DNA of 64,000 bases from Desulfoscipio geothermicus (lineage in GTDB: Bacteria; Bacillota; Desulfotomaculia; Desulfotomaculales; Desulfallaceae), in contig JAENZP010000012.1 of the NCBI GenBank assembly GCA_016841205.1, positions 1-64,000 on the forward strand, read 5' to 3'. The notes beneath the pieces are model-generated. The model worked only from the letters and a program-made list of their open reading frames with translations. It was not told where the DNA came from and searched no databases. The position numbers and the translations under genes are program-made. Shown piece by piece: positions 1-64,000 of this stretch. Positions within the stretch are counted from its first letter, which is position 1, and every line of letters starts with the position of its first letter.

Positions 1-86
1 TGTGTAGCCCTGAATTTTTGTTTTTTCAGGTGTCTACTCAAAGGGGAGCTTATCAACCAGCAAGGGGATTTTCTAATAATATTTTA

Positions 87-800
87 TTACTTTTTAGTGC
101 CCGGCAAATCTAGGGAAATAAATTGCCCGGCATCTTCCAATAATTTAAGCTGTGTTGGTGGGGATATTTTCTCAGCTATCGATACCAGCAATTCCTGAGG
201 AGGCTGATATTGACCGGTCAAATACTTGGCTTTTTTTGCCTTTTTTTTGTGAGATTTCTTTTGTGCCGGCCCACCCGTGCTTGCCGATACCTCCGGAAGC
301 GGATCTACCGTCTCCGGAATATAAGTTTGCTCACAGTCATTGACATCCACCAGGTTTGCCACAGCCACCGATTGAGCATCCACACGCAGCGGGGCTGTCG
401 CTGGTGCCGCCTCAAAGCGGGCATCCAGCAGTAAATTCCCAGCCCGTTTGGTCACGGCATGGGTAATGCGTTTATCCAGGTTAAGCTGTTTCATTTGATC
501 CTTTAGTTTAACCACGTCACCCATGATATTTTCCAATGCTAATAAATCTTCGGGCGTACCTGCTGCACTGGCGGCGTGATCAATTAAATCAGAAATATCA
601 ATCATCCAGTCAAATAGTTTTTCAAAAGAACCATCAATTTCTTCTAATACGGATTTAGCCTTCTTAACCATTGTCGTACCTAGCCACGCCTGTTCCTCGA
701 GCAAGCTTTGCAGCTCATTCCGGTCACTGTTATTAAGTCTCCCTGCTCGTGCACCAAGTTCTTCCAGCCTTAGCATCACTTCACCATATCTTTTTAGCAT
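87..800 (-). CDS. hypothetical protein with lysine-rich segment
   Basis: I recognise no family. The open frame reaches 818, but the bases there read ATGGAGGTGA, a near-perfect ribosome binding site, and the next in-frame ATG lies 8 bases after it. I therefore start at 800 (protein MLKRYGEVMLR..., 237 residues). The N-terminal two thirds look helical and charged. They are followed by a Pro/Ala/Val linker, then a basic run (KKSHKKKAKKAK) and a short C-terminal region. There is no signal peptide or membrane segment. It is last in a minus-strand series after a TtcA-like gene and a small membrane protein, with a 70-base gap. The basic run could bind nucleic acid, but that is only a guess. Confidence 0.6.
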   Translation of the reverse strand: MLKRYGEVMLRLEELGARAGRLNNSDRNELQSLLEEQAWLGTTMVKKAKSVLEEIDGSFEKLFDWMIDISDLIDHAASAAGTPEDLLALENIMGDVVKLKDQMKQLNLDKRITHAVTKRAGNLLLDARFEAAPATAPLRVDAQSVAVANLVDVNDCEQTYIPETVDPLPEVSASTGGPAQKKSHKKKAKKAKYLTGQYQPPQELLVSIAEKISPPTQLKLLEDAGQFISLDLPGTKK

Positions 801-870
801 ATGTAATGTCACCTCCATTTATAAAAAATTGCATGTATCCCATAATTTTCCTGCTAGTAAATAAAAAAAA

Positions 871-1308
871 TTATTCCTTTTTTTGATCTTCTTTATGTTC
901 TCTAACTTTTTTAGTATTAAATATGGAGCGAAACAATACTACCCCCAGCCAAACCCCGGAAATTCCGGTAACTAACGGATCAGCGAAAAAAGCATATGGG
1001 TAAGTATGGCCGCCCACCCGTAGCCAAAAAGGCTCCGGTACCAGGCTCAGTACAGCGGCCGGCCCGCCTTGAAGGATAAGTAAATCAGTATCTATTTTTA
1101 CTTCTACGGTTTGTCCCCAAAACCGGCCAAGTTCTATCAAAAGGCCGACCAGCACTGCGGTCATGGGCAGAAACAGCGCCATACCCCAACTCCCGGCCAA
1201 ACCTGACAGGGGCTGATAAGTGCTATAAAAAAAATATGTATAGATCAGCAAAAATATTGCAATACCAATGAACACCTGTCCGGCGGCATATCTAGCCTTT
1301 TTATTCAA
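871..1308 (-). CDS. small membrane protein, unknown function
   Basis: A 145-residue protein with hydrophobic segments near residues 10-30, 40-60 and 110-128 and a charged C-terminus (KKVREHKEDQKKE). I do not recognise the family. The start is a TTG that overlaps the end of the upstream TtcA-like gene by 8 bases. An AGGAG lies about 12 bases upstream, slightly far, so translational coupling to the upstream gene is likely. The overlap implies the same transcript as the tRNA thiolation gene, but nothing in the sequence ties it to that function. Confidence 0.6.
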   Translation of the reverse strand: MNKKARYAAGQVFIGIAIFLLIYTYFFYSTYQPLSGLAGSWGMALFLPMTAVLVGLLIELGRFWGQTVEVKIDTDLLILQGGPAAVLSLVPEPFWLRVGGHTYPYAFFADPLVTGISGVWLGVVLFRSIFNTKKVREHKEDQKKE

Positions 1309-2101
1309 TTAAGTTCATTGCTCCTTCCTCATCATCCGTACCATCGTTGTGCAGATGACGGGTAACCATAGGCGGCCACAAATTTTGCGGATCCAGTCTT
1401 TGAAAAGCCGTTAAAAACCGGGTTTTTATATCAGGATAGCGCTCGCTCAGCGAATTCACCAGGTTTTTCATTTCTTCTCTTTTAGTTTTGCCGTTTACGG
1501 GGCAAAGACTTTTCACTACCGGCAAATTGTAGCGCTCTACAAAAGTTTCCACGGTTTGTTCAGTTATATAAATCATGGGACGGATCAACGTGATGTTACT
1601 GCGATCCATGAAGGTTACCGGAGCAAACGTTTTAAACTGGCCGGTAAAAATTAAACTCATCATAAAAGTCTCGATAGCATCATCAAGATGGTGACCTAGA
1701 GCCAGTTTATTCAAGCCCAAATCACGCACGGTATTATTGATCGCTCCCCGACGCAGGTTGGCGCACAGTCCGCAGGGATTCTTCTCCTGCCGCTCAATGA
1801 AAACAACCTCGCCTATATCGGTTAGTTTATTAGTAAATGGTATATCCCGTTGCCGGCAAAAATCCGCCATTATGTCAACATCTATAGGCCAGCCGGGGTT
1901 AACAAATATAGCATGCAAGTCATAGTGCACCGGGACTTCCCGGCGTATCATATAAAGCGCCTGTAACAACGCTATGCTATCTTTGCCACCGGACAGACCC
2001 ACGGCCACCCGGTCCCCATCATTTATCATATTATAATTAGTCATAGCCTTTTTCACTTTGCCCTTAAACCATTGCAAATAAGTATCTTTCAAGCTCATCA
2101 C
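1301..2101 (-). CDS. ttcA: TtcA/TtuA-type tRNA 2-thiolation protein
   Basis: PP-loop ATP pyrophosphatase of the family that activates a tRNA base for sulfur transfer (2-thiocytidine at position 32 in TtcA). The PP-loop SGGKDS is at residues 37-42, CGLC at 110-113, GHHLDD at 136-141, and a third cysteine in CPVNGKTKRE at 200. Three such cysteines hold an iron-sulfur cluster in characterised relatives. The 266-residue length fits. Two adjacent ATGs open the gene with AGGGTG just upstream, so the exact start is uncertain. It leads a minus-strand group with the two unknown genes below it. The family is clear, but whether the substrate is C32 or another base cannot be read from the sequence. Confidence 0.85.
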   Translation of the reverse strand: MMSLKDTYLQWFKGKVKKAMTNYNMINDGDRVAVGLSGGKDSIALLQALYMIRREVPVHYDLHAIFVNPGWPIDVDIMADFCRQRDIPFTNKLTDIGEVVFIERQEKNPCGLCANLRRGAINNTVRDLGLNKLALGHHLDDAIETFMMSLIFTGQFKTFAPVTFMDRSNITLIRPMIYITEQTVETFVERYNLPVVKSLCPVNGKTKREEMKNLVNSLSERYPDIKTRFLTAFQRLDPQNLWPPMVTRHLHNDGTDDEEGAMNLIE

Positions 2102-2181
2102 CCTATTCTGTAACCAAAATAATCATGGGGACAATAGGATTATTATACCATGAATGAGCTAAAACATTACAATCATAAAAT

Positions 2182-2221
2182 AAGCAAGCTACTTTATTAA
2201 CATACCTAAAGTAGCCTGCTT
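2182..2221 (-). terminator. intrinsic terminator after the CBM gene
   Basis: A 15-base inverted repeat (AAGCAGGCTACTTTA and its near-perfect complement, one G-T pair) encloses a 10-base loop. On the minus strand it is followed by ATTTTA. It lies 12 bases downstream of the small starch-binding-module gene. Confidence 0.7.
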
Positions 2222-2233
2222 CTTCACGCTAAC

Positions 2234-2530
2234 TTAAGCTCTGGCAATCCAATTATAACCGCTATTATTATCCCAGTTATTAGCACTATCCTTAAAGCAA
2301 AAAGCCATAGTATGATTTTTCATGGGCACATTTTTCTCCCAACCTCTGGACGTGCGGTCCATGTTCGTGGTAATTGATTCTTGCCAGTTATTAGGGTCGC
2401 TGTAACCACAATGCAAATACACCTGGTCAGCGCCGCTTTTACTTAACAATCCGCAATAGCAAATGTTGATTTGATTGCCATAGGTCGGTTTAACTTCAAC
2501 GCCTTTTTCAATATCGGTCCAACTTTGCAA
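2234..2530 (-). CDS. small carbohydrate-binding-module protein (CBM25/CBM53-like)
   Basis: A 98-residue protein that is essentially one starch-binding-type module. The C-terminal half has the family hallmarks: VYLHCGYSDPNNW, then a GWEKNVPM strand, then FKDSANNWDNNSGYNW, which matches the F-x-D/N-x-x-x-WDNNxGxNY signature of CBM25/53. There is no catalytic domain and no signal peptide, so it should act in the cytoplasm, perhaps on glycogen. The start is TTG with GGAGGTG 5-6 bases upstream. It is monocistronic between terminator-like structures. An alpha-glucan phosphorylase is encoded 11 kb away, consistent with glycogen metabolism, but the link is inferred. Confidence 0.75.
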   Translation of the reverse strand: MQSWTDIEKGVEVKPTYGNQINICYCGLLSKSGADQVYLHCGYSDPNNWQESITTNMDRTSRGWEKNVPMKNHTMAFCFKDSANNWDNNSGYNWIARA

Positions 2531-2661
2531 AACAACACCTCCATAATTTTATTGTTAAATCATTAAACTTATGAAACTATTATTTATATTGCTTTTTTTT
2601 GTTTCATTTATGCGTGGAAAAATGTTATATTGTAATTAGAAATAACCTTAGGGGCGTTTGT

Positions 2662-3006
2662 ATGAACTGGTTGTTGACTTTTTTACTTAACGCGCTGGCC
2701 ATAGTACTGGCCGATCGTTTGCTGGAAGGCATTCATCTTTCCGGTGTCATACCGGCACTGTTGGCCGGGGCGGCACTGGGTATTGTCAATACATTTTTAC
2801 GCCCTTTGCTCATGCTGCTTACTTTCCCTTTAACTGTACTCAGCTTGGGCCTGTTTATCTTTATTATCAACGCCATTACCTTTGCCATCGCTGCGTGGCT
2901 GGTACCAGGATTTGATGTGCTCAGTTTCGGAGGCGCCTTCTGGGGTGCGTTGATTACGGGTATTATCAGTTGGCTGCTTAATTTACTGTTTCTCGAAAAA
3001 GACTAA
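2662..3006 (+). CDS. phage-holin-4-superfamily small membrane protein
   Basis: A 114-residue protein with four hydrophobic segments, starting MNWLLTFLLN and containing GAALGIVNTFLRPLL and FPLTVLSLGLFIFIINA. These are typical of the PF04020 membrane family named after a mycobacteriophage holin. The open frame extends to 2599, but the ATG at 2662 follows AGGGG at good spacing and begins at the family's usual N-terminus. Members are common on bacterial chromosomes away from prophages, and there are no phage genes here, so lysis is not implied. Its function is unknown. Confidence 0.8.
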   Translation: MNWLLTFLLNALAIVLADRLLEGIHLSGVIPALLAGAALGIVNTFLRPLLMLLTFPLTVLSLGLFIFIINAITFAIAAWLVPGFDVLSFGGAFWGALITGIISWLLNLLFLEKD

Positions 3007-3020
3007 ATAAACCTTATAAT

Positions 3021-3048
3021 TTGACAACTTAGAATTAAGTGATAGAAT
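3021..3048 (+). promoter_or_regulatory. sigma-A-type promoter for the DUF151 gene
   Basis: TTGACA at 3021-3026 and TAGAAT at 3043-3048 with a 16-base spacer. This predicts a leader of about 90 bases before the DUF151 gene. Confidence 0.7.
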
Positions 3049-3144
3049 AACCACAAAGAAATTAGCATATATAAAGGTATCAGCAGCCATTGCCTTCCAG
3101 CAGCCCGAGCCAATACTATATTCTTCTCCGGGAGGTATAGTCTC

Positions 3145-3618
3145 ATGATCGTTAAAGTAAAAGGAATTGCCTATGATATGTCGGGCAGTCCTATAATATT
3201 ACTCACCGATACCACAGGAAATAGGGTATTGCCTATCTGGGTAGGACTTTTGGAGGCCCATTCCATCGCTTTAGCTATGGAAGGCGTTCCCCAAACACGC
3301 CCTCTTACCCATGATGTAACTCTTACCATCTGTCAAACTTTAGGTGCCAGTATCACCGGCGTGGAAATATCCGATTTAAAGGATAACACTTACTTCGCCG
3401 AGTTATATATTGCATCCGGGGAAGATAAATATCTAATTGATGTTCGCCCCAGCGATGCCATTGCTCTAGCGTTACGGGCGGAAATACCCATTAATATTTC
3501 CCAATCATTACAAGGACAAATGCTGGATATTCAAGAAATAATGGATGATGACGTCAGAAATGCTCTTGAGGAATTATCCGGTGAATCACTTGATGAATAT
3601 AAGAAATCATTACATTAA
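3145..3618 (+). CDS. bifunctional nuclease family protein (DUF151)
   Basis: A 157-residue protein of the PF02577 family, named after a plant protein with RNase/DNase activity; the bacterial role is mostly unknown. Family features are MIVKVKGIAYD, PIWVGLLEAHSIA (residues about 30-42), the RPLTHD block and the conserved DVRPSDAIALALR near 92-104. The acidic C-terminal tail is typical. The ATG follows GGGAGGT at good spacing. It has its own promoter at 3021 and a terminator at 3619, so it is a single-gene unit. Confidence 0.85.
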   Translation: MIVKVKGIAYDMSGSPIILLTDTTGNRVLPIWVGLLEAHSIALAMEGVPQTRPLTHDVTLTICQTLGASITGVEISDLKDNTYFAELYIASGEDKYLIDVRPSDAIALALRAEIPINISQSLQGQMLDIQEIMDDDVRNALEELSGESLDEYKKSLH

Positions 3619-3644
3619 GACCCGCCGTAATTGGCGGGTCTTTT
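3619..3644 (+). terminator. intrinsic terminator of the DUF151 gene
   Basis: GACCCGCC, a six-base loop, GGCGGGTC, then TTTT. The stem begins immediately after the stop codon. Confidence 0.9.
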
Positions 3645-3669
3645 ATGGTTGCTGCGTACCATGTCAAAT

Positions 3670-4806
3670 TTATTGACATAATGCAAGCAGTTCCACCTGC
3701 CTACGCACCGCTCCCTTAAAAATTTGCCTATATATTCCCTCAACCATATCCGGGTCAATATCGCTCTGATAAGCCAATTCTTTTACCCTGTATAATATTT
3801 CCTCTTCCCTGCTGCTGTCGACTACTGTGTCTATACTTTTAAAAGCAGCCACTTGTTCAACCAGTTGCTGGCGTCTGGCTAATAAACTCAATATATCAGC
3901 ATCTATCTTATCAATTTCTCTACGCAGGTCGGGTAAATCAACCAACTGTACCGGTTCCAGGTGGCTAGGCGGCATATCTCCGGCAGCAATAGGGTAATAG
4001 CCTAATATTTTTAGCCACAAGGTATTTTTTCTCAACTCCCTGATGGCATCGCCCACCTCTTGACTGTTACTATGCCCCTCAAAGTCGATAAAAAAGATAT
4101 AGTCGCCCAGTTTACTGCCGGACGGTCTTGATTCTATACGCGTCAGGTTTATTTCCCGCTGCGCCAGCGGACTTAAAATGCGGCATAAAGCACCGGGAGA
4201 ATCTCGCACGGCCAGAACCAGCGACATTTTAGCCTCCCCTGAGAAAACAGGTTTTTCTCTGCCCAGTACCAAAAATCTAGTTGTGTTATTAGGATGATCC
4301 TGTATGTCAGCTTGCAATATCTGCAGCCCGTAGGTAACCGCGGCACTTTGCGAGCCTACTGCCGCTACCGCTGCAGTTTCAGCACCGGCCACCATAAGCG
4401 CCGCCGATGCGGTACTGACCGTTTCCACGACAGGCGTATCCGGTAGTTGCTGTTTCAAAAAACTATGGCACTGGGCCAGGGCCTGGGGATGCGAGTATAC
4501 TTTCGATATATCCGCCAAAACCACCCCGGGACGCGCCAACAAGTGCTGCTTTACTGGCAATAAAAATTCCGAGGTTACCCATATTCCATCTATATTTGTT
4601 AATAGGTCCAACGTTTCTCCCACCGAACCGCCCAGAGAATTCTCCACCGGTACGATACCGCAGGTCAACTCTTTGGATGCGATCTTATGTACCACCGCAT
4701 CCAAACTTGAGCAACATACGGGTGTATACCCGTATAGACCGGTATAGTGTAGCGCAGCGGTGTGTGAAAAGGTGCCCTGGGGTCCCAGGTAACCCAATGT
4801 ACGCAT
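3670..4806 (-). CDS. pheA: prephenate dehydratase / chorismate mutase fusion
   Basis: Phenylalanine biosynthesis enzyme with domains in the order prephenate dehydratase (residues 1-180; GPQGTFSH, NNTTRF with catalytic Thr-Arg-Phe at 176-178), ACT regulatory domain (about 195-272; ESRPS at 225-229) and chorismate mutase AroQ-type helices (about 290-375; LRREIDKIDADILSLLARR). Enteric PheA has the mutase at the front, so this is a reversed fusion. The gene starts at the ATG that overlaps the aroF stop codon (TAATG), indicating translational coupling. The pair converts early shikimate precursors and chorismate toward phenylpyruvate. It is controlled by the T-box leader upstream of aroF. Confidence 0.93.
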   Translation of the reverse strand: MRTLGYLGPQGTFSHTAALHYTGLYGYTPVCCSSLDAVVHKIASKELTCGIVPVENSLGGSVGETLDLLTNIDGIWVTSEFLLPVKQHLLARPGVVLADISKVYSHPQALAQCHSFLKQQLPDTPVVETVSTASAALMVAGAETAAVAAVGSQSAAVTYGLQILQADIQDHPNNTTRFLVLGREKPVFSGEAKMSLVLAVRDSPGALCRILSPLAQREINLTRIESRPSGSKLGDYIFFIDFEGHSNSQEVGDAIRELRKNTLWLKILGYYPIAAGDMPPSHLEPVQLVDLPDLRREIDKIDADILSLLARRQQLVEQVAAFKSIDTVVDSSREEEILYRVKELAYQSDIDPDMVEGIYRQIFKGAVRRQVELLALCQ

Positions 4807-5819
4807 TACAGTTCCCTCCCCACTGCCGCTGCTAGAGGACGCAGACCGCCCATTAGATCATCGAACTCACCAGGGTCCAAAGATTGGGGGCCGTCACATA
4901 ACGCTGCCACGGGGTCGGGATGCACTTCGATAATCAACCCGTCGGCCCCCGCCGCCACTGCCGCTCGGGACATGGCACTCACCAGTTCCCGTTTACCGGT
5001 AGCATGGCTGGGATCAACGATAACCGGAAGGTGCGTTAGCTGTTTTGCTAGAGCTACCGCGCTCAAATCCAGTGTATTGCGAGTGCTGTCTTCAAAGGTG
5101 CGAATACCGCGCTCACACAATATCACATCCCCATTACCCGAAGATACGATATATTCCGCTGCCATAAGCCATTCCTCCACCGTCGCCGAAAGGCCTCTCT
5201 TTAATAAAATTGGTTTACCGGATTCTCCAGCCAGGCGTAACAAGCGGAAATTTTGCATATTTCTGGCACCGATTTGTAATATATCAACGTAGCGGGCAGC
5301 CGCGGTCAGGCTTTCTTCATCTATCACTTCGGTAACCGTGGCCAGCCCGGTTTGGGCACCCACCTCCGCCAGCAAACGCAGCCCTTCCTCCTCCAGACCC
5401 TGGAAACTGTACGGGGAGGTCCTGGGCTTGTAAGCACCGCCCCGCAGCACGTTAGCCCCGGACCGGCGCACTGCCAGGGCGGCAGCCAGCAATTGTTCTT
5501 TGCTCTCCACAGCGCACGGACCGGCGATAACAGTTAGCTGATTTCCGCCAACCCCCATGCCACCAATTTTAATTACAGTATCTGCTTCTTGCACTTCCCG
5601 GCTGACTAACTTGTAGGGCCTCATAATACGCAGCACCTTTTCCACACCGGGCATGGATTCCAGTCCGGCCAGTTCAACAGGCAGTCTATCTCCCACGGCT
5701 CCGATCACTATGCGCTTGGTGCCTCTAATCAAGTGAGTTTGATAACCACTGGCTTTTAACCGTTTGTCCAGGATGGCAATTTGTTCAGCGCTGGTATTAA
5801 GTTTCATTACAACCACCAT
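4806..5819 (-). CDS. aroF: 3-deoxy-7-phosphoheptulonate synthase (DAHP synthase)
   Basis: First step of the shikimate pathway, condensing phosphoenolpyruvate and erythrose 4-phosphate. The frame is open to 5975, but the extra codons lie inside the T-box leader. The ATG at 5819 follows GGAGG with 7 bases spacing and opens [14 protein letters not shown], giving 337 residues. An N-terminal ferredoxin-like regulatory domain (about 1-70) precedes the barrel, with AGPCAVES at 99-106, [16 protein letters not shown] at 126-141 and [10 protein letters not shown] near the end. This is the type I-beta layout found in Gram-positives and Thermotoga. The gene overlaps pheA by one base. Confidence 0.94.
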
Positions 5820-5844
5820 ATTAATCCCTCCAATAGGAAAATAT

Positions 5845-5888
5845 AAAAAGCCCGTCGCACGTCCCCGCAGGGACGAAAGCGACGGGCT
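5845..5888 (-). terminator. second T-box terminator (proximal to aroF)
   Basis: On the minus strand AGCCCGTCGC pairs with GCGACGGGCT, with an internal GC-rich hairpin and a T-run after it. It directly follows the second T-box sequence and would be replaced by the antiterminator when uncharged tRNA binds. Confidence 0.9.
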
Positions 5889-5973
5889 GCTTCCGCGGTA
5901 CCACCCTGGTTGACCCGCCAGACAACGGGCCCCCTCAATAAAGGTACGGGATAAAACAACTGCAGTGTCAATC

Positions 5974-6008
5974 AAAAAAGCCTCTCATCCCAAGGGACGA
6001 GAGGCTTT
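5974..6008 (-). terminator. first T-box terminator
   Basis: On the minus strand AAGCCTCTC with adjoining bases pairs with GAGAGGCTT and is followed by TTTTTT. It sits directly after the first T-box sequence at 6013-6031. Confidence 0.9.
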
Positions 6009-6275
6009 GCCACCGCGTTACCACCCTAGTTGACCTGATTATCAAAGTCAGGTCCACTTGGTAGAGTACAGGAATAATCCGATACCCCCTGCCCTGTAAC
6101 GTGGGAAGCATACGTCCTGGCCTACTTGCCAAATGGTTTCAGCCGGCTTCTCCGGAGGGAACTTCAGTTGGTCATAACCCAGGAACGCTTCCAGTCGGTG
6201 ACGCTCCCTCCCTGAGGGTCTGTTTCCAGCCTACTTTTCTCCATCATGGAATTTATAAATCTTAAGGTTAAACAA

Positions 6276-6304
6276 AGTATATCACCGAGTCGCAATTTTG
6301 GCAA
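6276..6304 (-). promoter_or_regulatory. sigma-A promoter of the aroF-pheA leader
   Basis: On the minus strand TTGCCA (6304-6299), a 17-base spacer and TATACT (6281-6276). The predicted start, near 6269, matches the beginning of the T-box leader. Confidence 0.8.
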
Positions 6305-6429
6305 GTGCTACTATAACGGTATCGTTCATCGTGCTATGCCTGCCAAATAAACTAGCCGATAAAATATATTAATCAGCAGGAAATTACCCTTTAATGCTAA
6401 AAATATAAAGTAAAAATGAGGTGATCCAT

Positions 6430-7185
6430 ATGCAAAATAGGCCTAACTGGCAAAGAATTAATTTTATGAATTCCTATGGCCTTACCTTGGTTGGTCTTTT
6501 GCACAGCCCGGACACCACTAAAGGCCCGGTAATAATAGTTTGCCACGGGTTTGTCGGCAGCAAGGAAGGCGGCGGCATGGCCATAAGTATGGGCGAAGAG
6601 CTGGGCCAACGGGGCTTTAATGTATTACTCTTTGATTTTAGCGGCATTGGGGAAAGTAAAGGGCTATTTGAGCATACCACCCTTTCAGACCAGATCGACG
6701 ACCTGAAATGCGCTGTGGATTGGTGCGTGGCGGCAGGCCTGGGCCCAGTGTTCACCACGGGGCGCAGTTTTGGCGGCACCACAGCGATCTGCCACGCATC
6801 CAATGACCTACGGGTAGAGGGGGTATGCACCTGGGCAGCACCAGCCCGGTTAAAGGTACTATTTAATAATTATGCAGAGAAACTGGTGGATGCTGAAAAG
6901 GAAGGAAGCATTTATAAGAGCAAAACTTTTTTTGATGACCGGGATTGTTTTGATGTACCAGCAATGGCCAGTCACATAGCACCGCGACCTTTATTAATTA
7001 TCCACGGAGAAAAGGACGAGGTAGTCGATCCTGTTGACGCCAGGCTAATTTACGAAAGCTCCGGGCAGCCCAAAGAATTGGTATACATTCCTGGCGCGGA
7101 TCACCGGTTTATAGGCCATCACCGGAAGGTGTGGGACACTTTTTTTGCCTGGTTGGAGAATAATGCCCATAACAATAACTGCTAA
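6430..7185 (+). CDS. alpha/beta hydrolase (acylaminoacyl peptidase/esterase type)
   Basis: A 251-residue serine hydrolase. The frame opens with a GTG at 6421, but that GTG is part of the ribosome binding site GAGGTGA, so the ATG at 6430 is the better start. It has an oxyanion HG motif (VCHGFVGSK, about 37-45), the nucleophile elbow GRSFGG (Ser113), an acidic residue in HGEKDEVVDP and histidine in GADHRF near the C-terminus. There is no signal peptide. The substrate cannot be predicted. It converges on the next gene with a three-base overlap of the two stop regions. Confidence 0.85.
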   Translation: MQNRPNWQRINFMNSYGLTLVGLLHSPDTTKGPVIIVCHGFVGSKEGGGMAISMGEELGQRGFNVLLFDFSGIGESKGLFEHTTLSDQIDDLKCAVDWCVAAGLGPVFTTGRSFGGTTAICHASNDLRVEGVCTWAAPARLKVLFNNYAEKLVDAEKEGSIYKSKTFFDDRDCFDVPAMASHIAPRPLLIIHGEKDEVVDPVDARLIYESSGQPKELVYIPGADHRFIGHHRKVWDTFFAWLENNAHNNNC

Positions 7186-8090
7186 GGAAATACCTGGTCA
7201 GCCAAGTACTTTAAGCCATCATGCAAAGCCTTGGGCCTGAAGCCAAAAATATTTTCCACAGCGTTTAAATTCGTGGTATTATCCACATCCAATTGTTTTA
7301 ACTCAATTGGAGAAACCGGCGGGTCCCGCAAAACACTGCCCATCAGCGGCACCACCAGGCGCATCAGAGGCATGGGCACATACAGTTTATAGCGCTTTTC
7401 CCCTAAACACTCCAATAAAATATCCAGCATTTGCGCATAGCTTAAATGCTCGGGACCGCCGATTTGGATAACCCGGCCCACCATTCCTGGGTCTTCGCAT
7501 ATCTGCACCAAACAGCGCACCACATCTTCCACCGCAATGGGCTGAAATAAAGTATTTCCCCAGCCCGGAACAGGGACAAACGGCTTGGGAAACATTTGCA
7601 ACGATTGGAGTAAACGATTAAAAAAATTAAATCCCCGCCCGTAAATTATGGACGGACGCAGGATAGTCCAAGCCAAGCCGCTTTGCCTGACGGTTTCCTC
7701 ACCACGCCACTTGGAATAAGCATATTTATACCGGGTATTGTCACAGGCGCCCAGGGCGCTCATATGAATAAAATGCTTTACCCCGGCCTGACCCGCCGCA
7801 GCCACTAGATTCAGGGTACCTTCCACATTGATTCGTTCAAAGGTACTATCACCGTGTTTTCTGATAATAGCCACCAAATGAATAACCTTATCCACATCCT
7901 GGCAGGCTTTCCTTACGGCAACTGGGTCATTAATTTCCCCTTGAGACAATTCAATACCCGCAGGCAAAACCTCACCGGCTTTTTGAGGTTCCCGGACCAG
8001 GCAGCGCACTGCATAGCCTTTTTTCACCAAAGAGCGCACCAAATGTCTTCCCACCAACCCCGTACCACCGGTTAATAGTATCACAAGCAC
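7182..8090 (-). CDS. NDUFA9-like atypical short-chain dehydrogenase (NAD(P)-binding)
   Basis: A 302-residue Rossmann-fold protein with the glycine motif LTGGTGLVGRH (residues 6-16), followed by VRCLVREPQKA and DVDKVIHLVA. A YAYSKWRGE stretch resembles the Tyr-x-x-x-Lys site. This is the complex I NDUFA9-type (atypical SDR a5) subgroup. Bacterial members act in quinone, lipid or sugar-nucleotide chemistry, and the substrate is unknown here. The start is GTG with AAAGGAA upstream; a second GTG two codons later is equally possible. No operon partner is evident. Confidence 0.8.
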   Translation of the reverse strand: MLVILLTGGTGLVGRHLVRSLVKKGYAVRCLVREPQKAGEVLPAGIELSQGEINDPVAVRKACQDVDKVIHLVAIIRKHGDSTFERINVEGTLNLVAAAGQAGVKHFIHMSALGACDNTRYKYAYSKWRGEETVRQSGLAWTILRPSIIYGRGFNFFNRLLQSLQMFPKPFVPVPGWGNTLFQPIAVEDVVRCLVQICEDPGMVGRVIQIGGPEHLSYAQMLDILLECLGEKRYKLYVPMPLMRLVVPLMGSVLRDPPVSPIELKQLDVDNTTNLNAVENIFGFRPKALHDGLKYLADQVFP

Positions 8091-8212
8091 CCGTTCCTTT
8101 CCCTAAAAATAAATCATCTACCCAGGTCATCCAGTCAACCGATGCCAAAAAACAGTATCATTTTAACAATATAGTTATATATTTGTTATGAATTTTATTC
8201 ACCCCAGCAAAC

Positions 8213-8803
8213 TTATAACAAAAACCGATGTATCAAAAGCGGTGTGATAGAGGTTTCTACAGCCGCTGCAAGAACCAGCAAGGGCAAGATAACTACTAAA
8301 TAAGTTTTTAAAACCCGCCCGGTAATACGTTCCCCCTGGCTGCGCAAGCGACGGTAGTAAAAACTAGCTCCCGAGGCCAGGAAAAGCGCCCCTAGCTCGG
8401 GTACGCCGTGAGGCAAAAGCCCAAACAGCCAAATTTGAAAAATGGAATGATTAAATAAAGCGGCCTGCATTTGCACGGCAAAACCGCCTACGGCACCGTT
8501 AAGTAATAAAATAAATACCGGCCAAACATTATACGTGATGATACCCAGTACCAGCACTGTGAAACTTACTATACTATTCCTGGCTAAAATAAACATAAAT
8601 AAGTTATCCGGCAAACCTTCACCAAAAGGATTAGTTATTATCATATCCCGCACTACACCGTAGTACACGGCAGCCCTATCGGAAACCAGCATGGCCAGAA
8701 TATGGCCGGTACAGGTCGCCAACACAAATATGGCCAGACAAATCAAACTTTCCCTCTGATAATACCTTACCTCCTGCCACCCCTTGTTAAACCAGGTTAA
8801 CAA
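8213..8803 (-). CDS. spoIIM: stage II sporulation protein M family membrane protein
   Basis: A 196-residue polytopic membrane protein of the SpoIIM/DUF95 family. It has about five hydrophobic segments, FILARNSIVSFTVLVLGI, and the conserved GLLPHGVPELGALFLASGA before the penultimate helix. SpoIIM is part of the DMP peptidoglycan-remodelling machine in engulfment, but DUF95 paralogues also exist outside sporulation, so the symbol is likely rather than certain. It follows the hypothetical gene at 8835-9212 by about 30 bases in the same direction and may be cotranscribed with it. Confidence 0.75.
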   Translation of the reverse strand: MLTWFNKGWQEVRYYQRESLICLAIFVLATCTGHILAMLVSDRAAVYYGVVRDMIITNPFGEGLPDNLFMFILARNSIVSFTVLVLGIITYNVWPVFILLLNGAVGGFAVQMQAALFNHSIFQIWLFGLLPHGVPELGALFLASGASFYYRRLRSQGERITGRVLKTYLVVILPLLVLAAAVETSITPLLIHRFLL

Positions 8804-8834
8804 ATATCCACCCCACCTTTAACTAATCAGGCTT

Positions 8835-9212
8835 TCACCGCTTACTATTTCTATTATTACCGTTTTTTTTCCGTACGGGATCATAGGAATTAAATAGCTC
8901 TAACAATTCCGGTTGATAGCTGCTTTGTTGATAGAATTCCCTGTAAGGAGAACCCTGCAGCCGTTTTGCTAAATCCAGCACCTTATAGTAATCAAGACCC
9001 GCTAAACGGCTTACATAATGCAGCAAACAAAACCCGGGGCGCAAATCGTCCCCCTGAAAAAACCTGAACTGTGAAGCTATCTGCCTACCACGGGTATTAT
9101 AATACGCAGTAATAAACTGCAGCGCAGGGATAGACTTAAAATCATCAGCCACCGTCGGCTCATCGACATAGACCATCCAGAAACCTCTGCCAAGATACCA
9201 GATATCATTCAT
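8835..9212 (-). CDS. hypothetical protein
   Basis: A 125-residue soluble protein that I do not recognise. It starts MNDIWYLGRGFWMVYVDEP, is rich in aromatic residues and has a polar C-terminal tail (RKKNGNNRNSKR). GAGGTGACATAA precedes the ATG at good spacing. It lies just upstream of the SpoIIM-family gene on the same strand and diverges from trkA. The only functional hint is this position. Confidence 0.6.
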   Translation of the reverse strand: MNDIWYLGRGFWMVYVDEPTVADDFKSIPALQFITAYYNTRGRQIASQFRFFQGDDLRPGFCLLHYVSRLAGLDYYKVLDLAKRLQGSPYREFYQQSSYQPELLELFNSYDPVRKKNGNNRNSKR

Positions 9213-9299
9213 TTATGTCACCTCTGTACAATACTATAACATACAATTTTTGCCTTTTTAACTAGTAATTTAACTTTTTCTCCAGGCAAGACAAATACA

Positions 9300-9328
9300 T
9301 TGCTATAAAATAGCCCTTGGCGTATACT
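9300..9328 (+). promoter_or_regulatory. promoter of trkA-trkH
   Basis: TTGCTA at 9300-9305, a 17-base spacer and TATACT at 9323-9328. It lies about 45 bases upstream of the trkA start. Confidence 0.65.
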
Positions 9329-9372
9329 AATTATTGCATTAAACACATCGGCAAAATGATGAGGTGCGTACA

Positions 9373-10728
9373 TTGAAGACCACTATTATCGGAGCGGGTA
9401 AAATAGGCAAAGAAATAGCCGTTAGATTACTGCAAGAAGGTCACGATTTGGTTATCATTGAAAAAAATGAATTGACGATGCAAAAAATTGAGGAGGATTT
9501 TGATTGCCTCTGTATCAGGGGCAATGGTGCCACTGCCAAAATTCTCAGTTCATACGACGTTGCAAATTCTGAGCTACTCATTGCGGTAACCAACAGCGAC
9601 GAGGTAAACATGATCGCCTGTATGACGGCCAAACAGATTGGCATCCAACGCACCGTAGCCCGCATCAGAGACCCGGAATACTCCCAAAATAAAATTATCA
9701 GCAAAGAAGCTCTAGGTATTGACCTGATCATCAACCCGGAATACGCGGCAGCTATGGAAATTAATCGTTTTCTCACTATGGCCTTACCGGTGCACATGGA
9801 ACCCTTTGCCAGAGGCCAAGTGCAGTTGGCAGATATAACTGTAAACGAGAGCATGCCTTTATTTGCCAACAAAAAACTGATGGATATGGATATTCCCCGG
9901 TCACTGCTCATTGTAGCTATATCACGCAACGGCGGAATGATTATCCCCGGCGGCCAGGATGTTGTTTTACCTGGTGATACCATATACCTGCTGGGACATT
10001 CGGACATAATCAATAAAATTTGCGCTAAAGTTAAAAAGAAACGGCCAAGGGTGCAAAACGTGATGATACTAGGCGGCGGGCGCATCGGTTTTTACATGGC
10101 AGAAAGGCTTTGCACTCAGGGCATGAATGTTAAGGTCTTTGAACAAAACAGCGAACGTTGCCGGGAACTGGCTGAAAAGCTGCCTGAAGCATTTATTTTA
10201 TGCGCGGATGGCTCGGATTTGGAACTACTGTGTCATGAGGGCATCAAAGATACTGATGCTTTTGTCACAGTCACCGGCCTTGACGAAGAAAACTTATTGC
10301 TGGCATTACTGGCCAAGCAAATGGGTGCCAAAAGAGTTATAGCCAAGGTTAGCCGCCCTGGCTACGCGCCACTGGTTGAACAGCTGGGTGTGGACTACGC
10401 TATCAGCCCCCGCCTTATCACGGCCGGCGAGGTATTGCGTTTCATCAAGGGCGGACGACTGCTATCCCTTTCTCTGCTGCTCAACGAAAAAGCTGAAGTC
10501 ATTGAATTATTTGTACAGCCCGGCAGTAAAATTATCGGTCGCCCCTTACACAAATCCGGGCTACCGGACGGCACTATTATCGGCACCATAATGCGGGGCA
10601 ACAAGGTAATTATTCCCCAAGGTAATGACATCATAAAAGAGCATGACCGTTTAGTAGTATTTGCTTTGGGCCATAACGTAAACATTATTGAATCAATGTG
10701 TGGAGTTGGAGGAATTCGGCTTGAATAA
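9373..10728 (+). CDS. trkA: Trk potassium uptake regulatory protein TrkA
   Basis: Cytoplasmic NAD-binding gating subunit of the TrkH potassium channel. A frame extends to GTG 9364, but that GTG belongs to the ribosome binding site GAGGTG. TTG at 9373 then gives MKTTIIGAGKIGKEIA (451 residues). Two RCK_N domains are visible, with GAGKIG near residue 7 and GGGRIG near 235, each followed by an RCK_C domain. This is the duplicated layout of full-length TrkA. The trkH start overlaps its stop by 8 bases, so the two subunits are coupled. Confidence 0.93.
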   Translation: MKTTIIGAGKIGKEIAVRLLQEGHDLVIIEKNELTMQKIEEDFDCLCIRGNGATAKILSSYDVANSELLIAVTNSDEVNMIACMTAKQIGIQRTVARIRDPEYSQNKIISKEALGIDLIINPEYAAAMEINRFLTMALPVHMEPFARGQVQLADITVNESMPLFANKKLMDMDIPRSLLIVAISRNGGMIIPGGQDVVLPGDTIYLLGHSDIINKICAKVKKKRPRVQNVMILGGGRIGFYMAERLCTQGMNVKVFEQNSERCRELAEKLPEAFILCADGSDLELLCHEGIKDTDAFVTVTGLDEENLLLALLAKQMGAKRVIAKVSRPGYAPLVEQLGVDYAISPRLITAGEVLRFIKGGRLLSLSLLLNEKAEVIELFVQPGSKIIGRPLHKSGLPDGTIIGTIMRGNKVIIPQGNDIIKEHDRLVVFALGHNVNIIESMCGVGGIRLE

Positions 10729-12166
10729 GCCACTAATTCTACGCGCACTGGGTCTGGTTCTACTTTGTGAAGCCGGGTCCATGTTGCCATCACTGGGCAT
10801 TGCCTTGTATTTACAAGAAAGTGCATATATCGCATTTGCCATATCCATCTTAATATTGACGCTTATTGGACTACCCCTTTCCCGCACCCTAATCACCGCA
10901 AGCGATGTCGGGTACCGGGAAGGGTTTGTTATTGCCACTGCCAGCTGGCTATTGCTGGCCTTGTTTGGAGCACTGCCCTTCATGGTTAGCGGGGTTATCC
11001 CCGGTTTCATCGACGCTCTTTTTGAAACCATGTCCGGGTTTACTACCACTGGAGCCAGCATATTAAAAGACGTTGAAAGCATTCCCAGGAGTATGCTTTT
11101 CTGGCGCAGTGCCACCCACTGGCTGGGCGGCATGGGGATCATCGTTTTAACTCTGGCGCTGATTCCTTCCCTGAAAATAGCCGGCCTCAAACTGTTTCGG
11201 GCCGAAGTGCCCGGACCGGACAAAAGCAAGGTACTGCCCCGGGTGGCCCAGACTTCCCGGGAATTATATAAACTGTATATTATAATCACCATCGCTGAAA
11301 TTGCCGCTCTAAAAATTGCCGGCCTTAGCTGGTTTGACTCTTTTATCCACACCTTTGGCAGTGTGGCCACCGGTGGTTTTTCCAATTATAATGCCAGTGT
11401 GGGTGCATTTAACAATAACCCGGCGGCCCAATACATTATTATATTTTTCATGTTTATTTGTGGCATGAACTTTACACTGCACTTTCATGCGATACGGGGC
11501 AATTTCCTTCCTTTATGGAAGGATCCCGAAAGCAGGTTGTACCTGGCTGTGACTGTAATCGCCTGGTTATTAATTAGTATTAACTTAATTATGGCGGCGG
11601 ATTACCAAATTGGCATAGCTTTACGCCAATCGGCTTTTCAAACGGTATCTATTTTAACCACCACTGGCTTTGCCACCGCAGACTATACCCTGTGGCCAAC
11701 ATTCAGCCAGGGTGTGATTTTTCTGCTCATGTTTATCGGCGGCTGTGCCGGCTCCACCGCAGGCGGCATTAAAAACGTACGTTACTTAATTTTGGCTAAA
11801 AGTGCCTCCAGACAGGTTGCCAAACTCATCCACCCCAAGGCGGTTATCCCGGTTCGCCTTGGCCGCAGTATAGTTCCGGATGAGCTGGTGGAAAACGTGC
11901 AGTCCTTTTTCTTTTTATACTTCATACTGTTGATTCTTGGTATACTGATTATTACTGCTCTGGGTATTGATCTGATCAGTGCCATATCGGCTGTGGCCGC
12001 CTGCCTGGGCAATATCGGGCCCGGTTTTGGCATAGTCGGTCCAGCCTCCAACTATTCGACCATTCCAGGAGCGGGGAAGTTGGTATTAACCATTTGCATG
12101 CTGATGGGACGCCTGGAAATCTACACGATACTGGTTTTCTTTAGCCACCGGATGTGGCGTTCATAG
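10721..12166 (+). CDS. trkH: Trk potassium uptake channel subunit TrkH
   Basis: A 481-residue membrane channel protein with about ten membrane segments and four pore loops: MSGFTTTGAS, FGSVATGGFSNYN, ILTTTGFATADY and AACLGNIGPGFG. The start is TTG 10721, eight bases after GGAGG, inside the last codons of trkA. An upstream in-frame TTG at 10688 has no such site. Together with TrkA it forms a potassium uptake system at the cytoplasmic membrane. Confidence 0.93.
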   Translation: MNKPLILRALGLVLLCEAGSMLPSLGIALYLQESAYIAFAISILILTLIGLPLSRTLITASDVGYREGFVIATASWLLLALFGALPFMVSGVIPGFIDALFETMSGFTTTGASILKDVESIPRSMLFWRSATHWLGGMGIIVLTLALIPSLKIAGLKLFRAEVPGPDKSKVLPRVAQTSRELYKLYIIITIAEIAALKIAGLSWFDSFIHTFGSVATGGFSNYNASVGAFNNNPAAQYIIIFFMFICGMNFTLHFHAIRGNFLPLWKDPESRLYLAVTVIAWLLISINLIMAADYQIGIALRQSAFQTVSILTTTGFATADYTLWPTFSQGVIFLLMFIGGCAGSTAGGIKNVRYLILAKSASRQVAKLIHPKAVIPVRLGRSIVPDELVENVQSFFFLYFILLILGILIITALGIDLISAISAVAACLGNIGPGFGIVGPASNYSTIPGAGKLVLTICMLMGRLEIYTILVFFSHRMWRS

Positions 12167-12201
12167 TGCACCTGCAAAGTTTTGCTGAGCGGCTGCATGC
12201 A

Positions 12202-12226
12202 AAAAGCCCCGTCCTCCGGGGCTTTT
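12202..12226 (+). terminator. terminator after trkH
   Basis: AAAAGCCCCG, a five-base loop and CGGGGCTTTT form a perfect 10-base stem with A and T flanks. It can act in both directions between the convergent trkH and DUF4363 genes. Confidence 0.85.
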
Positions 12227-12252
12227 ATTAACGAAACATAGGTTGTTTTGTT

Positions 12253-12633
12253 TTAAAATATATTTTTTAAGTGAACCTGTTCCTTTTCAGGTATATGCTC
12301 CAGCATTTGCTTAAGCACTGCCAACTCCCCTGATGCCATAGCGCGATCCTGCTCGTTTATATACTGCTTGCTACGGGTCAGAGCCATGTCAATATTATCA
12401 ATTTCCTGGTGATCAATAACCATTGCCCACCACCCATTGTGCTTATTCCATAATTTTTCCACTCTCCCAATACCGGCGCCGGCTTCTTCCCATTTACCAT
12501 AGTCAACGGCCCTCTCCAGCTCGCCAAACCCGGCCACTATTTCATTGGTGGCAGCATCCAACCTGTCCATTGCAATGAAGCCAACCGAAACCGCCAGTAG
12601 CAACCCAACTATCACTGCCACATAAATCCTCAT
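12253..12633 (-). CDS. DUF4363 family protein
   Basis: A 126-residue protein with one N-terminal membrane anchor (residues 3-22), then helical repeats containing WWAMVIDHQEIDNID and ending in HLKNIF, typical of DUF4363 in Clostridia. Its function is unknown. The start overlaps the end of the DUF421 gene by four bases (ATGA). This pairing of DUF421 and DUF4363 recurs in spore-formers and suggests a membrane complex, but I infer this only from position. Confidence 0.8.
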   Translation of the reverse strand: MRIYVAVIVGLLLAVSVGFIAMDRLDAATNEIVAGFGELERAVDYGKWEEAGAGIGRVEKLWNKHNGWWAMVIDHQEIDNIDMALTRSKQYINEQDRAMASGELAVLKQMLEHIPEKEQVHLKNIF

Positions 12634-13331
12634 ACCCGACCACCATCCGGTTTATTTTTTAGCTGGTAAAACAGTTTACCAGCAGTATCCAGGCTGGCAA
12701 AAAAAACCTTTTTAAAGTCATCAATACCAAACTTAAGCAGTTCTGTCCTCAACCATTCCCTGGTCAGGTTAACTCTACGCAGGTTTTGTTCGTTTAGCTG
12801 GCCGTCAATAATCACTGACAAAGGCATACCCTCATACTGAGTATTAATTTGTAAATCTTCGGGCTGAAGAGCCCGCTTTTGCGATTTAGGTATCACACTG
12901 AGCTGGCCGTTGGTTTCCACAATGGCAAATTCCACATCAGATAGATTAGGATAATTTTTAGACCGTAGCTGTTCCAACAAGTCATTAACATTATAGCGCA
13001 AGTACCTGAGCTCTTGTTCAACCAGCTTGCCATTTGCTACTACCACGCTGGGTTTGCCACAAATAACGCCCCGTGCCTTTAAGCTCTTCATGGAGATATA
13101 GGACAAGGCTACCTGGGCCACCATTAATATAATAATCGGAATTATTCCGCTTAGCAGTGGTACACCGGTATTTTGCATGGGAATAGCAGCCAGATCGGCA
13201 ATCATCAGGGCCACCACCAGCTCAAAGGGCTGCAACTGCCCTATTTCCTGCTTGCCCATAATACGCATAACGATAACCACGGCAATATATAGGATAAGTG
13301 TTCTAATGATGATCAACAACATAAAAATCAC
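12630..13331 (-). CDS. DUF421 (YetF/YrbG family) membrane protein
   Basis: A 233-residue protein with three N-terminal hydrophobic helices (residues about 3-95; VVIVMRIMGKQEIGQLQPFELVVALMI spans the family signature, shown here in part as MGKQEIGQLQPFE). A soluble alpha/beta domain follows, with RSKNYPNLSDVEFAIVETNG and LSVIPK. All of these are characteristic of the YetF/YrbG family, proposed to act in spore or membrane physiology. It is first of two coupled genes with DUF4363. Confidence 0.85.
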   Translation of the reverse strand: MIFMLLIIIRTLILYIAVVIVMRIMGKQEIGQLQPFELVVALMIADLAAIPMQNTGVPLLSGIIPIIILMVAQVALSYISMKSLKARGVICGKPSVVVANGKLVEQELRYLRYNVNDLLEQLRSKNYPNLSDVEFAIVETNGQLSVIPKSQKRALQPEDLQINTQYEGMPLSVIIDGQLNEQNLRRVNLTREWLRTELLKFGIDDFKKVFFASLDTAGKLFYQLKNKPDGGRV

Positions 13332-13397
13332 CCAAACTTTTTAAAATTATTATTCCAAAGCATGCCGCTCCAGCCTTAATAAGCACCTCAAAAGCAC

Positions 13398-15944
13398 TTA
13401 AAAACTTTCTGCCCACCTCACCAGGGGGATTTCGAATTTGCCGGTCATATATTGGTAGACAGGTCTTACCCTGACAGTATAGCCATAAGTTCCCTGAGAC
13501 AAGGGTATTTTGCCCATAAACCGGTAGGTTCCATCCCCAAGCTTTTCCTTTATTTCCATGCTTATAGTGTTTAAATTACTAATATAAGGCCCCTTATCAT
13601 TTCCCAAGGCAATCTCCACAGCCACTTCCGACGGCTTAATCGGACCCAGTTTAATTACCGATTCCACCGCTAATTCTTCACCGGCCTGCATATCCCACCT
13701 ACCATTGGTCCAGGTGTGCTCCACCTTTACATGATGCCAGTTCTCCTGAATAAACCGCTTAAAGCGGCAGGCTTGTTCAGCCGCTGCATAATTTGATTCC
13801 ATAAACGCAATGCCCCGGTCAATAGCCGGTATATAAAGCTTTTCTGTATATTCCATCACCATCCGGGCGGTACTAAAATGAGGAATAATTGTACGCATGG
13901 AACTGCGCATCCTGGCCACCCACTGGCCGGGTATATTATTTTCCCGCTCATAATAAAGAGGTATTACTTTCTCCTCAAGCACCTTGTATAGATAATAGGT
14001 ATCATTTCTGTCCTGCTGCAGCTCGTTTAATTGCAAATCACCGGGATCGCCAATGGCAAAACCATTTTGGCCGTTATAAGCCTCAGGCCACCACCCGTCC
14101 AGCACACTGCAATGCAGCACACCGTTCATAGCGGCTTTCATGCCGCTGGTGCCGCTGGCTTCCATAGGCCAACGTGGAGTATTCAGCCAAACATCCACAC
14201 CGTGCACCAGGTGCCGGGCTACGTTAATATCGTAATTCTCAAGGAACACTATTTTGCCTTTAAAAGGTTCCTCGTGGGAATAATCGATAACTTTTTTTAT
14301 CAATTCCTGGCCGGCACCATCTTTGGGGTGGGCCTTGCCGGCAAACACTATCTGTACCGGTTTATCTAAATCATTTAGCATTGCCGCCAGTCGTTCCGGA
14401 TCATTAAAAATTAGCGCAGCCCGCTTGTAAGTGGCAAAACGGCGGGCAAAACCAATAGTCAGCGCATGCGGCAGTAATACATCCCCGGCATCGGCAACAA
14501 CCACTTCGGAATCGTGATTACGCCGGCACTTTTGCTGTACTCTTTCTCTGATGTATTTGATGGCCTTATTCTTTAACTGCAAATGGGTATCCCAAATTAC
14601 CCGGTCGGGAATATCATTAACCCGCTGCCAAAAGACGCTATCGGTCACCTTACCGGCCCAGTTCTCTCCCAGATACTTACAGAAAACACTTTTCCATTCC
14701 TCGGCAATCCAGGAACTGCTATGTACCCCGTTGGTCACAGAGGTAACCGGTACCTCCTCAACAGGTATGGTAGGATAAAACCGGTGCATCATCTGGCGGG
14801 TCACTTCTCCGTGAAGCTTACTGACCCCATTGCAAAAACCTGCCATGCGCATTGCTAAAACCGTCATATTAAACTCGTTTTGTTCAGCGTCCCAACCCAG
14901 TTCTAATAAGGTATCACAGTCCATACCGGTGTCACGACATAACTCGGCCAAATGTTTTTCTGCCAAAAGCCGGTCAAAAACATCATGCCCGGCGGGTACG
15001 GGTGTATGAGTGGTAAATATGGTATTGGCCCGGATAGCTTCTCTGGCAGTTGCCGAGGGGACCCCGTCGCTGACCATTTCCCGTAACCGCTCCAAGGTCA
15101 AAAATGCAGAATGTCCTTCATTAATATGCCAAACAGCCGGGGTTATGCCCAATACATTTAATGCCCTGACCCCGCCCACACCGAGCACTATCTCCTGAGT
15201 AATGCGCATTTCTCGCCCCCCGCCATATAACTGCCCGGTAATCTTGCGATCGTCTTCCATGTTAACAGGAAGATCGGTATCCAGAAGAATTAACTGTACT
15301 AGTCCCACTTGAGCTTTCCACAACCTAACAAATACCGTCCTACCGGGCAGTTCCACCGATATAGTAGTATCCAGGCCGCTATTCCCAACCACCGGTGTAA
15401 CAGGAATTTCACTAAAATTTATATCCGGGTAATGGTTTTCCTGGCGACCATCCGGGTTGATGATTTGGTTAAAGTAACCATGTTTATACAATAAACCAAC
15501 TCCCACAAATGGTAAACCTAGATCGCTGGCCGACTTGGTATGATCACCGGCCAACACACCAAGCCCGCCGGAATAGATGGGGCAGGATTCATGCAGTCCA
15601 AACTCAGCGGAAAAATAGGTAATAGTTTTGTCCTTGTACCGGGGATGGGTTTGCAGATACCATTTTTCCCCACTCATATAGCGATCATAACTAGTCACTA
15701 CTTCATCATATATTTTTAAATAATTCTGGTCGGCGGCTACCCGTTCCAATTCTTCCCTACGTACTCGCAGTAAAAATTTTACCGGGTTGTGTCCTACCCG
15801 CTCCCAAAGCCCCGGGTTTATATCCTTGTACAGTTCCCAAGCCTGGCTCTGCCAGCTAAACCAGAGGTTATAGGACAAATCACGCAGGCGTGCAATGCGT
15901 TCCGGCAGCAGCGGGTTCACTGTAACAGTGCGGAAATAAAACAT
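13398..15944 (-). CDS. glgP: alpha-glucan (glycogen/maltodextrin) phosphorylase
   Basis: An 848-residue GT35 phosphorylase that releases glucose 1-phosphate from alpha-1,4-glucans. The N-terminal DUF3417 segment (LPERIARLRDLSYNLWFSW, about 14-32) and overall size mark the short archaeal/thermophile-type subfamily. FSAEFGLHESCPIYSGGLGVL and HINEGHSAF are conserved active-site regions. The pyridoxal-phosphate lysine is in SGTSGMKAAMNG near residue 602. A beta-strand C-terminal extension is present. It stands alone, without other glg genes nearby. Confidence 0.92.
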   Translation of the reverse strand: MFYFRTVTVNPLLPERIARLRDLSYNLWFSWQSQAWELYKDINPGLWERVGHNPVKFLLRVRREELERVAADQNYLKIYDEVVTSYDRYMSGEKWYLQTHPRYKDKTITYFSAEFGLHESCPIYSGGLGVLAGDHTKSASDLGLPFVGVGLLYKHGYFNQIINPDGRQENHYPDINFSEIPVTPVVGNSGLDTTISVELPGRTVFVRLWKAQVGLVQLILLDTDLPVNMEDDRKITGQLYGGGREMRITQEIVLGVGGVRALNVLGITPAVWHINEGHSAFLTLERLREMVSDGVPSATAREAIRANTIFTTHTPVPAGHDVFDRLLAEKHLAELCRDTGMDCDTLLELGWDAEQNEFNMTVLAMRMAGFCNGVSKLHGEVTRQMMHRFYPTIPVEEVPVTSVTNGVHSSSWIAEEWKSVFCKYLGENWAGKVTDSVFWQRVNDIPDRVIWDTHLQLKNKAIKYIRERVQQKCRRNHDSEVVVADAGDVLLPHALTIGFARRFATYKRAALIFNDPERLAAMLNDLDKPVQIVFAGKAHPKDGAGQELIKKVIDYSHEEPFKGKIVFLENYDINVARHLVHGVDVWLNTPRWPMEASGTSGMKAAMNGVLHCSVLDGWWPEAYNGQNGFAIGDPGDLQLNELQQDRNDTYYLYKVLEEKVIPLYYERENNIPGQWVARMRSSMRTIIPHFSTARMVMEYTEKLYIPAIDRGIAFMESNYAAAEQACRFKRFIQENWHHVKVEHTWTNGRWDMQAGEELAVESVIKLGPIKPSEVAVEIALGNDKGPYISNLNTISMEIKEKLGDGTYRFMGKIPLSQGTYGYTVRVRPVYQYMTGKFEIPLVRWAESF

Positions 15945-16012
15945 GTGATGACCTCCGTTATCTCATGTAGGATTTTTTTATTTTATCCTTAAAAAGGATC
16001 CGTAATGCACAG

Positions 16013-16059
16013 TAAAAATAAAAAACCGGTCAGGAGGGTATAAAACCCGCCTACCGGTT
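16013..16059 (-). terminator. terminator of the zinc-ribbon gene
   Basis: On the minus strand AACCGGTAGGCGGGT pairs, with one mismatch and one bulge, with ACCCTCCTGACCGGTT and is followed by TTTTTATTTTT. Confidence 0.8.
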
Positions 16060-16090
16060 ATTGTTAAACTATAAGCTATATAAGCATCAC

Positions 16091-16396
16091 CTATGCCCAG
16101 GAGCTAGACCGCTTGGATTGATAACAATCCTTGCAATATACCGGCCTGCTGCCGTTGGGTTTGAAAGGAACGCTGGTCATAGCCCCGCACTCATCACACA
16201 CCACTTCATACATTTGTCTTTCCCTGGCACCACCAGCACGGAAGTTGTTATTTTGGCGGCGTGCCTTGCGGCATTCCGGGCAGCGGGAAGGAGCGTTTTC
16301 AAAACCCTTTTCAGCGAAAAACTCCTGCTCACCGGCTGTAAATACAAACTCTTCACCACAATCTTTACAAACTAAATTCTTATCCGAGAAAGTCAT
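16091..16396 (-). CDS. zinc-ribbon domain protein
   Basis: A 101-residue protein with two zinc ribbons: Cys pairs at 10/13 and 39/42 (the zf-trcl type, with FFAEKGFENAPSRCPEC) and at 67/70 and 88/91 (CDECG, CKDC). Such proteins are common in Firmicutes and are thought to bind nucleic acid or protein, but no specific role is known. It is monocistronic with a clear terminator. Confidence 0.85.
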   Translation of the reverse strand: MTFSDKNLVCKDCGEEFVFTAGEQEFFAEKGFENAPSRCPECRKARRQNNNFRAGGARERQMYEVVCDECGAMTSVPFKPNGSRPVYCKDCYQSKRSSSWA

Positions 16397-16554
16397 ACCC
16401 TGAAATTGTCCCCCTTATGAATTATTCTTACCCTATGGAACCTTTGACAGATGATTCGCCTATTCATAAGAAAGACAGACAAACACCGCAAAACAATTCC
16501 ATGAGCACCTGATATAATAATATGAGAAAACCAGCTAAATTACAATAAGCACTT

Positions 16555-17100
16555 TTATAATTTTCTAGCTCTCAGTATAGATGCCCATTTTTTAGGTTTC
16601 TCCGGGCCCGGCTTTTCTTCCGGCGTTGATTCCAGTGCCGTCACTGCAATTTCCGTTCTGGCAGGCAGAAAGTCAACCGGGTAAAACACTTCTGAGCGAC
16701 CATGTTCATACTCCAAGCGGCGGCGCATATCCAATATGGATTTTTCCAAACGTTCCACTCGCTCCCAAGCAGTTTTTTTCTTTTCCGCCTCCACCAGACA
16801 CGCCAAATCTCTGAGTTTGCCACGTAGCTTAAAATTATCAGCACTTAGCCGTTCAATCTCACCGGCCATTTCCAGGTACTTATCATTGCTAAATAAAGCG
16901 TTTTCCAACTGTTCTATACGTTCCCGGTAGATACTGTTGGTCCGGCTTAATGCTTCGTTTTCCACAATACTATTGCGTAACTTTTCTTCTCTCTCCTGGC
17001 TCAACGTACCGTTAACCAGACGGTAGGTTGAAAGCGAACCTACTGCCGCACCCGCACTTAGCCACGTTAAAATCATTGCCCCTTCTACTAGCACAGCCAA
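16555..17100 (-). CDS. membrane-anchored coiled-coil protein, unknown function
   Basis: A 181-residue protein with one N-terminal hydrophobic helix (about residues 4-25) and a long charged coiled-coil stretch (about 33-135, many Glu/Arg/Leu heptads), then a Pro-rich basic tail. I do not recognise the family. GAGGGGG lies upstream of both TTG 17100 and GTG 17094. The GTG has the better spacing of about 7 bases, so the protein may be two residues shorter. No neighbour hints at a role. Confidence 0.6.
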   Translation of the reverse strand: MAVLVEGAMILTWLSAGAAVGSLSTYRLVNGTLSQEREEKLRNSIVENEALSRTNSIYRERIEQLENALFSNDKYLEMAGEIERLSADNFKLRGKLRDLACLVEAEKKKTAWERVERLEKSILDMRRRLEYEHGRSEVFYPVDFLPARTEIAVTALESTPEEKPGPEKPKKWASILRARKL

Positions 17101-17279
17101 TCCCCCTCATTAGTGTTGTACCTTTTTTCCTATTCTATATAAATTTGGTTTTTCCTTCCATATAAAGGGAAATTGTTGCATTTAGTAGGCACATAATTAG
17201 ATGCTGAGTGTTATATTATGCTATAGTAATAAATATGCCGGGATTTCTAAAAGTGAAGGATTAAAGAAAGGCACTTACC

Positions 17280-17732
17280 ATGAAAATAATAGTTGATGCC
17301 GACGCTTGCCCTAAAAATGCACTGCTCATATGTTTCCGTTTGGCCCGGGATTACCAAATTGCCCTGCATACAGTTTCCAGCTTCAACCATAATATTAGTT
17401 CCGACCACCATACCACCGTCGGTAATGCCTCCCAGGAAGCTGATTTGGCCGTTATGAATATGACGACCAGGGACGATATTGTAGTTACTCAGGATGGTGG
17501 CCTGGCCGCTATGGTGCTGGGTAAGGGAGCGAAAGCCCTCTCACCAACCGGCAAAATATTTAACAAGGAAACCATCGTTTTCCTGTTGGAGGAAAGGGAA
17601 ACCAAAGCTAAATTGCGCCGGAGCGGCAGGCATACCAGAGGACCGCGCAAACGCACGCCGGAGGATGACCAGCGGTTTGCCTCCAACCTGCGCAAGCTGA
17701 TTAAAGAACAAAATCTATCACTGGACCTGTAA
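17280..17732 (+). CDS. YaiI/YqxD family protein (UPF0178)
   Basis: A 150-residue protein with the family signature [47 protein letters not shown] and a basic C-terminus ([17 protein letters not shown]). It is a PIN-like fold, so a nuclease role is suspected but unproven. It converges on thiZ, with the last 15 bases overlapping that gene. Confidence 0.85.
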
Positions 17733-18473
17733 GGCATGCATTATTTCCTTTTTTAGAGCCAAAAAAGAGGGATCAGTTAATAATGCAGCACGGCGCGGCC
17801 TGGGCAGGCTTACCGGCAGGTGCAGGCATACCCTGGCGGGCCGGGTAGTAAGCACATATACCCGGTCGGACAAAAAAATGGCTTCGTCAATATCATGGGT
17901 AACAAAAAAAACCGCTTGTCTGAAATTATTCCATACTTTAAGCAGCCACTGCTGCATGCGAGTTCGGGTAATGGCATCCAGCGCCCCCAGGGGTTCATCT
18001 AAAAGCAGCACCCGCCGCCGGGCCAGCACAGTACGCATCAGTGCAGCCCGCTGGCGCATGCCGCCGGATAATTCGGCCGGGTAACTGTTTTCAAAGCCGG
18101 TCAGACCGAATAACGGCATTAGTTCCCGGGCTTCACTTTGCACTGCCGCCCGTTCCCGGCCTCCAGCCCGGCGAGCTAAAATAACATTGTCCAGCACGGT
18201 ACGCCAGGGCATCAGCAAGTCTTTCTGGGGCATATAGGACACCACTTCACCGGCGGGCACATTATCCTGCCCGCACAGCAGCACCCGGCCACGGTCGGGG
18301 GTGGTCAAACCGCAAATAATATTAAAAAGTGTGCTTTTGCCGCAACCGCTGGGTCCAATGAGGCTGACAAACTCTCCTTCCTCCACCTGCACGGTAACAC
18401 CGTCCAGCACGCTCAGGAGCACACCGTTTATTGAAAATGTTTTAGTCACATCCTCCAGAAATATTTCTGCCAT
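17718..18473 (-). CDS. thiZ: thiamine-precursor ABC transporter ATP-binding protein
   Basis: A 251-residue ABC ATPase of the nitrate/sulfonate/taurine class: Walker [10 protein letters not shown] at 40-48, Q-loop near PQKDLLMPW, signature LSGGMRQR and Walker [12 protein letters not shown]. It is last in the TPP-riboswitch operon with a permease and an NMT1/THI5-like binding protein. The likely cargo is therefore a hydroxymethylpyrimidine-type thiamine precursor, as for ThiXYZ. The specificity is inferred from the operon and riboswitch, not from the ATPase itself. Confidence 0.85.
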
Positions 18474-18538
18474 TATTGCCCCTCCGGTTTAGCTTTGACG
18501 CAAAACTTTCAGCACCCGTTTCTACCCTGTTCGTTGGT

Positions 18539-19558
18539 TTATTCAGGCAGAAATTCATTGGTAAAAGCATTTTGGGTATCAATCATCTTGGGAAGCAGCT
18601 TGTGCTGATACATCCAACCGGCATAACGCTCCCATACCTGAGGATTTTGTTCCCCCCAGCGGGCCGCATCATCCTGGTAGCGCGGGCTCAGGTACCACTG
18701 GCTGGCCAGCACCAGCTGTTCATTCAGCTCCGGAACATTTTTGAGCATTATCCGGGCAGCTTCATCGGGCTGTTTAATGGCATACTCATAACCTTTAGAC
18801 GTGGCCCGCACGAATTTCTTCACCAACTCAGGGTTGTCTTTAATCAACTGTTCGCCGGTTATTAAAACCGGAGTATAATAATCCAGCGCCGGTTCTAAAT
18901 TACGCAATTCCAGGAAATTCAACTCAAGACCTCTTTGTTCGGCCTCTATCCCGGTCCATCCATAATAAATCCAGGCAAAGTCAACGTCCCGCTCAATGGC
19001 TGTGAAAAAGTCTGTCGAACCAATGTTCAATATCTGTATTTTGCTAAAATCGCCGCCGTCATTTTCCACCACCGCCTTGAGCACGGCCTCCTCACTTGGT
19101 GAACCCCAGCCGCCGTAACGCTTGTTCTCCATTTGACAGGGACGTGTTATTCCTTTGTCTTTTGGGGAGGCAAAGCCCGAGGTGTTATGCTGGATTACCG
19201 CAGCAATTGATTCCACCGGTACATCACTCGCCCGGGCCTGGGTAACGTCTTCCTGGTAACTCACCCCAAACTGGGCCTTGCCGGTGGCCACCAGTTGAGT
19301 GGTACCACCTTCGGTTGGCTCAACAATATCCACCTGCAATCCCTCATCGGAATACCAACCTTTATCCCGAGCCACATAAAGACCGGTATGGTTGGTGTTG
19401 GGCACCCAGTCCAGCATTACCGTGACCGGCTGCAGCTCCCGTATATCCGGGGCAGGCGACTGCTCTTTTTGCTTGCCGGGTGATCCGCTGCCGGATGAAC
19501 AGCCCGCTGCAAGCAGCAGCGCTATTAGCAAAGTGACGATGCTTATTCTCCTAAACAT
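18539..19558 (-). CDS. thiY: thiamine-precursor substrate-binding lipoprotein
   Basis: A 339-residue extracellular binding protein of the NMT1/THI5-like family. The frame is open to 19618, but the extra codons lie within the permease gene. ATG 19558 gives MFRRISIVTLL followed by a lipobox LLAAGC, so it is a lipoprotein. An AAAGGAG lies 11 bases upstream, overlapping the permease end. VMLDWVPNTNHTGLYVA and GWYSDEGL are the typical N-terminal lobe. Such proteins bind formylaminopyrimidine or HMP. It sits in the ThiX-ThiY-ThiZ order under TPP control. Confidence 0.88.
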   Translation of the reverse strand: MFRRISIVTLLIALLLAAGCSSGSGSPGKQKEQSPAPDIRELQPVTVMLDWVPNTNHTGLYVARDKGWYSDEGLQVDIVEPTEGGTTQLVATGKAQFGVSYQEDVTQARASDVPVESIAAVIQHNTSGFASPKDKGITRPCQMENKRYGGWGSPSEEAVLKAVVENDGGDFSKIQILNIGSTDFFTAIERDVDFAWIYYGWTGIEAEQRGLELNFLELRNLEPALDYYTPVLITGEQLIKDNPELVKKFVRATSKGYEYAIKQPDEAARIMLKNVPELNEQLVLASQWYLSPRYQDDAARWGEQNPQVWERYAGWMYQHKLLPKMIDTQNAFTNEFLPE

Positions 19559-19559
19559 T

Positions 19560-20354
19560 TTAATCATTTCTCCTTTCATTGTAGTACCAGGGCATAGCCA
19601 GGCGGGCCAGCATTTCAATAACAGCGTAAATAAGTAAACTAACTAGTATAATAATAAAAATAGCGGCGAAAACCCGGTCCAGCTGGTAGGCATGGGTGGC
19701 CCTGGTCATAAACACTCCGAGACCACTTACCGCGCCCAGCCACTCACCTATAACCGCCCCCATAACCGAATACGTTCCCGCGATTTTAAGGCCTGCAAAA
19801 AAAGAGGGCAGAGCTGAGGGAAACCGTACCAGCCGGATGACCTGCCAGCGGGAATAGCCCATGACCCGCAGCAAATTAACCATATCGCAATCCGCAGATT
19901 GCATACCTTCCACCAAGTTGACCACCACCGGGAAAAAGCATACCAGGGCTACTACCACTACTTTTGGTAAAATGCCGTAACCGAACCAAATGATAAACAG
20001 CGGCGCAATGGAAATTATCGGCACAGTTTGGGAAACCACCAGCAGCGGGTAAATCCCCTGCCTTATCCAGGGGTGCAGGTCCATCAGGGCGGCAAGTACC
20101 AGGGCTACCCCAACAGCTGCAGCAAGTCCCGTCACCGCCTCCAGCAAAGTACTTTGGGAATGACGGATCAGCAGCGGCAGCATGTCCCCAAATGTATCAA
20201 GCACCTGGCTGGGTGCCGGCAATATATATGGCTTGATGGCCAATAAACGTACGCCCGCTTCCCAGGCTAAAAAGAAAGCCAGTAAGCAAAACAGTGCGGG
20301 CCAAAGTCTGCCACCCATATTGACCGGCCCGCCGGCCCGGTTTAACCGCGACAT
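19560..20354 (-). CDS. thiX: thiamine-precursor ABC transporter permease
   Basis: A 264-residue inner-membrane permease with about six hydrophobic segments and the EAA-type loop (GYSRWQVIRLVRFPSALPSF). It belongs to the family that includes SsuC/TauC and ThiX. Its start overlaps the end of the MTH1187-type gene by 13 bases, and its stop is 1 base before the thiY start. It is therefore clearly part of one transcript. Confidence 0.87.
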   Translation of the reverse strand: MSRLNRAGGPVNMGGRLWPALFCLLAFFLAWEAGVRLLAIKPYILPAPSQVLDTFGDMLPLLIRHSQSTLLEAVTGLAAAVGVALVLAALMDLHPWIRQGIYPLLVVSQTVPIISIAPLFIIWFGYGILPKVVVVALVCFFPVVVNLVEGMQSADCDMVNLLRVMGYSRWQVIRLVRFPSALPSFFAGLKIAGTYSVMGAVIGEWLGAVSGLGVFMTRATHAYQLDRVFAAIFIIILVSLLIYAVIEMLARLAMPWYYNERRND

Positions 20355-20641
20355 GGTCTGTATTTGTCCACTTTTTCAGCCATAGTTACACCTTCTGGCG
20401 CATAGTCTATTTTAATCACTGTAATCACCCGGCGTGCCCCTGCGTCAACACAAGCTTGCTGTGCCTTTTTTACTATCTCCAGCAGCTCATCCAGTTCCCC
20501 TTCCATAGTAGTTTCCATAGGGCCTACTTCATACGGGACACCGGATTGCTGCACCACTTCAATGGCCTTATCCACCACTGCATAAATATCTCCATCAGGC
20601 ACCTGAGGCAGCACCTGAAAACTAACATTAATCACCGGCAT
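20342..20641 (-). CDS. MTH1187-family thiamine-binding-type protein
   Basis: A 99-residue ferredoxin-fold protein of the MTH1187/YkoF-related (DUF77) family: VINVSFQVLPQVP, GVPYEVGPMETTMEGE and a C-terminal YAPEGVTMAEKVDKYRP. Homologues bind thiamine or HMP. The ATG at 20641 follows AAAGGAG by 8 bases. The longer frame to 20671 lacks a ribosome site. Its place between thiN and thiX under a TPP riboswitch supports a role in carrying or sensing thiamine precursors. Confidence 0.85.
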   Translation of the reverse strand: MPVINVSFQVLPQVPDGDIYAVVDKAIEVVQQSGVPYEVGPMETTMEGELDELLEIVKKAQQACVDAGARRVITVIKIDYAPEGVTMAEKVDKYRPCRG

Positions 20642-20712
20642 CCTGATTTCTCCTTTCTTTGCATGAACCAACTTTTGTTTACAGTAGCTTACTTTTAGCG
20701 TAGTTCATATAT

Positions 20713-21351
20713 TTAATAAACTTTGATGAGCAACATTAATCCAGAAGCAATGGAAATATCCGCTTTGGTCATAGCCAGCCGGTTGCTCACACCATACGGG
20801 TTGCCTATGCTGAAGGTGGCATCCTGCAGCGGCCACCGGGCGCCCTGTACGCACACACCGGTGACTTTTTCGGTAAGCGGCAGCAGAGAAAATAAATTGC
20901 CGGGACGGCCTTCCACCACAGCGGGCTGCTGAGGTGCCACCAAGCTGATTTCATTGCACTCATTGATAATCCTGGCCAAAACCTGATGTTCCAGAGCTAC
21001 CCGCAACAGGTGCACATTGGCCAGAGTATGATCAAAACGAGTACCGGTAGCTCCTAAGATAATGATTTCATCCGGGTGATCGGCCAGGGCCACAGCCAAA
21101 CCCAAGGCAGTGTCAGTGTCATCCTTCTCGGCGGGATATTCCTTTATGACCACCCCCTGCCGGTGGAAACTATCCAATACTGAGTGGTCGATCGAGTCCA
21201 TATCCCCAACAATGACCTGGGGGACCATTCCCAAGGCAGCGGCGTACTTTGCCCCGCTGTCCACACAAATCAACCGGTCGGCTTTGGCAAGAACGCCGGC
21301 CAGCCACTGTAAATTGTTAACTGTACCTCCCGTTAATAAAACATAGCGCAT
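20713..21351 (-). CDS. thiN: thiamine diphosphokinase
   Basis: A 212-residue enzyme converting thiamine plus ATP to thiamine diphosphate. Motifs are CVDSGAKYA, VIVGDMDSID (about 55-64), KDDTDTALGLA and GATGTRFDHTLAN. The start at ATG 21351 follows AAGGTGA; an upstream frame to 21405 overlaps the riboswitch expression platform. It is the first gene after the TPP riboswitch and its terminator, so it is directly repressed by thiamine diphosphate, the product it makes. Confidence 0.92.
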   Translation of the reverse strand: MRYVLLTGGTVNNLQWLAGVLAKADRLICVDSGAKYAAALGMVPQVIVGDMDSIDHSVLDSFHRQGVVIKEYPAEKDDTDTALGLAVALADHPDEIIILGATGTRFDHTLANVHLLRVALEHQVLARIINECNEISLVAPQQPAVVEGRPGNLFSLLPLTEKVTGVCVQGARWPLQDATFSIGNPYGVSNRLAMTKADISIASGLMLLIKVY

Positions 21352-21392
21352 CCATTCACCTTCATCCGCTTTGAGTTTTATGCAAGGTAAAA

Positions 21393-21423
21393 GCAAAAGG
21401 CGCACCCTGCAGGTCAGGTGCGC
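21393..21423 (-). terminator. TPP riboswitch terminator
   Basis: On the minus strand GCGCACC and GGTGCGC pair around a ten-base loop and are followed by CTTTTGC. It is located between the riboswitch aptamer and thiN, so it is the likely ligand-controlled terminator. Confidence 0.85.
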
Positions 21424-21439
21424 ATAATATTATCGTTTC

Positions 21440-21537
21440 TACCTTGCCTACGCGGGCATTACCCCGATCAGGTTCATGGGTCAGGTACTTACAGTCCTTT
21501 CTCAGCCCATTATAATGAGCTCCCCCAGTTAATATAT
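21440..21537 (-). promoter_or_regulatory. TPP (THI-element) riboswitch
   Basis: The aptamer on the minus strand shows the THI box: GGGGGAGC at the 5' end, GGGCTGAGA, GACCC, GAACCTGATCGGGGTAATG and GCGTAGGCAA. It lies immediately upstream of the terminator at 21393-21423 and thiN. Binding of thiamine diphosphate should favour termination. Confidence 0.96.
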
Positions 21538-21547
21538 AGTTTTTCTT

Positions 21548-21575
21548 ATTATATATTATTGTAACCTACAGTCAA
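21548..21575 (-). promoter_or_regulatory. sigma-A promoter of the thiamine operon
   Basis: On the minus strand TTGACT (21575-21570), a 16-base spacer and TATAAT (21553-21548), just upstream of the riboswitch. Confidence 0.85.
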
Positions 21576-21634
21576 TAAAGAATTGACCACAAAGGCCAGG
21601 TATAACCGGCACCGGCTAATGATTACGCCAAGTG

Positions 21635-22372
21635 CTAAACCGGCAGCAGCCTGCTTTTCTTAAATGGCCGCAATAGCCGCTGCACAGCCGGGACCTTAAC
21701 TTCACCCATTAGCAAGCTTTCTAGCCCGCCTTTGTATACAATAAGCCCCTCATCTATCACCGCCACATTATCCGTCAGGTAGGGGATTTCGTTTAAATCA
21801 TGAGTGACAAAAACAATTGTGGCACCGGTATCGGCCAGTTGTGCGCCCAGGTCTTCCAAAAGTTCCAGCCGTGTAGAGAAATCCAGCGCTGAGAAAGGTT
21901 CATCCAAAAAAACAACTTCAGGCTCCAAAACAAAAGCCCGGGCCAGGCTAACCCGCTGCGCTTCGCCCCCCGATAGATTTAGCGGCTTGCGATTGCACAG
22001 AGCCGATATTTTAAACCTGTCCAGCCAGTAATCCACCCGACGTTTTTTTTCTGCAGCGTCAATACCCCGGAAATACATGCCTTGGGCCACGTTATTAAAC
22101 ACAGTAGTATTTAATAAAAGCGGTTCCTGAAACACCACGGCCATACGCCTGCGGAAGGCCAGGCTGTTCTTCCCCGTTACCTTCTCCCCCCGGAAAAAAA
22201 CTTCCCCGGTCGTAGGGACTTCAAGCAAAGCAAGCGCTTTCAATAAAGTGCTCTTGCCCGCCCCGTTGGGGCCAATCACTGCCAGCCGTTCCCCTTCCGC
22301 CAGGCGAAGGTCGTTTATCTGTAAAATAGTCTTTTTGTCCCTTACCACTACTATGTCTTTTAATCCCAACAT
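21635..22372 (-). CDS. orphan ABC transporter ATPase (TupC/phosphonate-like)
   Basis: A 245-residue ATPase: Walker A GPNGAGKST at 34-42, signature LSGGEAQRVSLARA, Walker B VVFLDEPFSALD and H-loop VTHDLNEIP. It resembles the ATPases of tungstate/molybdate importers (TupC/ModC). No permease or binding protein is adjacent, so the cargo is unknown. The frame opens at 22393, but I prefer ATG 22372 since MLGLKDI is the usual family N-terminus; GGGAG is 12 bases away, so the start is not certain. It runs toward the thiamine operon but ends upstream of its promoter. Confidence 0.8.
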   Translation of the reverse strand: MLGLKDIVVVRDKKTILQINDLRLAEGERLAVIGPNGAGKSTLLKALALLEVPTTGEVFFRGEKVTGKNSLAFRRRMAVVFQEPLLLNTTVFNNVAQGMYFRGIDAAEKKRRVDYWLDRFKISALCNRKPLNLSGGEAQRVSLARAFVLEPEVVFLDEPFSALDFSTRLELLEDLGAQLADTGATIVFVTHDLNEIPYLTDNVAVIDEGLIVYKGGLESLLMGEVKVPAVQRLLRPFKKSRLLPV

Positions 22373-22553
22373 AAAGATTAATTGCTCCCTCATTTATAAC
22401 TGTTTAAACTAGTTTTTTTCTCCACTTCCGTCTTATTTGTCATGTGTACTAGAACATAAATGCCTGCATCGTTTTAAACAGTATGCCATATAAGCATTCA
22501 ATGTGGCAAGTAATCTTTTTAAGCGGTCATTCAATTAAAAAACTTCATTAACT

Positions 22554-22582
22554 TTGACACAACTCATCTAAGTAAGTATTGC
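22554..22582 (+). promoter_or_regulatory. possible promoter for comFB
   Basis: TTGACA at 22554-22559 and TATTGC at 22577-22582 with a 17-base spacer. The -10 is weak. It lies about 85 bases upstream of the ComFB gene. Confidence 0.4.
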
Positions 22583-22666
22583 TTTTTACAAAAAACATAA
22601 TAATATATACTTGACTGGAAACTCACAACAAAATGGTAAAAAACTCAGCAAACAGGAGGTTTACCA

Positions 22667-22918
22667 ATGCGTCTTGTAAATGTTATGGAAATACTGGTCG
22701 GCGATATTATTAACGAACTTATGATTCAAGAGAAAATATGCGACTGTCCTAGATGTAAACTGGATATTGCCGCCATCGCCCTAAATAACCTGCCGCCCAA
22801 TTATATTGTCACCTTAGAAGGTGAAATTTATAAATCGAACTTGACCCAATACCGCATCGACGCTATGCAGATGGTTTTAAAAGCCATAAAAATTGTCGAA
22901 AAACAACCACACCATTAA
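22667..22918 (+). CDS. comFB: ComFB family protein
   Basis: An 83-residue protein of the late-competence ComFB family: VNVMEILVGDII, then CDCPRCKLDIAAIALNNLPP with cysteines at 25, 27 and 30 and the LPPNYIVT block. AACAGGAGG precedes the ATG. In Bacillus comFB sits between comFA and comFC; here it is alone, as in many Clostridia. ComFB-like proteins have also been linked to c-di-nucleotide binding, so competence is not assured. Confidence 0.85.
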   Translation: MRLVNVMEILVGDIINELMIQEKICDCPRCKLDIAAIALNNLPPNYIVTLEGEIYKSNLTQYRIDAMQMVLKAIKIVEKQPHH

Positions 22919-22963
22919 AGCAACTCAACCTACTAATTAGCTAATTATAACGGAGCACTGAGC

Positions 22964-23224
22964 ATGTTTATATCATATTTATTGGTTATCAACATTATTG
23001 CATTTGGACTTTTCGGTTTGGATAAGCACCGCGCTCGTCATCAACTGTTCCGAATTTCAGAAAAAACTCTGTTTATGACAGTTTTAGCAGGAGGATCAGC
23101 CGGATCGCTGCTGGGCATGTATTTTTGGCACCATAAGACCTTGCATGTGCAATTTACCATGGGCATACCGGCCATTATGCTAGTGCAAATATTGCTTTTT
23201 TTATATTTCTGCGGTAAGTATTAA
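22964..23224 (+). CDS. DUF1294 family membrane protein
   Basis: An 86-residue membrane protein. The family signature is FGLFGLDKHRARHQLFRISE, followed by LFMTVLAGGSAGSLLGMYFW and HHKTLHVQF. It has hydrophobic segments at 2-17, 35-52 and about 65-82. Its function is unknown. The ATG has CGGAG upstream. Confidence 0.85.
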   Translation: MFISYLLVINIIAFGLFGLDKHRARHQLFRISEKTLFMTVLAGGSAGSLLGMYFWHHKTLHVQFTMGIPAIMLVQILLFLYFCGKY

Positions 23225-23247
23225 AAGTAAAAAGTTTCTGCAAAATC

Positions 23248-23274
23248 GCCGGTCCCCAGCCGGCAATTTTTATA
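23248..23274 (+). terminator. weak terminator after the DUF1294 gene
   Basis: GCCGG, a seven-base loop and CCGGC, followed by AATTTTTATA. The stem is only five pairs long, so it may be weak. Confidence 0.5.
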
Positions 23275-23394
23275 TCTTAAGCCATAAGCACGTCGAACAC
23301 ATTCTACGCCCCAGTACTAAGAGTCAACAAATTATTCTTTTTTGCTTCATTATGGTAAAATATATAAGAATTAAAATAATTGGAGGATTTTTAT

Positions 23395-24177
23395 ATGATC
23401 GACCCCGTGGCCTTACAATTCGGTCCATTAGTAATTAGATGGTACGGCGTCATTATGGCCACCGCCTTTTTGCTTGGGATTTGGCTTGCTTACCGCAGGG
23501 CACAGCAAAACAACATCGATCCCAACCACATACTAAATATGGTCACCCTTATCATACCTGCTTCCATCATCGGCGCCCGGCTTTATTATGTTTTATTTAC
23601 CTGGGAAAACTACCGGCTTGAGCCGCTGGAAGTGCTGGCCATCTGGCACGGCGGACTGGCCATTCATGGCGGAATCATTGGTGGACTGCTGGCCGGACTG
23701 TTTTATGTAAACCGGTACAAGCTCCCCCCCTGGCAAACCGCCGATATTATAGCACCAAGTTTAATTTTGGGACAGGCTATCGGACGCTGGGGTAACTTTA
23801 TCAACCAGGAAGCCCACGGCGATCCTGTGACAGTGCAATTCATCAGCCATTTCCCGACCTTTATAAAAAATCAAATGTTTATCGAAGGTCAATATTACCA
23901 CCCCACCTTTCTTTATGAATCAATGTGGGACCTTATGGTATTTGTTATCCTTACCTTAAGGTGGCCCCGGAAAAAAACTGATGGTGAAATTGCCTTTTTA
24001 TACCTGATCCTTTACTCTATCGGGCGTTTCTTTGTGGAAGCACTGCGCACCGACAGCTTGATGCTTGGCCCTTTACGAGTAGCTCAATTGGTCAGCGTAG
24101 CTTTAATAATAATTGGCGCGATTGGCATATTGATGCAGCGCAAAAAAGGCAAAAAAAAATCCCGATCTGAATTTTAA
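23395..24177 (+). CDS. lgt: prolipoprotein diacylglyceryl transferase
   Basis: A 260-residue, seven-helix membrane enzyme that attaches diacylglycerol to the lipobox cysteine of prelipoproteins. Signatures are HGGLAIHGGIIGG and the Lgt motif GRWGNFINQEAHG. The start is ATG 23395, eight bases after GGAGG, not the TTG at 23380. It serves lipoproteins such as ThiY, GerC and the GerMN protein in this window. A short hairpin (AATCCCG and CGGGATT) overlaps the stop. Confidence 0.94.
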   Translation: MIDPVALQFGPLVIRWYGVIMATAFLLGIWLAYRRAQQNNIDPNHILNMVTLIIPASIIGARLYYVLFTWENYRLEPLEVLAIWHGGLAIHGGIIGGLLAGLFYVNRYKLPPWQTADIIAPSLILGQAIGRWGNFINQEAHGDPVTVQFISHFPTFIKNQMFIEGQYYHPTFLYESMWDLMVFVILTLRWPRKKTDGEIAFLYLILYSIGRFFVEALRTDSLMLGPLRVAQLVSVALIIIGAIGILMQRKKGKKKSRSEF

Positions 24178-24439
24178 ACGGGATTAAATATAAACAAATA
24201 AATATTTCAAATAATAGGAGGTAATTTATGAATTAATAATTTATTACGACACGATTCGTCAATATCCTGCTATTTTAGCCCTGTAATATAAATCCAGTTG
24301 AAAGCGCGGCACCATTTGTCCACCCTTTGGGACTACAGTTCCTTATACACGCTCATCGCTTTACTTGCCCGGGTGACCATTTTATGGTAAGCTTCTAAAT
24401 GAGATAATCCCCTATAATGCTCCAAAGGAGGAGCCTGTT
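24178..24439 (+). other. intergenic region with a two-codon open frame
   Basis: This 262-base stretch holds an excellent ribosome site AGGAGG followed by ATG AAT TAA at 24228-24236, a start with only two codons. I see no longer frame, no clear promoter and no RNA gene. It may be what remains of a lost gene or a regulatory minimal ORF upstream of ftsK. Confidence 0.4.
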
Positions 24440-26710
24440 TTGACAAAGTCCGCTAAAAATAAAACCGCTCCGTCTAAATCCGGCCCCGGTATTATGCTTG
24501 ATATAGCCGGTCTTACTCTTATTGCCTTTTCATTAATTGGCCTGGCAGGCTTATTTACCGGCACCGTAGGCTCCATTGGTACAGTTGGACTACTAATTAA
24601 AAAAGGTATGAAAATACTGGCCGGGTCAGGTTATGTGGTCCTATTGGTACTACTTATACCGATTGGCTTAAAGCTAATGAGCCATAACAGGTGGCAGGTA
24701 AATAACCGTTTTTGGGGGCTGCTGGTTCTTTTCGGCAGCTTACAAATATTTCTGCACCGGCACATACCCATGTCGGAGTCATTCAGCGCCGGCCTGGCGG
24801 GAAAAGGTGGGGGGGTGTCCGGAGCCACTTTGGGTTATGCGTTGAAATACTGCTTTGGCAGCGTAGGCACATATGTATTTATTATTTTGTTTGTTTTAGT
24901 GGGCATTAGACTTTGCACAGGTGGCTCCATCAAGGAACTGATGGTAAATAGCTGGTTTAGGTTTAAAGCCGCGGCAGCCCGTTTGGGCAACCTGATTATT
25001 AATTTTTTATATACCGAAGTAGATGAAATTGAACAGCCCGGTGGAGAAAAGGATCTGACCGGAGAATTTACAGCGCCGGTTATTGAGATGTCTCGATCCT
25101 CCAGTACCTTGGCTGAACAAGCCAGCGATAAAGATACACCGGAGACCACGGTACCGGATACCTTGCTGCCGCCGGATGAATCACCCGGGGAACAACCGAA
25201 TGACTTACCGGCACTGCAAACCAAGACACCGGCCGAAGGGCAGGAATACCTCCTACCGCCGCTAAGCCTGCTGGCCCCCCTGCCGAACCTGGCGGATAAC
25301 CAAGCCGGCCGGAACGTTAATCAACGTATTAAAGTACTGGAACAAATACTGGACAGTTTCGGCATCAAGGCCCGGGTCACCCATGTGTCCGTAGGTCCTT
25401 CCATTACCAGATATGAACTGCAGCCACCACCGGGTGTCAAAGTAAGCAAAATAGTAGGCTTATCAGACGATATTGCCCTGGGTATGGCTTCTGCCGGAGT
25501 ACGCATTGAAGCCCCCATACCCGGCAAAGCAGCGGTTGGTATTGAGGTGCCCAACGGTGAAGTAGCCGCCGTGGCACTGCGTGAATTGCTGGAGGACAAG
25601 GCATTTGCCGTCTCGACCTCCCGGCTCACCATCGCTCTGGGCAAAGACATCGCCGGGGCGGCAATGATAGCGGATCTGGCTAAAATGCCGCACCTGCTGA
25701 TTGCAGGCGCTACCGGCTCGGGCAAGAGCGTGTGCGTGAACACGATCATCTGCAGTATTCTTTATAAAGCCACCCCGGGTGAAGTCAAATTTTTAATGGT
25801 GGATCCTAAAATGGTAGAATTGACCAACTATAATGGCATTCCTCATTTAGTCAGCCCGGTGGTGACTAATGCTAAAAAAGCCGCCGGGGTGCTGCGCTGG
25901 GCGGTACGGGAAATGGAGACCCGCTATGACCTGTTTGCGGCGGCGGGTGTGCGGGACATTACCCGTTATAATGCCTTGTTTGGAGAATTTCAGCAGGAAC
26001 CCGGACAAACCCCACTTCCTTATATTGTGCTAATTATTGATGAGCTGGCTGATTTAATGATGGTGGCACCGGCGGATGTAGAAGACGCCATTTGCCGCCT
26101 GGCCCAAATGGCCCGGGCAGCCGGTATTCACCTGGTAGTTGCCACCCAGCGTCCTTCGGTGGATGTAATTACCGGTCTGATCAAAGCCAACATACCCTCC
26201 CGTATTTCCTTTGCGGTTTCCAGCCAGACTGACTCCCGCACCATCCTGGATATGGGCGGGGCGGAAAAACTACTAGGCAAGGGGGACATGCTGTTTTACC
26301 CGGTTGGAGCAGCCAAGCCGGTACGGGTGCAGGGTGCCTTTATATCCGATAAAGATGTGGAAAACCTGGTGGACTTTCTCAAGGACCAGGCCCGCCCGGT
26401 TTACAATGAGGCAGTGCTTGAGGCACAGCCGGGTGACGATGCGCTGCCAATGGAGGAAAGTGATGATTTATTGCCTCAGGCCGCCAAGATATTTATCGAA
26501 AGCGGCACGGCTTCTATTTCCATGCTGCAGCGCCGGCTACACATCGGATATTCCCGAGCCGCCAGGCTGGTGGATATCATGGAGCAGCGGGGCATCGTAG
26601 GCGGCTTTGAAGGCAGCAAGCCCCGAGCCGTACTGATGACTATGGAACTGTACCGGCAGGTTTTCGAAAACCAGGAAACATCTCCGGAAGCCAAAACCGC
26701 AGTATCTTAA
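24440..26710 (+). CDS. ftsK: DNA translocase FtsK/SpoIIIE
   Basis: A 756-residue DNA pump with an N-terminal membrane domain of four hydrophobic segments (about 18-160), a Pro/Glu-rich linker, an alpha domain (about 285-370), the RecA-like motor with Walker [13 protein letters not shown] near 423 and Walker [13 protein letters not shown], and a C-terminal gamma winged helix (about 690-745; [20 protein letters not shown]). The start is TTG after AAAGGAGGAG. The motor would move chromosomes through the division or sporulation septum. FtsK and SpoIIIE cannot be told apart from sequence alone. Confidence 0.94.
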
Positions 26711-26802
26711 AATGTTAGAGTGCTGTCACTATACCAATCGCCCGACTAGACCGTTAGACAAGATATACATGGTTACCTACAATTGTCCCGGAGGTACACC
26801 CA

Positions 26803-28044
26803 ATGAATAATTTGATTAATGTATCGACAGCGCTGCCGCCAATACATCTTTACAAACTATTATCTGCTTTATCCCTGGCCATGAATTATAACCGCAACGG
26901 ATTAATGCGCCATCACCAGCGGGTGGCTTTAATTTGCTCCTACCTGGCCGAAGAGATACACATGGATCCTGATAAGCTATCACAGCTATTTTGCAGCGCA
27001 TTAATACATGACGCCGGCACCAGTACCTCTCGTGAAAAAGCCGACTTGGAACAATTTGAAATCATCAGGCCCTGGCAGCATTGTGAGAAAGGGTATAATC
27101 TATTGTACAATATGCCCATACTGGCACCTCTCGCCAGGGTAATACTGCACCATCACGACCGCTGGGACGGGCAAAACCCCTCCGGCTTGGCAGGCAGTGC
27201 CATTCCCCTGTCCAGTCGCATAATCTTTCTGGCCGACCGGGTGGATGTGTTGGCTTATCAGCACGGTAATATATTAGACCATCGGCAAGAAATCATGAGC
27301 CAAATCAAAGCCCGGTCCGGCATCATGTTCGATCCGGAATTAGTGAATGCGTTTAATAGGGTGTCCCGTAAGGAAAGCCTGTGGCTGGATCTTACCTCAC
27401 AGTATATAGATATCCATTTAGTTCGCCGGCTGCGCACCGGCCCGGTAATCACCGACCAAGAGCAAATCATTGGCGTAAGTAAAATATTTGCGCAAATAAT
27501 CGACAACAAAAGCCCTTTTACCCACCGGCACTCCCGGCTGGTGGCCGAGACAGCAACCCTTTTAGCAGGCCAGGCCGGTTTTACCGAATGGCAGCAAAAA
27601 AATATGTACGTTGCCGGGTTGCTGCACGACCTGGGCAAATTAAGCATAGCAGAAGAAATATTAGAAAAACCTGGTGGTTTAAACAAACAAGAGGTTAACA
27701 TCATTAAACAGCATACTTATATTACCCATCAAATTTTAAGCATGATTGACGGTTTTGAAGAAATTAACCAGTGGGCTGCCTATCACCATGAAAAACTAAA
27801 CGGAGAAGGCTACCCTTTTCACTTAACGAGCTCAGATTTGTCCACAGGATCTAGGATCATGGCCGTAGCCGATATATTCAGCGCCCTGGTGGAAGACCGC
27901 CCCTATCGCAGGGGACTGCCTCGACATCAAGTGGATGAAATAATGAACCGTATGGTAGAAACAAAAAGTATTGACGAGGATATAACACGGCTTTTAATGG
28001 ATAATTACCGGGAAGCGGAAATTTTAAAAGAAGGTCTGGTGTAA
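26803..28044 (+). CDS. tandem HD / HD-GYP domain protein
   Basis: A 413-residue protein with two metal-dependent phosphohydrolase domains. The first (about 35-170) has HHQRV, ALIHDAG and ILHHHDRWDG. The second (about 235-400) has HRHSRL, LLHDLGKL and the GYP-type HHEKLNGEGYP. The second fits the c-di-GMP phosphodiesterase HD-GYP family. There is no sensory or membrane domain in front. An AGGAGG-like site (CCCGGAGG) precedes the ATG. It is probably involved in cyclic di-GMP turnover, but the substrate is inferred. Confidence 0.85.
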   Translation: MNNLINVSTALPPIHLYKLLSALSLAMNYNRNGLMRHHQRVALICSYLAEEIHMDPDKLSQLFCSALIHDAGTSTSREKADLEQFEIIRPWQHCEKGYNLLYNMPILAPLARVILHHHDRWDGQNPSGLAGSAIPLSSRIIFLADRVDVLAYQHGNILDHRQEIMSQIKARSGIMFDPELVNAFNRVSRKESLWLDLTSQYIDIHLVRRLRTGPVITDQEQIIGVSKIFAQIIDNKSPFTHRHSRLVAETATLLAGQAGFTEWQQKNMYVAGLLHDLGKLSIAEEILEKPGGLNKQEVNIIKQHTYITHQILSMIDGFEEINQWAAYHHEKLNGEGYPFHLTSSDLSTGSRIMAVADIFSALVEDRPYRRGLPRHQVDEIMNRMVETKSIDEDITRLLMDNYREAEILKEGLV

Positions 28045-28165
28045 AAAAAACAATAGCTTATAATAGTTAATACTAACCAGTAACACGTTGATGCCCTTAA
28101 CCTTATTTTTACCATGTTTATAAGATGTTACACAATGTCTACTCTGAGAGGATGCTTTAGGGAAA

Positions 28166-28717
28166 ATGCCCATACTCACCCCCAAAGATTACCAATACAT
28201 TTATAGCCTTACAGCTGAGCCGACACCGCTCCAAGAAGACTGCGGTACCCTTTGCGGCAGTGTGTGTTGCCAACCAGGAAGGGATAATGATCTGGGCGTA
28301 TATTTATTCCCGGGTGAAGAAGTTATGTTTAACCATAGAGAAAGCTGGCTCATTTGGGAGGATCAAGATCCCGCCGAACAATTATTTCCGGCTTCCTGGC
28401 CCACCCCTGTGTATTTTGTGCGCTGCACCGGTTTATGCCCCCGGGTGGCACGCCCCCTGGCCTGCCGTTTTTTCCCCCTGGCACCGCATCTCCAGCGGAA
28501 CGGCGATCTATTGTTCATTTACGAAACGCTTGAGATGCCCTACCACTGCCCACTAATCACCGAAGATCTACCCTTGCAAAACAAATTTATCCAGACTGTA
28601 GCTGCCGCCTGGCAAGTGATGTTGAAAGACCCGCGCATACGTGATTTTGTGGAGGAAGAATCCCGCTACCGCGAAACCCAGGTAATACCGTTGCGCGTAA
28701 TTGACAGTATAGCATGA
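28166..28717 (+). CDS. cysteine-cluster protein (YkgJ-like)
   Basis: A 183-residue soluble protein with eight cysteines: CGTLCGSVCC (about 26-35), then CTGLCPRVARPLACRFFPL (about 87-105), and a later CP. The spacing resembles YkgJ-type Cys clusters that bind zinc or iron-sulfur. I cannot assign a substrate. AGGGAAA precedes the ATG. The next gene is convergent, and a terminator for that gene lies just past the stop. Confidence 0.7.
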   Translation: MPILTPKDYQYIYSLTAEPTPLQEDCGTLCGSVCCQPGRDNDLGVYLFPGEEVMFNHRESWLIWEDQDPAEQLFPASWPTPVYFVRCTGLCPRVARPLACRFFPLAPHLQRNGDLLFIYETLEMPYHCPLITEDLPLQNKFIQTVAAAWQVMLKDPRIRDFVEEESRYRETQVIPLRVIDSIA

Positions 28718-28742
28718 AAAAACCCGGCCAATTAGACCGGGT
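28717..28742 (-). terminator. terminator of the UPF0173 hydrolase gene
   Basis: On the minus strand ACCCGG and CCGGGT flank a nine-base loop and are followed by six T residues. Confidence 0.85.
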
Positions 28743-28763
28743 ACATTAATTGGTAATGAGCTG

Positions 28764-29462
28764 TTATAAGAGTAACTCTTGACCCGGCTGCAAAGCCTCC
28801 ACTTGCACCTCGGGAGCTTTTTCCCCGGCCAGTTTGATAAATTCACTTGCATCCTGAACCAAAATTGGGAAGGTTTTATAATGGATAGGCACTACTTTGC
28901 CCGGCTTTAGCATTGTCAGGCTGTAAGCGGCCTGCAGCGGATCCATAACAAACACGCTGCCGATGGGCAAAAGGGCTAAGTCGATTTTGTAAATTTTCCC
29001 TAACAGCTCCATGCTGGCAAAAATTCCTGTGTCACCGGCGAAATAAATCGTCTTGCCGTCTTCCAAAGTTATAATATAACCAACTGCACTACCCGCGGTA
29101 CCGGAATGGAAAGCCTGTGTCATGGTCACTTTAACGCCCGCTACTTCCACCTGACCACCTATATTCATACCCATCCCGAAAATAATATTTTCAGCGCTTA
29201 CCCCGGCCTCCTGTAAGACACCTACCAATTCGGGCTGAGCAATTACCACGGCACTGCTACCCTTTACAAGCTCCGGTATATCCGTGCCCATATGATCAAA
29301 ATGGTCATGGGTTAATAGGATAATATCTACCTTACCGATATCTTCCCTCTTGACCGGGCAGCTGGGATTACCCGTAATCCAGGGGTCAATTAAAATTACG
29401 CAACCGCTAGTGGTGATAATTTGACAAGCAGAGTGTCCAAGCCATTTTACACTATGGGACAT
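28764..29462 (-). CDS. UPF0173 metal-dependent hydrolase (metallo-beta-lactamase fold)
   Basis: A 232-residue metallo-beta-lactamase-fold enzyme: the HxHxDH motif LLTHDHFDHMG (about 54-64), GNPSCPVK, FHSGTAGSAVG, IYFAGDTGIFASM and VVPIHYKTFP. This is the UPF0173 (YtkL) family, whose physiological substrate is unknown. The frame begins with a TTG at 29483, but ATG 29462 starts at the family N-terminus MSHSVKWLGHSACQI with GGAGAG upstream; a TTG at 29468 is also possible. Confidence 0.85.
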   Translation of the reverse strand: MSHSVKWLGHSACQIITTSGCVILIDPWITGNPSCPVKREDIGKVDIILLTHDHFDHMGTDIPELVKGSSAVVIAQPELVGVLQEAGVSAENIIFGMGMNIGGQVEVAGVKVTMTQAFHSGTAGSAVGYIITLEDGKTIYFAGDTGIFASMELLGKIYKIDLALLPIGSVFVMDPLQAAYSLTMLKPGKVVPIHYKTFPILVQDASEFIKLAGEKAPEVQVEALQPGQELLL

Positions 29463-29561
29463 TTTCAAGCATCTCTCCTTCAAGTAGTTTAATTTTTAAT
29501 ATAAAAATATTCTGTGTATACCATTATTATCCTGCCAATATTTAGATTAATATGTTAAATT

Positions 29562-32500
29562 TTAAAAATTTTTGTATGCCAGGGCATCTCCACCATAAAA
29601 CATGTACAAATATGCGGTTATCACCCGACGGCCGGTGATACTCTCCGCCGCCCTTATATATAGGTCAAGCTGACTACCGTAGCGCCGGGCCGTCTGCAGT
29701 AGTGTGTCCGGGGCATAACGATCAGTTTTGTAGTCCACCAGCAGCAGGCCTTCTCCTTCATCTGCCAGGCAGTCAATAATCCCCTGCACCAGTACGATTT
29801 CATCACTAGTGCCGTTTCCCGCCATCTGCGGGTAAACCTGCTGTGCAGGCAGAGCCAGCGTAAAGGGAAGTTCCCGGTAAACCCGGCTGCTTTGTAATAT
29901 CCTTTGTCCCAGGAGACTGCCCCAAAAGCGGGCCACTGCCTCCGGCTGTACCACTGCGGCCTGAGCCCGGCTGAGCTTTTCCTGCTCCACCAGGATAGCT
30001 ATTTGTTCAATTATCCCATCTACCTGTAGTTTTCCCCCGAGATCCAGCAGCTGCATCACCAGATGCAGGGCTTGCCCCCGCTCAGCGGCAGTAAGCTCGG
30101 ATTTTTTTTGCACAAACAACGGCCTGGCAGTCAGAATGCTATGGAAATCCTGGTTTTGCTGCTGTATGGCACTATGCGGCAATGCCATATTTTTTAAGCC
30201 TGTCACGGTAGCCCGGGCCGGTAGGCCCTGCCAATGCTGATGCGGATAGCGCCAGTTCAAGCGGGCCTCCACCTGCCCGGCCAGCGGGCCGGCTTCTGGC
30301 AAAGGCTCAAGCCGGCGCACGTGTTCCAGCTGAGCAGCGACGGGCAGCGCGTCAGCTTGCTGCTGCCGGGCGGGGCTATCCCAGATAAACACACTCAAGC
30401 TTGAAGGGTCGGCTGCCTTAACCGGTTCCCCGGAAAATGGGGAGGCCACGCTTGCCGCACCAGCCAGCTTCCGCAGCGGCGCACCGTCGCGATGTCTAGC
30501 CAGTGCCGGGCCCAGCCAGTCCAGGTAATTTATGGCGTCAGCGGTCAGCCAGGCCGGCAGCTGCGCCTGAGTTCGATCCGCGACGGCACACCACCGATTA
30601 GAGCAGTCCCGCAGCCGTCGCACCGCACCCACCAGAATCAACTTTTCCCGTGCTCTGGTCATAGCTACGTAAAGCACCCGCATTTCCTCGGCCAGTGCCT
30701 CCGCCCGCAGTTTGTCATGTATAGCCAGCTTGGCTATCGTAGGGTAGGCAACGCGCTGCTCAGCATCCACAAGCTGGGGACCTAGCCCAAGGTTCCTGTG
30801 CATCAGCACGCTTTTGTTTAAATCCCTGAGATTGAACCTTTTACCTAGACCGGCCACAATCACCACCGGGAATTCCAGCCCCTTGCTCTTATGGATGCTC
30901 ATAATGCGCACTACATTTTCATTCTCGCCCAGGGAACGGGCCGCTCCCATATCGCCGCTGTTGTCCCGAATACGTTCAATAAAACGCATAAAGCGAAATA
31001 AACCCCGGTAAGCAGTGGCTTCGTACTGTCTGATCCGGTTATACAGCGCCCGCAGGTTCGCCTGGCGCTGGCTGCCGCCCGGCAGTCCGCCCACAAAATC
31101 ATAATAACCCGTTTCCCGGTACAGAGTCCATAACAGCTCGGCCAGGCTGCCCCGCCGGGCTATTGTGCGCCAGCGCTCCAACCGCTGGAGAAACCGTGCC
31201 AGCGGCCCGGCCAGTTCTTCCGGTCCTTCCATAGTACTCAGCACCACGGCATCGTAAAAATCTCCCGGCCCACCATACAGCTTAATTTGGGCCAAAGCCT
31301 CCGAGTCAAAGCCCGCCAGGGGTGAACGCAGCACTGCCGCCAGCGGTACATCCTGGCGCGGGTTATCAATAATTTTTAGCAAAGCCAGCATTGTTTCTAC
31401 CTCGGTGGCCTCGAAATATCCCGTATTAAGCTCAGCATAGGCCGGAATACCCAGCCTGCCGAACTCCTCTACGAAAACATTGGCCCGGCCGGTGGTGGCT
31501 CTGAGCAGCACAACCACATCCCGGTAGGTCAACCGGCGGTACCCCTTTTGCTCCCCCCGGTTGTCATATACTAAATAGCCGTCCTCTATCAGCCGGGTAA
31601 TCCGCTGCGCCACAGTACGCGCCTCCAGCTGCAGAGCATCCAGGTCCTCCTCAGGCTCAGTGCTGTTGCTATGTACAGTTTCTTCGTCATCAACAGAGCC
31701 ATCCTCACCTGTACCGGTCGCTACCTGTCCCGCCGCTATATCTATTAAGTGCAGTTCCACCGCTTCCCCTGCCAATACAAGCCCGGGGGAATCGATACCA
31801 GCGCCGGTATTGTTTTCAACTGCGTCCGGGCGGGCGGGAAACTCAGCCCCGCACACGAGCTCGGCAAGAGCATCATAAACCATTTCGCCAACTGTGGGGC
31901 TCATGATCTGACGAAATATAAAATTAACCGCATCTATCACACCCTGGCGGCTGCGAAAGTTACGAGAGAGGTTTATCAACCTGCCTTCGCTGTCACCAGC
32001 GGCAAAGCGGTGGGACTTTTCCATGAACAAACCGGGCTCGGCCAGCCGGAACCGGTAAATACTCTGCTTAACATCCCCTACCATAAACAGGCCGGGTCCA
32101 CCTTGCCCACCAGCACCAGCCACCAGGCTTAATATAGTTTCCTGCACGGCATTGATATCCTGGTACTCGTCTACCAGCACCTCGGCAAAACGCCCCCGCA
32201 GTTCCAGGGCCACATCAGAGGGATGTATACCATCACCAGCGGCAGCGGGCATTTCCTGCAAAATCTGCAGTGCATAATGTTCAAGGTCACTAAAATCCAC
32301 CATTCCGCGCGTTTTTTTGACCTGACGGTAATGCTCGGCAAACTGCTCTACCAGCCCGGCCAGCGTCCCCACCAGCGGAGTAATTTGCCTTAGTTCATTA
32401 AGCAGCTGCTCCGAAGGGCGATTGAAATAACGCCTCCGCATTTTTTGAACCCGGTCCTTGGCAGTGTTGCGCAGCTTCTGAACGTTTTTTTTCAAATCTT

Positions 32501-33380
32501 CGTCTGCAGCACCTTTTTTACAATTGGCCAGTTTACTAAACGCCGCTGCGTTAAACTGCCGGTATAGCTTATCCCAGTTAATCGCGCAGGCCTTAACCAA
32601 ATCACCAAGCAGCAACAGGTCCTCCTGTAAGGTAACTAGATAGGGCTGTGGCCCCCCAGGTCGGCAGGCCAACTGCGCGGCTTGTTCCAACAAGCCCCGT
32701 ACTCCGTCTAATTCATTTTGGATACTCTCTTTTAAAATTTTAAACCAGGTCAAGTCGTCTGCCGTAGTATCCCGTGGCAGGTTAAATCGATCCGGCAGAC
32801 AGCCCAGCCATTCCACTGGCCGGGGTGTGCTGCGGGAAAACTTGAACAGCTCCAGCACCAGTTCCTGCAAGCCCGTATCATCTTGTTGTCCGCCATAACA
32901 ATCCGCCAGAGCCAGGAAATGCTGATCCTCCGCAGCAAACCGGTTTTCAAAAACCTCCTCCAGCACGTCCAGCTGGAGCAAAGCGGCCTCGGTTTCATCA
33001 ACTACCCGGAAAACCGGGTCCAGTTCCAGGCGGTAAAAGTGCTGCCGGATTAGTTCCAGGCAAAAGGAGTGCATCGTACTAATGTTGGTCTGCTGCAACA
33101 AAGCCAGCTGGCGTCGCAGTAATCCTGAGTCCGGATCGCATTCCAGCGCCCGGTTAATAGCCAAACCGATGCGCTCCCGCATTTCGGCAGCAGCCGCATT
33201 AGTAAAGGTAACTACCAACAGGTGATCCACATCCACCGGGGCAACCGGGTCGGTAATCCGCCTTATAATGCGCTCTACCAGTACGGCAGTTTTACCGGCC
33301 CCTGCCGCTGCCGCCACCAACAGCCGGTCATCTCGACTGGTAATGGCATTAAACTGCTCAGGAGTCCATATTTCAGTCAT
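29562..33380 (-). CDS. addA: ATP-dependent helicase/nuclease subunit A
   Basis: A 1272-residue UvrD/PcrA-type helicase-nuclease that repairs double-strand breaks together with AddB. Walker A AAAGAGKTAVLVER is near residue 23, helicase motifs include VDEYQDIN and LSRNFRS, a later motif is MSIHKSKGLEFPVV, and the C-terminal RecB-type nuclease has LLLVDYKTDR. The start overlaps the end of addB by 8 bases, so the subunits are coupled. Full-length and apparently intact. Confidence 0.95.
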   Translation of the reverse strand: MTEIWTPEQFNAITSRDDRLLVAAAAGAGKTAVLVERIIRRITDPVAPVDVDHLLVVTFTNAAAAEMRERIGLAINRALECDPDSGLLRRQLALLQQTNISTMHSFCLELIRQHFYRLELDPVFRVVDETEAALLQLDVLEEVFENRFAAEDQHFLALADCYGGQQDDTGLQELVLELFKFSRSTPRPVEWLGCLPDRFNLPRDTTADDLTWFKILKESIQNELDGVRGLLEQAAQLACRPGGPQPYLVTLQEDLLLLGDLVKACAINWDKLYRQFNAAAFSKLANCKKGAADEDLKKNVQKLRNTAKDRVQKMRRRYFNRPSEQLLNELRQITPLVGTLAGLVEQFAEHYRQVKKTRGMVDFSDLEHYALQILQEMPAAAGDGIHPSDVALELRGRFAEVLVDEYQDINAVQETILSLVAGAGGQGGPGLFMVGDVKQSIYRFRLAEPGLFMEKSHRFAAGDSEGRLINLSRNFRSRQGVIDAVNFIFRQIMSPTVGEMVYDALAELVCGAEFPARPDAVENNTGAGIDSPGLVLAGEAVELHLIDIAAGQVATGTGEDGSVDDEETVHSNSTEPEEDLDALQLEARTVAQRITRLIEDGYLVYDNRGEQKGYRRLTYRDVVVLLRATTGRANVFVEEFGRLGIPAYAELNTGYFEATEVETMLALLKIIDNPRQDVPLAAVLRSPLAGFDSEALAQIKLYGGPGDFYDAVVLSTMEGPEELAGPLARFLQRLERWRTIARRGSLAELLWTLYRETGYYDFVGGLPGGSQRQANLRALYNRIRQYEATAYRGLFRFMRFIERIRDNSGDMGAARSLGENENVVRIMSIHKSKGLEFPVVIVAGLGKRFNLRDLNKSVLMHRNLGLGPQLVDAEQRVAYPTIAKLAIHDKLRAEALAEEMRVLYVAMTRAREKLILVGAVRRLRDCSNRWCAVADRTQAQLPAWLTADAINYLDWLGPALARHRDGAPLRKLAGAASVASPFSGEPVKAADPSSLSVFIWDSPARQQQADALPVAAQLEHVRRLEPLPEAGPLAGQVEARLNWRYPHQHWQGLPARATVTGLKNMALPHSAIQQQNQDFHSILTARPLFVQKKSELTAAERGQALHLVMQLLDLGGKLQVDGIIEQIAILVEQEKLSRAQAAVVQPEAVARFWGSLLGQRILQSSRVYRELPFTLALPAQQVYPQMAGNGTSDEIVLVQGIIDCLADEGEGLLLVDYKTDRYAPDTLLQTARRYGSQLDLYIRAAESITGRRVITAYLYMFYGGDALAYKNF

Positions 33381-36300
33381 TATTATTCGCCTGCCTTCCT
33401 ACAACCAGGTTGTCCCCGGCCACCAATTGCTGTTTTATGCGCAGCCAAATGAGGGCGTCCTTTTCCGGCGTAATAATCCTGAAGGCATTGTCCGGTATCA
33501 GCAGGTCGAACTGGCATACCGGCTTATATGAGCAATAGCGACAATAACGAAACTCACCCTGGCGGTAGGGACTGACATCCTTGACCCCAGCCATAATATC
33601 CTCACCTACACTGGTCAGTTGGTGCCTCAGATAGGCCCGCAGCATAGCAAACTGTTCCTGATCCAGCACAGCGGAATGAACAGCAAAGCTACCGTCCTTT
33701 TTAATGCTTACCGGCAAAATATCCGGGGCGGACCCGGTCAGGCCGTCCATCAACCGCACCAGCGCAGGCTCGGCCAACAGCAAGCCCTTCATTTTCAGCT
33801 CTTTAAGCAACAACTGCTCTGTTTCCTCGCTTGCCAACGGCGTGCCATCCGTTTGCAGCAGAGGCTCGGCAATACGAAAATACAGCACGGCACCGGGCAG
33901 CCCCTGGTCACCCAGCAACTGCCGGGAATACGTCAGCGCCACCTCTAAGTATGTAAGTAATTGCAGTTTGAGGCCGTGCCAGATATCACTCAGCTTGATA
34001 TCGGTTACCCCGGATTTATAATCAATCACCCGCAGGTACAGCGTACTTTCATGCCGTGCCGCATCCAGGCGGTCAATGCGGCCGGTAAGCAGCATTTCCC
34101 CGCCGCCGGGCAGAGTAAACAACACGCCGGGTAATTCACTCCCGGGACCAAAGGCCAACTCCAACCCTACGGGCCGAAAGCGGCCGCGCCTGGCATGTTC
34201 GGCCAGTACTAGCGCCGAGCGCTGCACAATGCGCTTCAATCTGCCCGTAAGGTAACGGTGCCGAGCGGAGCTAAGTAGTATTTCACTTTGCAGGCGCGGG
34301 GCAAGTGTATCTACCACCTCACCGGCCAATTCCCGACACTGGCCTGTCTCCAGCTTACCCCAATCCAATCCCTCGTCCTGCAGCCGCTGGGCAAACAGCT
34401 TGAGTGCGGCATGGAAAAATTGTCCCGTATCCGGCGCCTGCAGCCGAAACACAGCCCGATCCTTTAACCGCAACCCGTTGGACAAAAAATGAGCGAAGGG
34501 GCAGGAACGGAATTTCTCCAGACCGGAAACCCCCGTTTTAAAGGGTTGACCGTACAGCCGCCGGCTTAAGGCACGGGGCAACCGATCTTCCCGGTTACGA
34601 TAAAATAAGCTTTCGATCACCCGGGCAAACAGGGGATCATTATTGCTATTCCTTACAAACCAGTTATATACGTCCCACCACAGCGTTTCTATTTGCCGCC
34701 CGGCCCCGGCATCCCGCAAACGCCCGGCCAAGTAGGTTAAGCAGCGCCCGGGCCGGGTAACAAAGTCCAAGTCACGAACCTGGTCCGCACCCGGCTCCTG
34801 CAGCCAAAGCCCTTCAACCACGCCGGGAAAAATTTCCCGCACCCGATGCACCACGGGTGACGGGCGCAGTGCCCGGCCTTCCCCGTCGGCCAGGGGATAG
34901 GAAATCACCAACTGTTCGGCGGCCCGGGTAAGTGCCTGGTAAACAATAAATTGCTCGTCAAAAACTCGCCGCCGCACCCCCGGAGCCAGCGGCAACCCAC
35001 TATCTTGCAGCTGCTCCCGCTCAATTTCGGTAAATATGCCCTGCTCGGAGAGCCGGGCAGGCAACACCCCGTCATTAATCCCGAGAAGAAACGCGGCCCG
35101 AACCCGGGGACTGCGGGAGCGGTCCAGAGAACCAACCATTACCTGATCAAGCCCCGGAGGGATCAGACCCAAACGCAGGGCAGCCAGGCCGGCATCTAAA
35201 ATAACCGTGTACTGGTTTAAAGCCAGTTCTTCTTCGCCCAACGCCTCCACCACTTCATCCAGCAGTATCACCAGGTCCTCCCAGATCTGCTCATGCTCCC
35301 GGGCTTCTTCCAACCGGCCTTCCTCGCTGGCTTGAGAGGCCCAGCGTTCCAACTGTTCAGGCACCCCCAGTTGTTCCAGCAACCCGTACAGCGCCCCGGT
35401 ATAGTCCGCCACTGTAACGCTCGTCTGGACAACCCGGTGGAAACCGGCCAGGGCAGCCACAGCAGCAGCCCGAATGCTGTTAATTTGCTCCAAGCTCTGT
35501 TTTTTCTGCTCTGATATTTCGTCATCATTTTCCATAGTCAACCGGCGGTAATACAGCCAGGGCTGTTCGTCAAACCATCGGTTGCCCCGAATGCCATGCG
35601 CCAATACATAGTTTTCCAGCAAATCGACTTCCTGCCGGCTCACCGGGGCAAGGTCTGTTTTCAAGAAACGAAATACAGGATCAAAGGGCCAGTTCTCCGC
35701 CACTGTTTCAAGAGCGGCCCGGATCAGCTCCACCAGGGGATGATGCAGCACTGTGCGCTTGTGGTCCAGGAAAAAAGGAATCCCGTGGTCGGTAAAGATC
35801 GCTTCAATCAAACCGCCGTACAACTCGACATCTCGCAGCAGCACCACAATGTCCCGCCAACGGTAGTCCCGGTCACGGCACAGGCGGACAATTTCTCTGG
35901 CCATGCCTTCGACTTCGGCCCGGCGGTCGGCAGCAGCTATCACGCTGATACCATTAGCAACGCTTGCGCTGCACCCTGCCCCACCTTTGTCGGAAACGTG
36001 CCCGGCACCGGGAGCAACTGTGGTTGGAACCATTCGATCCGTAGCGCATACAGAACCGCCTTCTGTACCGGGTGCATAACTGACCGCCCAGTGGTTAAAA
36101 AAGGCCCTTTCCAAATAAGCCAGGTGCCGGGAAACGAACCGGGGGAGTGCCTTATCCTCCGCAATATACAACCGGTGTAATGGTTGACCTTCCCTTTTAG
36201 ACATGCTTATCAATTCATTGTACGTCTCCCATACCGGGTAAAAGGGGTCGGTCTCCGTCAATACCCGGCCTGCTGAGCCGGCGTCTAAACATAAAGTTAC

Positions 36301-36990
36301 ACTTATACCGCGGGTATGCCGCAGCAGCGCTTCCAGTACAGCATATTCCCGTGGTGTAAAACCAGTGAACCCGTCCACCCAGATGCTCGCCTGACTCAAC
36401 CAGGGGGAAAGCTGTATCTTTTCCGCCGCCAGAGCAAGGTAATCATCGGGATCGATGAAACGGTCCCTTAAAAAATATGTAAAGTCATTAAAGATCAGCT
36501 GCAAATCTCTTAATTTGTCCACCAGCAGTCCGGCGTCCCCCGTTTGTTCCAGCCCGGCCAGACAGCGTTCCAGGTCGTTTACGGTCACCTTATAGGTTTT
36601 CATTTCACCCAGCGCCCGGGCCAGCTTGTCCACAAAACCGGGCAACCGGGCCGCCCGGCCAAATACACGCAGCTCATCCAACCGTTTTTCCAGCAACCGC
36701 CGCAAGATCATCCGCTTGCCCATTTCCCCCAGAGGCAGTCGGGTAGCCCCGCCCGCCTCCTGCAGTACCCGGTGGGCCAAACGGTTAAAGCCCAGCACCT
36801 GGGCACGCATAAAGCCACCCGTACCAATGATACGGGCCAAAGCGTGCTCAGTTTGGAAAGAAGCCTGTTCGGGCACTAACAGGATTAAAGGAGTGCCCAG
36901 CGGCTGGCGCTCAAGCTCCCGGCCGATTTCGCCCAAGCAAAGGGTTGTTTTTCCAGCCCCCGCCCGGCCCATGATCAACCTTAAAAACAA
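33373..36990 (-). CDS. addB: ATP-dependent helicase/nuclease subunit B
   Basis: The 1205-residue partner of AddA. It opens with a Walker A GRAGAGKTTLC near residue 8 after a TTG start with GG-rich sequence upstream. It has an inactive-helicase middle and a C-terminal nuclease domain with VIDYKSG. The iron-sulfur cysteines that AddB uses are present: one in FRSCPFAHFLSNGL, three in FRYCRYCSYKPVC. It is the first gene of the addBA operon, downstream of a probable 6S RNA gene on the same strand. Confidence 0.95.
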   Translation of the reverse strand: MFLRLIMGRAGAGKTTLCLGEIGRELERQPLGTPLILLVPEQASFQTEHALARIIGTGGFMRAQVLGFNRLAHRVLQEAGGATRLPLGEMGKRMILRRLLEKRLDELRVFGRAARLPGFVDKLARALGEMKTYKVTVNDLERCLAGLEQTGDAGLLVDKLRDLQLIFNDFTYFLRDRFIDPDDYLALAAEKIQLSPWLSQASIWVDGFTGFTPREYAVLEALLRHTRGISVTLCLDAGSAGRVLTETDPFYPVWETYNELISMSKREGQPLHRLYIAEDKALPRFVSRHLAYLERAFFNHWAVSYAPGTEGGSVCATDRMVPTTVAPGAGHVSDKGGAGCSASVANGISVIAAADRRAEVEGMAREIVRLCRDRDYRWRDIVVLLRDVELYGGLIEAIFTDHGIPFFLDHKRTVLHHPLVELIRAALETVAENWPFDPVFRFLKTDLAPVSRQEVDLLENYVLAHGIRGNRWFDEQPWLYYRRLTMENDDEISEQKKQSLEQINSIRAAAVAALAGFHRVVQTSVTVADYTGALYGLLEQLGVPEQLERWASQASEEGRLEEAREHEQIWEDLVILLDEVVEALGEEELALNQYTVILDAGLAALRLGLIPPGLDQVMVGSLDRSRSPRVRAAFLLGINDGVLPARLSEQGIFTEIEREQLQDSGLPLAPGVRRRVFDEQFIVYQALTRAAEQLVISYPLADGEGRALRPSPVVHRVREIFPGVVEGLWLQEPGADQVRDLDFVTRPGRCLTYLAGRLRDAGAGRQIETLWWDVYNWFVRNSNNDPLFARVIESLFYRNREDRLPRALSRRLYGQPFKTGVSGLEKFRSCPFAHFLSNGLRLKDRAVFRLQAPDTGQFFHAALKLFAQRLQDEGLDWGKLETGQCRELAGEVVDTLAPRLQSEILLSSARHRYLTGRLKRIVQRSALVLAEHARRGRFRPVGLELAFGPGSELPGVLFTLPGGGEMLLTGRIDRLDAARHESTLYLRVIDYKSGVTDIKLSDIWHGLKLQLLTYLEVALTYSRQLLGDQGLPGAVLYFRIAEPLLQTDGTPLASEETEQLLLKELKMKGLLLAEPALVRLMDGLTGSAPDILPVSIKKDGSFAVHSAVLDQEQFAMLRAYLRHQLTSVGEDIMAGVKDVSPYRQGEFRYCRYCSYKPVCQFDLLIPDNAFRIITPEKDALIWLRIKQQLVAGDNLVVGRQANNND

Positions 36991-37028
36991 ACTTCCGGCC
37001 CCCCTAATTTAATATCCACAAGCGAAAA

Positions 37029-37059
37029 TATCAAAGGCCTTCGCAAAACTGCGAAGGCC
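37029..37059 (-). terminator. terminator of the probable 6S RNA gene
   Basis: A perfect 9-base stem GGCCTTCGC / GCGAAGGCC with a six-base loop, followed on the minus strand by TTTGATATTTT. Confidence 0.85.
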
Positions 37060-37242
37060 ATCAAATTTGTCTTTCCCACCGGGCCGTCACCCACCAGTTT
37101 TTTTAAAGACCCACCTTCTCATAGGTGGGTGCTCGACCAATTGCTTCTGCCTTCCGTTCATGACGGCATGACATAGACAACCGGATCATTGCTCCCGAAT
37201 TACATGTGTAGGTTAAAAAAACAAGGGGTCACGCACCAAGTA
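37029..37242 (-). ncRNA. ssrS: probable 6S RNA
   Basis: A noncoding transcript of about 190-210 bases between a TATAAT (37254-37249 on the minus strand) and a strong terminator at 37059-37029. It contains a rod-like fold: TTGTCT pairs with AGACAA and GCCGTCA with TGACGGC around an internal hairpin ACCCACCT / AGGTGGGT, followed by TCTTTAAAAAAACTGG. The size, long hairpin, A-rich stretch and GAGCACCCACC resemble Gram-positive 6S RNA, which binds RNA polymerase. I identify it from memory of the family, not by alignment. The 5' end is inferred from the promoter. Confidence 0.55.
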
Positions 37243-37248
37243 GGTAAT

Positions 37249-37254
37249 ATTATA
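37249..37254 (-). promoter_or_regulatory. -10 element of the probable 6S RNA gene
   Basis: A consensus TATAAT reading on the minus strand. The upstream region is very A/T-rich and the best -35 (TTTATT, 16 bases away) is poor. Confidence 0.5.
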
Positions 37255-37376
37255 ATCTCACAAAATTTTAAATAAATCAATTATTGACTTTTCAAAAATG
37301 CTTTAGTTGCTGTAATCAGCAAGCACGGGCAAGGCTATCTACAAAAGCCCGGGCCCGTGCCGCTTTAAATAAAAGT

Positions 37377-37734
37377 TAGACTATGACTGTAAGCGAGATT
37401 CTGTTTAAGCAGTCATCTATCTAGGCGAACCTTGCGGCTCACCTCCCCCTCTCGGGGGTGCCCCTACCCGCAGCTCAAAGGCTGCCTATTTGGGTTGCAC
37501 GCTGGCGGAGTTTACCCTTGCACTCACCGGTTACCCGGTGACATAGTTTCTGTGGCACTTTACAGCTACTCAAAACCCGGCGGGTTTCTTTGACCGTCGT
37601 CAGGTCGCCCTGCCCCGGCTTGCGCCGGGCACCATACTACACCAAATGCCTTTTGGGCACCTGGTGTGCGTGTCTCGACTTTCCTCTACCGCCCGGTTTA
37701 TAACCGCACGGCAGCGACTGCCCGTCATAGTCTA
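37377..37734 (-). ncRNA. rnpB: RNase P RNA (bacterial)
   Basis: The catalytic RNA that matures tRNA 5' ends. An 11-base outer helix P1, TAGACTATGAC with GTCATAGTCTA, closes the molecule at 37734 and 37377. Inside are the invariant GAGGAAAGTC near the 5' end, GCCACAGAAA, GTGCAAGGGTAAA and, near the 3' end, AGATAGATGACTGC with AACAGAATCTCGCTTA. These define bacterial RNase P RNA, about 358 bases. A hairpin with GCACGGGC arms at 37322-37362 lies just beyond the 3' end and may terminate transcription. Confidence 0.95.
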
Positions 37735-37759
37735 TTTTGTCCAATGGTCACATGACGTT

Positions 37760-37788
37760 ATTATAAACCAATTACCGCATGTGCGCAA
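37760..37788 (-). promoter_or_regulatory. promoter of rnpB
   Basis: On the minus strand TTGCGC (37788-37783), a 17-base spacer and a perfect TATAAT (37765-37760). Transcription would begin about 20 bases before helix P1. Confidence 0.8.
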
Positions 37789-37837
37789 ATGTAATGTACA
37801 CCATATTCACCAACTTACAATTACCTCCGAACAGACA

Positions 37838-37867
37838 TTGACTAACCGGCCAATTAAATGATACATT
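37838..37867 (+). promoter_or_regulatory. possible promoter of the 53-residue membrane protein
   Basis: TTGACT at 37838-37843 and TACATT at 37862-37867 with an 18-base spacer, about 50 bases before the start codon. Confidence 0.4.
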
Positions 37868-37919
37868 TAATAAAAAGCAGTTCCATATTTAATCATGTGG
37901 AGAGGGGGGAATATCCATT

Positions 37920-38081
37920 ATGGGTAACTGGGCACCATTTTTTATTTTCATGACCATATTAACTTTTATCTCGATTTTCGCCGCTATATTTGCCAAACCC
38001 ATTAAAAGGACAATGAAAGAATTGGATTACTATTCAGACGGCAAAAAGACCGACCACCATACTTATATACCCTACAGTTGA
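37920..38081 (+). CDS. small single-pass membrane protein (53 residues)
   Basis: A frame of 53 codons starting MGNWAPFFIFM with one hydrophobic helix (about 5-25) and a polar C-terminal tail (KELDYYSDGKKTDHHTY). GGAGAGGGGGG lies upstream of the ATG, and a terminator follows at 38129. I do not recognise a family. The ribosome site, membrane helix and terminator support it as a real gene. Confidence 0.65.
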   Translation: MGNWAPFFIFMTILTFISIFAAIFAKPIKRTMKELDYYSDGKKTDHHTYIPYS

Positions 38082-38128
38082 TATAGCTGCAACCGGCAAG
38101 GTAGTTAAGTATTCATAAATGTCCTCAT

Positions 38129-38166
38129 GAAGGAAGCTCTGCATTTTATACAGGGCTTCTTTGTTG
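38129..38166 (+). terminator. terminator after the 53-residue protein gene
   Basis: GAAGCTCTG pairs with CAGGGCTTC around a nine-base loop, followed by TTTGTTG. Confidence 0.75.
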
Positions 38167-38305
38167 CATAACGGCCTTGATTAATTCAGCATATTTTTAA
38201 CATCTATTTAATATTAATTAACGATACGATTTATTGTTTATAGAAATACCAAGCTATTAGTGTTATACTAAAAAATATTATCCATAGGAAAGGAGCGGTG
38301 ATATA

Positions 38306-39166
38306 ATGCATTCATTATGCAAGCTATCGCTGGTGAAGCTATTAGTGTTATTTTTACTTATCATTAGCACCGGCTGTTCAAGTTCTAATAAACAAGCGGA
38401 CAACCAAGGTAAAAATGCTGATATACCGGATAATAATACAGAAGAACGAAACCAAATGCCTGACATAAACCTACCTGTTTATTTTGTGGAATTCAGTACG
38501 GACGATACCTACCTGGTCAGGGAAATACATACCATTCCCCACACCAAACAAGTTGCCAATGCCGCCATGCAGGAGTTAATTAAGGATAAAAAGAGCATCT
38601 TGCCGCCCGACACAAAAATACTGGGAATTAACATTGTAAATGGCCTGGCTACGGTTAATTTTTCGGAAGAAGTACTAAATGCCAACGTAGGGTCAGCGGG
38701 AGAGGCTTTAGGCATTCAAAGCATTGTAAATACCTTAACTGATTTGCCTAATATAGAAAAGGTGGCTTTTCAAGTGAATGGCCGTACGGATGGCCGGGCA
38801 CAGGACTGGTGGGGACATGTTGGCCTTTACGAACAGCCTTTTACCCAGGATTATTCCAAGGTTTATAAGCCGGCCATTTGGGTGACCCACCCCTCGCCCC
38901 ATCAGGTAGTTGGTGTGCCCTTATTTGTTAAAGGCAGCGCCCTGGTATTTGAAGGCACGGTCAATGCCAGATTGCTGGATAGCAACGGCAAGATACTGGC
39001 CGAGAGTTCTACAACTACATCGGGCGCACCGGTGCGAGGAGATTTCGAAATGAGTATTAAATTTGATCCACCTGCAAGCGGAGAAGGTGTGTTGGAAGTT
39101 TTTGATTACAGCCCAAAGGATGGCAGTCTCCAGGATGTTGTCTCTATTCCGGTGCAGTGGCCATAA
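38306..39166 (+). CDS. GerMN / Gmad2 domain lipoprotein
   Basis: A 286-residue exported lipoprotein. The signal peptide ends in the lipobox ISTGC (Cys24). A GerMN domain (about 55-165) contains PPDTKILGINIVNGLATVNFS across its conserved strand region, noted here in part, and SIVNTLTDLPNIEKVAFQVNG spans its end. A C-terminal Gmad2 immunoglobulin-like domain (about 190-285) follows, with HPSPHQVVGVPLFVKGSA. GerM-type proteins act in spore cortex, germination or cell-wall remodelling. AGGAG precedes the start. It runs with the small 48-residue gene downstream. Confidence 0.88.
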   Translation: MHSLCKLSLVKLLVLFLLIISTGCSSSNKQADNQGKNADIPDNNTEERNQMPDINLPVYFVEFSTDDTYLVREIHTIPHTKQVANAAMQELIKDKKSILPPDTKILGINIVNGLATVNFSEEVLNANVGSAGEALGIQSIVNTLTDLPNIEKVAFQVNGRTDGRAQDWWGHVGLYEQPFTQDYSKVYKPAIWVTHPSPHQVVGVPLFVKGSALVFEGTVNARLLDSNGKILAESSTTTSGAPVRGDFEMSIKFDPPASGEGVLEVFDYSPKDGSLQDVVSIPVQWP

Positions 39167-39190
39167 TAATTAACAGGAGGTGCAGTTAAT

Positions 39191-39337
39191 ATGTCGAAGA
39201 CAAACAACGACTTTCCCAGGGAAATGAACACTACAATACTGATGCAAAGGATTAAAAAAGACCTAAGCTGGGTCCTGGTAAGCCTGGCCGTATCTTTTGC
39301 AGCGGCAGCCGGAACGTATATGTTACTAATCAAGTAA
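39191..39337 (+). CDS. small single-pass membrane protein (48 residues)
   Basis: A 48-codon frame with an excellent AGGAGGTG ribosome site, starting MSKTNNDFPREMN. It has an amphipathic N-terminal part and one hydrophobic helix near the C-terminus (WVLVSLAVSFAAAAG). It follows the GerMN lipoprotein by 24 bases and ends before a strong terminator, so the pair is probably one operon. No family recognised. Confidence 0.65.
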   Translation: MSKTNNDFPREMNTTILMQRIKKDLSWVLVSLAVSFAAAAGTYMLLIK

Positions 39338-39391
39338 ATCCTACATTACTTAATATCCTCCGGCAGCCAATTGTTCGTTAAATAACAATCA

Positions 39392-39427
39392 GACCGGGCA
39401 CTATTAACTATAGAGCCCGGTCTTTTT
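39392..39427 (+). terminator. terminator after the GerMN operon
   Basis: GACCGGGC and GCCCGGTC flank a 15-base loop and are followed by five T residues. Confidence 0.9.
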
Positions 39428-39713
39428 AGCGATAAACAAAATACCAGATCAATGCCGCTACAATCATTAATAATATTTTTGCTACCACCGACCTGTTTTC
39501 TCCCACCAATCCCTTGTATTTAAGCCATTCCACCAGGCCGCTGGGAAGCACAAACACCATAAATATAGCTTTAGCTACCGGTACCAAGGCAGGCATACCA
39601 AGTGTCAGCACCCATAATATTAATCCCCAGAGAACAATGGCCAGTGTGATACGCACCGGCTGCTGTAACTTATTTTCTTTTTCCGACAATACGCCACCAA
39701 CCCCCTTTATCAT
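39426..39713 (-). CDS. small membrane protein (95 residues), unknown function
   Basis: Hydrophobic segments lie at about 22-40, 44-60 and 77-94, with a short charged N-terminus. GGGGGAAAG precedes the ATG. I do not recognise the family. It lies tail-to-tail with the GerMN operon and is followed by no clear terminator of its own. Confidence 0.6.
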   Translation of the reverse strand: MIKGVGGVLSEKENKLQQPVRITLAIVLWGLILWVLTLGMPALVPVAKAIFMVFVLPSGLVEWLKYKGLVGENRSVVAKILLMIVAALIWYFVYR

Positions 39714-39760
39714 ATACTTTCCCCCTGCAGATGAAAAATCCTGCCGCGAAATTGACGGGC

Positions 39761-39789
39761 AAAAAAATCCCGCCTAAATAGGCGGGATT
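39761..39789 (-). terminator. terminator of the cyclophilin gene
   Basis: AATCCCGCC and GGCGGGATT flank a six-base loop and are followed on the minus strand by TTTTT. Confidence 0.9.
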
Positions 39790-39858
39790 GCTGAGAGAGA
39801 TTTAGGAGGCTGGTTACTGCTCATTGCAGTATCTATAGTATTACACAGTTATGCTTTT

Positions 39859-40290
39859 TTATACTACTTTTACCTCATTCATTTTATCACCGATCTCTAA
39901 CTTATCCACTACATCCCCCATGCCTTCCGTGACCATCCCGAAAACCGCATACTGCCCGTCCAACCATTCGGCATCTGTCTTCAAAATATAGAACTGCGAA
40001 CCGGCGGAATCGGGATGCGCTGACCTGGCCATCGCCACCGCACCCCGCACATTTTTTACATCGGGGTGGGTTTCAAGCTTAATTGTCCAGCCCGGGCCGC
40101 CGGTGCCATTGCCCTTGGGGTCGCCGCCCTGCACCACCCAGTGTTCCACCCGGTGAAATTTCAGCCCGTTATAAAAACCATCATTGGTTAATTTTAAAAA
40201 GTTCTCCACCGTAACAGGCATTTTATCCGGGTACAATTCCATAGTAATATTTCCCTTATCAGTGCTAATGATTACTTGCTGCGCTGCCAA
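39859..40290 (-). CDS. peptidyl-prolyl cis-trans isomerase, cyclophilin type
   Basis: A 143-residue cyclophilin catalysing proline isomerisation: FHRVEHWVVQGGDPKGNGTG, then VAMARSAHPDSAGSQFYI and a WLDGQYAVFGMV loop. The frame extends to 40317, but AGGAGTGAT followed 7 bases later by TTG at 40290 marks the likely start (MAAQQVIISTDKGNITMELY). It has no signal peptide and is therefore cytoplasmic. Confidence 0.9.
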   Translation of the reverse strand: MAAQQVIISTDKGNITMELYPDKMPVTVENFLKLTNDGFYNGLKFHRVEHWVVQGGDPKGNGTGGPGWTIKLETHPDVKNVRGAVAMARSAHPDSAGSQFYILKTDAEWLDGQYAVFGMVTEGMGDVVDKLEIGDKMNEVKVV

Positions 40291-40323
40291 ATTATCACTC
40301 CTCATAAATTTATCCAATATTTA

Positions 40324-41505
40324 TTATACACCAATGTTCCGTTTTTCATAGCTAAAACCGTCTCCATTTGCTTTCTTGGGTGGCCTGGGCCCGAAATATT
40401 GGTAATAATCTACTTTTATATTGCCATTGTACAGCTTCCTTTTTTTGGTGGCCGGCTTGCCAAACAGTTTTTCAAATTGCGCGTGGGCAGCCAGTACGTA
40501 AAACGACCAGGTGTCCAGCCGGCTAAAGACCTGCCCCATTTCCCTGTACAGCCGTTCTACCTCCCGCAGTTCCCCCAACCGCTCTCCGTAGGGCGGGTTA
40601 CAAATTATTTTGCCGTATTTCTTACCGGACCGGACTTCGGCAACCGGCAGGCACTGAAAATGTATAAGTTCATCCACTCCCGCCTCACCGGCATTTTGGC
40701 GGGCTAATTTTAAAACGTCTTTGTCAACGTCAGTTCCAATAATACTGAGGGACCGGTTATAACATGCCAGATCGTGGGTTTCTTTTCTAGCCTGCCGCCA
40801 CAACTCCCTGGGTATGGAGGGCCAGGCCTCGGAGACAAATTCGCGGTTCATCCCCGGCGCAATATTTTGACCAATCAGCGCCGCCTCGATGGGAATGGTA
40901 CCGGAACCGCAAAAGGGATCCATTAAAACAGTGTCCGGGTGCCAGTGCGACAATAGGATCAATGCCGCAGCCAACGTTTCTTTAAGGGGTGCCTGGCTGG
41001 CCAGTTCCCGGTAACCCCTTTTGTGCAGCCCGGCGCCGCTGGTGTCTATAGTTAAGGTGGCGATATCCTTTAACAAAGCCACTTCAATCTTATACAGCGG
41101 CCCCTGCTCGGGAAACCATTGTTGTTTGTATTTCTGTTTCATGCTTTCCACAACTGCCTTTTTTACAATGGCCTGGCAGTCGGATACACTGAACAGGATG
41201 GATCTAACGGATTTCCCTTCCACGGGAAACTCAGCATCACCCGGAATTAATTCGGGCCAGGGCAGTGCCCTGGTTTGCTCAAAAAGTTCATCAAAGGTGG
41301 TGGCCTTAAATTCACCCACTTTCAAGCGCACTCTATCCGCTGTGCGCAGCCATAAGTTGGCCCGGCAGATAGCACTCAAATCAGCATTAAAAGTAACCTT
41401 GCCGTTTTCCACCGTCACCTTTTTATAGCCCAAATCTTTGACTTCCTGCGCCACCAGCGCTTCCAAGCCAAAGGTTGCCGTAGCAATCAAGTCGACACTA
41501 GCCAT
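40324..41505 (-). CDS. THUMP-domain class I RNA methyltransferase (RlmL/YpsC type)
   Basis: A 393-residue SAM-dependent methyltransferase. An N-terminal THUMP RNA-binding domain (about 1-155) is followed by a Rossmann MTase with DPFCGSGTIPIEAALI and the catalytic IICNPPYGERLGE. The family includes rRNA N2-guanine methyltransferases (RlmL N-terminal half, B. subtilis YpsC). The frame opens with GTG 41517 inside AAGGTGG, so ATG 41505 is chosen. No other gene is clearly linked. Confidence 0.88.
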   Translation of the reverse strand: MASVDLIATATFGLEALVAQEVKDLGYKKVTVENGKVTFNADLSAICRANLWLRTADRVRLKVGEFKATTFDELFEQTRALPWPELIPGDAEFPVEGKSVRSILFSVSDCQAIVKKAVVESMKQKYKQQWFPEQGPLYKIEVALLKDIATLTIDTSGAGLHKRGYRELASQAPLKETLAAALILLSHWHPDTVLMDPFCGSGTIPIEAALIGQNIAPGMNREFVSEAWPSIPRELWRQARKETHDLACYNRSLSIIGTDVDKDVLKLARQNAGEAGVDELIHFQCLPVAEVRSGKKYGKIICNPPYGERLGELREVERLYREMGQVFSRLDTWSFYVLAAHAQFEKLFGKPATKKRKLYNGNIKVDYYQYFGPRPPKKANGDGFSYEKRNIGV

Positions 41506-41725
41506 GTGCGCAACCACCTTTTATGAGTATTGTTAGTCCGAATAATTTAGTATTCCCGTTATTTATGGATTAACCTGCTGGTTTTTACCTTTTTTTAACC
41601 GCTCCCACCGGTTCGGCAAACATGCGAGTGAAAATAGAAAAACTCATAGTATTCCAGCAAATAACATATTTCTAACCTTACTTATAGTATTATACTTTTA
41701 GAAATTATTTTGAGGAGGCCATTTC

Positions 41726-41842
41726 ATGATTACAGTACTTGCTAAATTAATAGCTAAGCCGGGTAAGGAATCTTTATTGGTAGAAAAAGGCATTGCACTG
41801 GCTAAGGAGACCCGTGTCAAAGAAAAGTGGTGCAAGTTTTAA
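41726..41842 (+). pseudogene. truncated antibiotic-biosynthesis-monooxygenase-type gene
   Basis: A GAGGAGG site leads to MITVLAKLIAKPGKESLLVE, which looks like the N-terminus of small ABM-domain monooxygenases (YgiN-like, about 95 residues). The frame ends after 38 codons, where the normal sequence would continue into the E-E-G-C motif. Here the frame reads KEKWCKF and stops, as expected from small deletions or a frameshift followed by loss of the rest. I see no continuation downstream. Confidence 0.55.
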
Positions 41843-42177
41843 AAGAACTTATTTAATGCTGCTGTTAAGATGACTGGAGATTTGCTAGCTTAGATTTTAA
41901 GCTTTTATTGGTGACAGGCTACAGGTAATAAAGCTCATGCAAATATAGCATAAGATTTATAAAAACCGGAGGCGGATGAAATGGCTTCCGGTTTTTAAAT
42001 ATATATAGGCATCTCTGTAGATATCATGCTTGCTATAGCTAAGGAGTTAACATCGATGGTAAAGTGTCAAATGTCAAGGTCTGACCCCTCAATGCCAGCT
42101 TAGTTTACACGAACAACCATATGTGATATCATATATATATCAAAATAGAATCAACGAAAGAGGGGCGAGATTTTTCA
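41843..42177 (+). other. gene-poor region after the monooxygenase remnant
   Basis: It holds a strong terminator (41961-41996), the repeat-like string at 42068-42095 (TGTCAA twice, then GGTCTGACCCC) and A/T-rich sequence. That string resembles sequence flanking small transposase genes in related genomes, but no transposase is present. No convincing gene is seen. Confidence 0.5.
41961..41996 (+). terminator. strong bidirectional terminator
   Basis: A 13-base stem, AAAAACCGGAGGC with GCTTCCGGTTTTT (one G-T pair), around a ten-base loop. Confidence 0.85.
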
Positions 42178-42267
42178 TGAAGGTGGCCATGATCAACAAT
42201 TTAATGGTGGCCATTATTTCTGACCGGGCCGCCCAGCCGGTGATCAACACGGGTAGTTTGTATTAAA
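42178..42267 (+). pseudogene. 29-codon remnant resembling the 3' end of an SPFH/Band 7 gene
   Basis: After GAGGGGCGAG an ATG opens MKVAMINNLMVAIISDRAAQ, ending PVINTGSLY just before the Arc-like gene. In other genomes an SPFH/Band 7 protein with a similar C-terminus, as I remember it, is encoded directly upstream of the same Arc-like protein. I infer that the rest of the SPFH gene was deleted and only its 3' end remains, with a fortuitous or new start codon. It could also be a functional leader peptide. Confidence 0.45.
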
Positions 42268-42277
42268 GGAATTAACC

Positions 42278-42460
42278 ATGACTGCTAGAAAAAATTTCCC
42301 ATTAAGGATTGATCCCAAGTTATATGAAGCACTTGAGCGCTGGGCTGCCGATGAACTGCGCAGTGTCAACGCCCATATTGAATTCTTGCTGCGGGAAGCG
42401 ACCCGCCGGGCGGGACGCTTACCCGGCAAGCCGTCGGAAAAACAGCGAGAGGATGACTAA
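42278..42460 (+). CDS. Arc-like ribbon-helix-helix DNA-binding protein
   Basis: A 60-residue protein starting [20 protein letters not shown], with the RHH strand and two helices (about 5-45; [19 protein letters not shown]) and a charged tail. Arc-type repressors of this size act as dimers on operator DNA. AAAGGA precedes the ATG. It converges on the AIM24-family gene, overlapping it by four bases. It probably once belonged to an operon with the SPFH gene whose remnant lies upstream. Confidence 0.8.
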
Positions 42461-43230
42461 AACTTCCTATCGCCGCCGAAGATGCTTCCCAGGATGTCAC
42501 CGCCAATACCGGCCACGCCATTTTGCTCGCCTCGCTGTTGGAAGCGTGAAGCGGCAATAATCCGGTCAGCCAGGCGTGAGAAAGGAAGGCTTTGCAGGTA
42601 AACTCTACCGGGACCCGTCAATTGGGCCATAAAAATACCTTCACCACCGAAAAGGGCGTTTTTAAAGCCGCCAACGAACTGGATGTCGTAATCAACCGAG
42701 GGTTCAAAAGCCACCAGACAACCGGTATCCACCCGTAGTCTTTCCCGGGGCGCCAGTTCTTTGGTAATAATTGTGCCGCCTGCATGGACAAAGGACAAGC
42801 CCTGTCCGGTCAGGCGCTGGAGGATGAAACCTTCACCACCGAACAGACCTGCTCCCAGTCGCTTGGTAAAAGCAATTTCAATTTCTATTCCCCTGGCGGC
42901 ACAGAGAAAAGAATCTTTCTGGCATAGAAACTCTCCGCCCAAAGAAGATAGGTCAAGCGGAATAATTTTGCCCGGATAAGGAGCGCCGAAAGTAACCCTG
43001 GACTTACCCCGGCCGCTGTTCATAAAGGTAGTGATAAAGAAGCTTTCACCGGTGATCATTCTTTTAAAACCTTTGAACAACCCGCCGCCGGTGGATGTCT
43101 GCATCTCAATCCCGTCTTCCATTAACATCATGGCGCCGGCCTCGGCGCGTACACCTTCACCGGAATCAAGCTCAATTTCCACCGCCTGCATGTCATCGCC
43201 AAAAATCCGGTAATCTATCACATCAGCCAT
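42457..43230 (-). CDS. AIM24 / TIGR00266 family protein
   Basis: A 257-residue beta-rich protein with [46 protein letters not shown] and [20 protein letters not shown], all typical of the AIM24-type family. The function in bacteria is unknown; the yeast homologue is mitochondrial. AAAGGAGAG precedes the ATG. It converges with the Arc-like gene. Confidence 0.85.
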
Positions 43231-43429
43231 ACTATCTCTCCTTTAAAATTACATATGCGGTATTTACCCTTTTTCCATATCAAATGCCTAACAAGTTAAC
43301 TAATCTTTTTATATTACGGCAATAAACATCTTATCCCTTATGCTAAACTTTTACTCAAAAACCATAATATTTATAAGCAACCAATACCCAAGACAATGGT
43401 CGGACCGAATAAAAAGCTAGAAATAGATT

Positions 43430-43846
43430 TTAATCGCCTATAATTTTAACTAACACCCTTTTTTTCCGTTTACCATCAAATTCCCCATAAAAAATTTGTT
43501 CCCAGGGACCGAAATCAAGTTTTCCTTCAGTGACAGCAACAACTACTTCTCTTCCCATTATAGTACGCTTTAGATGAGCATCCGCGTTATCTTCAAAACC
43601 ATTATGGTGATAACGGGAATATGGCTTTTCGGGTGCCAGTTCTTCCAACCACGCTTCAAAGTCGTGATGGAGTCCGGTTTCATCGTCGTTAATGAAGACG
43701 CTGGCTGTAATATGCATCGCATTGCACAAAAGCAGTCCTTCTGTAATACCGCTTTGCGCTAAACATTCTTTCACACGCGGGGTTATATTAATTAATTCTC
43801 GCCTTTGGGGAACTTCGAACCACAGTTCCTTTCTAAAACTTTTCAT
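43430..43846 (-). CDS. YjbQ family protein (UPF0047)
   Basis: A 138-residue protein with [44 protein letters not shown] and [18 protein letters not shown]. The YjbQ family has weak thiamine phosphate synthase activity in some members and is common in bacteria and archaea; its physiological role is unclear. A promoter lies upstream at 43895-43923. Confidence 0.88.
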
Positions 43847-44230
43847 AGATACCTTCCTCTGCGATTATTTAAATCCACATCACCTTTTTTTCTAACTATA
43901 CTTAATATTTACCTTGACTGCAAATAAAACCAAAACCAATTTTACATTTCGTTTATGTTAGGTTGAGTCGTTTGCATTTTTTAACATAATATTGTAAGGT
44001 AATGGCAGGAAACGGATAAAAATTAGCGAAGAGGTTGTCTAAAATGCAATACCTTTTCCCTGCTATTTCCAGTCAGAGACGATACTGAGAATCTACACGA
44101 TAAAAGTAGTGTACCAGAGAATTGAAACTGTGACCGCTGGCAAAGGAGGTAAAAAGTGTATACCCAAGCAAAATATTCAGCTAGATGATTAAGAGTTACT
44201 GGATGAAAAGTATTAAGGGAGCGATAAATA
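43847..44230 (+). other. intergenic leader of the acetolactate decarboxylase fusion gene
   Basis: This 384-base stretch contains the yjbQ promoter on the minus strand and a possible plus-strand promoter TTGAGT (43963-43968), 18-base spacer, TAATAT (43987-43992). That would give a long leader of about 230 bases. Short frames of 14 codons (44044) and 10 codons (GTG after AAAGGAGG near 44157) are present. I cannot assign a known riboswitch. Confidence 0.4.
43895..43923 (-). promoter_or_regulatory. promoter of yjbQ
   Basis: On the minus strand TTGCAG (43923-43918), a 17-base spacer and TATAGT (43900-43895). Confidence 0.6.
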
Positions 44231-45385
44231 ATGCAAAAAAAGTATGTTATATTTATACTGGCAATTTTAATCAGTCTTATTCAGGTTTGTTCTGTACAGG
44301 CTGACGATTCTCTTGTAAAAGTTTACTTAAACAATCAACAAATAAGCTTTAAAGTAGCCCCGATGGTGGAAAATAACCATTGCATGGTGCCTTTACAACC
44401 AGTCATGAAAGCTTTAGAAGCTAAAGTCGATTGGAATCAGCAGACCTGTGACGCAACCGCTTACCTGCCCGGAGTTACCCTGACTGTTACTCCCGGTTTC
44501 ACAATTGCCAGTGTTAACGGAAAGGAAATATCGCTGCCTGTTACTCCTACTATCAAAGATGGGATGGTGGTCGTTCCCCTGCGGGCTATAGCCGACATCT
44601 GTAATATCCGCGTCGGTTGGGACAGCACAAGTTCAACTGTTACCCTCTACTCGAATGAACTAAATTCTGCAAAATTCCCGGACCGGGAGACCGTTCACCA
44701 GGTAGCAATGTTAAGTGTGCTCTTAGAGGGGCAATACGACGGGCAAACATCTTTTGAGGAATTAAAAAAATATGGAGATACCGGTATTGGCACATTTGAA
44801 GGACTTGACGGGGAAATGATCGAACTGGAAGGAAAGTTTTATCAGATTAAAGCAGATGGAATCGCTTACCCGGTTGCTGCTACAATGAAAACACCATTTG
44901 CAAGCGTTACTTATTTTGATGCTGATAAATCTCAGGCAGTAAACGAAAAAATAAATTTCCAACAATTTCAGAAGCGCATAGACAATATGACTGGAAATAA
45001 AAACATTTTTTATGCTATAAAAGTGAACGGCGATTTCAAATATGTTAAAACCAGAAGTGTGCCCGGACAGCAAAAGCCATACCCTCCTCTGGCCGAGGTA
45101 ACTAAAAATCAGCCCACTTTTGAGTTTAATGATGTTAAGGGAACGTTGGTGGGGTTCTGGTGTCCGTCCTATGTAGATGGTCTCAATGTGCCCGGCTATC
45201 ATTTACATTTCTTGAACGCCGATAAAAATGCTGGTGGCCACCTGCTTGATTTTACAATGGAAAGTGGCCAAATAGAAATTGATGCTACTCCTAATTTTTA
45301 TATGTGCTTACCGGACAATGAAGAATTTGGAAAAATCGATATGACTCAAGATAGAAGTCAGGAAACAGAAAAAGTAGAAAAATAA
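44231..45385 (+). CDS. exported acetolactate decarboxylase with copper-amine-oxidase-type stalk domain
   Basis: A 384-residue protein. A signal peptide (1-24; VCSVQA) is followed by a stalk-like copper amine oxidase N-terminal repeat region (about 28-140; MVPLQPVMKALEAKVDW, VVVPLRAIADICNIRVGWD). From about 150 an alpha-acetolactate decarboxylase domain follows: LDGEM (Glu195), KTRSVP (Arg275), GYHLHF (His324, His326) and GGHLLDF (His337). These keep the spacing of the known ALDC zinc ligands Glu, His, His, His and the catalytic Arg. The enzyme converts alpha-acetolactate to acetoin, normally in the cytoplasm. Export and the stalk domain are unusual. GGGAG precedes the ATG. Confidence 0.88.
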   Translation: MQKKYVIFILAILISLIQVCSVQADDSLVKVYLNNQQISFKVAPMVENNHCMVPLQPVMKALEAKVDWNQQTCDATAYLPGVTLTVTPGFTIASVNGKEISLPVTPTIKDGMVVVPLRAIADICNIRVGWDSTSSTVTLYSNELNSAKFPDRETVHQVAMLSVLLEGQYDGQTSFEELKKYGDTGIGTFEGLDGEMIELEGKFYQIKADGIAYPVAATMKTPFASVTYFDADKSQAVNEKINFQQFQKRIDNMTGNKNIFYAIKVNGDFKYVKTRSVPGQQKPYPPLAEVTKNQPTFEFNDVKGTLVGFWCPSYVDGLNVPGYHLHFLNADKNAGGHLLDFTMESGQIEIDATPNFYMCLPDNEEFGKIDMTQDRSQETEKVEK

Positions 45386-45468
45386 TAGTATTTACGTAAC
45401 CATTTAGGTACCTGTTTTATTTTTACTGTACTTAATATTTCAAGTGGCTGTAAATATAATAAGAACCA

Positions 45469-45518
45469 AGCTTAACACAAAAAGATCCGGAAAACTCCGG
45501 ATCTTTTTGTGTTAAGCT
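45469..45518 (+). terminator. perfect 23-base inverted repeat terminator
   Basis: Both arms (45469-45491 and 45496-45518) are exact complements around a four-base loop. The arms contain A5 and T5 runs, so it can stop transcription from both sides. It overlaps two bases of the menI stop codon. Confidence 0.9.
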
Positions 45519-45891
45519 ATTTATCAACAATAGCATTGGTTACTGTTACACAGGAAATGAGTATCTCATTTTCATCATACATATCTATCCGCCATACATG
45601 TGATCTCTTTCCCTGATGCAAGAGTATACCCCTGGCCAAGAGATAGCCTTCTATCTTTTTCGGTTTAAAATGATAGGCGACCAAAGTTTGACCGGCTGGT
45701 ACTTTACTTTTTTTAAGCATTTGATATGACGCCATACCTGCCACAATTTCGCCAAATGCGCAGGTAGCTCCGCCATGCAGCATACCAAAGGGTTGGCCGT
45801 GGAAGGGGGTTAAATTCATTTTGGCTTCAAATTTATCTTTCTCCGGATCCAAGCGAAAATATTCAATATTCAAGCTCTCAATCAAATTCAT
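45517..45891 (-). CDS. menI: hotdog-fold thioesterase, likely DHNA-CoA thioesterase
   Basis: A 124-residue PaaI/4HBT-type thioesterase: NLTPFHGQPFGMLHGGATCA with the HGG motif, EIVAGMASYQ and VAYHFKPKK. The start at ATG 45891 has GGAG 6 bases upstream; the longer frame to 45921 overlaps menC further. As the last gene of the men operon it most likely hydrolyses 1,4-dihydroxy-2-naphthoyl-CoA. The family is clear, but the substrate is inferred from position. Confidence 0.82.
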   Translation of the reverse strand: MNLIESLNIEYFRLDPEKDKFEAKMNLTPFHGQPFGMLHGGATCAFGEIVAGMASYQMLKKSKVPAGQTLVAYHFKPKKIEGYLLARGILLHQGKRSHVWRIDMYDENEILISCVTVTNAIVDK

Positions 45892-47026
45892 GTTTGGCTC
45901 CAAACCGAGTACCTCCGTCAATTATGGAATGATCAATGGCAAAATATTTCAAGGCCTCTTCATCTATTTCTACCCCTAAACCAGGTCCTTTGGGCACTTG
46001 GATGAGGCCGTGCCGAGCTGTAATTTCAGGCTGAATGATGTCTCTGGCAAAGTAGCGCCGGGAGGGAGATAAGTCGCCGGGAATATAGTTATCTTTTAAG
46101 CTGGCCAAGTGGACATGCAGTATTTTGGAAATACCGCTTTCCAACATGCTCCCTATCCAATAATGGATGTTATGTCGGCGGCATAAATCAATCATTTGTT
46201 TCACATAATAAATACCGCCTACCCGGCCGGCTTTAATATTGACCGCTTGGCAAGCCTTTAACTCAATGGCAGCCCTTAAATCTTCCATTGTTTGAATACT
46301 TTCATCCATACATATGGGAGTTTTAATTTGTGCTTGAAGTTTTTGATAGGCTGATAAATCCCCGGAAGTAAAAGGTTCTTCAAGACACAACAAGCCTAAC
46401 TCATCAATGTTTTGCAGCGCTTGGACCTGTTTCAGTGTGAAACTGTTATTGGCGTCAGCTAATAACATAAGATCCGGATAGTTTTCCCGAATCAGCTTTA
46501 ACTTGGCATAACCGTCTTCCGGTTTGATTTTAATTTTAAAACGGATATACCCCTCATTTACATATGCTTCAATTTGCGTTAACAAGCTTTGGTTATCTAA
46601 ATCTCCCAGCACGATACCTGCGTAAATTTCATTACAGGTCTCTTCATGAAATACTACGTTCATAATGGACTGCCGTTGACGCCTGGCATACAAATCTATA
46701 ACAGCATTTTCCAAGCCGGCTGTTGCCATCGGATGCGTTAAATCCATCCATTGATGGACTTCAAAGGGCTGTTTAACTTCTTGCTGAAGCAGTCGGGGAA
46801 GCAAGCGATTGATCAGTACCTGCTTGGAAGCCGGCAGCGTTTCCTTAGTATAAAACGGCTCATTAAAGGCCACAACTTCACCATACCCGGCATTCCCCAA
46901 CTCATCCGTTACCTTAATTATAAGGCTCTCTCGCTGATTAAGGCTGGTTTGAGAGGTTTTAAAGGTGAATTTTAAAGGCATCCTCAAATGGAATAGTTTA
47001 ATGCTCTTAACCCACATATTGTTCAA
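45878..47026 (-). CDS. menC: o-succinylbenzoate synthase
   Basis: An enolase-superfamily enzyme of 382 residues in the menaquinone pathway: FKIKIKPEDG (catalytic Lys pair), LLADANNSF, CLEEPF and CMDESIQT (metal-binding Asp/Glu/Asp), and NIKAGRVGG (opposite Lys). The first in-frame codon is a TTG; ATG at 47017, three codons on, is an alternative with no strong ribosome site. The start overlaps the end of menE by 20 bases. Confidence 0.92.
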   Translation of the reverse strand: MNNMWVKSIKLFHLRMPLKFTFKTSQTSLNQRESLIIKVTDELGNAGYGEVVAFNEPFYTKETLPASKQVLINRLLPRLLQQEVKQPFEVHQWMDLTHPMATAGLENAVIDLYARRQRQSIMNVVFHEETCNEIYAGIVLGDLDNQSLLTQIEAYVNEGYIRFKIKIKPEDGYAKLKLIRENYPDLMLLADANNSFTLKQVQALQNIDELGLLCLEEPFTSGDLSAYQKLQAQIKTPICMDESIQTMEDLRAAIELKACQAVNIKAGRVGGIYYVKQMIDLCRRHNIHYWIGSMLESGISKILHVHLASLKDNYIPGDLSPSRRYFARDIIQPEITARHGLIQVPKGPGLGVEIDEEALKYFAIDHSIIDGGTRFGAKHEFD

Positions 47027-48359
47027 CCAGATTCTTTTTTATTATTTTTCCTGTTGAGTTTTTGGGCAGTTCGGCTAAATGAATAATTTTCTTAGGCAAT
47101 TTATATTTAGCTATTTTTTCTGCCAGATAACTTATTATACTATGATTATCCAATGAGGAAACAACAAATAACACAGGCACCTGTCCCCATTTTTCATCTT
47201 TCATCCCCACGATGGCACACTCTGCGATGGCCGGGTGAGCATACAGAACATTTTCTATTTCCTGGGGGTAAATATTTTCGCCCCCGGAAATAATGATGTT
47301 TTTGCGCCGGTCAAGAATATACAAATAACCATCCTCATCAAAATAGCCAATATCCTGAGTATTAAAAAAACCAGCTACCGGTGCTTGCCCAAGATACCCG
47401 TCCATGAGCATGGGACTTTGGATTATTACCTCGCCGATTCCGGCTGTATCAGGTTTATTAATACGGACCGTTACCCCCGGCAAGGGCAAGCCTACAGAAT
47501 CAAGCTTTTTAGGATTATCTAATACACAAAACGTAGTGGATTGACTGGTGGTCTCTGTCATACCGTAGGTTTTGTAAATAGGGATCTTTTTGGTCAAGCA
47601 ATTTTTCACCAAAGGTTTGGGAATAAACTCACCACCCACCAGTACAACCCTTAAATGATGCTCATTAATCCGGTCAACGATTCTATTTAACATGGTGGGT
47701 ACGACCGATAGCATATTTATTGACCCATCCGCAATCAATTGCAGGGTATGCTCTTCGTTGAATTTTTCCATCAAAGTAATGCTTGTACCATTGTACAAGC
47801 TACGCAGCAGTATCGATAAGCCACTGATATGGTACATGGGCAGTACCAGCAGCCAGTTATCCTCTTCCGTCATGCCCAGACTTTTTTGGGAGGCTTGTAC
47901 ATGCGCATGAAACTGCTTCCACCGCAGCGGGACCGACTTAAATTCACCGCTGGTGGCACTGGTATCCATAATTACCGCAATTTGTTCCGGATTAAACGCA
48001 GCAGCTAACTGAACATTTTTCCTGCAGTCACTTTGGAATACCTCGCTAAATGGAATAAAAGTGCCGTCTTGTGAAAAAGCAACCCGGATATTTAACGCTT
48101 TTAACTTTTTAGCTATCTCCTCACCTGTTAATCGGTCATTCAGCAGCAGCACTTCTATTTGCAGGGCTTGTAAGGCTAGGAAGAATAAAACCATTTCCAC
48201 GGAGTTATGAGCGTAAAGGGCCACCCTATGCTGGTCTTTTACAAAAGGATATAATCTTCCGGCCAGTTCAGTTACCCGTGCATCTATTTCTTTAAAGGTC
48301 AGTTTATTGATAAACTTCTTATTAGGCTTTTGCAAAGCTTGAGCTTTAAGCCAGTTCAC
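47007..48359 (-). CDS. menE: o-succinylbenzoate-CoA ligase
   Basis: A 450-residue ANL-family adenylating enzyme: YKTYGMTETTSQ, GYLYILDRRKNIIISGGENI and the C-terminal lysine in PKNSTGKIIK. The P-loop reads TSATSGEFKSV where most members have TSGTTGxPKGV; the T-S-x-T-x-G-x-x-K skeleton is kept. It activates o-succinylbenzoate before MenB. It lies 31 bases downstream of menB and overlaps menC. Confidence 0.92.
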   Translation of the reverse strand: MNWLKAQALQKPNKKFINKLTFKEIDARVTELAGRLYPFVKDQHRVALYAHNSVEMVLFFLALQALQIEVLLLNDRLTGEEIAKKLKALNIRVAFSQDGTFIPFSEVFQSDCRKNVQLAAAFNPEQIAVIMDTSATSGEFKSVPLRWKQFHAHVQASQKSLGMTEEDNWLLVLPMYHISGLSILLRSLYNGTSITLMEKFNEEHTLQLIADGSINMLSVVPTMLNRIVDRINEHHLRVVLVGGEFIPKPLVKNCLTKKIPIYKTYGMTETTSQSTTFCVLDNPKKLDSVGLPLPGVTVRINKPDTAGIGEVIIQSPMLMDGYLGQAPVAGFFNTQDIGYFDEDGYLYILDRRKNIIISGGENIYPQEIENVLYAHPAIAECAIVGMKDEKWGQVPVLFVVSSLDNHSIISYLAEKIAKYKLPKKIIHLAELPKNSTGKIIKKNLVEQYVG

Positions 48360-48390
48360 GGATGTTCACCTACTTAACAACCTGCCTTAA

Positions 48391-49230
48391 TCAAGGAAAC
48401 TTGGGGAACTTTTGAAAATCAGGATTACGCTTCTCTATAAAGGCGTCCCTGCCCTCTTTACCTTCATCGGTGGTGTAAAATAGCAGAGTAGCGTCCCCGG
48501 CTAATTGCTGCAGACCGGCTAAACCATCGGTATCGGCATTAAATGAGGCTTTAAGGAAACGCAGGGCTGTCGGGGAATGTTGTAAGATTTCTTTAGCCCA
48601 TTTGACCGTTTCTTCCTCCAGTTGTTCAAAGGGAACCACTGTGTTAACCAAGCCCATCTCCAACGCTTCCTTGGCTGAATATTGACGACACAGGTACCAA
48701 ATCTCCCGTGCTTTTTTATGCCCGATAATACGAGCTAAATAACCGGCGCCATAACCCGCGTCAAAAGAACCAACTTTAGGCCCGGTCTGGCCGAATTTAG
48801 CATTTTCTGAGGCAATAGTTAAATCACAAACAACATGTAGCACATGCCCACCCCCAATAGCAAAGCCATTAACCATTGCAATGACAGGTTTGGGGATAAT
48901 GCGAATCAAATGCTGCAGGTCTAAAACATTAAGCCGGGGAATTTGATCGTCTCCCACGTAACCCCCATTTCCCCGCACCCTTTGGTCTCCGCCGGAACAA
49001 AAGGCTTCTTCATCCTGACCCCGGCCATGATTGGCACCCGTTAAAATAATCACGCCTATTTGATTATCTTCACGAGCTCTAGTAAAAGCATCAATCATTT
49101 CCATAACGGTTTTCGGCCGGAAGGCATTACGGACTTCCGGCCGGTTGATTGTTATCTTGGCTATCCCGGCATAAGTCTCATAAAGAATATCTTCATAATT
49201 AAAGTTTGCTTTTTCCCAGGGAAAATTCAT
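48391..49230 (-). CDS. menB: 1,4-dihydroxy-2-naphthoyl-CoA synthase
   Basis: A 279-residue crotonase-fold enzyme closing the second naphthoquinone ring: [49 protein letters not shown] and the C-terminal FPKFP. It sits between menH and menE. Standard length. Confidence 0.95.
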
Positions 49231-49256
49231 TGTCTAAACCCTCCATTTATATAGAT

Positions 49257-50054
49257 TTAATTACTTAGCCAGCTATTAACTACCTCGTTAAACAGCCGGG
49301 GATTTTCAATATGGGTATTGTGTCCAACGTCCCGGATAATTTCCCTCCTTATACCGGGGTTCAATTGTTCAAACTCCTCACCTATATTTCGGTACTTGTC
49401 ATCATACTCGCCGTTGATATAGAGAACCGGCATGGATAAATATGTAATTTGCCGTTTTAAGCACGGGTATATCCCTTGCCCGCTGCCAAGTAAGGTATTG
49501 GCTAGGGCATGTGGTGAATTTAGCAAGCGCCGCTCGCTAATTTTGTTGCGAATGGCCTGGGGTAACCGGCTTTGCGAAGCAAACAGCTCCAGTCCGGACC
49601 AGTAGCGGCTAAACCACTCTATCCCATTTTCCCGGATCGCGCTGGCCAGCCAAACATCATTTTCGCGACGCTTGGCTTTATTTAGTGCATCACACTCGCC
49701 GTATGATGAACTTTCCAGAATCAACCGGGTGACTTCCTGGGAATAAGCCAGGGCATAGGCTAAGGCAAGACGGCCACCCATCGAGTAACCCATTAACGCA
49801 TACTTTGGGTGGCCTAAATATTGAATTAGTTTATTTAACTGCCGAAGGAGCACAGGTAAACGATAGGATTCAAGAACCTCCGGCTTATCACTATCACCAT
49901 GCCCGATCAAATCAACCAAAACCATTTGGCAGTGCTCCAACTGAACGAATTCCCAGGTACTTATGTTTTCAGCGAAACCATGCAAACAAATCACGGGCTT
50001 ACCGGTACCCCTGGTAACCACAGCATATCTAATGTTATCAATTGTGATGAACAT
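49257..50054 (-). CDS. menH: 2-succinyl-6-hydroxy-2,4-cyclohexadiene-1-carboxylate synthase
   Basis: A 265-residue alpha/beta hydrolase: [11 protein letters not shown] (oxyanion), [10 protein letters not shown] (nucleophile Ser) and the His in [11 protein letters not shown]. These are MenH-like. Its start overlaps the end of menD by 17 bases. It removes pyruvate from the MenD product. Confidence 0.9.
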
Positions 50055-51732
50055 GCGTCTTTTCTCCCGAGCACGTATAATAATCGTGTAAATCTTTACT
50101 TAGTTTGGCATCGATATGAACATTCACCACCTTAATCCCTCCCAATGTCAGGGCAGTCTGGAAATCATATTCTAAGGCAGTATAATCCGCAGGTTCAAAA
50201 TAAGTTACATCATATAAAGCTTGCAGCCCGGCAAAATTTATGCCGTGGGGAGTCATAAACAAGTATTCGAAATGTTTACTCTGACTTTGCGGTAAATACT
50301 TAAAAATAGCTCCCCCATTATTATTCAATACAACAATAATCAAATTCAGATGATGGGTTTTACCGACCAGCAGGCCATTTAAATCATGGTAAAAAGCTAA
50401 GTCACCGGTTAATAATACCGTTGGCTGCTGACAGGAAGAAATACCTAAAGCAGTGGAGACTACCCCATCTATGCCATTAGCGCCACGGTTGCATAATAGC
50501 TTAATATTTTGCCGGCGCGTTTCCCAGAAATAATCAACATCACGTATCGCCATACTATTGGCAACGACTAACCGGCAACCATCGGGCAGCATATCCTGTA
50601 ACCTTTGCACGAGTTTTCCCTCAAATAAAGAAGCTTCATTTCTAGCCAGATTCAGCCGCTGGCGCATGGCTTTTTGGTAATGCTGCCACCGGCTTAAGTA
50701 GGCACCGCTGGTATTTTGGACACCAATGGACCCGGCAAAAACACCAGGTTGGGCAACAACAAACCTGTTAATGGATAAGGATGGGTTACGGTACTGAAAA
50801 GTCTCGTCCACTTGATAATATAAGGCATCCTGGTGCATAGCGATAAACTGCTGCAAACGCTTCGATACTGGAATTTGCCCAAAATGAATAATGAATTCCG
50901 GCTTCAGCTCTTCTTTTAGGTCCTCATTTTTAAGAAAGGCATCATAACTGTCAATGATCTGGCCATGATCGTAGCTGCGAAAATTAGAAATAGGGTCTGC
51001 TAATACAGGCGCCTTTAAGCGTTCCGCCAAAGCCAAAACTTCCTGGTGATAATCTGCGTAGGCATCACCGCCACAAATGATGATCCCCTTTTTGTCCTGG
51101 AAAGCTGCGCTATCCACGCCATTCATTGCAAGCCGGCTCTCGTTTTTCACCCATTGGAATGGATATTTTAAACGGCCCAGGCTAAAATCCACTTTATTTA
51201 AATCAGGCAATAAGGGCTCACGCAAGGGTACATTAATATGCGCTACGCCATATGCTCCGGACAGTGAGCTAACATAAGCTTTTTGCGCCACCGTGCGAAC
51301 ATACCGGTACATGCTTTCTGTTTCTTCAGGCAGGGCCAATTCCTCATAGTATTTAGCGTACTCATGGTAAATTTTAATTTGATCAATGGTTTGCGGAGCG
51401 CCGACTTGACGCAATTCATGGGGGCGATCCGCTGTTAAGATAATTAAGGGCACCCTTGAGTAAGTGGCCTCAACAATTGCCGGAAAATAATGCACCGCGG
51501 CAGAGCCCGAAGTACAGACTAACGCAACCGGCCGTTCTTTTTCTTTCGCAATGCCTAACGCGAAAAAGCCTGCCGATCGTTCGTCTATATTTACAAACAC
51601 CTCGAATTCGTGTTCGCAAAATAATATCGATAAAGGGGTTGAGCGAGACCCCGGACTGATCACGACTTCACGCACACCCAACTGGTATAACTCATCGACT
51701 AACGCGGCAATATAATTAGTCACGCATTTCAC
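50038..51732 (-). CDS. menD: 2-succinyl-5-enolpyruvyl-6-hydroxy-3-cyclohexene-1-carboxylate synthase
   Basis: A 564-residue thiamine-diphosphate enzyme: [11 protein letters not shown] (about 24-34), [31 protein letters not shown] and [16 protein letters not shown] with NNNGGAIF (ThDP/Mg site). It joins 2-oxoglutarate to isochorismate. It lies 6 bases downstream of menF in the operon. Its ThDP need fits with the thiamine salvage operon elsewhere in the window. Confidence 0.94.
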
Positions 51733-51738
51733 CTTCGA

Positions 51739-52923
51739 TTATAAGCTCTCTAGGATCGACTTCATCTTATTATTAGACTCTAAGTATTCTTCAGCACAAG
51801 CTGATTTTTCTACGATACCACAACCTGCATAGGCATAAACCATATTCTTATCAATTAGCGCCGAGCGTATCCCGGCCACAAATACACCATCCCCATGCTC
51901 ATTGATCATCCCAATAGGCGCTGCATACAAGCCCCGCTCATGTTTTTCAAAACGGGCAATTATTTCTAAGGCATCCCGCACCGGATATCCGCCCAAAGCA
52001 GGCGTCGGGTGCAACCGCGCTACCCAGTCCGGTAAAGGACTGTTTGCGTTTGCCTTAGCTTTGATGCATGTCTGCAGATGATGCAAATTTTTAAGCGTCA
52101 AGGTAGTCGTCTCCCCAACGACTACTTCATCACTATACGTTTTCATCACATTAGCTATGTAATCCAGCACTACTTGATGCTCATGGCGATTTTTCGGATC
52201 ATTCAGCAGCAGCGTTTTTTGGTTTTCATCTTGTGTTTGTTCGCTTCGTGCAATAGTTCCGGCTAAAGCATGGCTGATGATCTGTTCTTTTTCTTTTCGA
52301 ACTAGAATCTCCGGAGTGGCACCAAGAAAAGTTTTACCCTTTTTGCAATAAGCAAAAACAAAACAGTTAGGGTTTTTTTCTAACAAATTATTTAGCACGC
52401 TTTCTACGGAAACGACTGTATCACATGCAATTTTTACTTCCCGGGAAATTACAACTTTTTTCACCTTTCCCAATAATATTTCTTGTTGCACATTATTAAA
52501 TAACTCCTGCCACTCTTCGTAATCGTCAGCAAGCATTTCGAAAACGTGCCTATGGGATTCGAGTTCTCTATCCTGAATATCGAGGCAATCTTTATAGTAG
52601 TAAAGCGTTTGATTCCCGTCCTTTTCAACTAGATAGTAGGCAAAAGAGATTGATTCATTGCCCAATCCGGCCCATTTTTGCTCTTTGACTGTAGGGAAGA
52701 AGGTTCTCGTAGAAAAGATATAAGGAAATTGCAGATAACTTTCCCCTGCTTGAAAGGCTTTTAGGCGTTTGGCCCCCATAATAAGCTCCCGTTCCAGGGG
52801 ATTATAAAACAAAACACGTTCTTCATTTACAAAGTTACTCCAAAATGAAAGTGCATTATTTAAATGCATTTCTTTTCGTTGATATAGCAAATCTATCTCT
52901 CCATATAATGAATAGTAGTTCAT
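51739..52923 (-). CDS. menF: isochorismate synthase
   Basis: A 394-residue chorismate-binding enzyme: KVVISREVKIAC, ISHALAGTIARS (catalytic Glu/His region), RLHPTPALGGYPV and GCGIVEKSACAEEYLES. It converts chorismate to isochorismate, the entry to menaquinone. It is first in the men operon. AAGGA lies 6 bases before the ATG, and the -10 of the visible promoter is only 12 bases upstream. Confidence 0.93.
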   Translation of the reverse strand: MNYYSLYGEIDLLYQRKEMHLNNALSFWSNFVNEERVLFYNPLERELIMGAKRLKAFQAGESYLQFPYIFSTRTFFPTVKEQKWAGLGNESISFAYYLVEKDGNQTLYYYKDCLDIQDRELESHRHVFEMLADDYEEWQELFNNVQQEILLGKVKKVVISREVKIACDTVVSVESVLNNLLEKNPNCFVFAYCKKGKTFLGATPEILVRKEKEQIISHALAGTIARSEQTQDENQKTLLLNDPKNRHEHQVVLDYIANVMKTYSDEVVVGETTTLTLKNLHHLQTCIKAKANANSPLPDWVARLHPTPALGGYPVRDALEIIARFEKHERGLYAAPIGMINEHGDGVFVAGIRSALIDKNMVYAYAGCGIVEKSACAEEYLESNNKMKSILESL

Positions 52924-52935
52924 TTTATGTCCTTG

Positions 52936-52964
52936 ATTTTATCTTGTCTTATTTGCTATGTCAA
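52936..52964 (-). promoter_or_regulatory. sigma-A-type promoter of the men operon
   Basis: On the minus strand TTGACA (52964-52959), a 17-base spacer and TAAAAT (52941-52936). Only 12 bases separate the -10 from the menF ATG, which implies a leader of about six bases. Confidence 0.75.
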
Positions 52965-53289
52965 GCATTAGAATGCCATTCATAATTTGAAATAATGAAT
53001 CGACTAGAAAGTATTTTCTATCTTGCTTCGTAAGGCTTGATTAAAAACAAAAATATAAATATAAGTAATATAAAAAACCTTGACGTTAATATCGGTTCAG
53101 TTTTTAAAAATTTAATTAAATATTTTTGTAATACGTGGAACAAATCACAATAAAAAATGTCTAATTAAATAATAGGTTTAATTTTCTGTAAATTCATTAT
53201 TTTCTAAATATGGCCAAGCCTTTTAACTGCCCACAATAAATAACGACATGCTCTTGGTAAAATTTTAAATGCTTAAAGGAGTTGATATT
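52965..53289 (+). other. A/T-rich region between the men promoter and the 25-codon frame
   Basis: About 325 bases of very A/T-rich sequence separate the divergent men operon and the small frame at 53290. I see no gene, repeat or recognisable RNA element in it. Confidence 0.4.
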
Positions 53290-53367
53290 ATGTTAACTGC
53301 CACCGTTATGGTACTGCTTGGTACGTTTGGTATCCCAATGCTGATAAAAAAGCTAAATGCATCCTGA
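53290..53367 (+). CDS. possible 25-residue membrane peptide
   Basis: AAAGGAG lies 8 bases before ATG 53290; the frame reads MLTATVMVLLGTFGIPMLIK and ends after KLNAS, a single short hydrophobic helix. It is followed 23 bases later by the convergent rifampin-phosphotransferase gene. It could be a small membrane peptide or a chance frame. Confidence 0.45.
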   Translation: MLTATVMVLLGTFGIPMLIKKLNAS

Positions 53368-53389
53368 TCAGGTGAAGGATATTTAACAC

Positions 53390-56044
53390 CTACTTCAGAA
53401 TTTCAACGAACCCCCGGGTACCGTTAACACGGATCTTTTGTCCGTCTTGAATAATGCGGGTGGCGTTTTCCACGCCTACCACTGCCGGAATGCCATATTC
53501 CCGTGCTACCACCGCACCGTGGGTCATCAGGCCACCGACTTCAGTCACCAAACCGGACGCCAGGAGGAATAACGGGGTCCAGGCCGGATCGGTGAAAGGC
53601 GCCACCAGGATATCACCCTGTTCCATTATAGCTTCATTCAAATTCAGGACAACCCGGGCCCGGCCCTCGACGATACCCGCCGACACCGGGCTTCCGGGAA
53701 GAGCGCCCGGCGGAACATGAGCTAGCAGTTGGGCGATGATGATTTCCCCCTCACTGGTCATAACCCGTGGAGGAGTAAGTTGCTTATCCTGCCGGTATTT
53801 TTCCTGGCGCTTGGTAATTACATTGCGGTCTAATCGCTGCGTTTCTATCACTGCTTTGATTTCAGGCAATGTCAGCCAATACACTTCTTCCGGATGCTTA
53901 AGGATGCCGGCCGCGGTCAGTCTACCGGCCTCTTGCAAAATAGCTTGTTTAAACATATCCAAATGTTGCACAATAAAATATTTGGGATGTTCCCTGATCC
54001 CGATCAGTGAGCGGTGCACATCAATCAGCCGCTGCATACACTTAGCCTTCACGAGCCCCAAGGGCGTTTGATGCAGGCGCCCCAGCAGCTTTTCAGCAGC
54101 TTGTTCAGCTTGATTTTTGCCGGTAAGAAAATCACGGCGGTGTTGCCCAGGCTTAACACCCTTAATGTGACCCAAAATGGCGGGAACCAACTGGGTCGGA
54201 ACCTCACGCCAGCGCGGGCGGGTTATGTCAATTTCGCCCGTACCCCGCATCCCATAGCGTTCAAAGAATTTTAAAAAAACAGGCAGCACATTATCCCCGC
54301 CGGGAACCGCCTTCAAGTCCTCCCAAAATGTTACATCAACCGCCTGTTTTAGGTATTTAATAACCGCCGGGTGATTGCGCACTGCATCGGCCACATCTCC
54401 AAGCGCCAACCCCATTTTAGTGGTAACATTACCAGGGGGAGATTTACTGATGCCGCCCAATTCGTCAGCGTCACCAAGCCACTTTTGGGACAGGCGCTCA
54501 ATGAGCTTGTAAGTTATAATCGCGGGCCCCATATATTGAGCTGCCCGCGAAGCAAACGCCGGTATTAAGGTGGGCAGCATTTCCTGAATCAGCGCGATTT
54601 TGTCCGCGCCTGGAACTGCCTGCATCTTGTTCTTGTTTTTTTCCACTATTTCCGAGATAAACTGGTTGATATTATCGATAGCCTGGTAATTGTCACGGTA
54701 CAAGATAGTTCCAATCACGGCTAAGACCATGGGAAGAGCTTTTTTTACCAAAACAAAATCCAGCTTTTTGCCGGGCTGCATCGCGGCCTGGAAATCTTCT
54801 CGCCCGGTGAATTCATGCACCGCCCGGCCTATCAACTCATCGACATTAAGCAGCAGTCCGGGCAGGTGCTTCCTTAACTGTGGATACTCAAGCAGCCGGG
54901 TGATATCGAGATACAATCTTCCACCGGCTTCTTGCAGCAAATCGCTCTCTGCCCCCGGCGCATTTTGGCCAAAAGGAACAAGCGACCTGAGTACCGATAT
55001 CCCCAGGGGCTTCATGGCCTCAGTCATCATTTGCACGTGACCGATGGATACGAAAAGGTGGAGTTTATCACCAGCAGCTGCGGGGAGGGGATAAAGAGTA
55101 GTTACGGGCCGGCTCTGCACAATAAATATTTCGTCGCCGGCGAGGCACCACTCGATATCCTGGGGGGAACCGAAGTGTGCTTCGATGCTCCGCCCCATCC
55201 GGGCCAGCCTGACGGCTTGCTCGTCCGATAAAGCTGGGGCAGTCTGCCTCTTGACAGGAAGTTTCACCCGTGCTGTCCCGCCCTCAGGCCGGGCATTAAT
55301 AGCGATCTCTTTCGTGGCGATTTGCTTTATGATTAATTTATCCGATTTTACCTGGTAGAGATCAGCGCTGACTATACCTGACACCAACGCTTCTCCCAGG
55401 CCGAAACTGGCATCAATGGAAACTATTTTTCGATTGCCGGTCACGGGATCAGCAGTAAACATGATCCCCGACACTTCGGGAAAGACCATCCGCTGCACCA
55501 CAACAGCTAGTAATACTTGATCATGGCGGAAGCCGTTCTTTTGGCGATAAGCAATGGCCCGGTCGGTGAACAGAGATGCCCAGCACTTCCGCACACAGTC
55601 AAGAATATTCTGCTCACCCTCAATATTCAAGAAGGTGTCCTGCTGCCCGGCAAAAGATGCCCCCGGAAGGTCCTCCGCCGTAGCGCTGGAGCGAATGGCA
55701 TAGGAATATTGACTGCCGGCCTCCCGCCAGGTCGAGATAATTTCCTGCCGGATGGGGTCGGGAATGTCCAGGTTTTCCAGGTGGATCCGCATCCGCTGTC
55801 CCACTGCCCTAAGCTCTTCCAGTGCTTCGACACCAATCGATGCCAGTGTTTCCAGCAAGGCGGCAAACTCCTGGCTGGTATTCACAAAATCTCTGTAAGC
55901 ACTAGTAGCGACACAAAAACCTGCCGGCACCGCAATCCCGGGAACACGGCATAGTTCGCCCAGATTTGCTCCTTTTCCCCCCACGCTGGCCAAGCTCGAC
56001 CTGTCTAGCTCAGTTAAGCTATACACATAAGCCTGACTCGACAT
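53390..56044 (-). CDS. rifampin phosphotransferase-like enzyme (Rph family)
   Basis: An 884-residue dikinase. The ATP-grasp part (about 1-320) has GGKGANLGEL, FAVRSS-like YAIRSSATAEDLPGASFAGQ (shown in part) and FTADPVTGNRK. The middle domain has QMMTEAMKPLG. The swivelling phosphohistidine domain lies at the C-terminus with LMTHGAVVAREYGIP (His842). PpsA has a further barrel after this domain, absent here; the order matches Rph, which phosphorylates and inactivates rifampin. Whether rifamycins are the real substrate is unknown. It ends 23 bases from the convergent small frame. Confidence 0.85.
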   Translation of the reverse strand: MSSQAYVYSLTELDRSSLASVGGKGANLGELCRVPGIAVPAGFCVATSAYRDFVNTSQEFAALLETLASIGVEALEELRAVGQRMRIHLENLDIPDPIRQEIISTWREAGSQYSYAIRSSATAEDLPGASFAGQQDTFLNIEGEQNILDCVRKCWASLFTDRAIAYRQKNGFRHDQVLLAVVVQRMVFPEVSGIMFTADPVTGNRKIVSIDASFGLGEALVSGIVSADLYQVKSDKLIIKQIATKEIAINARPEGGTARVKLPVKRQTAPALSDEQAVRLARMGRSIEAHFGSPQDIEWCLAGDEIFIVQSRPVTTLYPLPAAAGDKLHLFVSIGHVQMMTEAMKPLGISVLRSLVPFGQNAPGAESDLLQEAGGRLYLDITRLLEYPQLRKHLPGLLLNVDELIGRAVHEFTGREDFQAAMQPGKKLDFVLVKKALPMVLAVIGTILYRDNYQAIDNINQFISEIVEKNKNKMQAVPGADKIALIQEMLPTLIPAFASRAAQYMGPAIITYKLIERLSQKWLGDADELGGISKSPPGNVTTKMGLALGDVADAVRNHPAVIKYLKQAVDVTFWEDLKAVPGGDNVLPVFLKFFERYGMRGTGEIDITRPRWREVPTQLVPAILGHIKGVKPGQHRRDFLTGKNQAEQAAEKLLGRLHQTPLGLVKAKCMQRLIDVHRSLIGIREHPKYFIVQHLDMFKQAILQEAGRLTAAGILKHPEEVYWLTLPEIKAVIETQRLDRNVITKRQEKYRQDKQLTPPRVMTSEGEIIIAQLLAHVPPGALPGSPVSAGIVEGRARVVLNLNEAIMEQGDILVAPFTDPAWTPLFLLASGLVTEVGGLMTHGAVVAREYGIPAVVGVENATRIIQDGQKIRVNGTRGFVEILK

Positions 56045-56080
56045 CTAATGCAGCCCCCCTATCAGGGTTTTATATACACT

Positions 56081-56296
56081 TTACTTTAATAACTCAGATA
56101 CGGGCTTAATAATGACCTCTATGGCTTTGCTTGGGTTGGGCAGTATAATACCCAGCACTTGCGGGATGCTTAGGGCCATACCTATAAATAGGTAAATGGA
56201 AAAAGCAACCAAATCTCGCCACATTTTCTGCTTGATTAGCCCGGGCACTTCAAATAAAATAATTCCAATGAAAGCTATGATTAACAAAACGATCAA
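56081..56296 (-). CDS. small membrane protein in the germinant receptor operon
   Basis: A 71-residue protein with two hydrophobic segments (about 1-18 and 30-53). Its start overlaps the end of the second GerB gene (ATGA), so it belongs to the operon. It may be a small accessory subunit comparable in position to the D subunits seen with other Ger receptors; that parallel is an inference. Confidence 0.7.
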   Translation of the reverse strand: MIVLLIIAFIGIILFEVPGLIKQKMWRDLVAFSIYLFIGMALSIPQVLGIILPNPSKAIEVIIKPVSELLK

Positions 56297-57390
56297 GTTG
56301 CCTCATCCTCACTTTTTTTCCCCTTCCCCTTTGCCAGAGCAACAATTAACAACAGCAGCGGAATCACCACTTCAGGGAGAATCAGGTGATAGGGTAAATG
56401 GGAATAATATTCTACTATATTAATGCCAAAAAGAAAATAAGATGAAGCTCCCATGATCAACCCCGCCGGCAGCACCAGAGGACGGTAATCCTTTAACCCC
56501 ATCCACTGGGCACTGCCTAACACAAATGCATAATAAAACACTCCTATCTTTATAAAACCTCCAAGTATCCATACCATTAGTATAACTGCGTCCAGTCGTT
56601 CCAAAAAATTGGCAATGGAAACCACCCTGACCGCATTGTAAGTGGGATAAAGCCAGTGGTTCGCCAGGTCGGGGCCAAATATAAGCAATGATTCCATTGT
56701 GTTGATCATTAAAATAAAACCACTTAACAGGACAGAGATAACAGCCACCCGGTAGGCTTCCTTGGGCTTGGTTAGGTAAGGAATAATCATGGCCAAAGTT
56801 AATATTTCCCCCAGCCACGCGATGGGCGAAACAGCCCCTTGAGCAATCGAAAGCAAGCCGGTGTCAAAAACCGGCAGCAACCTGGTCAACTTCATATTCG
56901 TAGTGGATAAAAGAAAAGCAATAACCAATAATCCCGTAACAGGTATGAATAATTGGTTAAAACGGCATAAAACCTCCAGGCCGTTGCGGACCGCATAGGC
57001 CGATATAACAATTGCTATAATGATAAAAACTATCATCGGGGTTTCGGGCATCATGGCCGTAACCAGAAAGAAACCAAACTCCCTGCACACTCCGGAGCCT
57101 ATCCGCATAAACGTGTATATGTACAGAAAACCAACGATTTTCCCCAATACCCTTCCTAAAATTTCCTCCGTGTATTCAATAATGGTTTTCCCCGGGAAAC
57201 GAAGGCTCAAACTCACTACCAGCCAGGCGATCAGCAATCCTACCAAGGTAGCCAGAATGAGCGATAGCCAGGCATCCTGTTTGGCGTACTTCAAGGTAAT
57301 GGCGGGAACAATGAGGATGGCCGTAGGCAAAATCATGCTTATCATTAATAAGATAGCCTGCTTGCTGTCGATTTTACCATGTTCCAGCAA
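56293..57390 (-). CDS. gerB: GerAB/ArcD/ProY-family germinant receptor permease, second copy
   Basis: A 365-residue, ten-helix APC-superfamily protein: MLEHGKIDSKQAILLM, YAKQDAWLSL and VRNGLEVLCRFNQLFIPVTG. It closely resembles the other B subunit at 58616-59719 (same opening MLEHGKID and VRNGLEVLCRFNQLF block). B subunits bind germinants such as amino acids. Having two in one operon is unusual. Confidence 0.88.
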   Translation of the reverse strand: MLEHGKIDSKQAILLMISMILPTAILIVPAITLKYAKQDAWLSLILATLVGLLIAWLVVSLSLRFPGKTIIEYTEEILGRVLGKIVGFLYIYTFMRIGSGVCREFGFFLVTAMMPETPMIVFIIIAIVISAYAVRNGLEVLCRFNQLFIPVTGLLVIAFLLSTTNMKLTRLLPVFDTGLLSIAQGAVSPIAWLGEILTLAMIIPYLTKPKEAYRVAVISVLLSGFILMINTMESLLIFGPDLANHWLYPTYNAVRVVSIANFLERLDAVILMVWILGGFIKIGVFYYAFVLGSAQWMGLKDYRPLVLPAGLIMGASSYFLFGINIVEYYSHLPYHLILPEVVIPLLLLIVALAKGKGKKSEDEAT

Positions 57391-57425
57391 ATAACTCTCC
57401 CCTTTGCCTCTCCCGCAATGATGAT

Positions 57426-58619
57426 TTATTTTTCCGGCGAGCCGGCCGGCATGCTTAACAGGCCGATCCCACGCACGTGGGCTTCTACGGCAATATTAAC
57501 ACCGGCCCGGGAGAATTCCTCATCCCAATGGTTTTGCATTTCTCGCCATTCTTTTCTGTACTTCCGGTGGAAAGCGTTGCCAAAGCCAAAGATATCTAAT
57601 CCATACTCAGTCTGGGCCTTCTCCAGGGTAGCGGTGGTTCTCGCTTTGATTTCTTCGCTCATAGCTGTTTCCAGTGCTTTGATCTGCTCGGGTTTAGCTA
57701 AATCTACGCGGCTTTGCTGTTCCACCATGTCCCCTTCCACATAGATGTTAACATTAAACCAGAGATTCTCCCCGTCATATTCCGGCACAATTTTGGTATG
57801 GCTCCGCCTGATCTTAATGGAAACCTCTTTCCCAGGTTCTCCCGGACTAGGCACAATAACCGCGCCCTCCTTGGCCTCACCTTTCAACCAGAGCAAACCC
57901 CTTGTTTCGTGCGCGTCCAGCCACCCAATCAGCTTATCCACTTTTAATACGGCTACACCGGAGAGCTCAACTTTTTTCTGGACCGTAGAATTTTCCCCCT
58001 GTCCTGGCCCGCGCCCCTCCCCAAAATCTTGCACCTCCACTCCAGTAACCACCGGCTGCACCCCTTTACTGGCACGCATTTCGGCATATTCCCAGATCTG
58101 CACGATATAACCGGTTTTCATCCTGGTTAAAAAGCCAGTAGCCTGGGCTGAGGTCTTAGCAAGCATGGGTTGGGCTTGCAGAATATCCCTGGCCTCTCCC
58201 CTTGCCACCATCAACCACATGTTTTCCCTGGGTTCCCCGGTGCGGAGGAAGAAATTGCTGACCATCTCGGTTCCTCTTTTGGCCATTCTTTCCCCAATTA
58301 CCAAAATAATGCTATGATCCCAGTAGATCCTGCGGGGGACTTTCATAGCCAGATATCTTTCGGCATCCTCAATGGTTTCACCCTCTGCCCAGACCACCCA
58401 GGCCGGAGGTTCCTTACCCCCACCGCTTGTGTCTCCACCGGCACTAAAAGCACCGGGGCTGGCTATCTGCACGCTCAGCCGGATCAATCCGTCTTCCGTC
58501 AAATCAACCCCCGTGCCCAGAATAATGGCTTCCTCACCTATTTCGCTGCGGCTCCAACAGCCTCCCAGGAGACCCGACAAAAAAAACAGCAGCAACAGGA
58601 TGGCGATCTTCTTTCTCAA
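57426..58619 (-). CDS. gerC: GerC-family germinant receptor lipoprotein
   Basis: A 397-residue lipoprotein: the signal peptide ends LLGGC, then WSRSEIGEEAIILGTGVD, typical of Ger(x)C. The C-terminal domain (about 220-380) is the conserved GerAC fold. The TTG start overlaps the stop of the preceding B subunit (TTGA), with GGGAGGG upstream. It is the C subunit of the receptor in the spore inner membrane. Confidence 0.93.
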   Translation of the reverse strand: MRKKIAILLLLFFLSGLLGGCWSRSEIGEEAIILGTGVDLTEDGLIRLSVQIASPGAFSAGGDTSGGGKEPPAWVVWAEGETIEDAERYLAMKVPRRIYWDHSIILVIGERMAKRGTEMVSNFFLRTGEPRENMWLMVARGEARDILQAQPMLAKTSAQATGFLTRMKTGYIVQIWEYAEMRASKGVQPVVTGVEVQDFGEGRGPGQGENSTVQKKVELSGVAVLKVDKLIGWLDAHETRGLLWLKGEAKEGAVIVPSPGEPGKEVSIKIRRSHTKIVPEYDGENLWFNVNIYVEGDMVEQQSRVDLAKPEQIKALETAMSEEIKARTTATLEKAQTEYGLDIFGFGNAFHRKYRKEWREMQNHWDEEFSRAGVNIAVEAHVRGIGLLSMPAGSPEK

Positions 58620-59719
58620 CTACTTTGCCCTCCCTTTCCCCTGACCAGGGCGATGATCAGCAAAAGCAGCGGAATCCCCACTTCAAAGACGATCAGCATA
58701 AACGGCACTTGAATTTGGGAAATATAATATATCATGTCTACGATATTTTCTCCATGCATAAAAGAGGAAAAACTCACCAGGATCACCCCTACCGGCAGCA
58801 CCAAGGGGCGGTAATCCTTGAGGTTAAGACACTGTGCGCTGCCTAGAACGGCGACATAATAAAACACCCCAACTTTGACAAAACCTCCAAGTACCCAAAA
58901 CGCTACAATAACAGATTCCAGCCGTTCAAGAAAATTGGCAATAGAGATCACCCGAACTGCGTTAAAAGTAGGAAAAATCCAGTGGGCCGCCAGATCGGGG
59001 CCAAAAATTAATAATGCCTCCAGTGTGCTTGCCGTTAAAACAAATCCGTTGAACAACGCAGATAGTATGGCGATCCGTTGGGCTTCCTCCGGCTTGTTGA
59101 GGTAAGGAATAATCATGGCCAAGAGTACAATCTCCCCCATCAGCATGGTAGGCATGACGGTTCCCTTAACAATAGGCAGCAAACCGGCATCAAAAACCGG
59201 CAGTAACCTGGCCGGTTTCATTTCTATGGTGGACAGAAAGAAAACAATGGCCAGCAATCCCGTGACAGGTAAGAACAACTGGTTGAAACGGCATAGAACC
59301 TCCAAACCGTTACGGACCGCGTAGGCTGCCACGGCAACCACCGTGATAGAAAAAACCTCTATCGGGGTTTCGGGCATCATGGCCGTAACCAGAAAGAAGC
59401 TAAACTGTCTGACTGCTCCGGAACCTGCATACAAAAAAAATAGCCATATATAAAGTAAGCAAACGATTTTTCCCAGCGTTTTACCTAAAATTTCTTCCGC
59501 ATATTCGCACAGAGTCTTACCCGGGAAGCGGAGGCTCAAGCTTACCACCAGCCAGGCAATTAATAGCACCGCCAAAGTAGCCGCCATGACCGACAGCCAG
59601 GCGTCCTGCCGGGCAGTTCTAACAATACCGGCGGGAATGGTGAGGATAGCCGTGGGCAGAACCACGCTGAGCATCAAAAATATAGCCTGTTTACCATCAA
59701 TTTTGCCATGTTCGAGCAT
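58616..59719 (-). CDS. gerB: GerAB/ArcD/ProY-family germinant receptor permease, first copy
   Basis: A 367-residue, ten-helix permease. The frame opens with GTG 59728 inside AGAGGTGA, so ATG 59719 is the likely start (MLEHGKIDGKQAIFLML). The B subunit of Ger receptors senses the germinant. Its stop overlaps the start of gerC. Confidence 0.92.
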   Translation of the reverse strand: MLEHGKIDGKQAIFLMLSVVLPTAILTIPAGIVRTARQDAWLSVMAATLAVLLIAWLVVSLSLRFPGKTLCEYAEEILGKTLGKIVCLLYIWLFFLYAGSGAVRQFSFFLVTAMMPETPIEVFSITVVAVAAYAVRNGLEVLCRFNQLFLPVTGLLAIVFFLSTIEMKPARLLPVFDAGLLPIVKGTVMPTMLMGEIVLLAMIIPYLNKPEEAQRIAILSALFNGFVLTASTLEALLIFGPDLAAHWIFPTFNAVRVISIANFLERLESVIVAFWVLGGFVKVGVFYYVAVLGSAQCLNLKDYRPLVLPVGVILVSFSSFMHGENIVDMIYYISQIQVPFMLIVFEVGIPLLLLIIALVRGKGGQSS

Positions 59720-59731
59720 AGCGCTCACCTC

Positions 59732-61372
59732 TTAACCTTTCCGCCGGGATGGCGGCGGGGACGGCTTCAGCCCTTGTGCCAGCCGCTTTTGGTTCTGTCT
59801 GGCGATCAGCCGGGGACGGTAAAACATGGCCCACCAGGGCGCCCGGATTAGCGTATCGGTCAGGTTAACGCCGGTGATGGGAACCAACGGAGACAGGTAA
59901 GGAACCCCAAAGGAACGCAGCGTGCACAGGTGGATCCCTATAACCGCCAGCCCGCTGATCAGCCCGAAAAGGCCCAGGAAGGCCGACAAAAACATAATAA
60001 GAAACCTCAATAAGCGCAAAGAAGCACTGAGGTTGTATGCTATCACAAAGGACGCAATGCCGGTACCGGCCACTACAATGACAGTGGCAGCCGCCACTAA
60101 ACCCGCCCGCACGGCAGCCTCCCCGATAACCAGGGCCCCCACAATGCTCACTGCCTGACCGATGGGACGCGGCAGGCGGATCCCGGCTTCCCGCAAAATT
60201 TCAAACGTTACTTCCATAAGCAGCACCTCGATAATGACCGGGTACGGGACCGATTCATGCTGGGCAGCGATACTCAGCAAGAGGGCGGTGGGGAGCAGCT
60301 CATGGTGAAAGGCGAGTACCGCAATATACAGCCCGGGCAGAGTCAGTGTAATAATCATGGCCAGAAACCGGAGCAGCCTAATTGCCGAGGAGAATAAAAA
60401 GCGATGGTAATAATCCTCAGTGGCTTGGAGAAACTCCACAAACAGGGTGGGCACGCTGAGGACAAAAGGGGTCCCGTCCACCAGAATGGCTACCCGCCCT
60501 TCCAGCAGCATTGCCGCCACTCGGTCCGGTCTTTCCGAATGGTTAATGGTAGGGAAAAAGCTCCAAGGGCTATCCTCAATTAGTTCCTCAATGTAACCGC
60601 TTTCCAGAATGCCGTCAATTTCGATTCGTTCCAGCCGGCTCTTTACTTCCGCCACCAGCTTTTCGTTGACGATGCCCTTGATATATATAATAGCGATGTC
60701 AGTGTCGGTAACCTCGCCCAGCCGCAAGGCTTCAACTTTCAAATTGGGGCTTTTTATTTTACGCCGGATGAGCGCTGTATTGACCCGCAAGGACTCCACG
60801 AAAGCTTCCCGCGGTCCCCGCACCGTAGTTTCCGCTTCCGGTTCGGTAATGCTGCGCATTTCCCAGCCTCTGGCCTTGTTTATGATGGCGGTGGCGTGCC
60901 CGTCCACAAGCAATACGGTATCACCCGATAAGATAGAACGGATAATATCCTCAAGTTGTGCGCTTTCATTGATCTGGTGAATGCACAGGCCCCGCTCCCT
61001 GATAAATTCCAGGGCCCGAGCTTTGGTGATCTGCTGACCGGGCACGGACATCGGTACTTCCAAAGCCAGCGCTCGCATGATCTGATCGCTGACCTGGGCA
61101 TTGTCCACTAGGCCGTCAGTATAGATCAGGGCCAATTTGAGCTGTTCATTCTGGGCAAAAACGAATTCCCGGTAAACCACATCACTGCAATTATTTAAAA
61201 TGGATTTTATCTCCCGGAGGTTGGTTTCCAGGTCCGGGGTTAAAACTTGTTTTTTAGAGGATCCGCCGGATGTGACAGTTTGATCAGGTTTATTGGTTGG
61301 GCGCTCGTCCCGACTTTGGCTTTTACCCCGGCTCATCATACCGGCTCTGCGTGGCTTAATGAATTTGAGCAT
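59732..61372 (-). CDS. gerA: GerA-family germinant receptor A subunit
   Basis: A 546-residue GerAA-type protein. A cytoplasmic, Ser/Lys-rich N-terminal region and soluble domain (about 50-310) are followed by about five membrane helices (about 335-510; PYPVIIEVLLMEVTFEILRE marks the family in part). The A subunit forms the channel core. AAGGA precedes the ATG. First gene of the A-B-C-B'-small protein operon. Confidence 0.93.
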   Translation of the reverse strand: MLKFIKPRRAGMMSRGKSQSRDERPTNKPDQTVTSGGSSKKQVLTPDLETNLREIKSILNNCSDVVYREFVFAQNEQLKLALIYTDGLVDNAQVSDQIMRALALEVPMSVPGQQITKARALEFIRERGLCIHQINESAQLEDIIRSILSGDTVLLVDGHATAIINKARGWEMRSITEPEAETTVRGPREAFVESLRVNTALIRRKIKSPNLKVEALRLGEVTDTDIAIIYIKGIVNEKLVAEVKSRLERIEIDGILESGYIEELIEDSPWSFFPTINHSERPDRVAAMLLEGRVAILVDGTPFVLSVPTLFVEFLQATEDYYHRFLFSSAIRLLRFLAMIITLTLPGLYIAVLAFHHELLPTALLLSIAAQHESVPYPVIIEVLLMEVTFEILREAGIRLPRPIGQAVSIVGALVIGEAAVRAGLVAAATVIVVAGTGIASFVIAYNLSASLRLLRFLIMFLSAFLGLFGLISGLAVIGIHLCTLRSFGVPYLSPLVPITGVNLTDTLIRAPWWAMFYRPRLIARQNQKRLAQGLKPSPPPSRRKG

Positions 61373-61406
61373 TTTCCCATCCTTGCTTTGGAGTAACTTT
61401 ATTGGG

Positions 61407-61436
61407 TATTATTTGCCAAGGTGGTGTTTCTTATGC
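61407..61436 (-). promoter_or_regulatory. possible sigma-G promoter of the ger operon
   Basis: On the minus strand GCATA (61436-61432), an 18-base spacer and AATAATA (61413-61407). This matches the forespore sigma-G consensus except for one base in the -10, and it lies about 35 bases upstream of gerA. The element is short, so it is only a candidate. Confidence 0.35.
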
Positions 61437-61516
61437 AATACGGGATGTTCATGGCAACACCTTAGTAAACCTAGAATGGGAAAAAGAACACTTGCTCATC
61501 TCGATATATGCTACGC

Positions 61517-61544
61517 ACAAAAAAACCCACGCTTATGGCGTGGG
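61517..61544 (-). terminator. terminator of the cobalt transporter operon
   Basis: CCCACGC and GCGTGGG flank a five-base loop and are followed on the minus strand by seven T residues. Confidence 0.9.
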
Positions 61545-61573
61545 CACTGGTTTGAAGGAACCTGTTGCAAAGC

Positions 61574-62335
61574 TTATTTTGCTTTTTTTGTTCCACAGAC
61601 CGGACAACCCTGTAAACAGAGGGGCATTTCTAACCCGCACTTTTCCATCAATTCCTCATTAGCTAGAATTTCTCCTGTCGGCCCATCGATGATTACCTTC
61701 CCATCCTGTATTATAATTGTCCTTTCGCAAAGCTCCAGAACCATGTCCAAATCATGAGATGCTATGATTTTTGTATGAGTAAAGCACCGAAGCAGCGATA
61801 TCAACCGCCGTCTTGATTTTGGGTCCAGGGAGGATGAGGGTTCATCCATCACAAGAATATCAGGTTTCATAGCTAAAACTGTGGCAATAGCTGCTGCACG
61901 CTTTTCTCCACCTGAAAGCTTATAGGATAACCTGTCCATCAAGTGGAGAATTCCTACCGTCTCAAGTGCACTCCTTACCCTCTTTTCAACTTCTTCCTCA
62001 GGTAATTTATAGTTACGCGGCCCAAAGGCTACATCATCATAAACAGTGGTCATAAACAACTGGTCATCCGGATCCTGAAATACCATCCCCACACTTTGCC
62101 GTATCAGCGGTAATGTTTTCTTGATGACCGGTACTTCGCCAACCGCAATTTCTCCTTCATCCGGGAATAAAACACCGACCAGGTGCATCAACAATGTCGA
62201 CTTGCCGGCACCATTAGCACCTACGATACCCACAGACTCGCCATGCAATATTTGGAAGTTAACGCCATTTAGCGCCTGTCGCCCACCCGGATACGAATAT
62301 TTTAAATTGTTTACCTGGATAATATGGTGACTCAT
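61574..62335 (-). CDS. cbiO: cobalt ECF transporter ATPase
   Basis: A 253-residue ABC ATPase of the energy-coupling-factor group: GANGAGKSTL at 39-48, FQDPDDQLF, LSGGEKRAAAIA and LVMDEPSSSLD. ATG 62335 follows GGAG by 7 bases and overlaps the cbiQ stop (ATGA); the long frame to 62413 is inside cbiQ. It drives cobalt uptake with CbiQ and CbiM. Confidence 0.92.
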   Translation of the reverse strand: MSHHIIQVNNLKYSYPGGRQALNGVNFQILHGESVGIVGANGAGKSTLLMHLVGVLFPDEGEIAVGEVPVIKKTLPLIRQSVGMVFQDPDDQLFMTTVYDDVAFGPRNYKLPEEEVEKRVRSALETVGILHLMDRLSYKLSGGEKRAAAIATVLAMKPDILVMDEPSSSLDPKSRRRLISLLRCFTHTKIIASHDLDMVLELCERTIIIQDGKVIIDGPTGEILANEELMEKCGLEMPLCLQGCPVCGTKKAK

Positions 62336-63156
62336 TTTACCACTCCTGTAATTAATGAACCTATCGCAGTCGGAATATTGAAAAATCGTACCAGCACAAA
62401 GTATAAGCCCCACCCGGTAAAATACAAAATATCTTCAATCCTGATTTTTGATGTATTACCGGCATGATACTCGCCTGCAAATCCCCTGCAGCACATGGAA
62501 TGATAAACACGCTGGGCTCTTTCCATTGTTCTGAGCAGCAAATGTCCTGTTAACGAACCCCAATCACTAAAGCTGACGCCTTTTTCACGCCGGGAACGCA
62601 GTGCATACGCTCGTACCGTGCGGCCAACTTCCTCAATTAGCACAGAGATATACCTGTAGGTTAGAAGAAGCTGTAATATAAATATCCTGGGCACCCTCAG
62701 CATACCAAGCACCGCCGCAATCCTTGTCATTCCCGTGGTAGCGATCAGGACCAGGGCTGCCAGTATCGTTAAAACACCTTTCAGGAGGATGGCTAAAAAC
62801 GATATCCAGCCTCCTGAAAGCTGAATCCAGGGCAGTACAACCATTGGGCTGCGATCAAACAACGGGTTAAATAACCCTATCCCAATAATCAATGGTAAAA
62901 CTATAAGCATCCTTTTGAGAAGTGGAACCAGGGGAAGATCCGCCAGTGCTATGACGATAATAGGATAAAATACAAGAGGCAGCAACCCGCTTAATTCGTA
63001 CTTGTTAAAAGATACTATGACGATTAAATAAAGACATGTTGTTAATACCTTCATCAACGGGTGTATATTATGAATAACTGTCCTTTTCTCCGCAAGTTCA
63101 TCAAGGATCCTGATATTATATAATGATGTCATCATGTTTGACATAAAAATTATCAA
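62332..63156 (-). CDS. cbiQ: cobalt ECF transporter T component
   Basis: A 274-residue membrane protein linking the ATPase to the cobalt-binding component: IHNIHPLMKVLTT and the TLR/ALR motif YALRSRREKG with RTMERAQRVYHSMCCRGF. About five hydrophobic segments. The start is either TTG 63156 after AGGA or ATG 63144. Confidence 0.88.
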   Translation of the reverse strand: MIIFMSNMMTSLYNIRILDELAEKRTVIHNIHPLMKVLTTCLYLIVIVSFNKYELSGLLPLVFYPIIVIALADLPLVPLLKRMLIVLPLIIGIGLFNPLFDRSPMVVLPWIQLSGGWISFLAILLKGVLTILAALVLIATTGMTRIAAVLGMLRVPRIFILQLLLTYRYISVLIEEVGRTVRAYALRSRREKGVSFSDWGSLTGHLLLRTMERAQRVYHSMCCRGFAGEYHAGNTSKIRIEDILYFTGWGLYFVLVRFFNIPTAIGSLITGVVK

Positions 63157-63203
63157 TCCTGTCCTGAAAATACCCTGACATAATATTTATTGAATAATAA
63201 AAT

Positions 63204-63224
63204 GGCGGGGCTTAAAGTCCCGCC
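63204..63224 (-). terminator. hairpin between cbiM and cbiQ
   Basis: GGCGGG and CCCGCC flank a short imperfect loop; on the minus strand it is followed by ATTTTATT. It could attenuate transcription inside the operon. Confidence 0.45.
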
Positions 63225-63233
63225 TCGTATCCC

Positions 63234-64000
63234 CTAAACATCGCTGATTTTGTGCCTTCTCTTAATCATATAAATACAAAAACCTGTCATTCCAGCTAAC
63301 ATCAAGGTCATTACACCGCCAACCAATCCAGAAACGCTGGTACCGGCATCCACGGCAGGCCAGGTTCCTTTAGTCTCCACAGCATTAGTATTTGTTTCCT
63401 GCTGATTTTTAAAGCTATAATCAGGCAAAAAGGCCATCTTTTCCTGAATAGCGGTCAGTGTTTGATGAATCCCCCCCGGGGCTTCAAGTTCCTCTTTTCC
63501 TGAAGTATTAAACATGGACCATTCCAGTCCATCGGGATTCGCGGATGCAAACCATGAGAAAATACCACCGGTTATCATGGCAACTATGGCCAGCCCGGCA
63601 AGGACCTTTTTGATTGAAATGCGGCCCAACACCTCACCCAGTGCGGCTTTCTCAATGATTTCAGGGCGCGCCTGCCAAACGAATCCAATGACAGCAGCGG
63701 TAACAAGACCTTCCACCACACCTATGGCCAGATGAATGGGCTGCATTAACAAAATAAACGTACTAAAGGGCAGCTCCGTCTTACCCGAAAAAAGCGTTTC
63801 GAGAACTACACTGAATGCGCCAAGCTGAAGGCCTATGATTGCGGCTAACATTGCCCCGGTAAAGATACGGCCCATGGAGTATCCTTTGCGCATAATCAAT
63901 TTATAAATTAGCGGATAAGCGATAAAGCACGAATAAAAACCGAGATTAAAAATATTGCACCCCAGCGCCAGCAAGCCACCATCCGCAAAAAACAACGCCT
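63234..64000 (-). CDS. cbiM: cobalt ECF transporter CbiM-PDGLE fusion, partial
   Basis: The 3' part of cbiM; the gene runs off the window, so the N-terminal cobalt-binding start is not visible. Visible residues start A-L-F-F-A-D-G-G, the conserved CbiM helix, followed by HLAIGVVEGLVTAAVIGFV. A C-terminal PDGLE domain (PDGLEWS) with a final helix replaces the separate CbiN seen in some operons. It is followed by cbiQ and cbiO. Confidence 0.92.
   Translation of the reverse strand, partial: ALFFADGGLLALGCNIFNLGFYSCFIAYPLIYKLIMRKGYSMGRIFTGAMLAAIIGLQLGAFSVVLETLFSGKTELPFSTFILLMQPIHLAIGVVEGLVTAAVIGFVWQARPEIIEKAALGEVLGRISIKKVLAGLAIVAMITGGIFSWFASANPDGLEWSMFNTSGKEELEAPGGIHQTLTAIQEKMAFLPDYSFKNQQETNTNAVETKGTWPAVDAGTSVSGLVGGVMTLMLAGMTGFCIYMIKRRHKISDV

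Follow-up and report, generated by a model that had tools for sequence, protein, structure and literature searches.

A predicted exported acetolactate decarboxylase fused to a PF07833 stalk module in Desulfoscipio geothermicus

Introduction

Acetoin formation is usually drawn as a cytoplasmic overflow route. The acetolactate decarboxylase (ALDC) of Brevibacillus brevis, an aerobic, Gram-positive organism, is what we take to be the secreted enzyme of brewing, presumably without a stalk. Here we describe an ALDC encoded in a 64,000-nucleotide stretch of Desulfoscipio geothermicus DNA (the window, which denotes this whole stretch). It resembles the secreted B. brevis enzyme in being, by our prediction, an exported ALDC of a Gram-positive organism, and differs from it in carrying a stalk; we refer to it as stalk-ALDC. 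The protein has the whole catalytic domain, the active-site residues and the fold of the ALDC family (TIGR01252, PF03306; crystal structures 4bt2 and 5xne). Unlike the ALDCs of these two structures, it adds a stalk module, and no alsS lies beside its gene. It also differs from the sampled ALDCs that resemble Bacillus AlsD by its export signal. Other exported ALDCs of our sample (L002-L006, L023-L025, L029, L032-L035) share with it the same domain and an export segment; unlike the window protein, they have a lipobox or a plain signal and no stalk.

A comparable arrangement of domains has been reported for a different secreted enzyme, the Cys-less CuZn-superoxide dismutase of Paenibacillus lautus. 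That report describes a signal peptide, a PF07833 domain and the enzyme, with the N-terminal PF07833 domain making the homodimer and the melting temperature falling from 50.5 to 38.0 °C without it; the enzyme was undetected in the culture medium and its retention in the wall is supposed (PMC10432803). Stalk-ALDC likewise combines a predicted signal peptide, a PF07833 domain and an enzyme domain that is predicted to be secreted. However, the enzyme differs, and the crystallised P. lautus stalk is shorter (about 75 residues) and called a novel dimeric fold, so the role of that stalk may not carry over to stalk-ALDC. For the ALDC of an acidophilic archaeon, acetolactate has been derived from branched-chain synthesis, and proton consumption has been proposed as the use of the reaction (PMC4836417).

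Searches of open-licence PMC articles found no literature on ALDC with a copper amine oxidase (stalk) domain, none on ALDC with Syntrophomonas and none on "stalk domain-containing protein"; they gave no confirmation that the B. brevis enzyme is secreted. The enzyme is of a known kind; as far as these searches reach, the stalk fusion is a new variant of architecture. Specialists might be surprised by one result alone, a stalk clade common to ALDC fusions and proteins with a PF22309 domain.

Results

The stalk-ALDC gene stands on its own

The gene and the signals around it were located as follows.

44215..44221, + strand: probable ribosome-binding site AAGGGAG, some 10 nt 5' of the ATG (read from the sequence)
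44231..45385, + strand: stalk-ALDC gene, 384 aa, ATG start (open reading frame list of the window and family matches)
45470..45517, no strand assigned: strong bidirectional terminator-like hairpin between the stalk-ALDC gene and the opposite-strand 4HBT gene

Both flanking neighbours are on the opposite strand. Pfam assigned UPF0047 and AIM24 to the upstream neighbours and a 4HBT thioesterase to the downstream one, beyond which an opposite-strand run of reading frames, read by eye, looks like menaquinone genes. The GC content is 0.39-0.41 across the gene and 0.39-0.52 in the surrounding 10 kb (1-kb windows), and the base composition of the region is not informative. An Rfam scan 5' of the gene gave no family at its gathering score. 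An upstream riboswitch was rejected, the two matches obtained being far below their gathering scores and taken as chance.

Upstream of the gene, a 10-codon frame with a GTG start, VYTQAKYSAR, occupies 44156-44188 of the window (+ strand), is preceded by a AAAGGAGG site and stops 42 bp ahead of the stalk-ALDC start; it is possibly a leader peptide, or chance. Elsewhere in the window, a 6S RNA and a class B RNase P RNA adjoin on the - strand (37069-37249 and 37385-37729), and a T-box (5990-6256) and a TPP riboswitch (21428-21536) are present.

A predicted signal peptide and a stalk module precede the decarboxylase domain

The protein is divided into three parts.

44231..44302, + strand: predicted Sec signal peptide, residues 1-24 (hydrophobicity and lipobox scan; site by eye)
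44327..44644, + strand: PF07833 stalk module (copper amine oxidase N-terminal), residues 33-138 (Pfam)
44693..45346, + strand: acetolactate decarboxylase domain PF03306, residues 155-372 (Pfam, TIGR01252 and fold match)

The N-terminus, MQKKYVIFILAILISLIQVCSVQA/DD, has two Lys residues followed by a 12-residue window of mean Kyte-Doolittle value 3.49, and the lipobox scan found no lipobox there. A hydrophobic run with no lipobox resembles the substrates of signal peptidase I; export is predicted on this basis, with cleavage likely at VQA/DD as judged by eye. The PF07833 match, located N-terminal to the enzyme domain, scored 96 bits against a cut-off of 24.2 (1.6e-27), and the module has block-mean pLDDT values of about 65-89 in the AlphaFold model. 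The enzyme domain matched PF03306 at 284.2 bits against a cut-off of 25 (7.3e-85) over positions 1-218 of the 219 in the profile, and the NCBI equivalog TIGR01252 (cut-off 180.65) at 284.9 bits over positions 3-226 of 232. The arrangement originally predicted from the DNA, a signal peptide and a stalk ahead of an ALDC domain, is thus borne out by a signal-like N-terminus and by both family matches.

Were the N-terminal part a mis-called start, the enzyme would be a cytoplasmic ALDC. This is highly improbable, since the entire 384-aa frame, with its signal-like start and its stalk, is conserved in two relatives, L021 (Syntrophomonas sp.; 78% identity to the window protein) and L007 (67%). Three sampled sequences that resemble Bacillus AlsD as judged by eye (L026-L028) have no export segment, a point for the mis-called start that does not extend to the window gene itself.

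The PF07833 stalk is a stock module in this genome, which holds 21 matches. In a scan of six other stalk proteins from it, enzyme-family domains turned up in four (metallo-beta-lactamase fold, amidase, trypsin-like and beta-lactamase-like) and a PsbP-like domain in the fifth; the sixth had no other match.

Active-site residues and predicted fold are those of ALDC

For 4bt2, the structure of B. brevis ALDC, we take the active site to consist of E65, R145, H194, H196, H207 and E253, with the three histidines as zinc ligands, Arg145 as the catalytic residue, and E65 and E253 as the pair of Glu residues. Residues 152-381 of the window protein aligned to the 4bt2 chain ungapped, at a constant offset of 130. 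At this offset, E195, R275, H324, H326 and H337 map to positions 65, 145, 194, 196 and 207, and E383 corresponds to E253 when the offset is extended two residues past the printed alignment.

44813..44815, + strand: Glu195, counterpart of B. brevis Glu65 (4bt2 alignment)
45053..45055, + strand: Arg275, counterpart of the catalytic Arg145 (4bt2 alignment)
45200..45241, + strand: zinc-ligand His stretch H324, H326 and H337, HxH plus 11 (4bt2 alignment)
45377..45379, + strand: Glu383, C-terminal conserved Glu, counterpart of Glu253 (extended offset)

The spacing of the zinc ligands and the catalytic Arg that had initially been given for Bacillus ALDC was found exactly: 129 residues from E195 to H324, 49 from R275 to H324 and 11 from H326 to H337. 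E383, which the initial description does not name, sits 46 residues after H337. All four of the checked offsets to the first His are kept in 12 of the 27 ALDC sequences compared, the window protein counted; the other 15 miss at least one fixed offset, a figure in which length changes and real differences are pooled. Among these 15 is another stalk-ALDC, L031, which stops short of the C-terminal Glu.

The AlphaFold model (m8e901554c189), built from nine sequences, has a mean pLDDT of 73.8 and a pTM of 0.58, with pLDDT below 50 in the C-terminal 25 residues, E383 among them. When this model was used in a fold search, ranks 1-14 were all ALDC or ALDC-like crystal structures, with TM(target) values of 0.79-0.85 (0.84 for 5xne, the B. 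subtilis ALDC, and 0.83 for 4bt2). A putative DNA-binding protein (3hwu) and an E. coli amine oxidase followed after rank 14, with E about 1e-4 and very low TM-scores. Structure prediction against ALDC, which had been proposed as a check of the assignment, therefore supports it at the level of the modelled fold.

Branched-chain synthesis as the proposed source of acetolactate

Stalk-ALDC is the sole PF03306 match in the 3.38-Mb genome. A genome-wide comparison yielded two acetolactate synthase large subunits above the cut-off of the biosynthetic model TIGR00118. Both are encoded together with IlvN and IlvC in a single cluster, which we read as ilv-leu. The AlsS model TIGR02418 is absent for these two synthases among the best 25 of 54 families. 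A third TPP enzyme candidate, L055, scored 286 bits on TIGR02418, where the cut-off is 551.1; its top model is pyruvate oxidase, yet it is below the pyruvate oxidase cut-off too. None of the acetolactate synthase candidates examined in the genome was shown to be AlsS. As initially stated, no alsS or other acetoin gene adjoins the ALDC gene, whose neighbours are the UPF0047, AIM24 and 4HBT genes. An acetoin dehydrogenase E2 was sought as PF00198, which had no match in the genome (the control was found in 10 of 14 genomes). A pair of pyruvate-dehydrogenase-type E1 alpha and beta genes is present (L054, 5928-7917) with no 2-oxoacid dehydrogenase E2 detected in the genome, and the classical acetoin dehydrogenase is therefore incomplete.

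The lack of AlsS among the candidates and of an acetoin dehydrogenase E2 would fit a protein that keeps the fold and the metal site but either uses a different beta-keto or 2-hydroxy-3-oxo acid as substrate or has no activity, as would the NlpC/P60-SLH wall-protein gene that adjoins the ALDC gene in L021 and L065. We regard this as unlikely, because the checked active-site residues are kept, the TIGR01252 score exceeds the equivalog cut-off by 104 bits, and the fold alignment gives 41-42% identity to the Bacillus and B. brevis ALDC structures.

We favour instead, with moderate confidence, a catalytically competent ALDC that leaves the cytoplasm through Sec and stays in the envelope, with a stalk that dimerises, stabilises and retains it and a substrate drawn from branched-chain amino-acid synthesis, the obvious acetolactate source. 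We infer its activity, location, wall retention, substrate source and purpose alike. Acetolactate from the two biosynthetic synthases would leak to the outside, or neighbouring cells would supply it, and the ALDC kept in the cell envelope would convert it there, at the cell surface, by a decarboxylation that yields acetoin and CO2 and consumes a proton. Such a surface enzyme would prevent the accumulation of a reactive beta-keto acid, and of diacetyl. By analogy with the P. lautus superoxide dismutase, the PF07833 stalk may dimerise and stabilise the ALDC and hold it in the wall space. Three observations weigh against this reading: ALDC is sparse and often broken among relatives, the comparison of loci gave the window gene no shared neighbour, and the modelled segment that contains E383 has low pLDDT.

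Predicted export of ALDC is common among relatives

Of the 16 genomes available for the family, only that of the window has ALDC; the class gave 15 of 113 and the phylum sample 22 of 398, again with the genome of the window counted. Seven of the 15 class genomes showed nothing but partial or broken copies. Partial or broken genes were seen at L009-L015, L017-L019, L022, L040-L042 and L044. Such damage in many relatives suggests either that the function has been lost repeatedly or that the assemblies contain errors. With ALDC both sparse and broken in many relatives, its function is dispensable.

Export was scored, and an ALDC tree computed, for 27 near-full-length ALDCs from 26 genomes, four stalk fusions among them; L009-L020, L022, L040-L042 and L044 were left out as fragmentary or interrupted. 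The sample was drawn from the class and phylum of the window and is not random. An ALDC was called exported from a hydrophobic window and a likely start. By this measure an export segment is present at the N-terminus of 19 of the 27, or of 15 of 23 once the stalk fusions are set aside, with L033, at 2.00, scored as exported and L039, at 1.99, as cytosolic. The segment ends in a lipobox in 8 of these 19; lipobox-like matches located away from where the hydrophobic run ends (L021, L031 and L033) are uncounted. One further exported ALDC (L008/L057) has a different N-terminal region, to which Pfam assigned no family. In the part of the tree sampled, ALDCs with predicted export are common, and the original view that an extracellular ALDC is unexpected finds no support there. 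Many related genomes appear to place ALDC outside the cell, which raises the question of what purpose extracellular acetolactate serves.

The fusion to a stalk occurs in four genomes, that of the window and those of L021, L007 and L031. In the ALDC tree, the decarboxylase domains of the four fusions cluster with support of 91/87 and in 92% of bootstrap trees, on a branch that is not starred.

The stalk belongs to a clade shared with PF22309 proteins

The neighbourhood was compared by all-against-all BLAST of the reading frames near the window gene and at 20 other loci, two of which are overlapping parts of one contig. No neighbour is common to the window gene and its relatives in this comparison. 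A conserved neighbourhood was rejected: beyond the ALDC/stalk family, no gene family occurred in more than 5 loci. One BLAST component joined ALDCs and stalk proteins via the window's own stalk, and the stalks were therefore analysed.

The stalk of the window protein was used as a query in 11 genomes. The best match lies near a stalk-less ALDC gene in G088 (3.1 kb), G085 (4.1 kb) and G105 (4.6 kb), and the two best matches in G094 lie 15.5 and 6.5 kb from one. In G032 a stalk match is on the same contig as the ALDC gene, 35 kb away; in G089 and G086 the matches are off the ALDC contigs, which are just 7-8 kb long. The fused stalk of G218 ranks third among the matches to the window's stalk. The probability that a random place would be equally near ALDC is 0.002-0.02 per genome, for a proximity that was found post hoc and in four linked genomes, three of them with ALDCs that are close relatives of one another.

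A tree was computed from 46 stalk domains, with matches shorter than 75 HMM positions and two duplicates left out. The four ALDC-fused stalks and eight unfused stalks form one clade with support of 99/95. Its unfused members are L058, L060, L061 and L062 (3-7 kb from ALDC), L099 (G094, 15.5 kb), L108 and L109 (G032), and L111 (G089). The tree places outside the clade 19 further rows as well as all 15 that represent other D. geothermicus stalk genes. A sensor-like PF22309 domain is present in all eight unfused clade members and in none of ten stalk proteins outside the clade, several of which were scanned as cut stretches. Some unfused members add PdaC, GH3, BAAT or DUF3298 domains; judged by eye, the N-terminus is signal-like in seven of them, and the eighth sequence is cut. 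The fused stalks are not one group inside the clade, L031 being placed among unfused ones at 95/86, a placement that, on these sequences, speaks against a single fusion event and gives no simple agreement with the ALDC tree. These data suggest that the stalk type recruited into the fusions was already a neighbour of ALDC.

The clade may reflect a function common to ALDC fusions and PF22309 proteins. The ALDC could be part of an envelope module with stalk and PF22309 (Cache-like) proteins and sensors, in which it would alter an extracellular acetolactate signal or nutrient read by a Cache-type domain, with the stalk subtype as the shared docking part. The well-supported clade with its PF22309 domains is consistent with such a module, as is the position of four of the eight unfused members, in four genomes, within 3-7 kb of a stalk-less ALDC gene, with a fifth at 15.5 kb; dCache chemoreceptor genes also adjoin ALDC in L065 and L069, although these neighbours may be chance. 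Against it, no sensor was noticed on reading the window's frames from 36 to 54 kb, and the window contig is without a second stalk gene. The pattern was moreover recognised post hoc, in linked genomes of which three of four are not independent, their ALDCs being closely related. Among the remaining three unfused clade members, one lies at a distance of 35 kb from ALDC and the others are on different contigs, and the linked stalk of G105 scores barely above the second, unlinked match (68.3 and 65.8 bits). On balance we consider the envelope module improbable. It is equally doubtful that the stalk subtype marks an unrecognised surface module for the extracellular conversion of acetolactate to acetoin and for sensing, in the walls of anaerobic Gram-positives, with ALDC either fused to this stalk subtype or encoded beside stalk and PF22309 proteins. 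The stalk fusion and the clade held in common with sensor-like proteins give a handle for finding partners.

Genes beside ALDC in individual relatives

At L069 4748-7577, an exported ALDC gene has a dCache chemoreceptor gene 38 bp downstream of it on the same strand, and the two are possibly one transcript; in L065 a similar dCache receptor lies upstream of ALDC. Homologous SH3-NlpC/P60-SLH wall-protein genes lie about 80 bp from ALDC in L021 (5967-9155) and L065 (7898-10697), on its upstream side in one genome and its downstream side in the second. The NlpC/P60-SLH protein was rejected as a general partner of ALDC: homologues above 200 bits occur in 5 of 12 genomes, a figure that includes the genome of the query, with no match in the window's genome, and they adjoin ALDC in 2 genomes only. 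In G094, a second, interrupted ALDC copy (L059, about 2,418,960-2,419,612) lies about 34 kb from the intact one (L058) and has stretches identical to it, and is probably a recent duplication that has since decayed.
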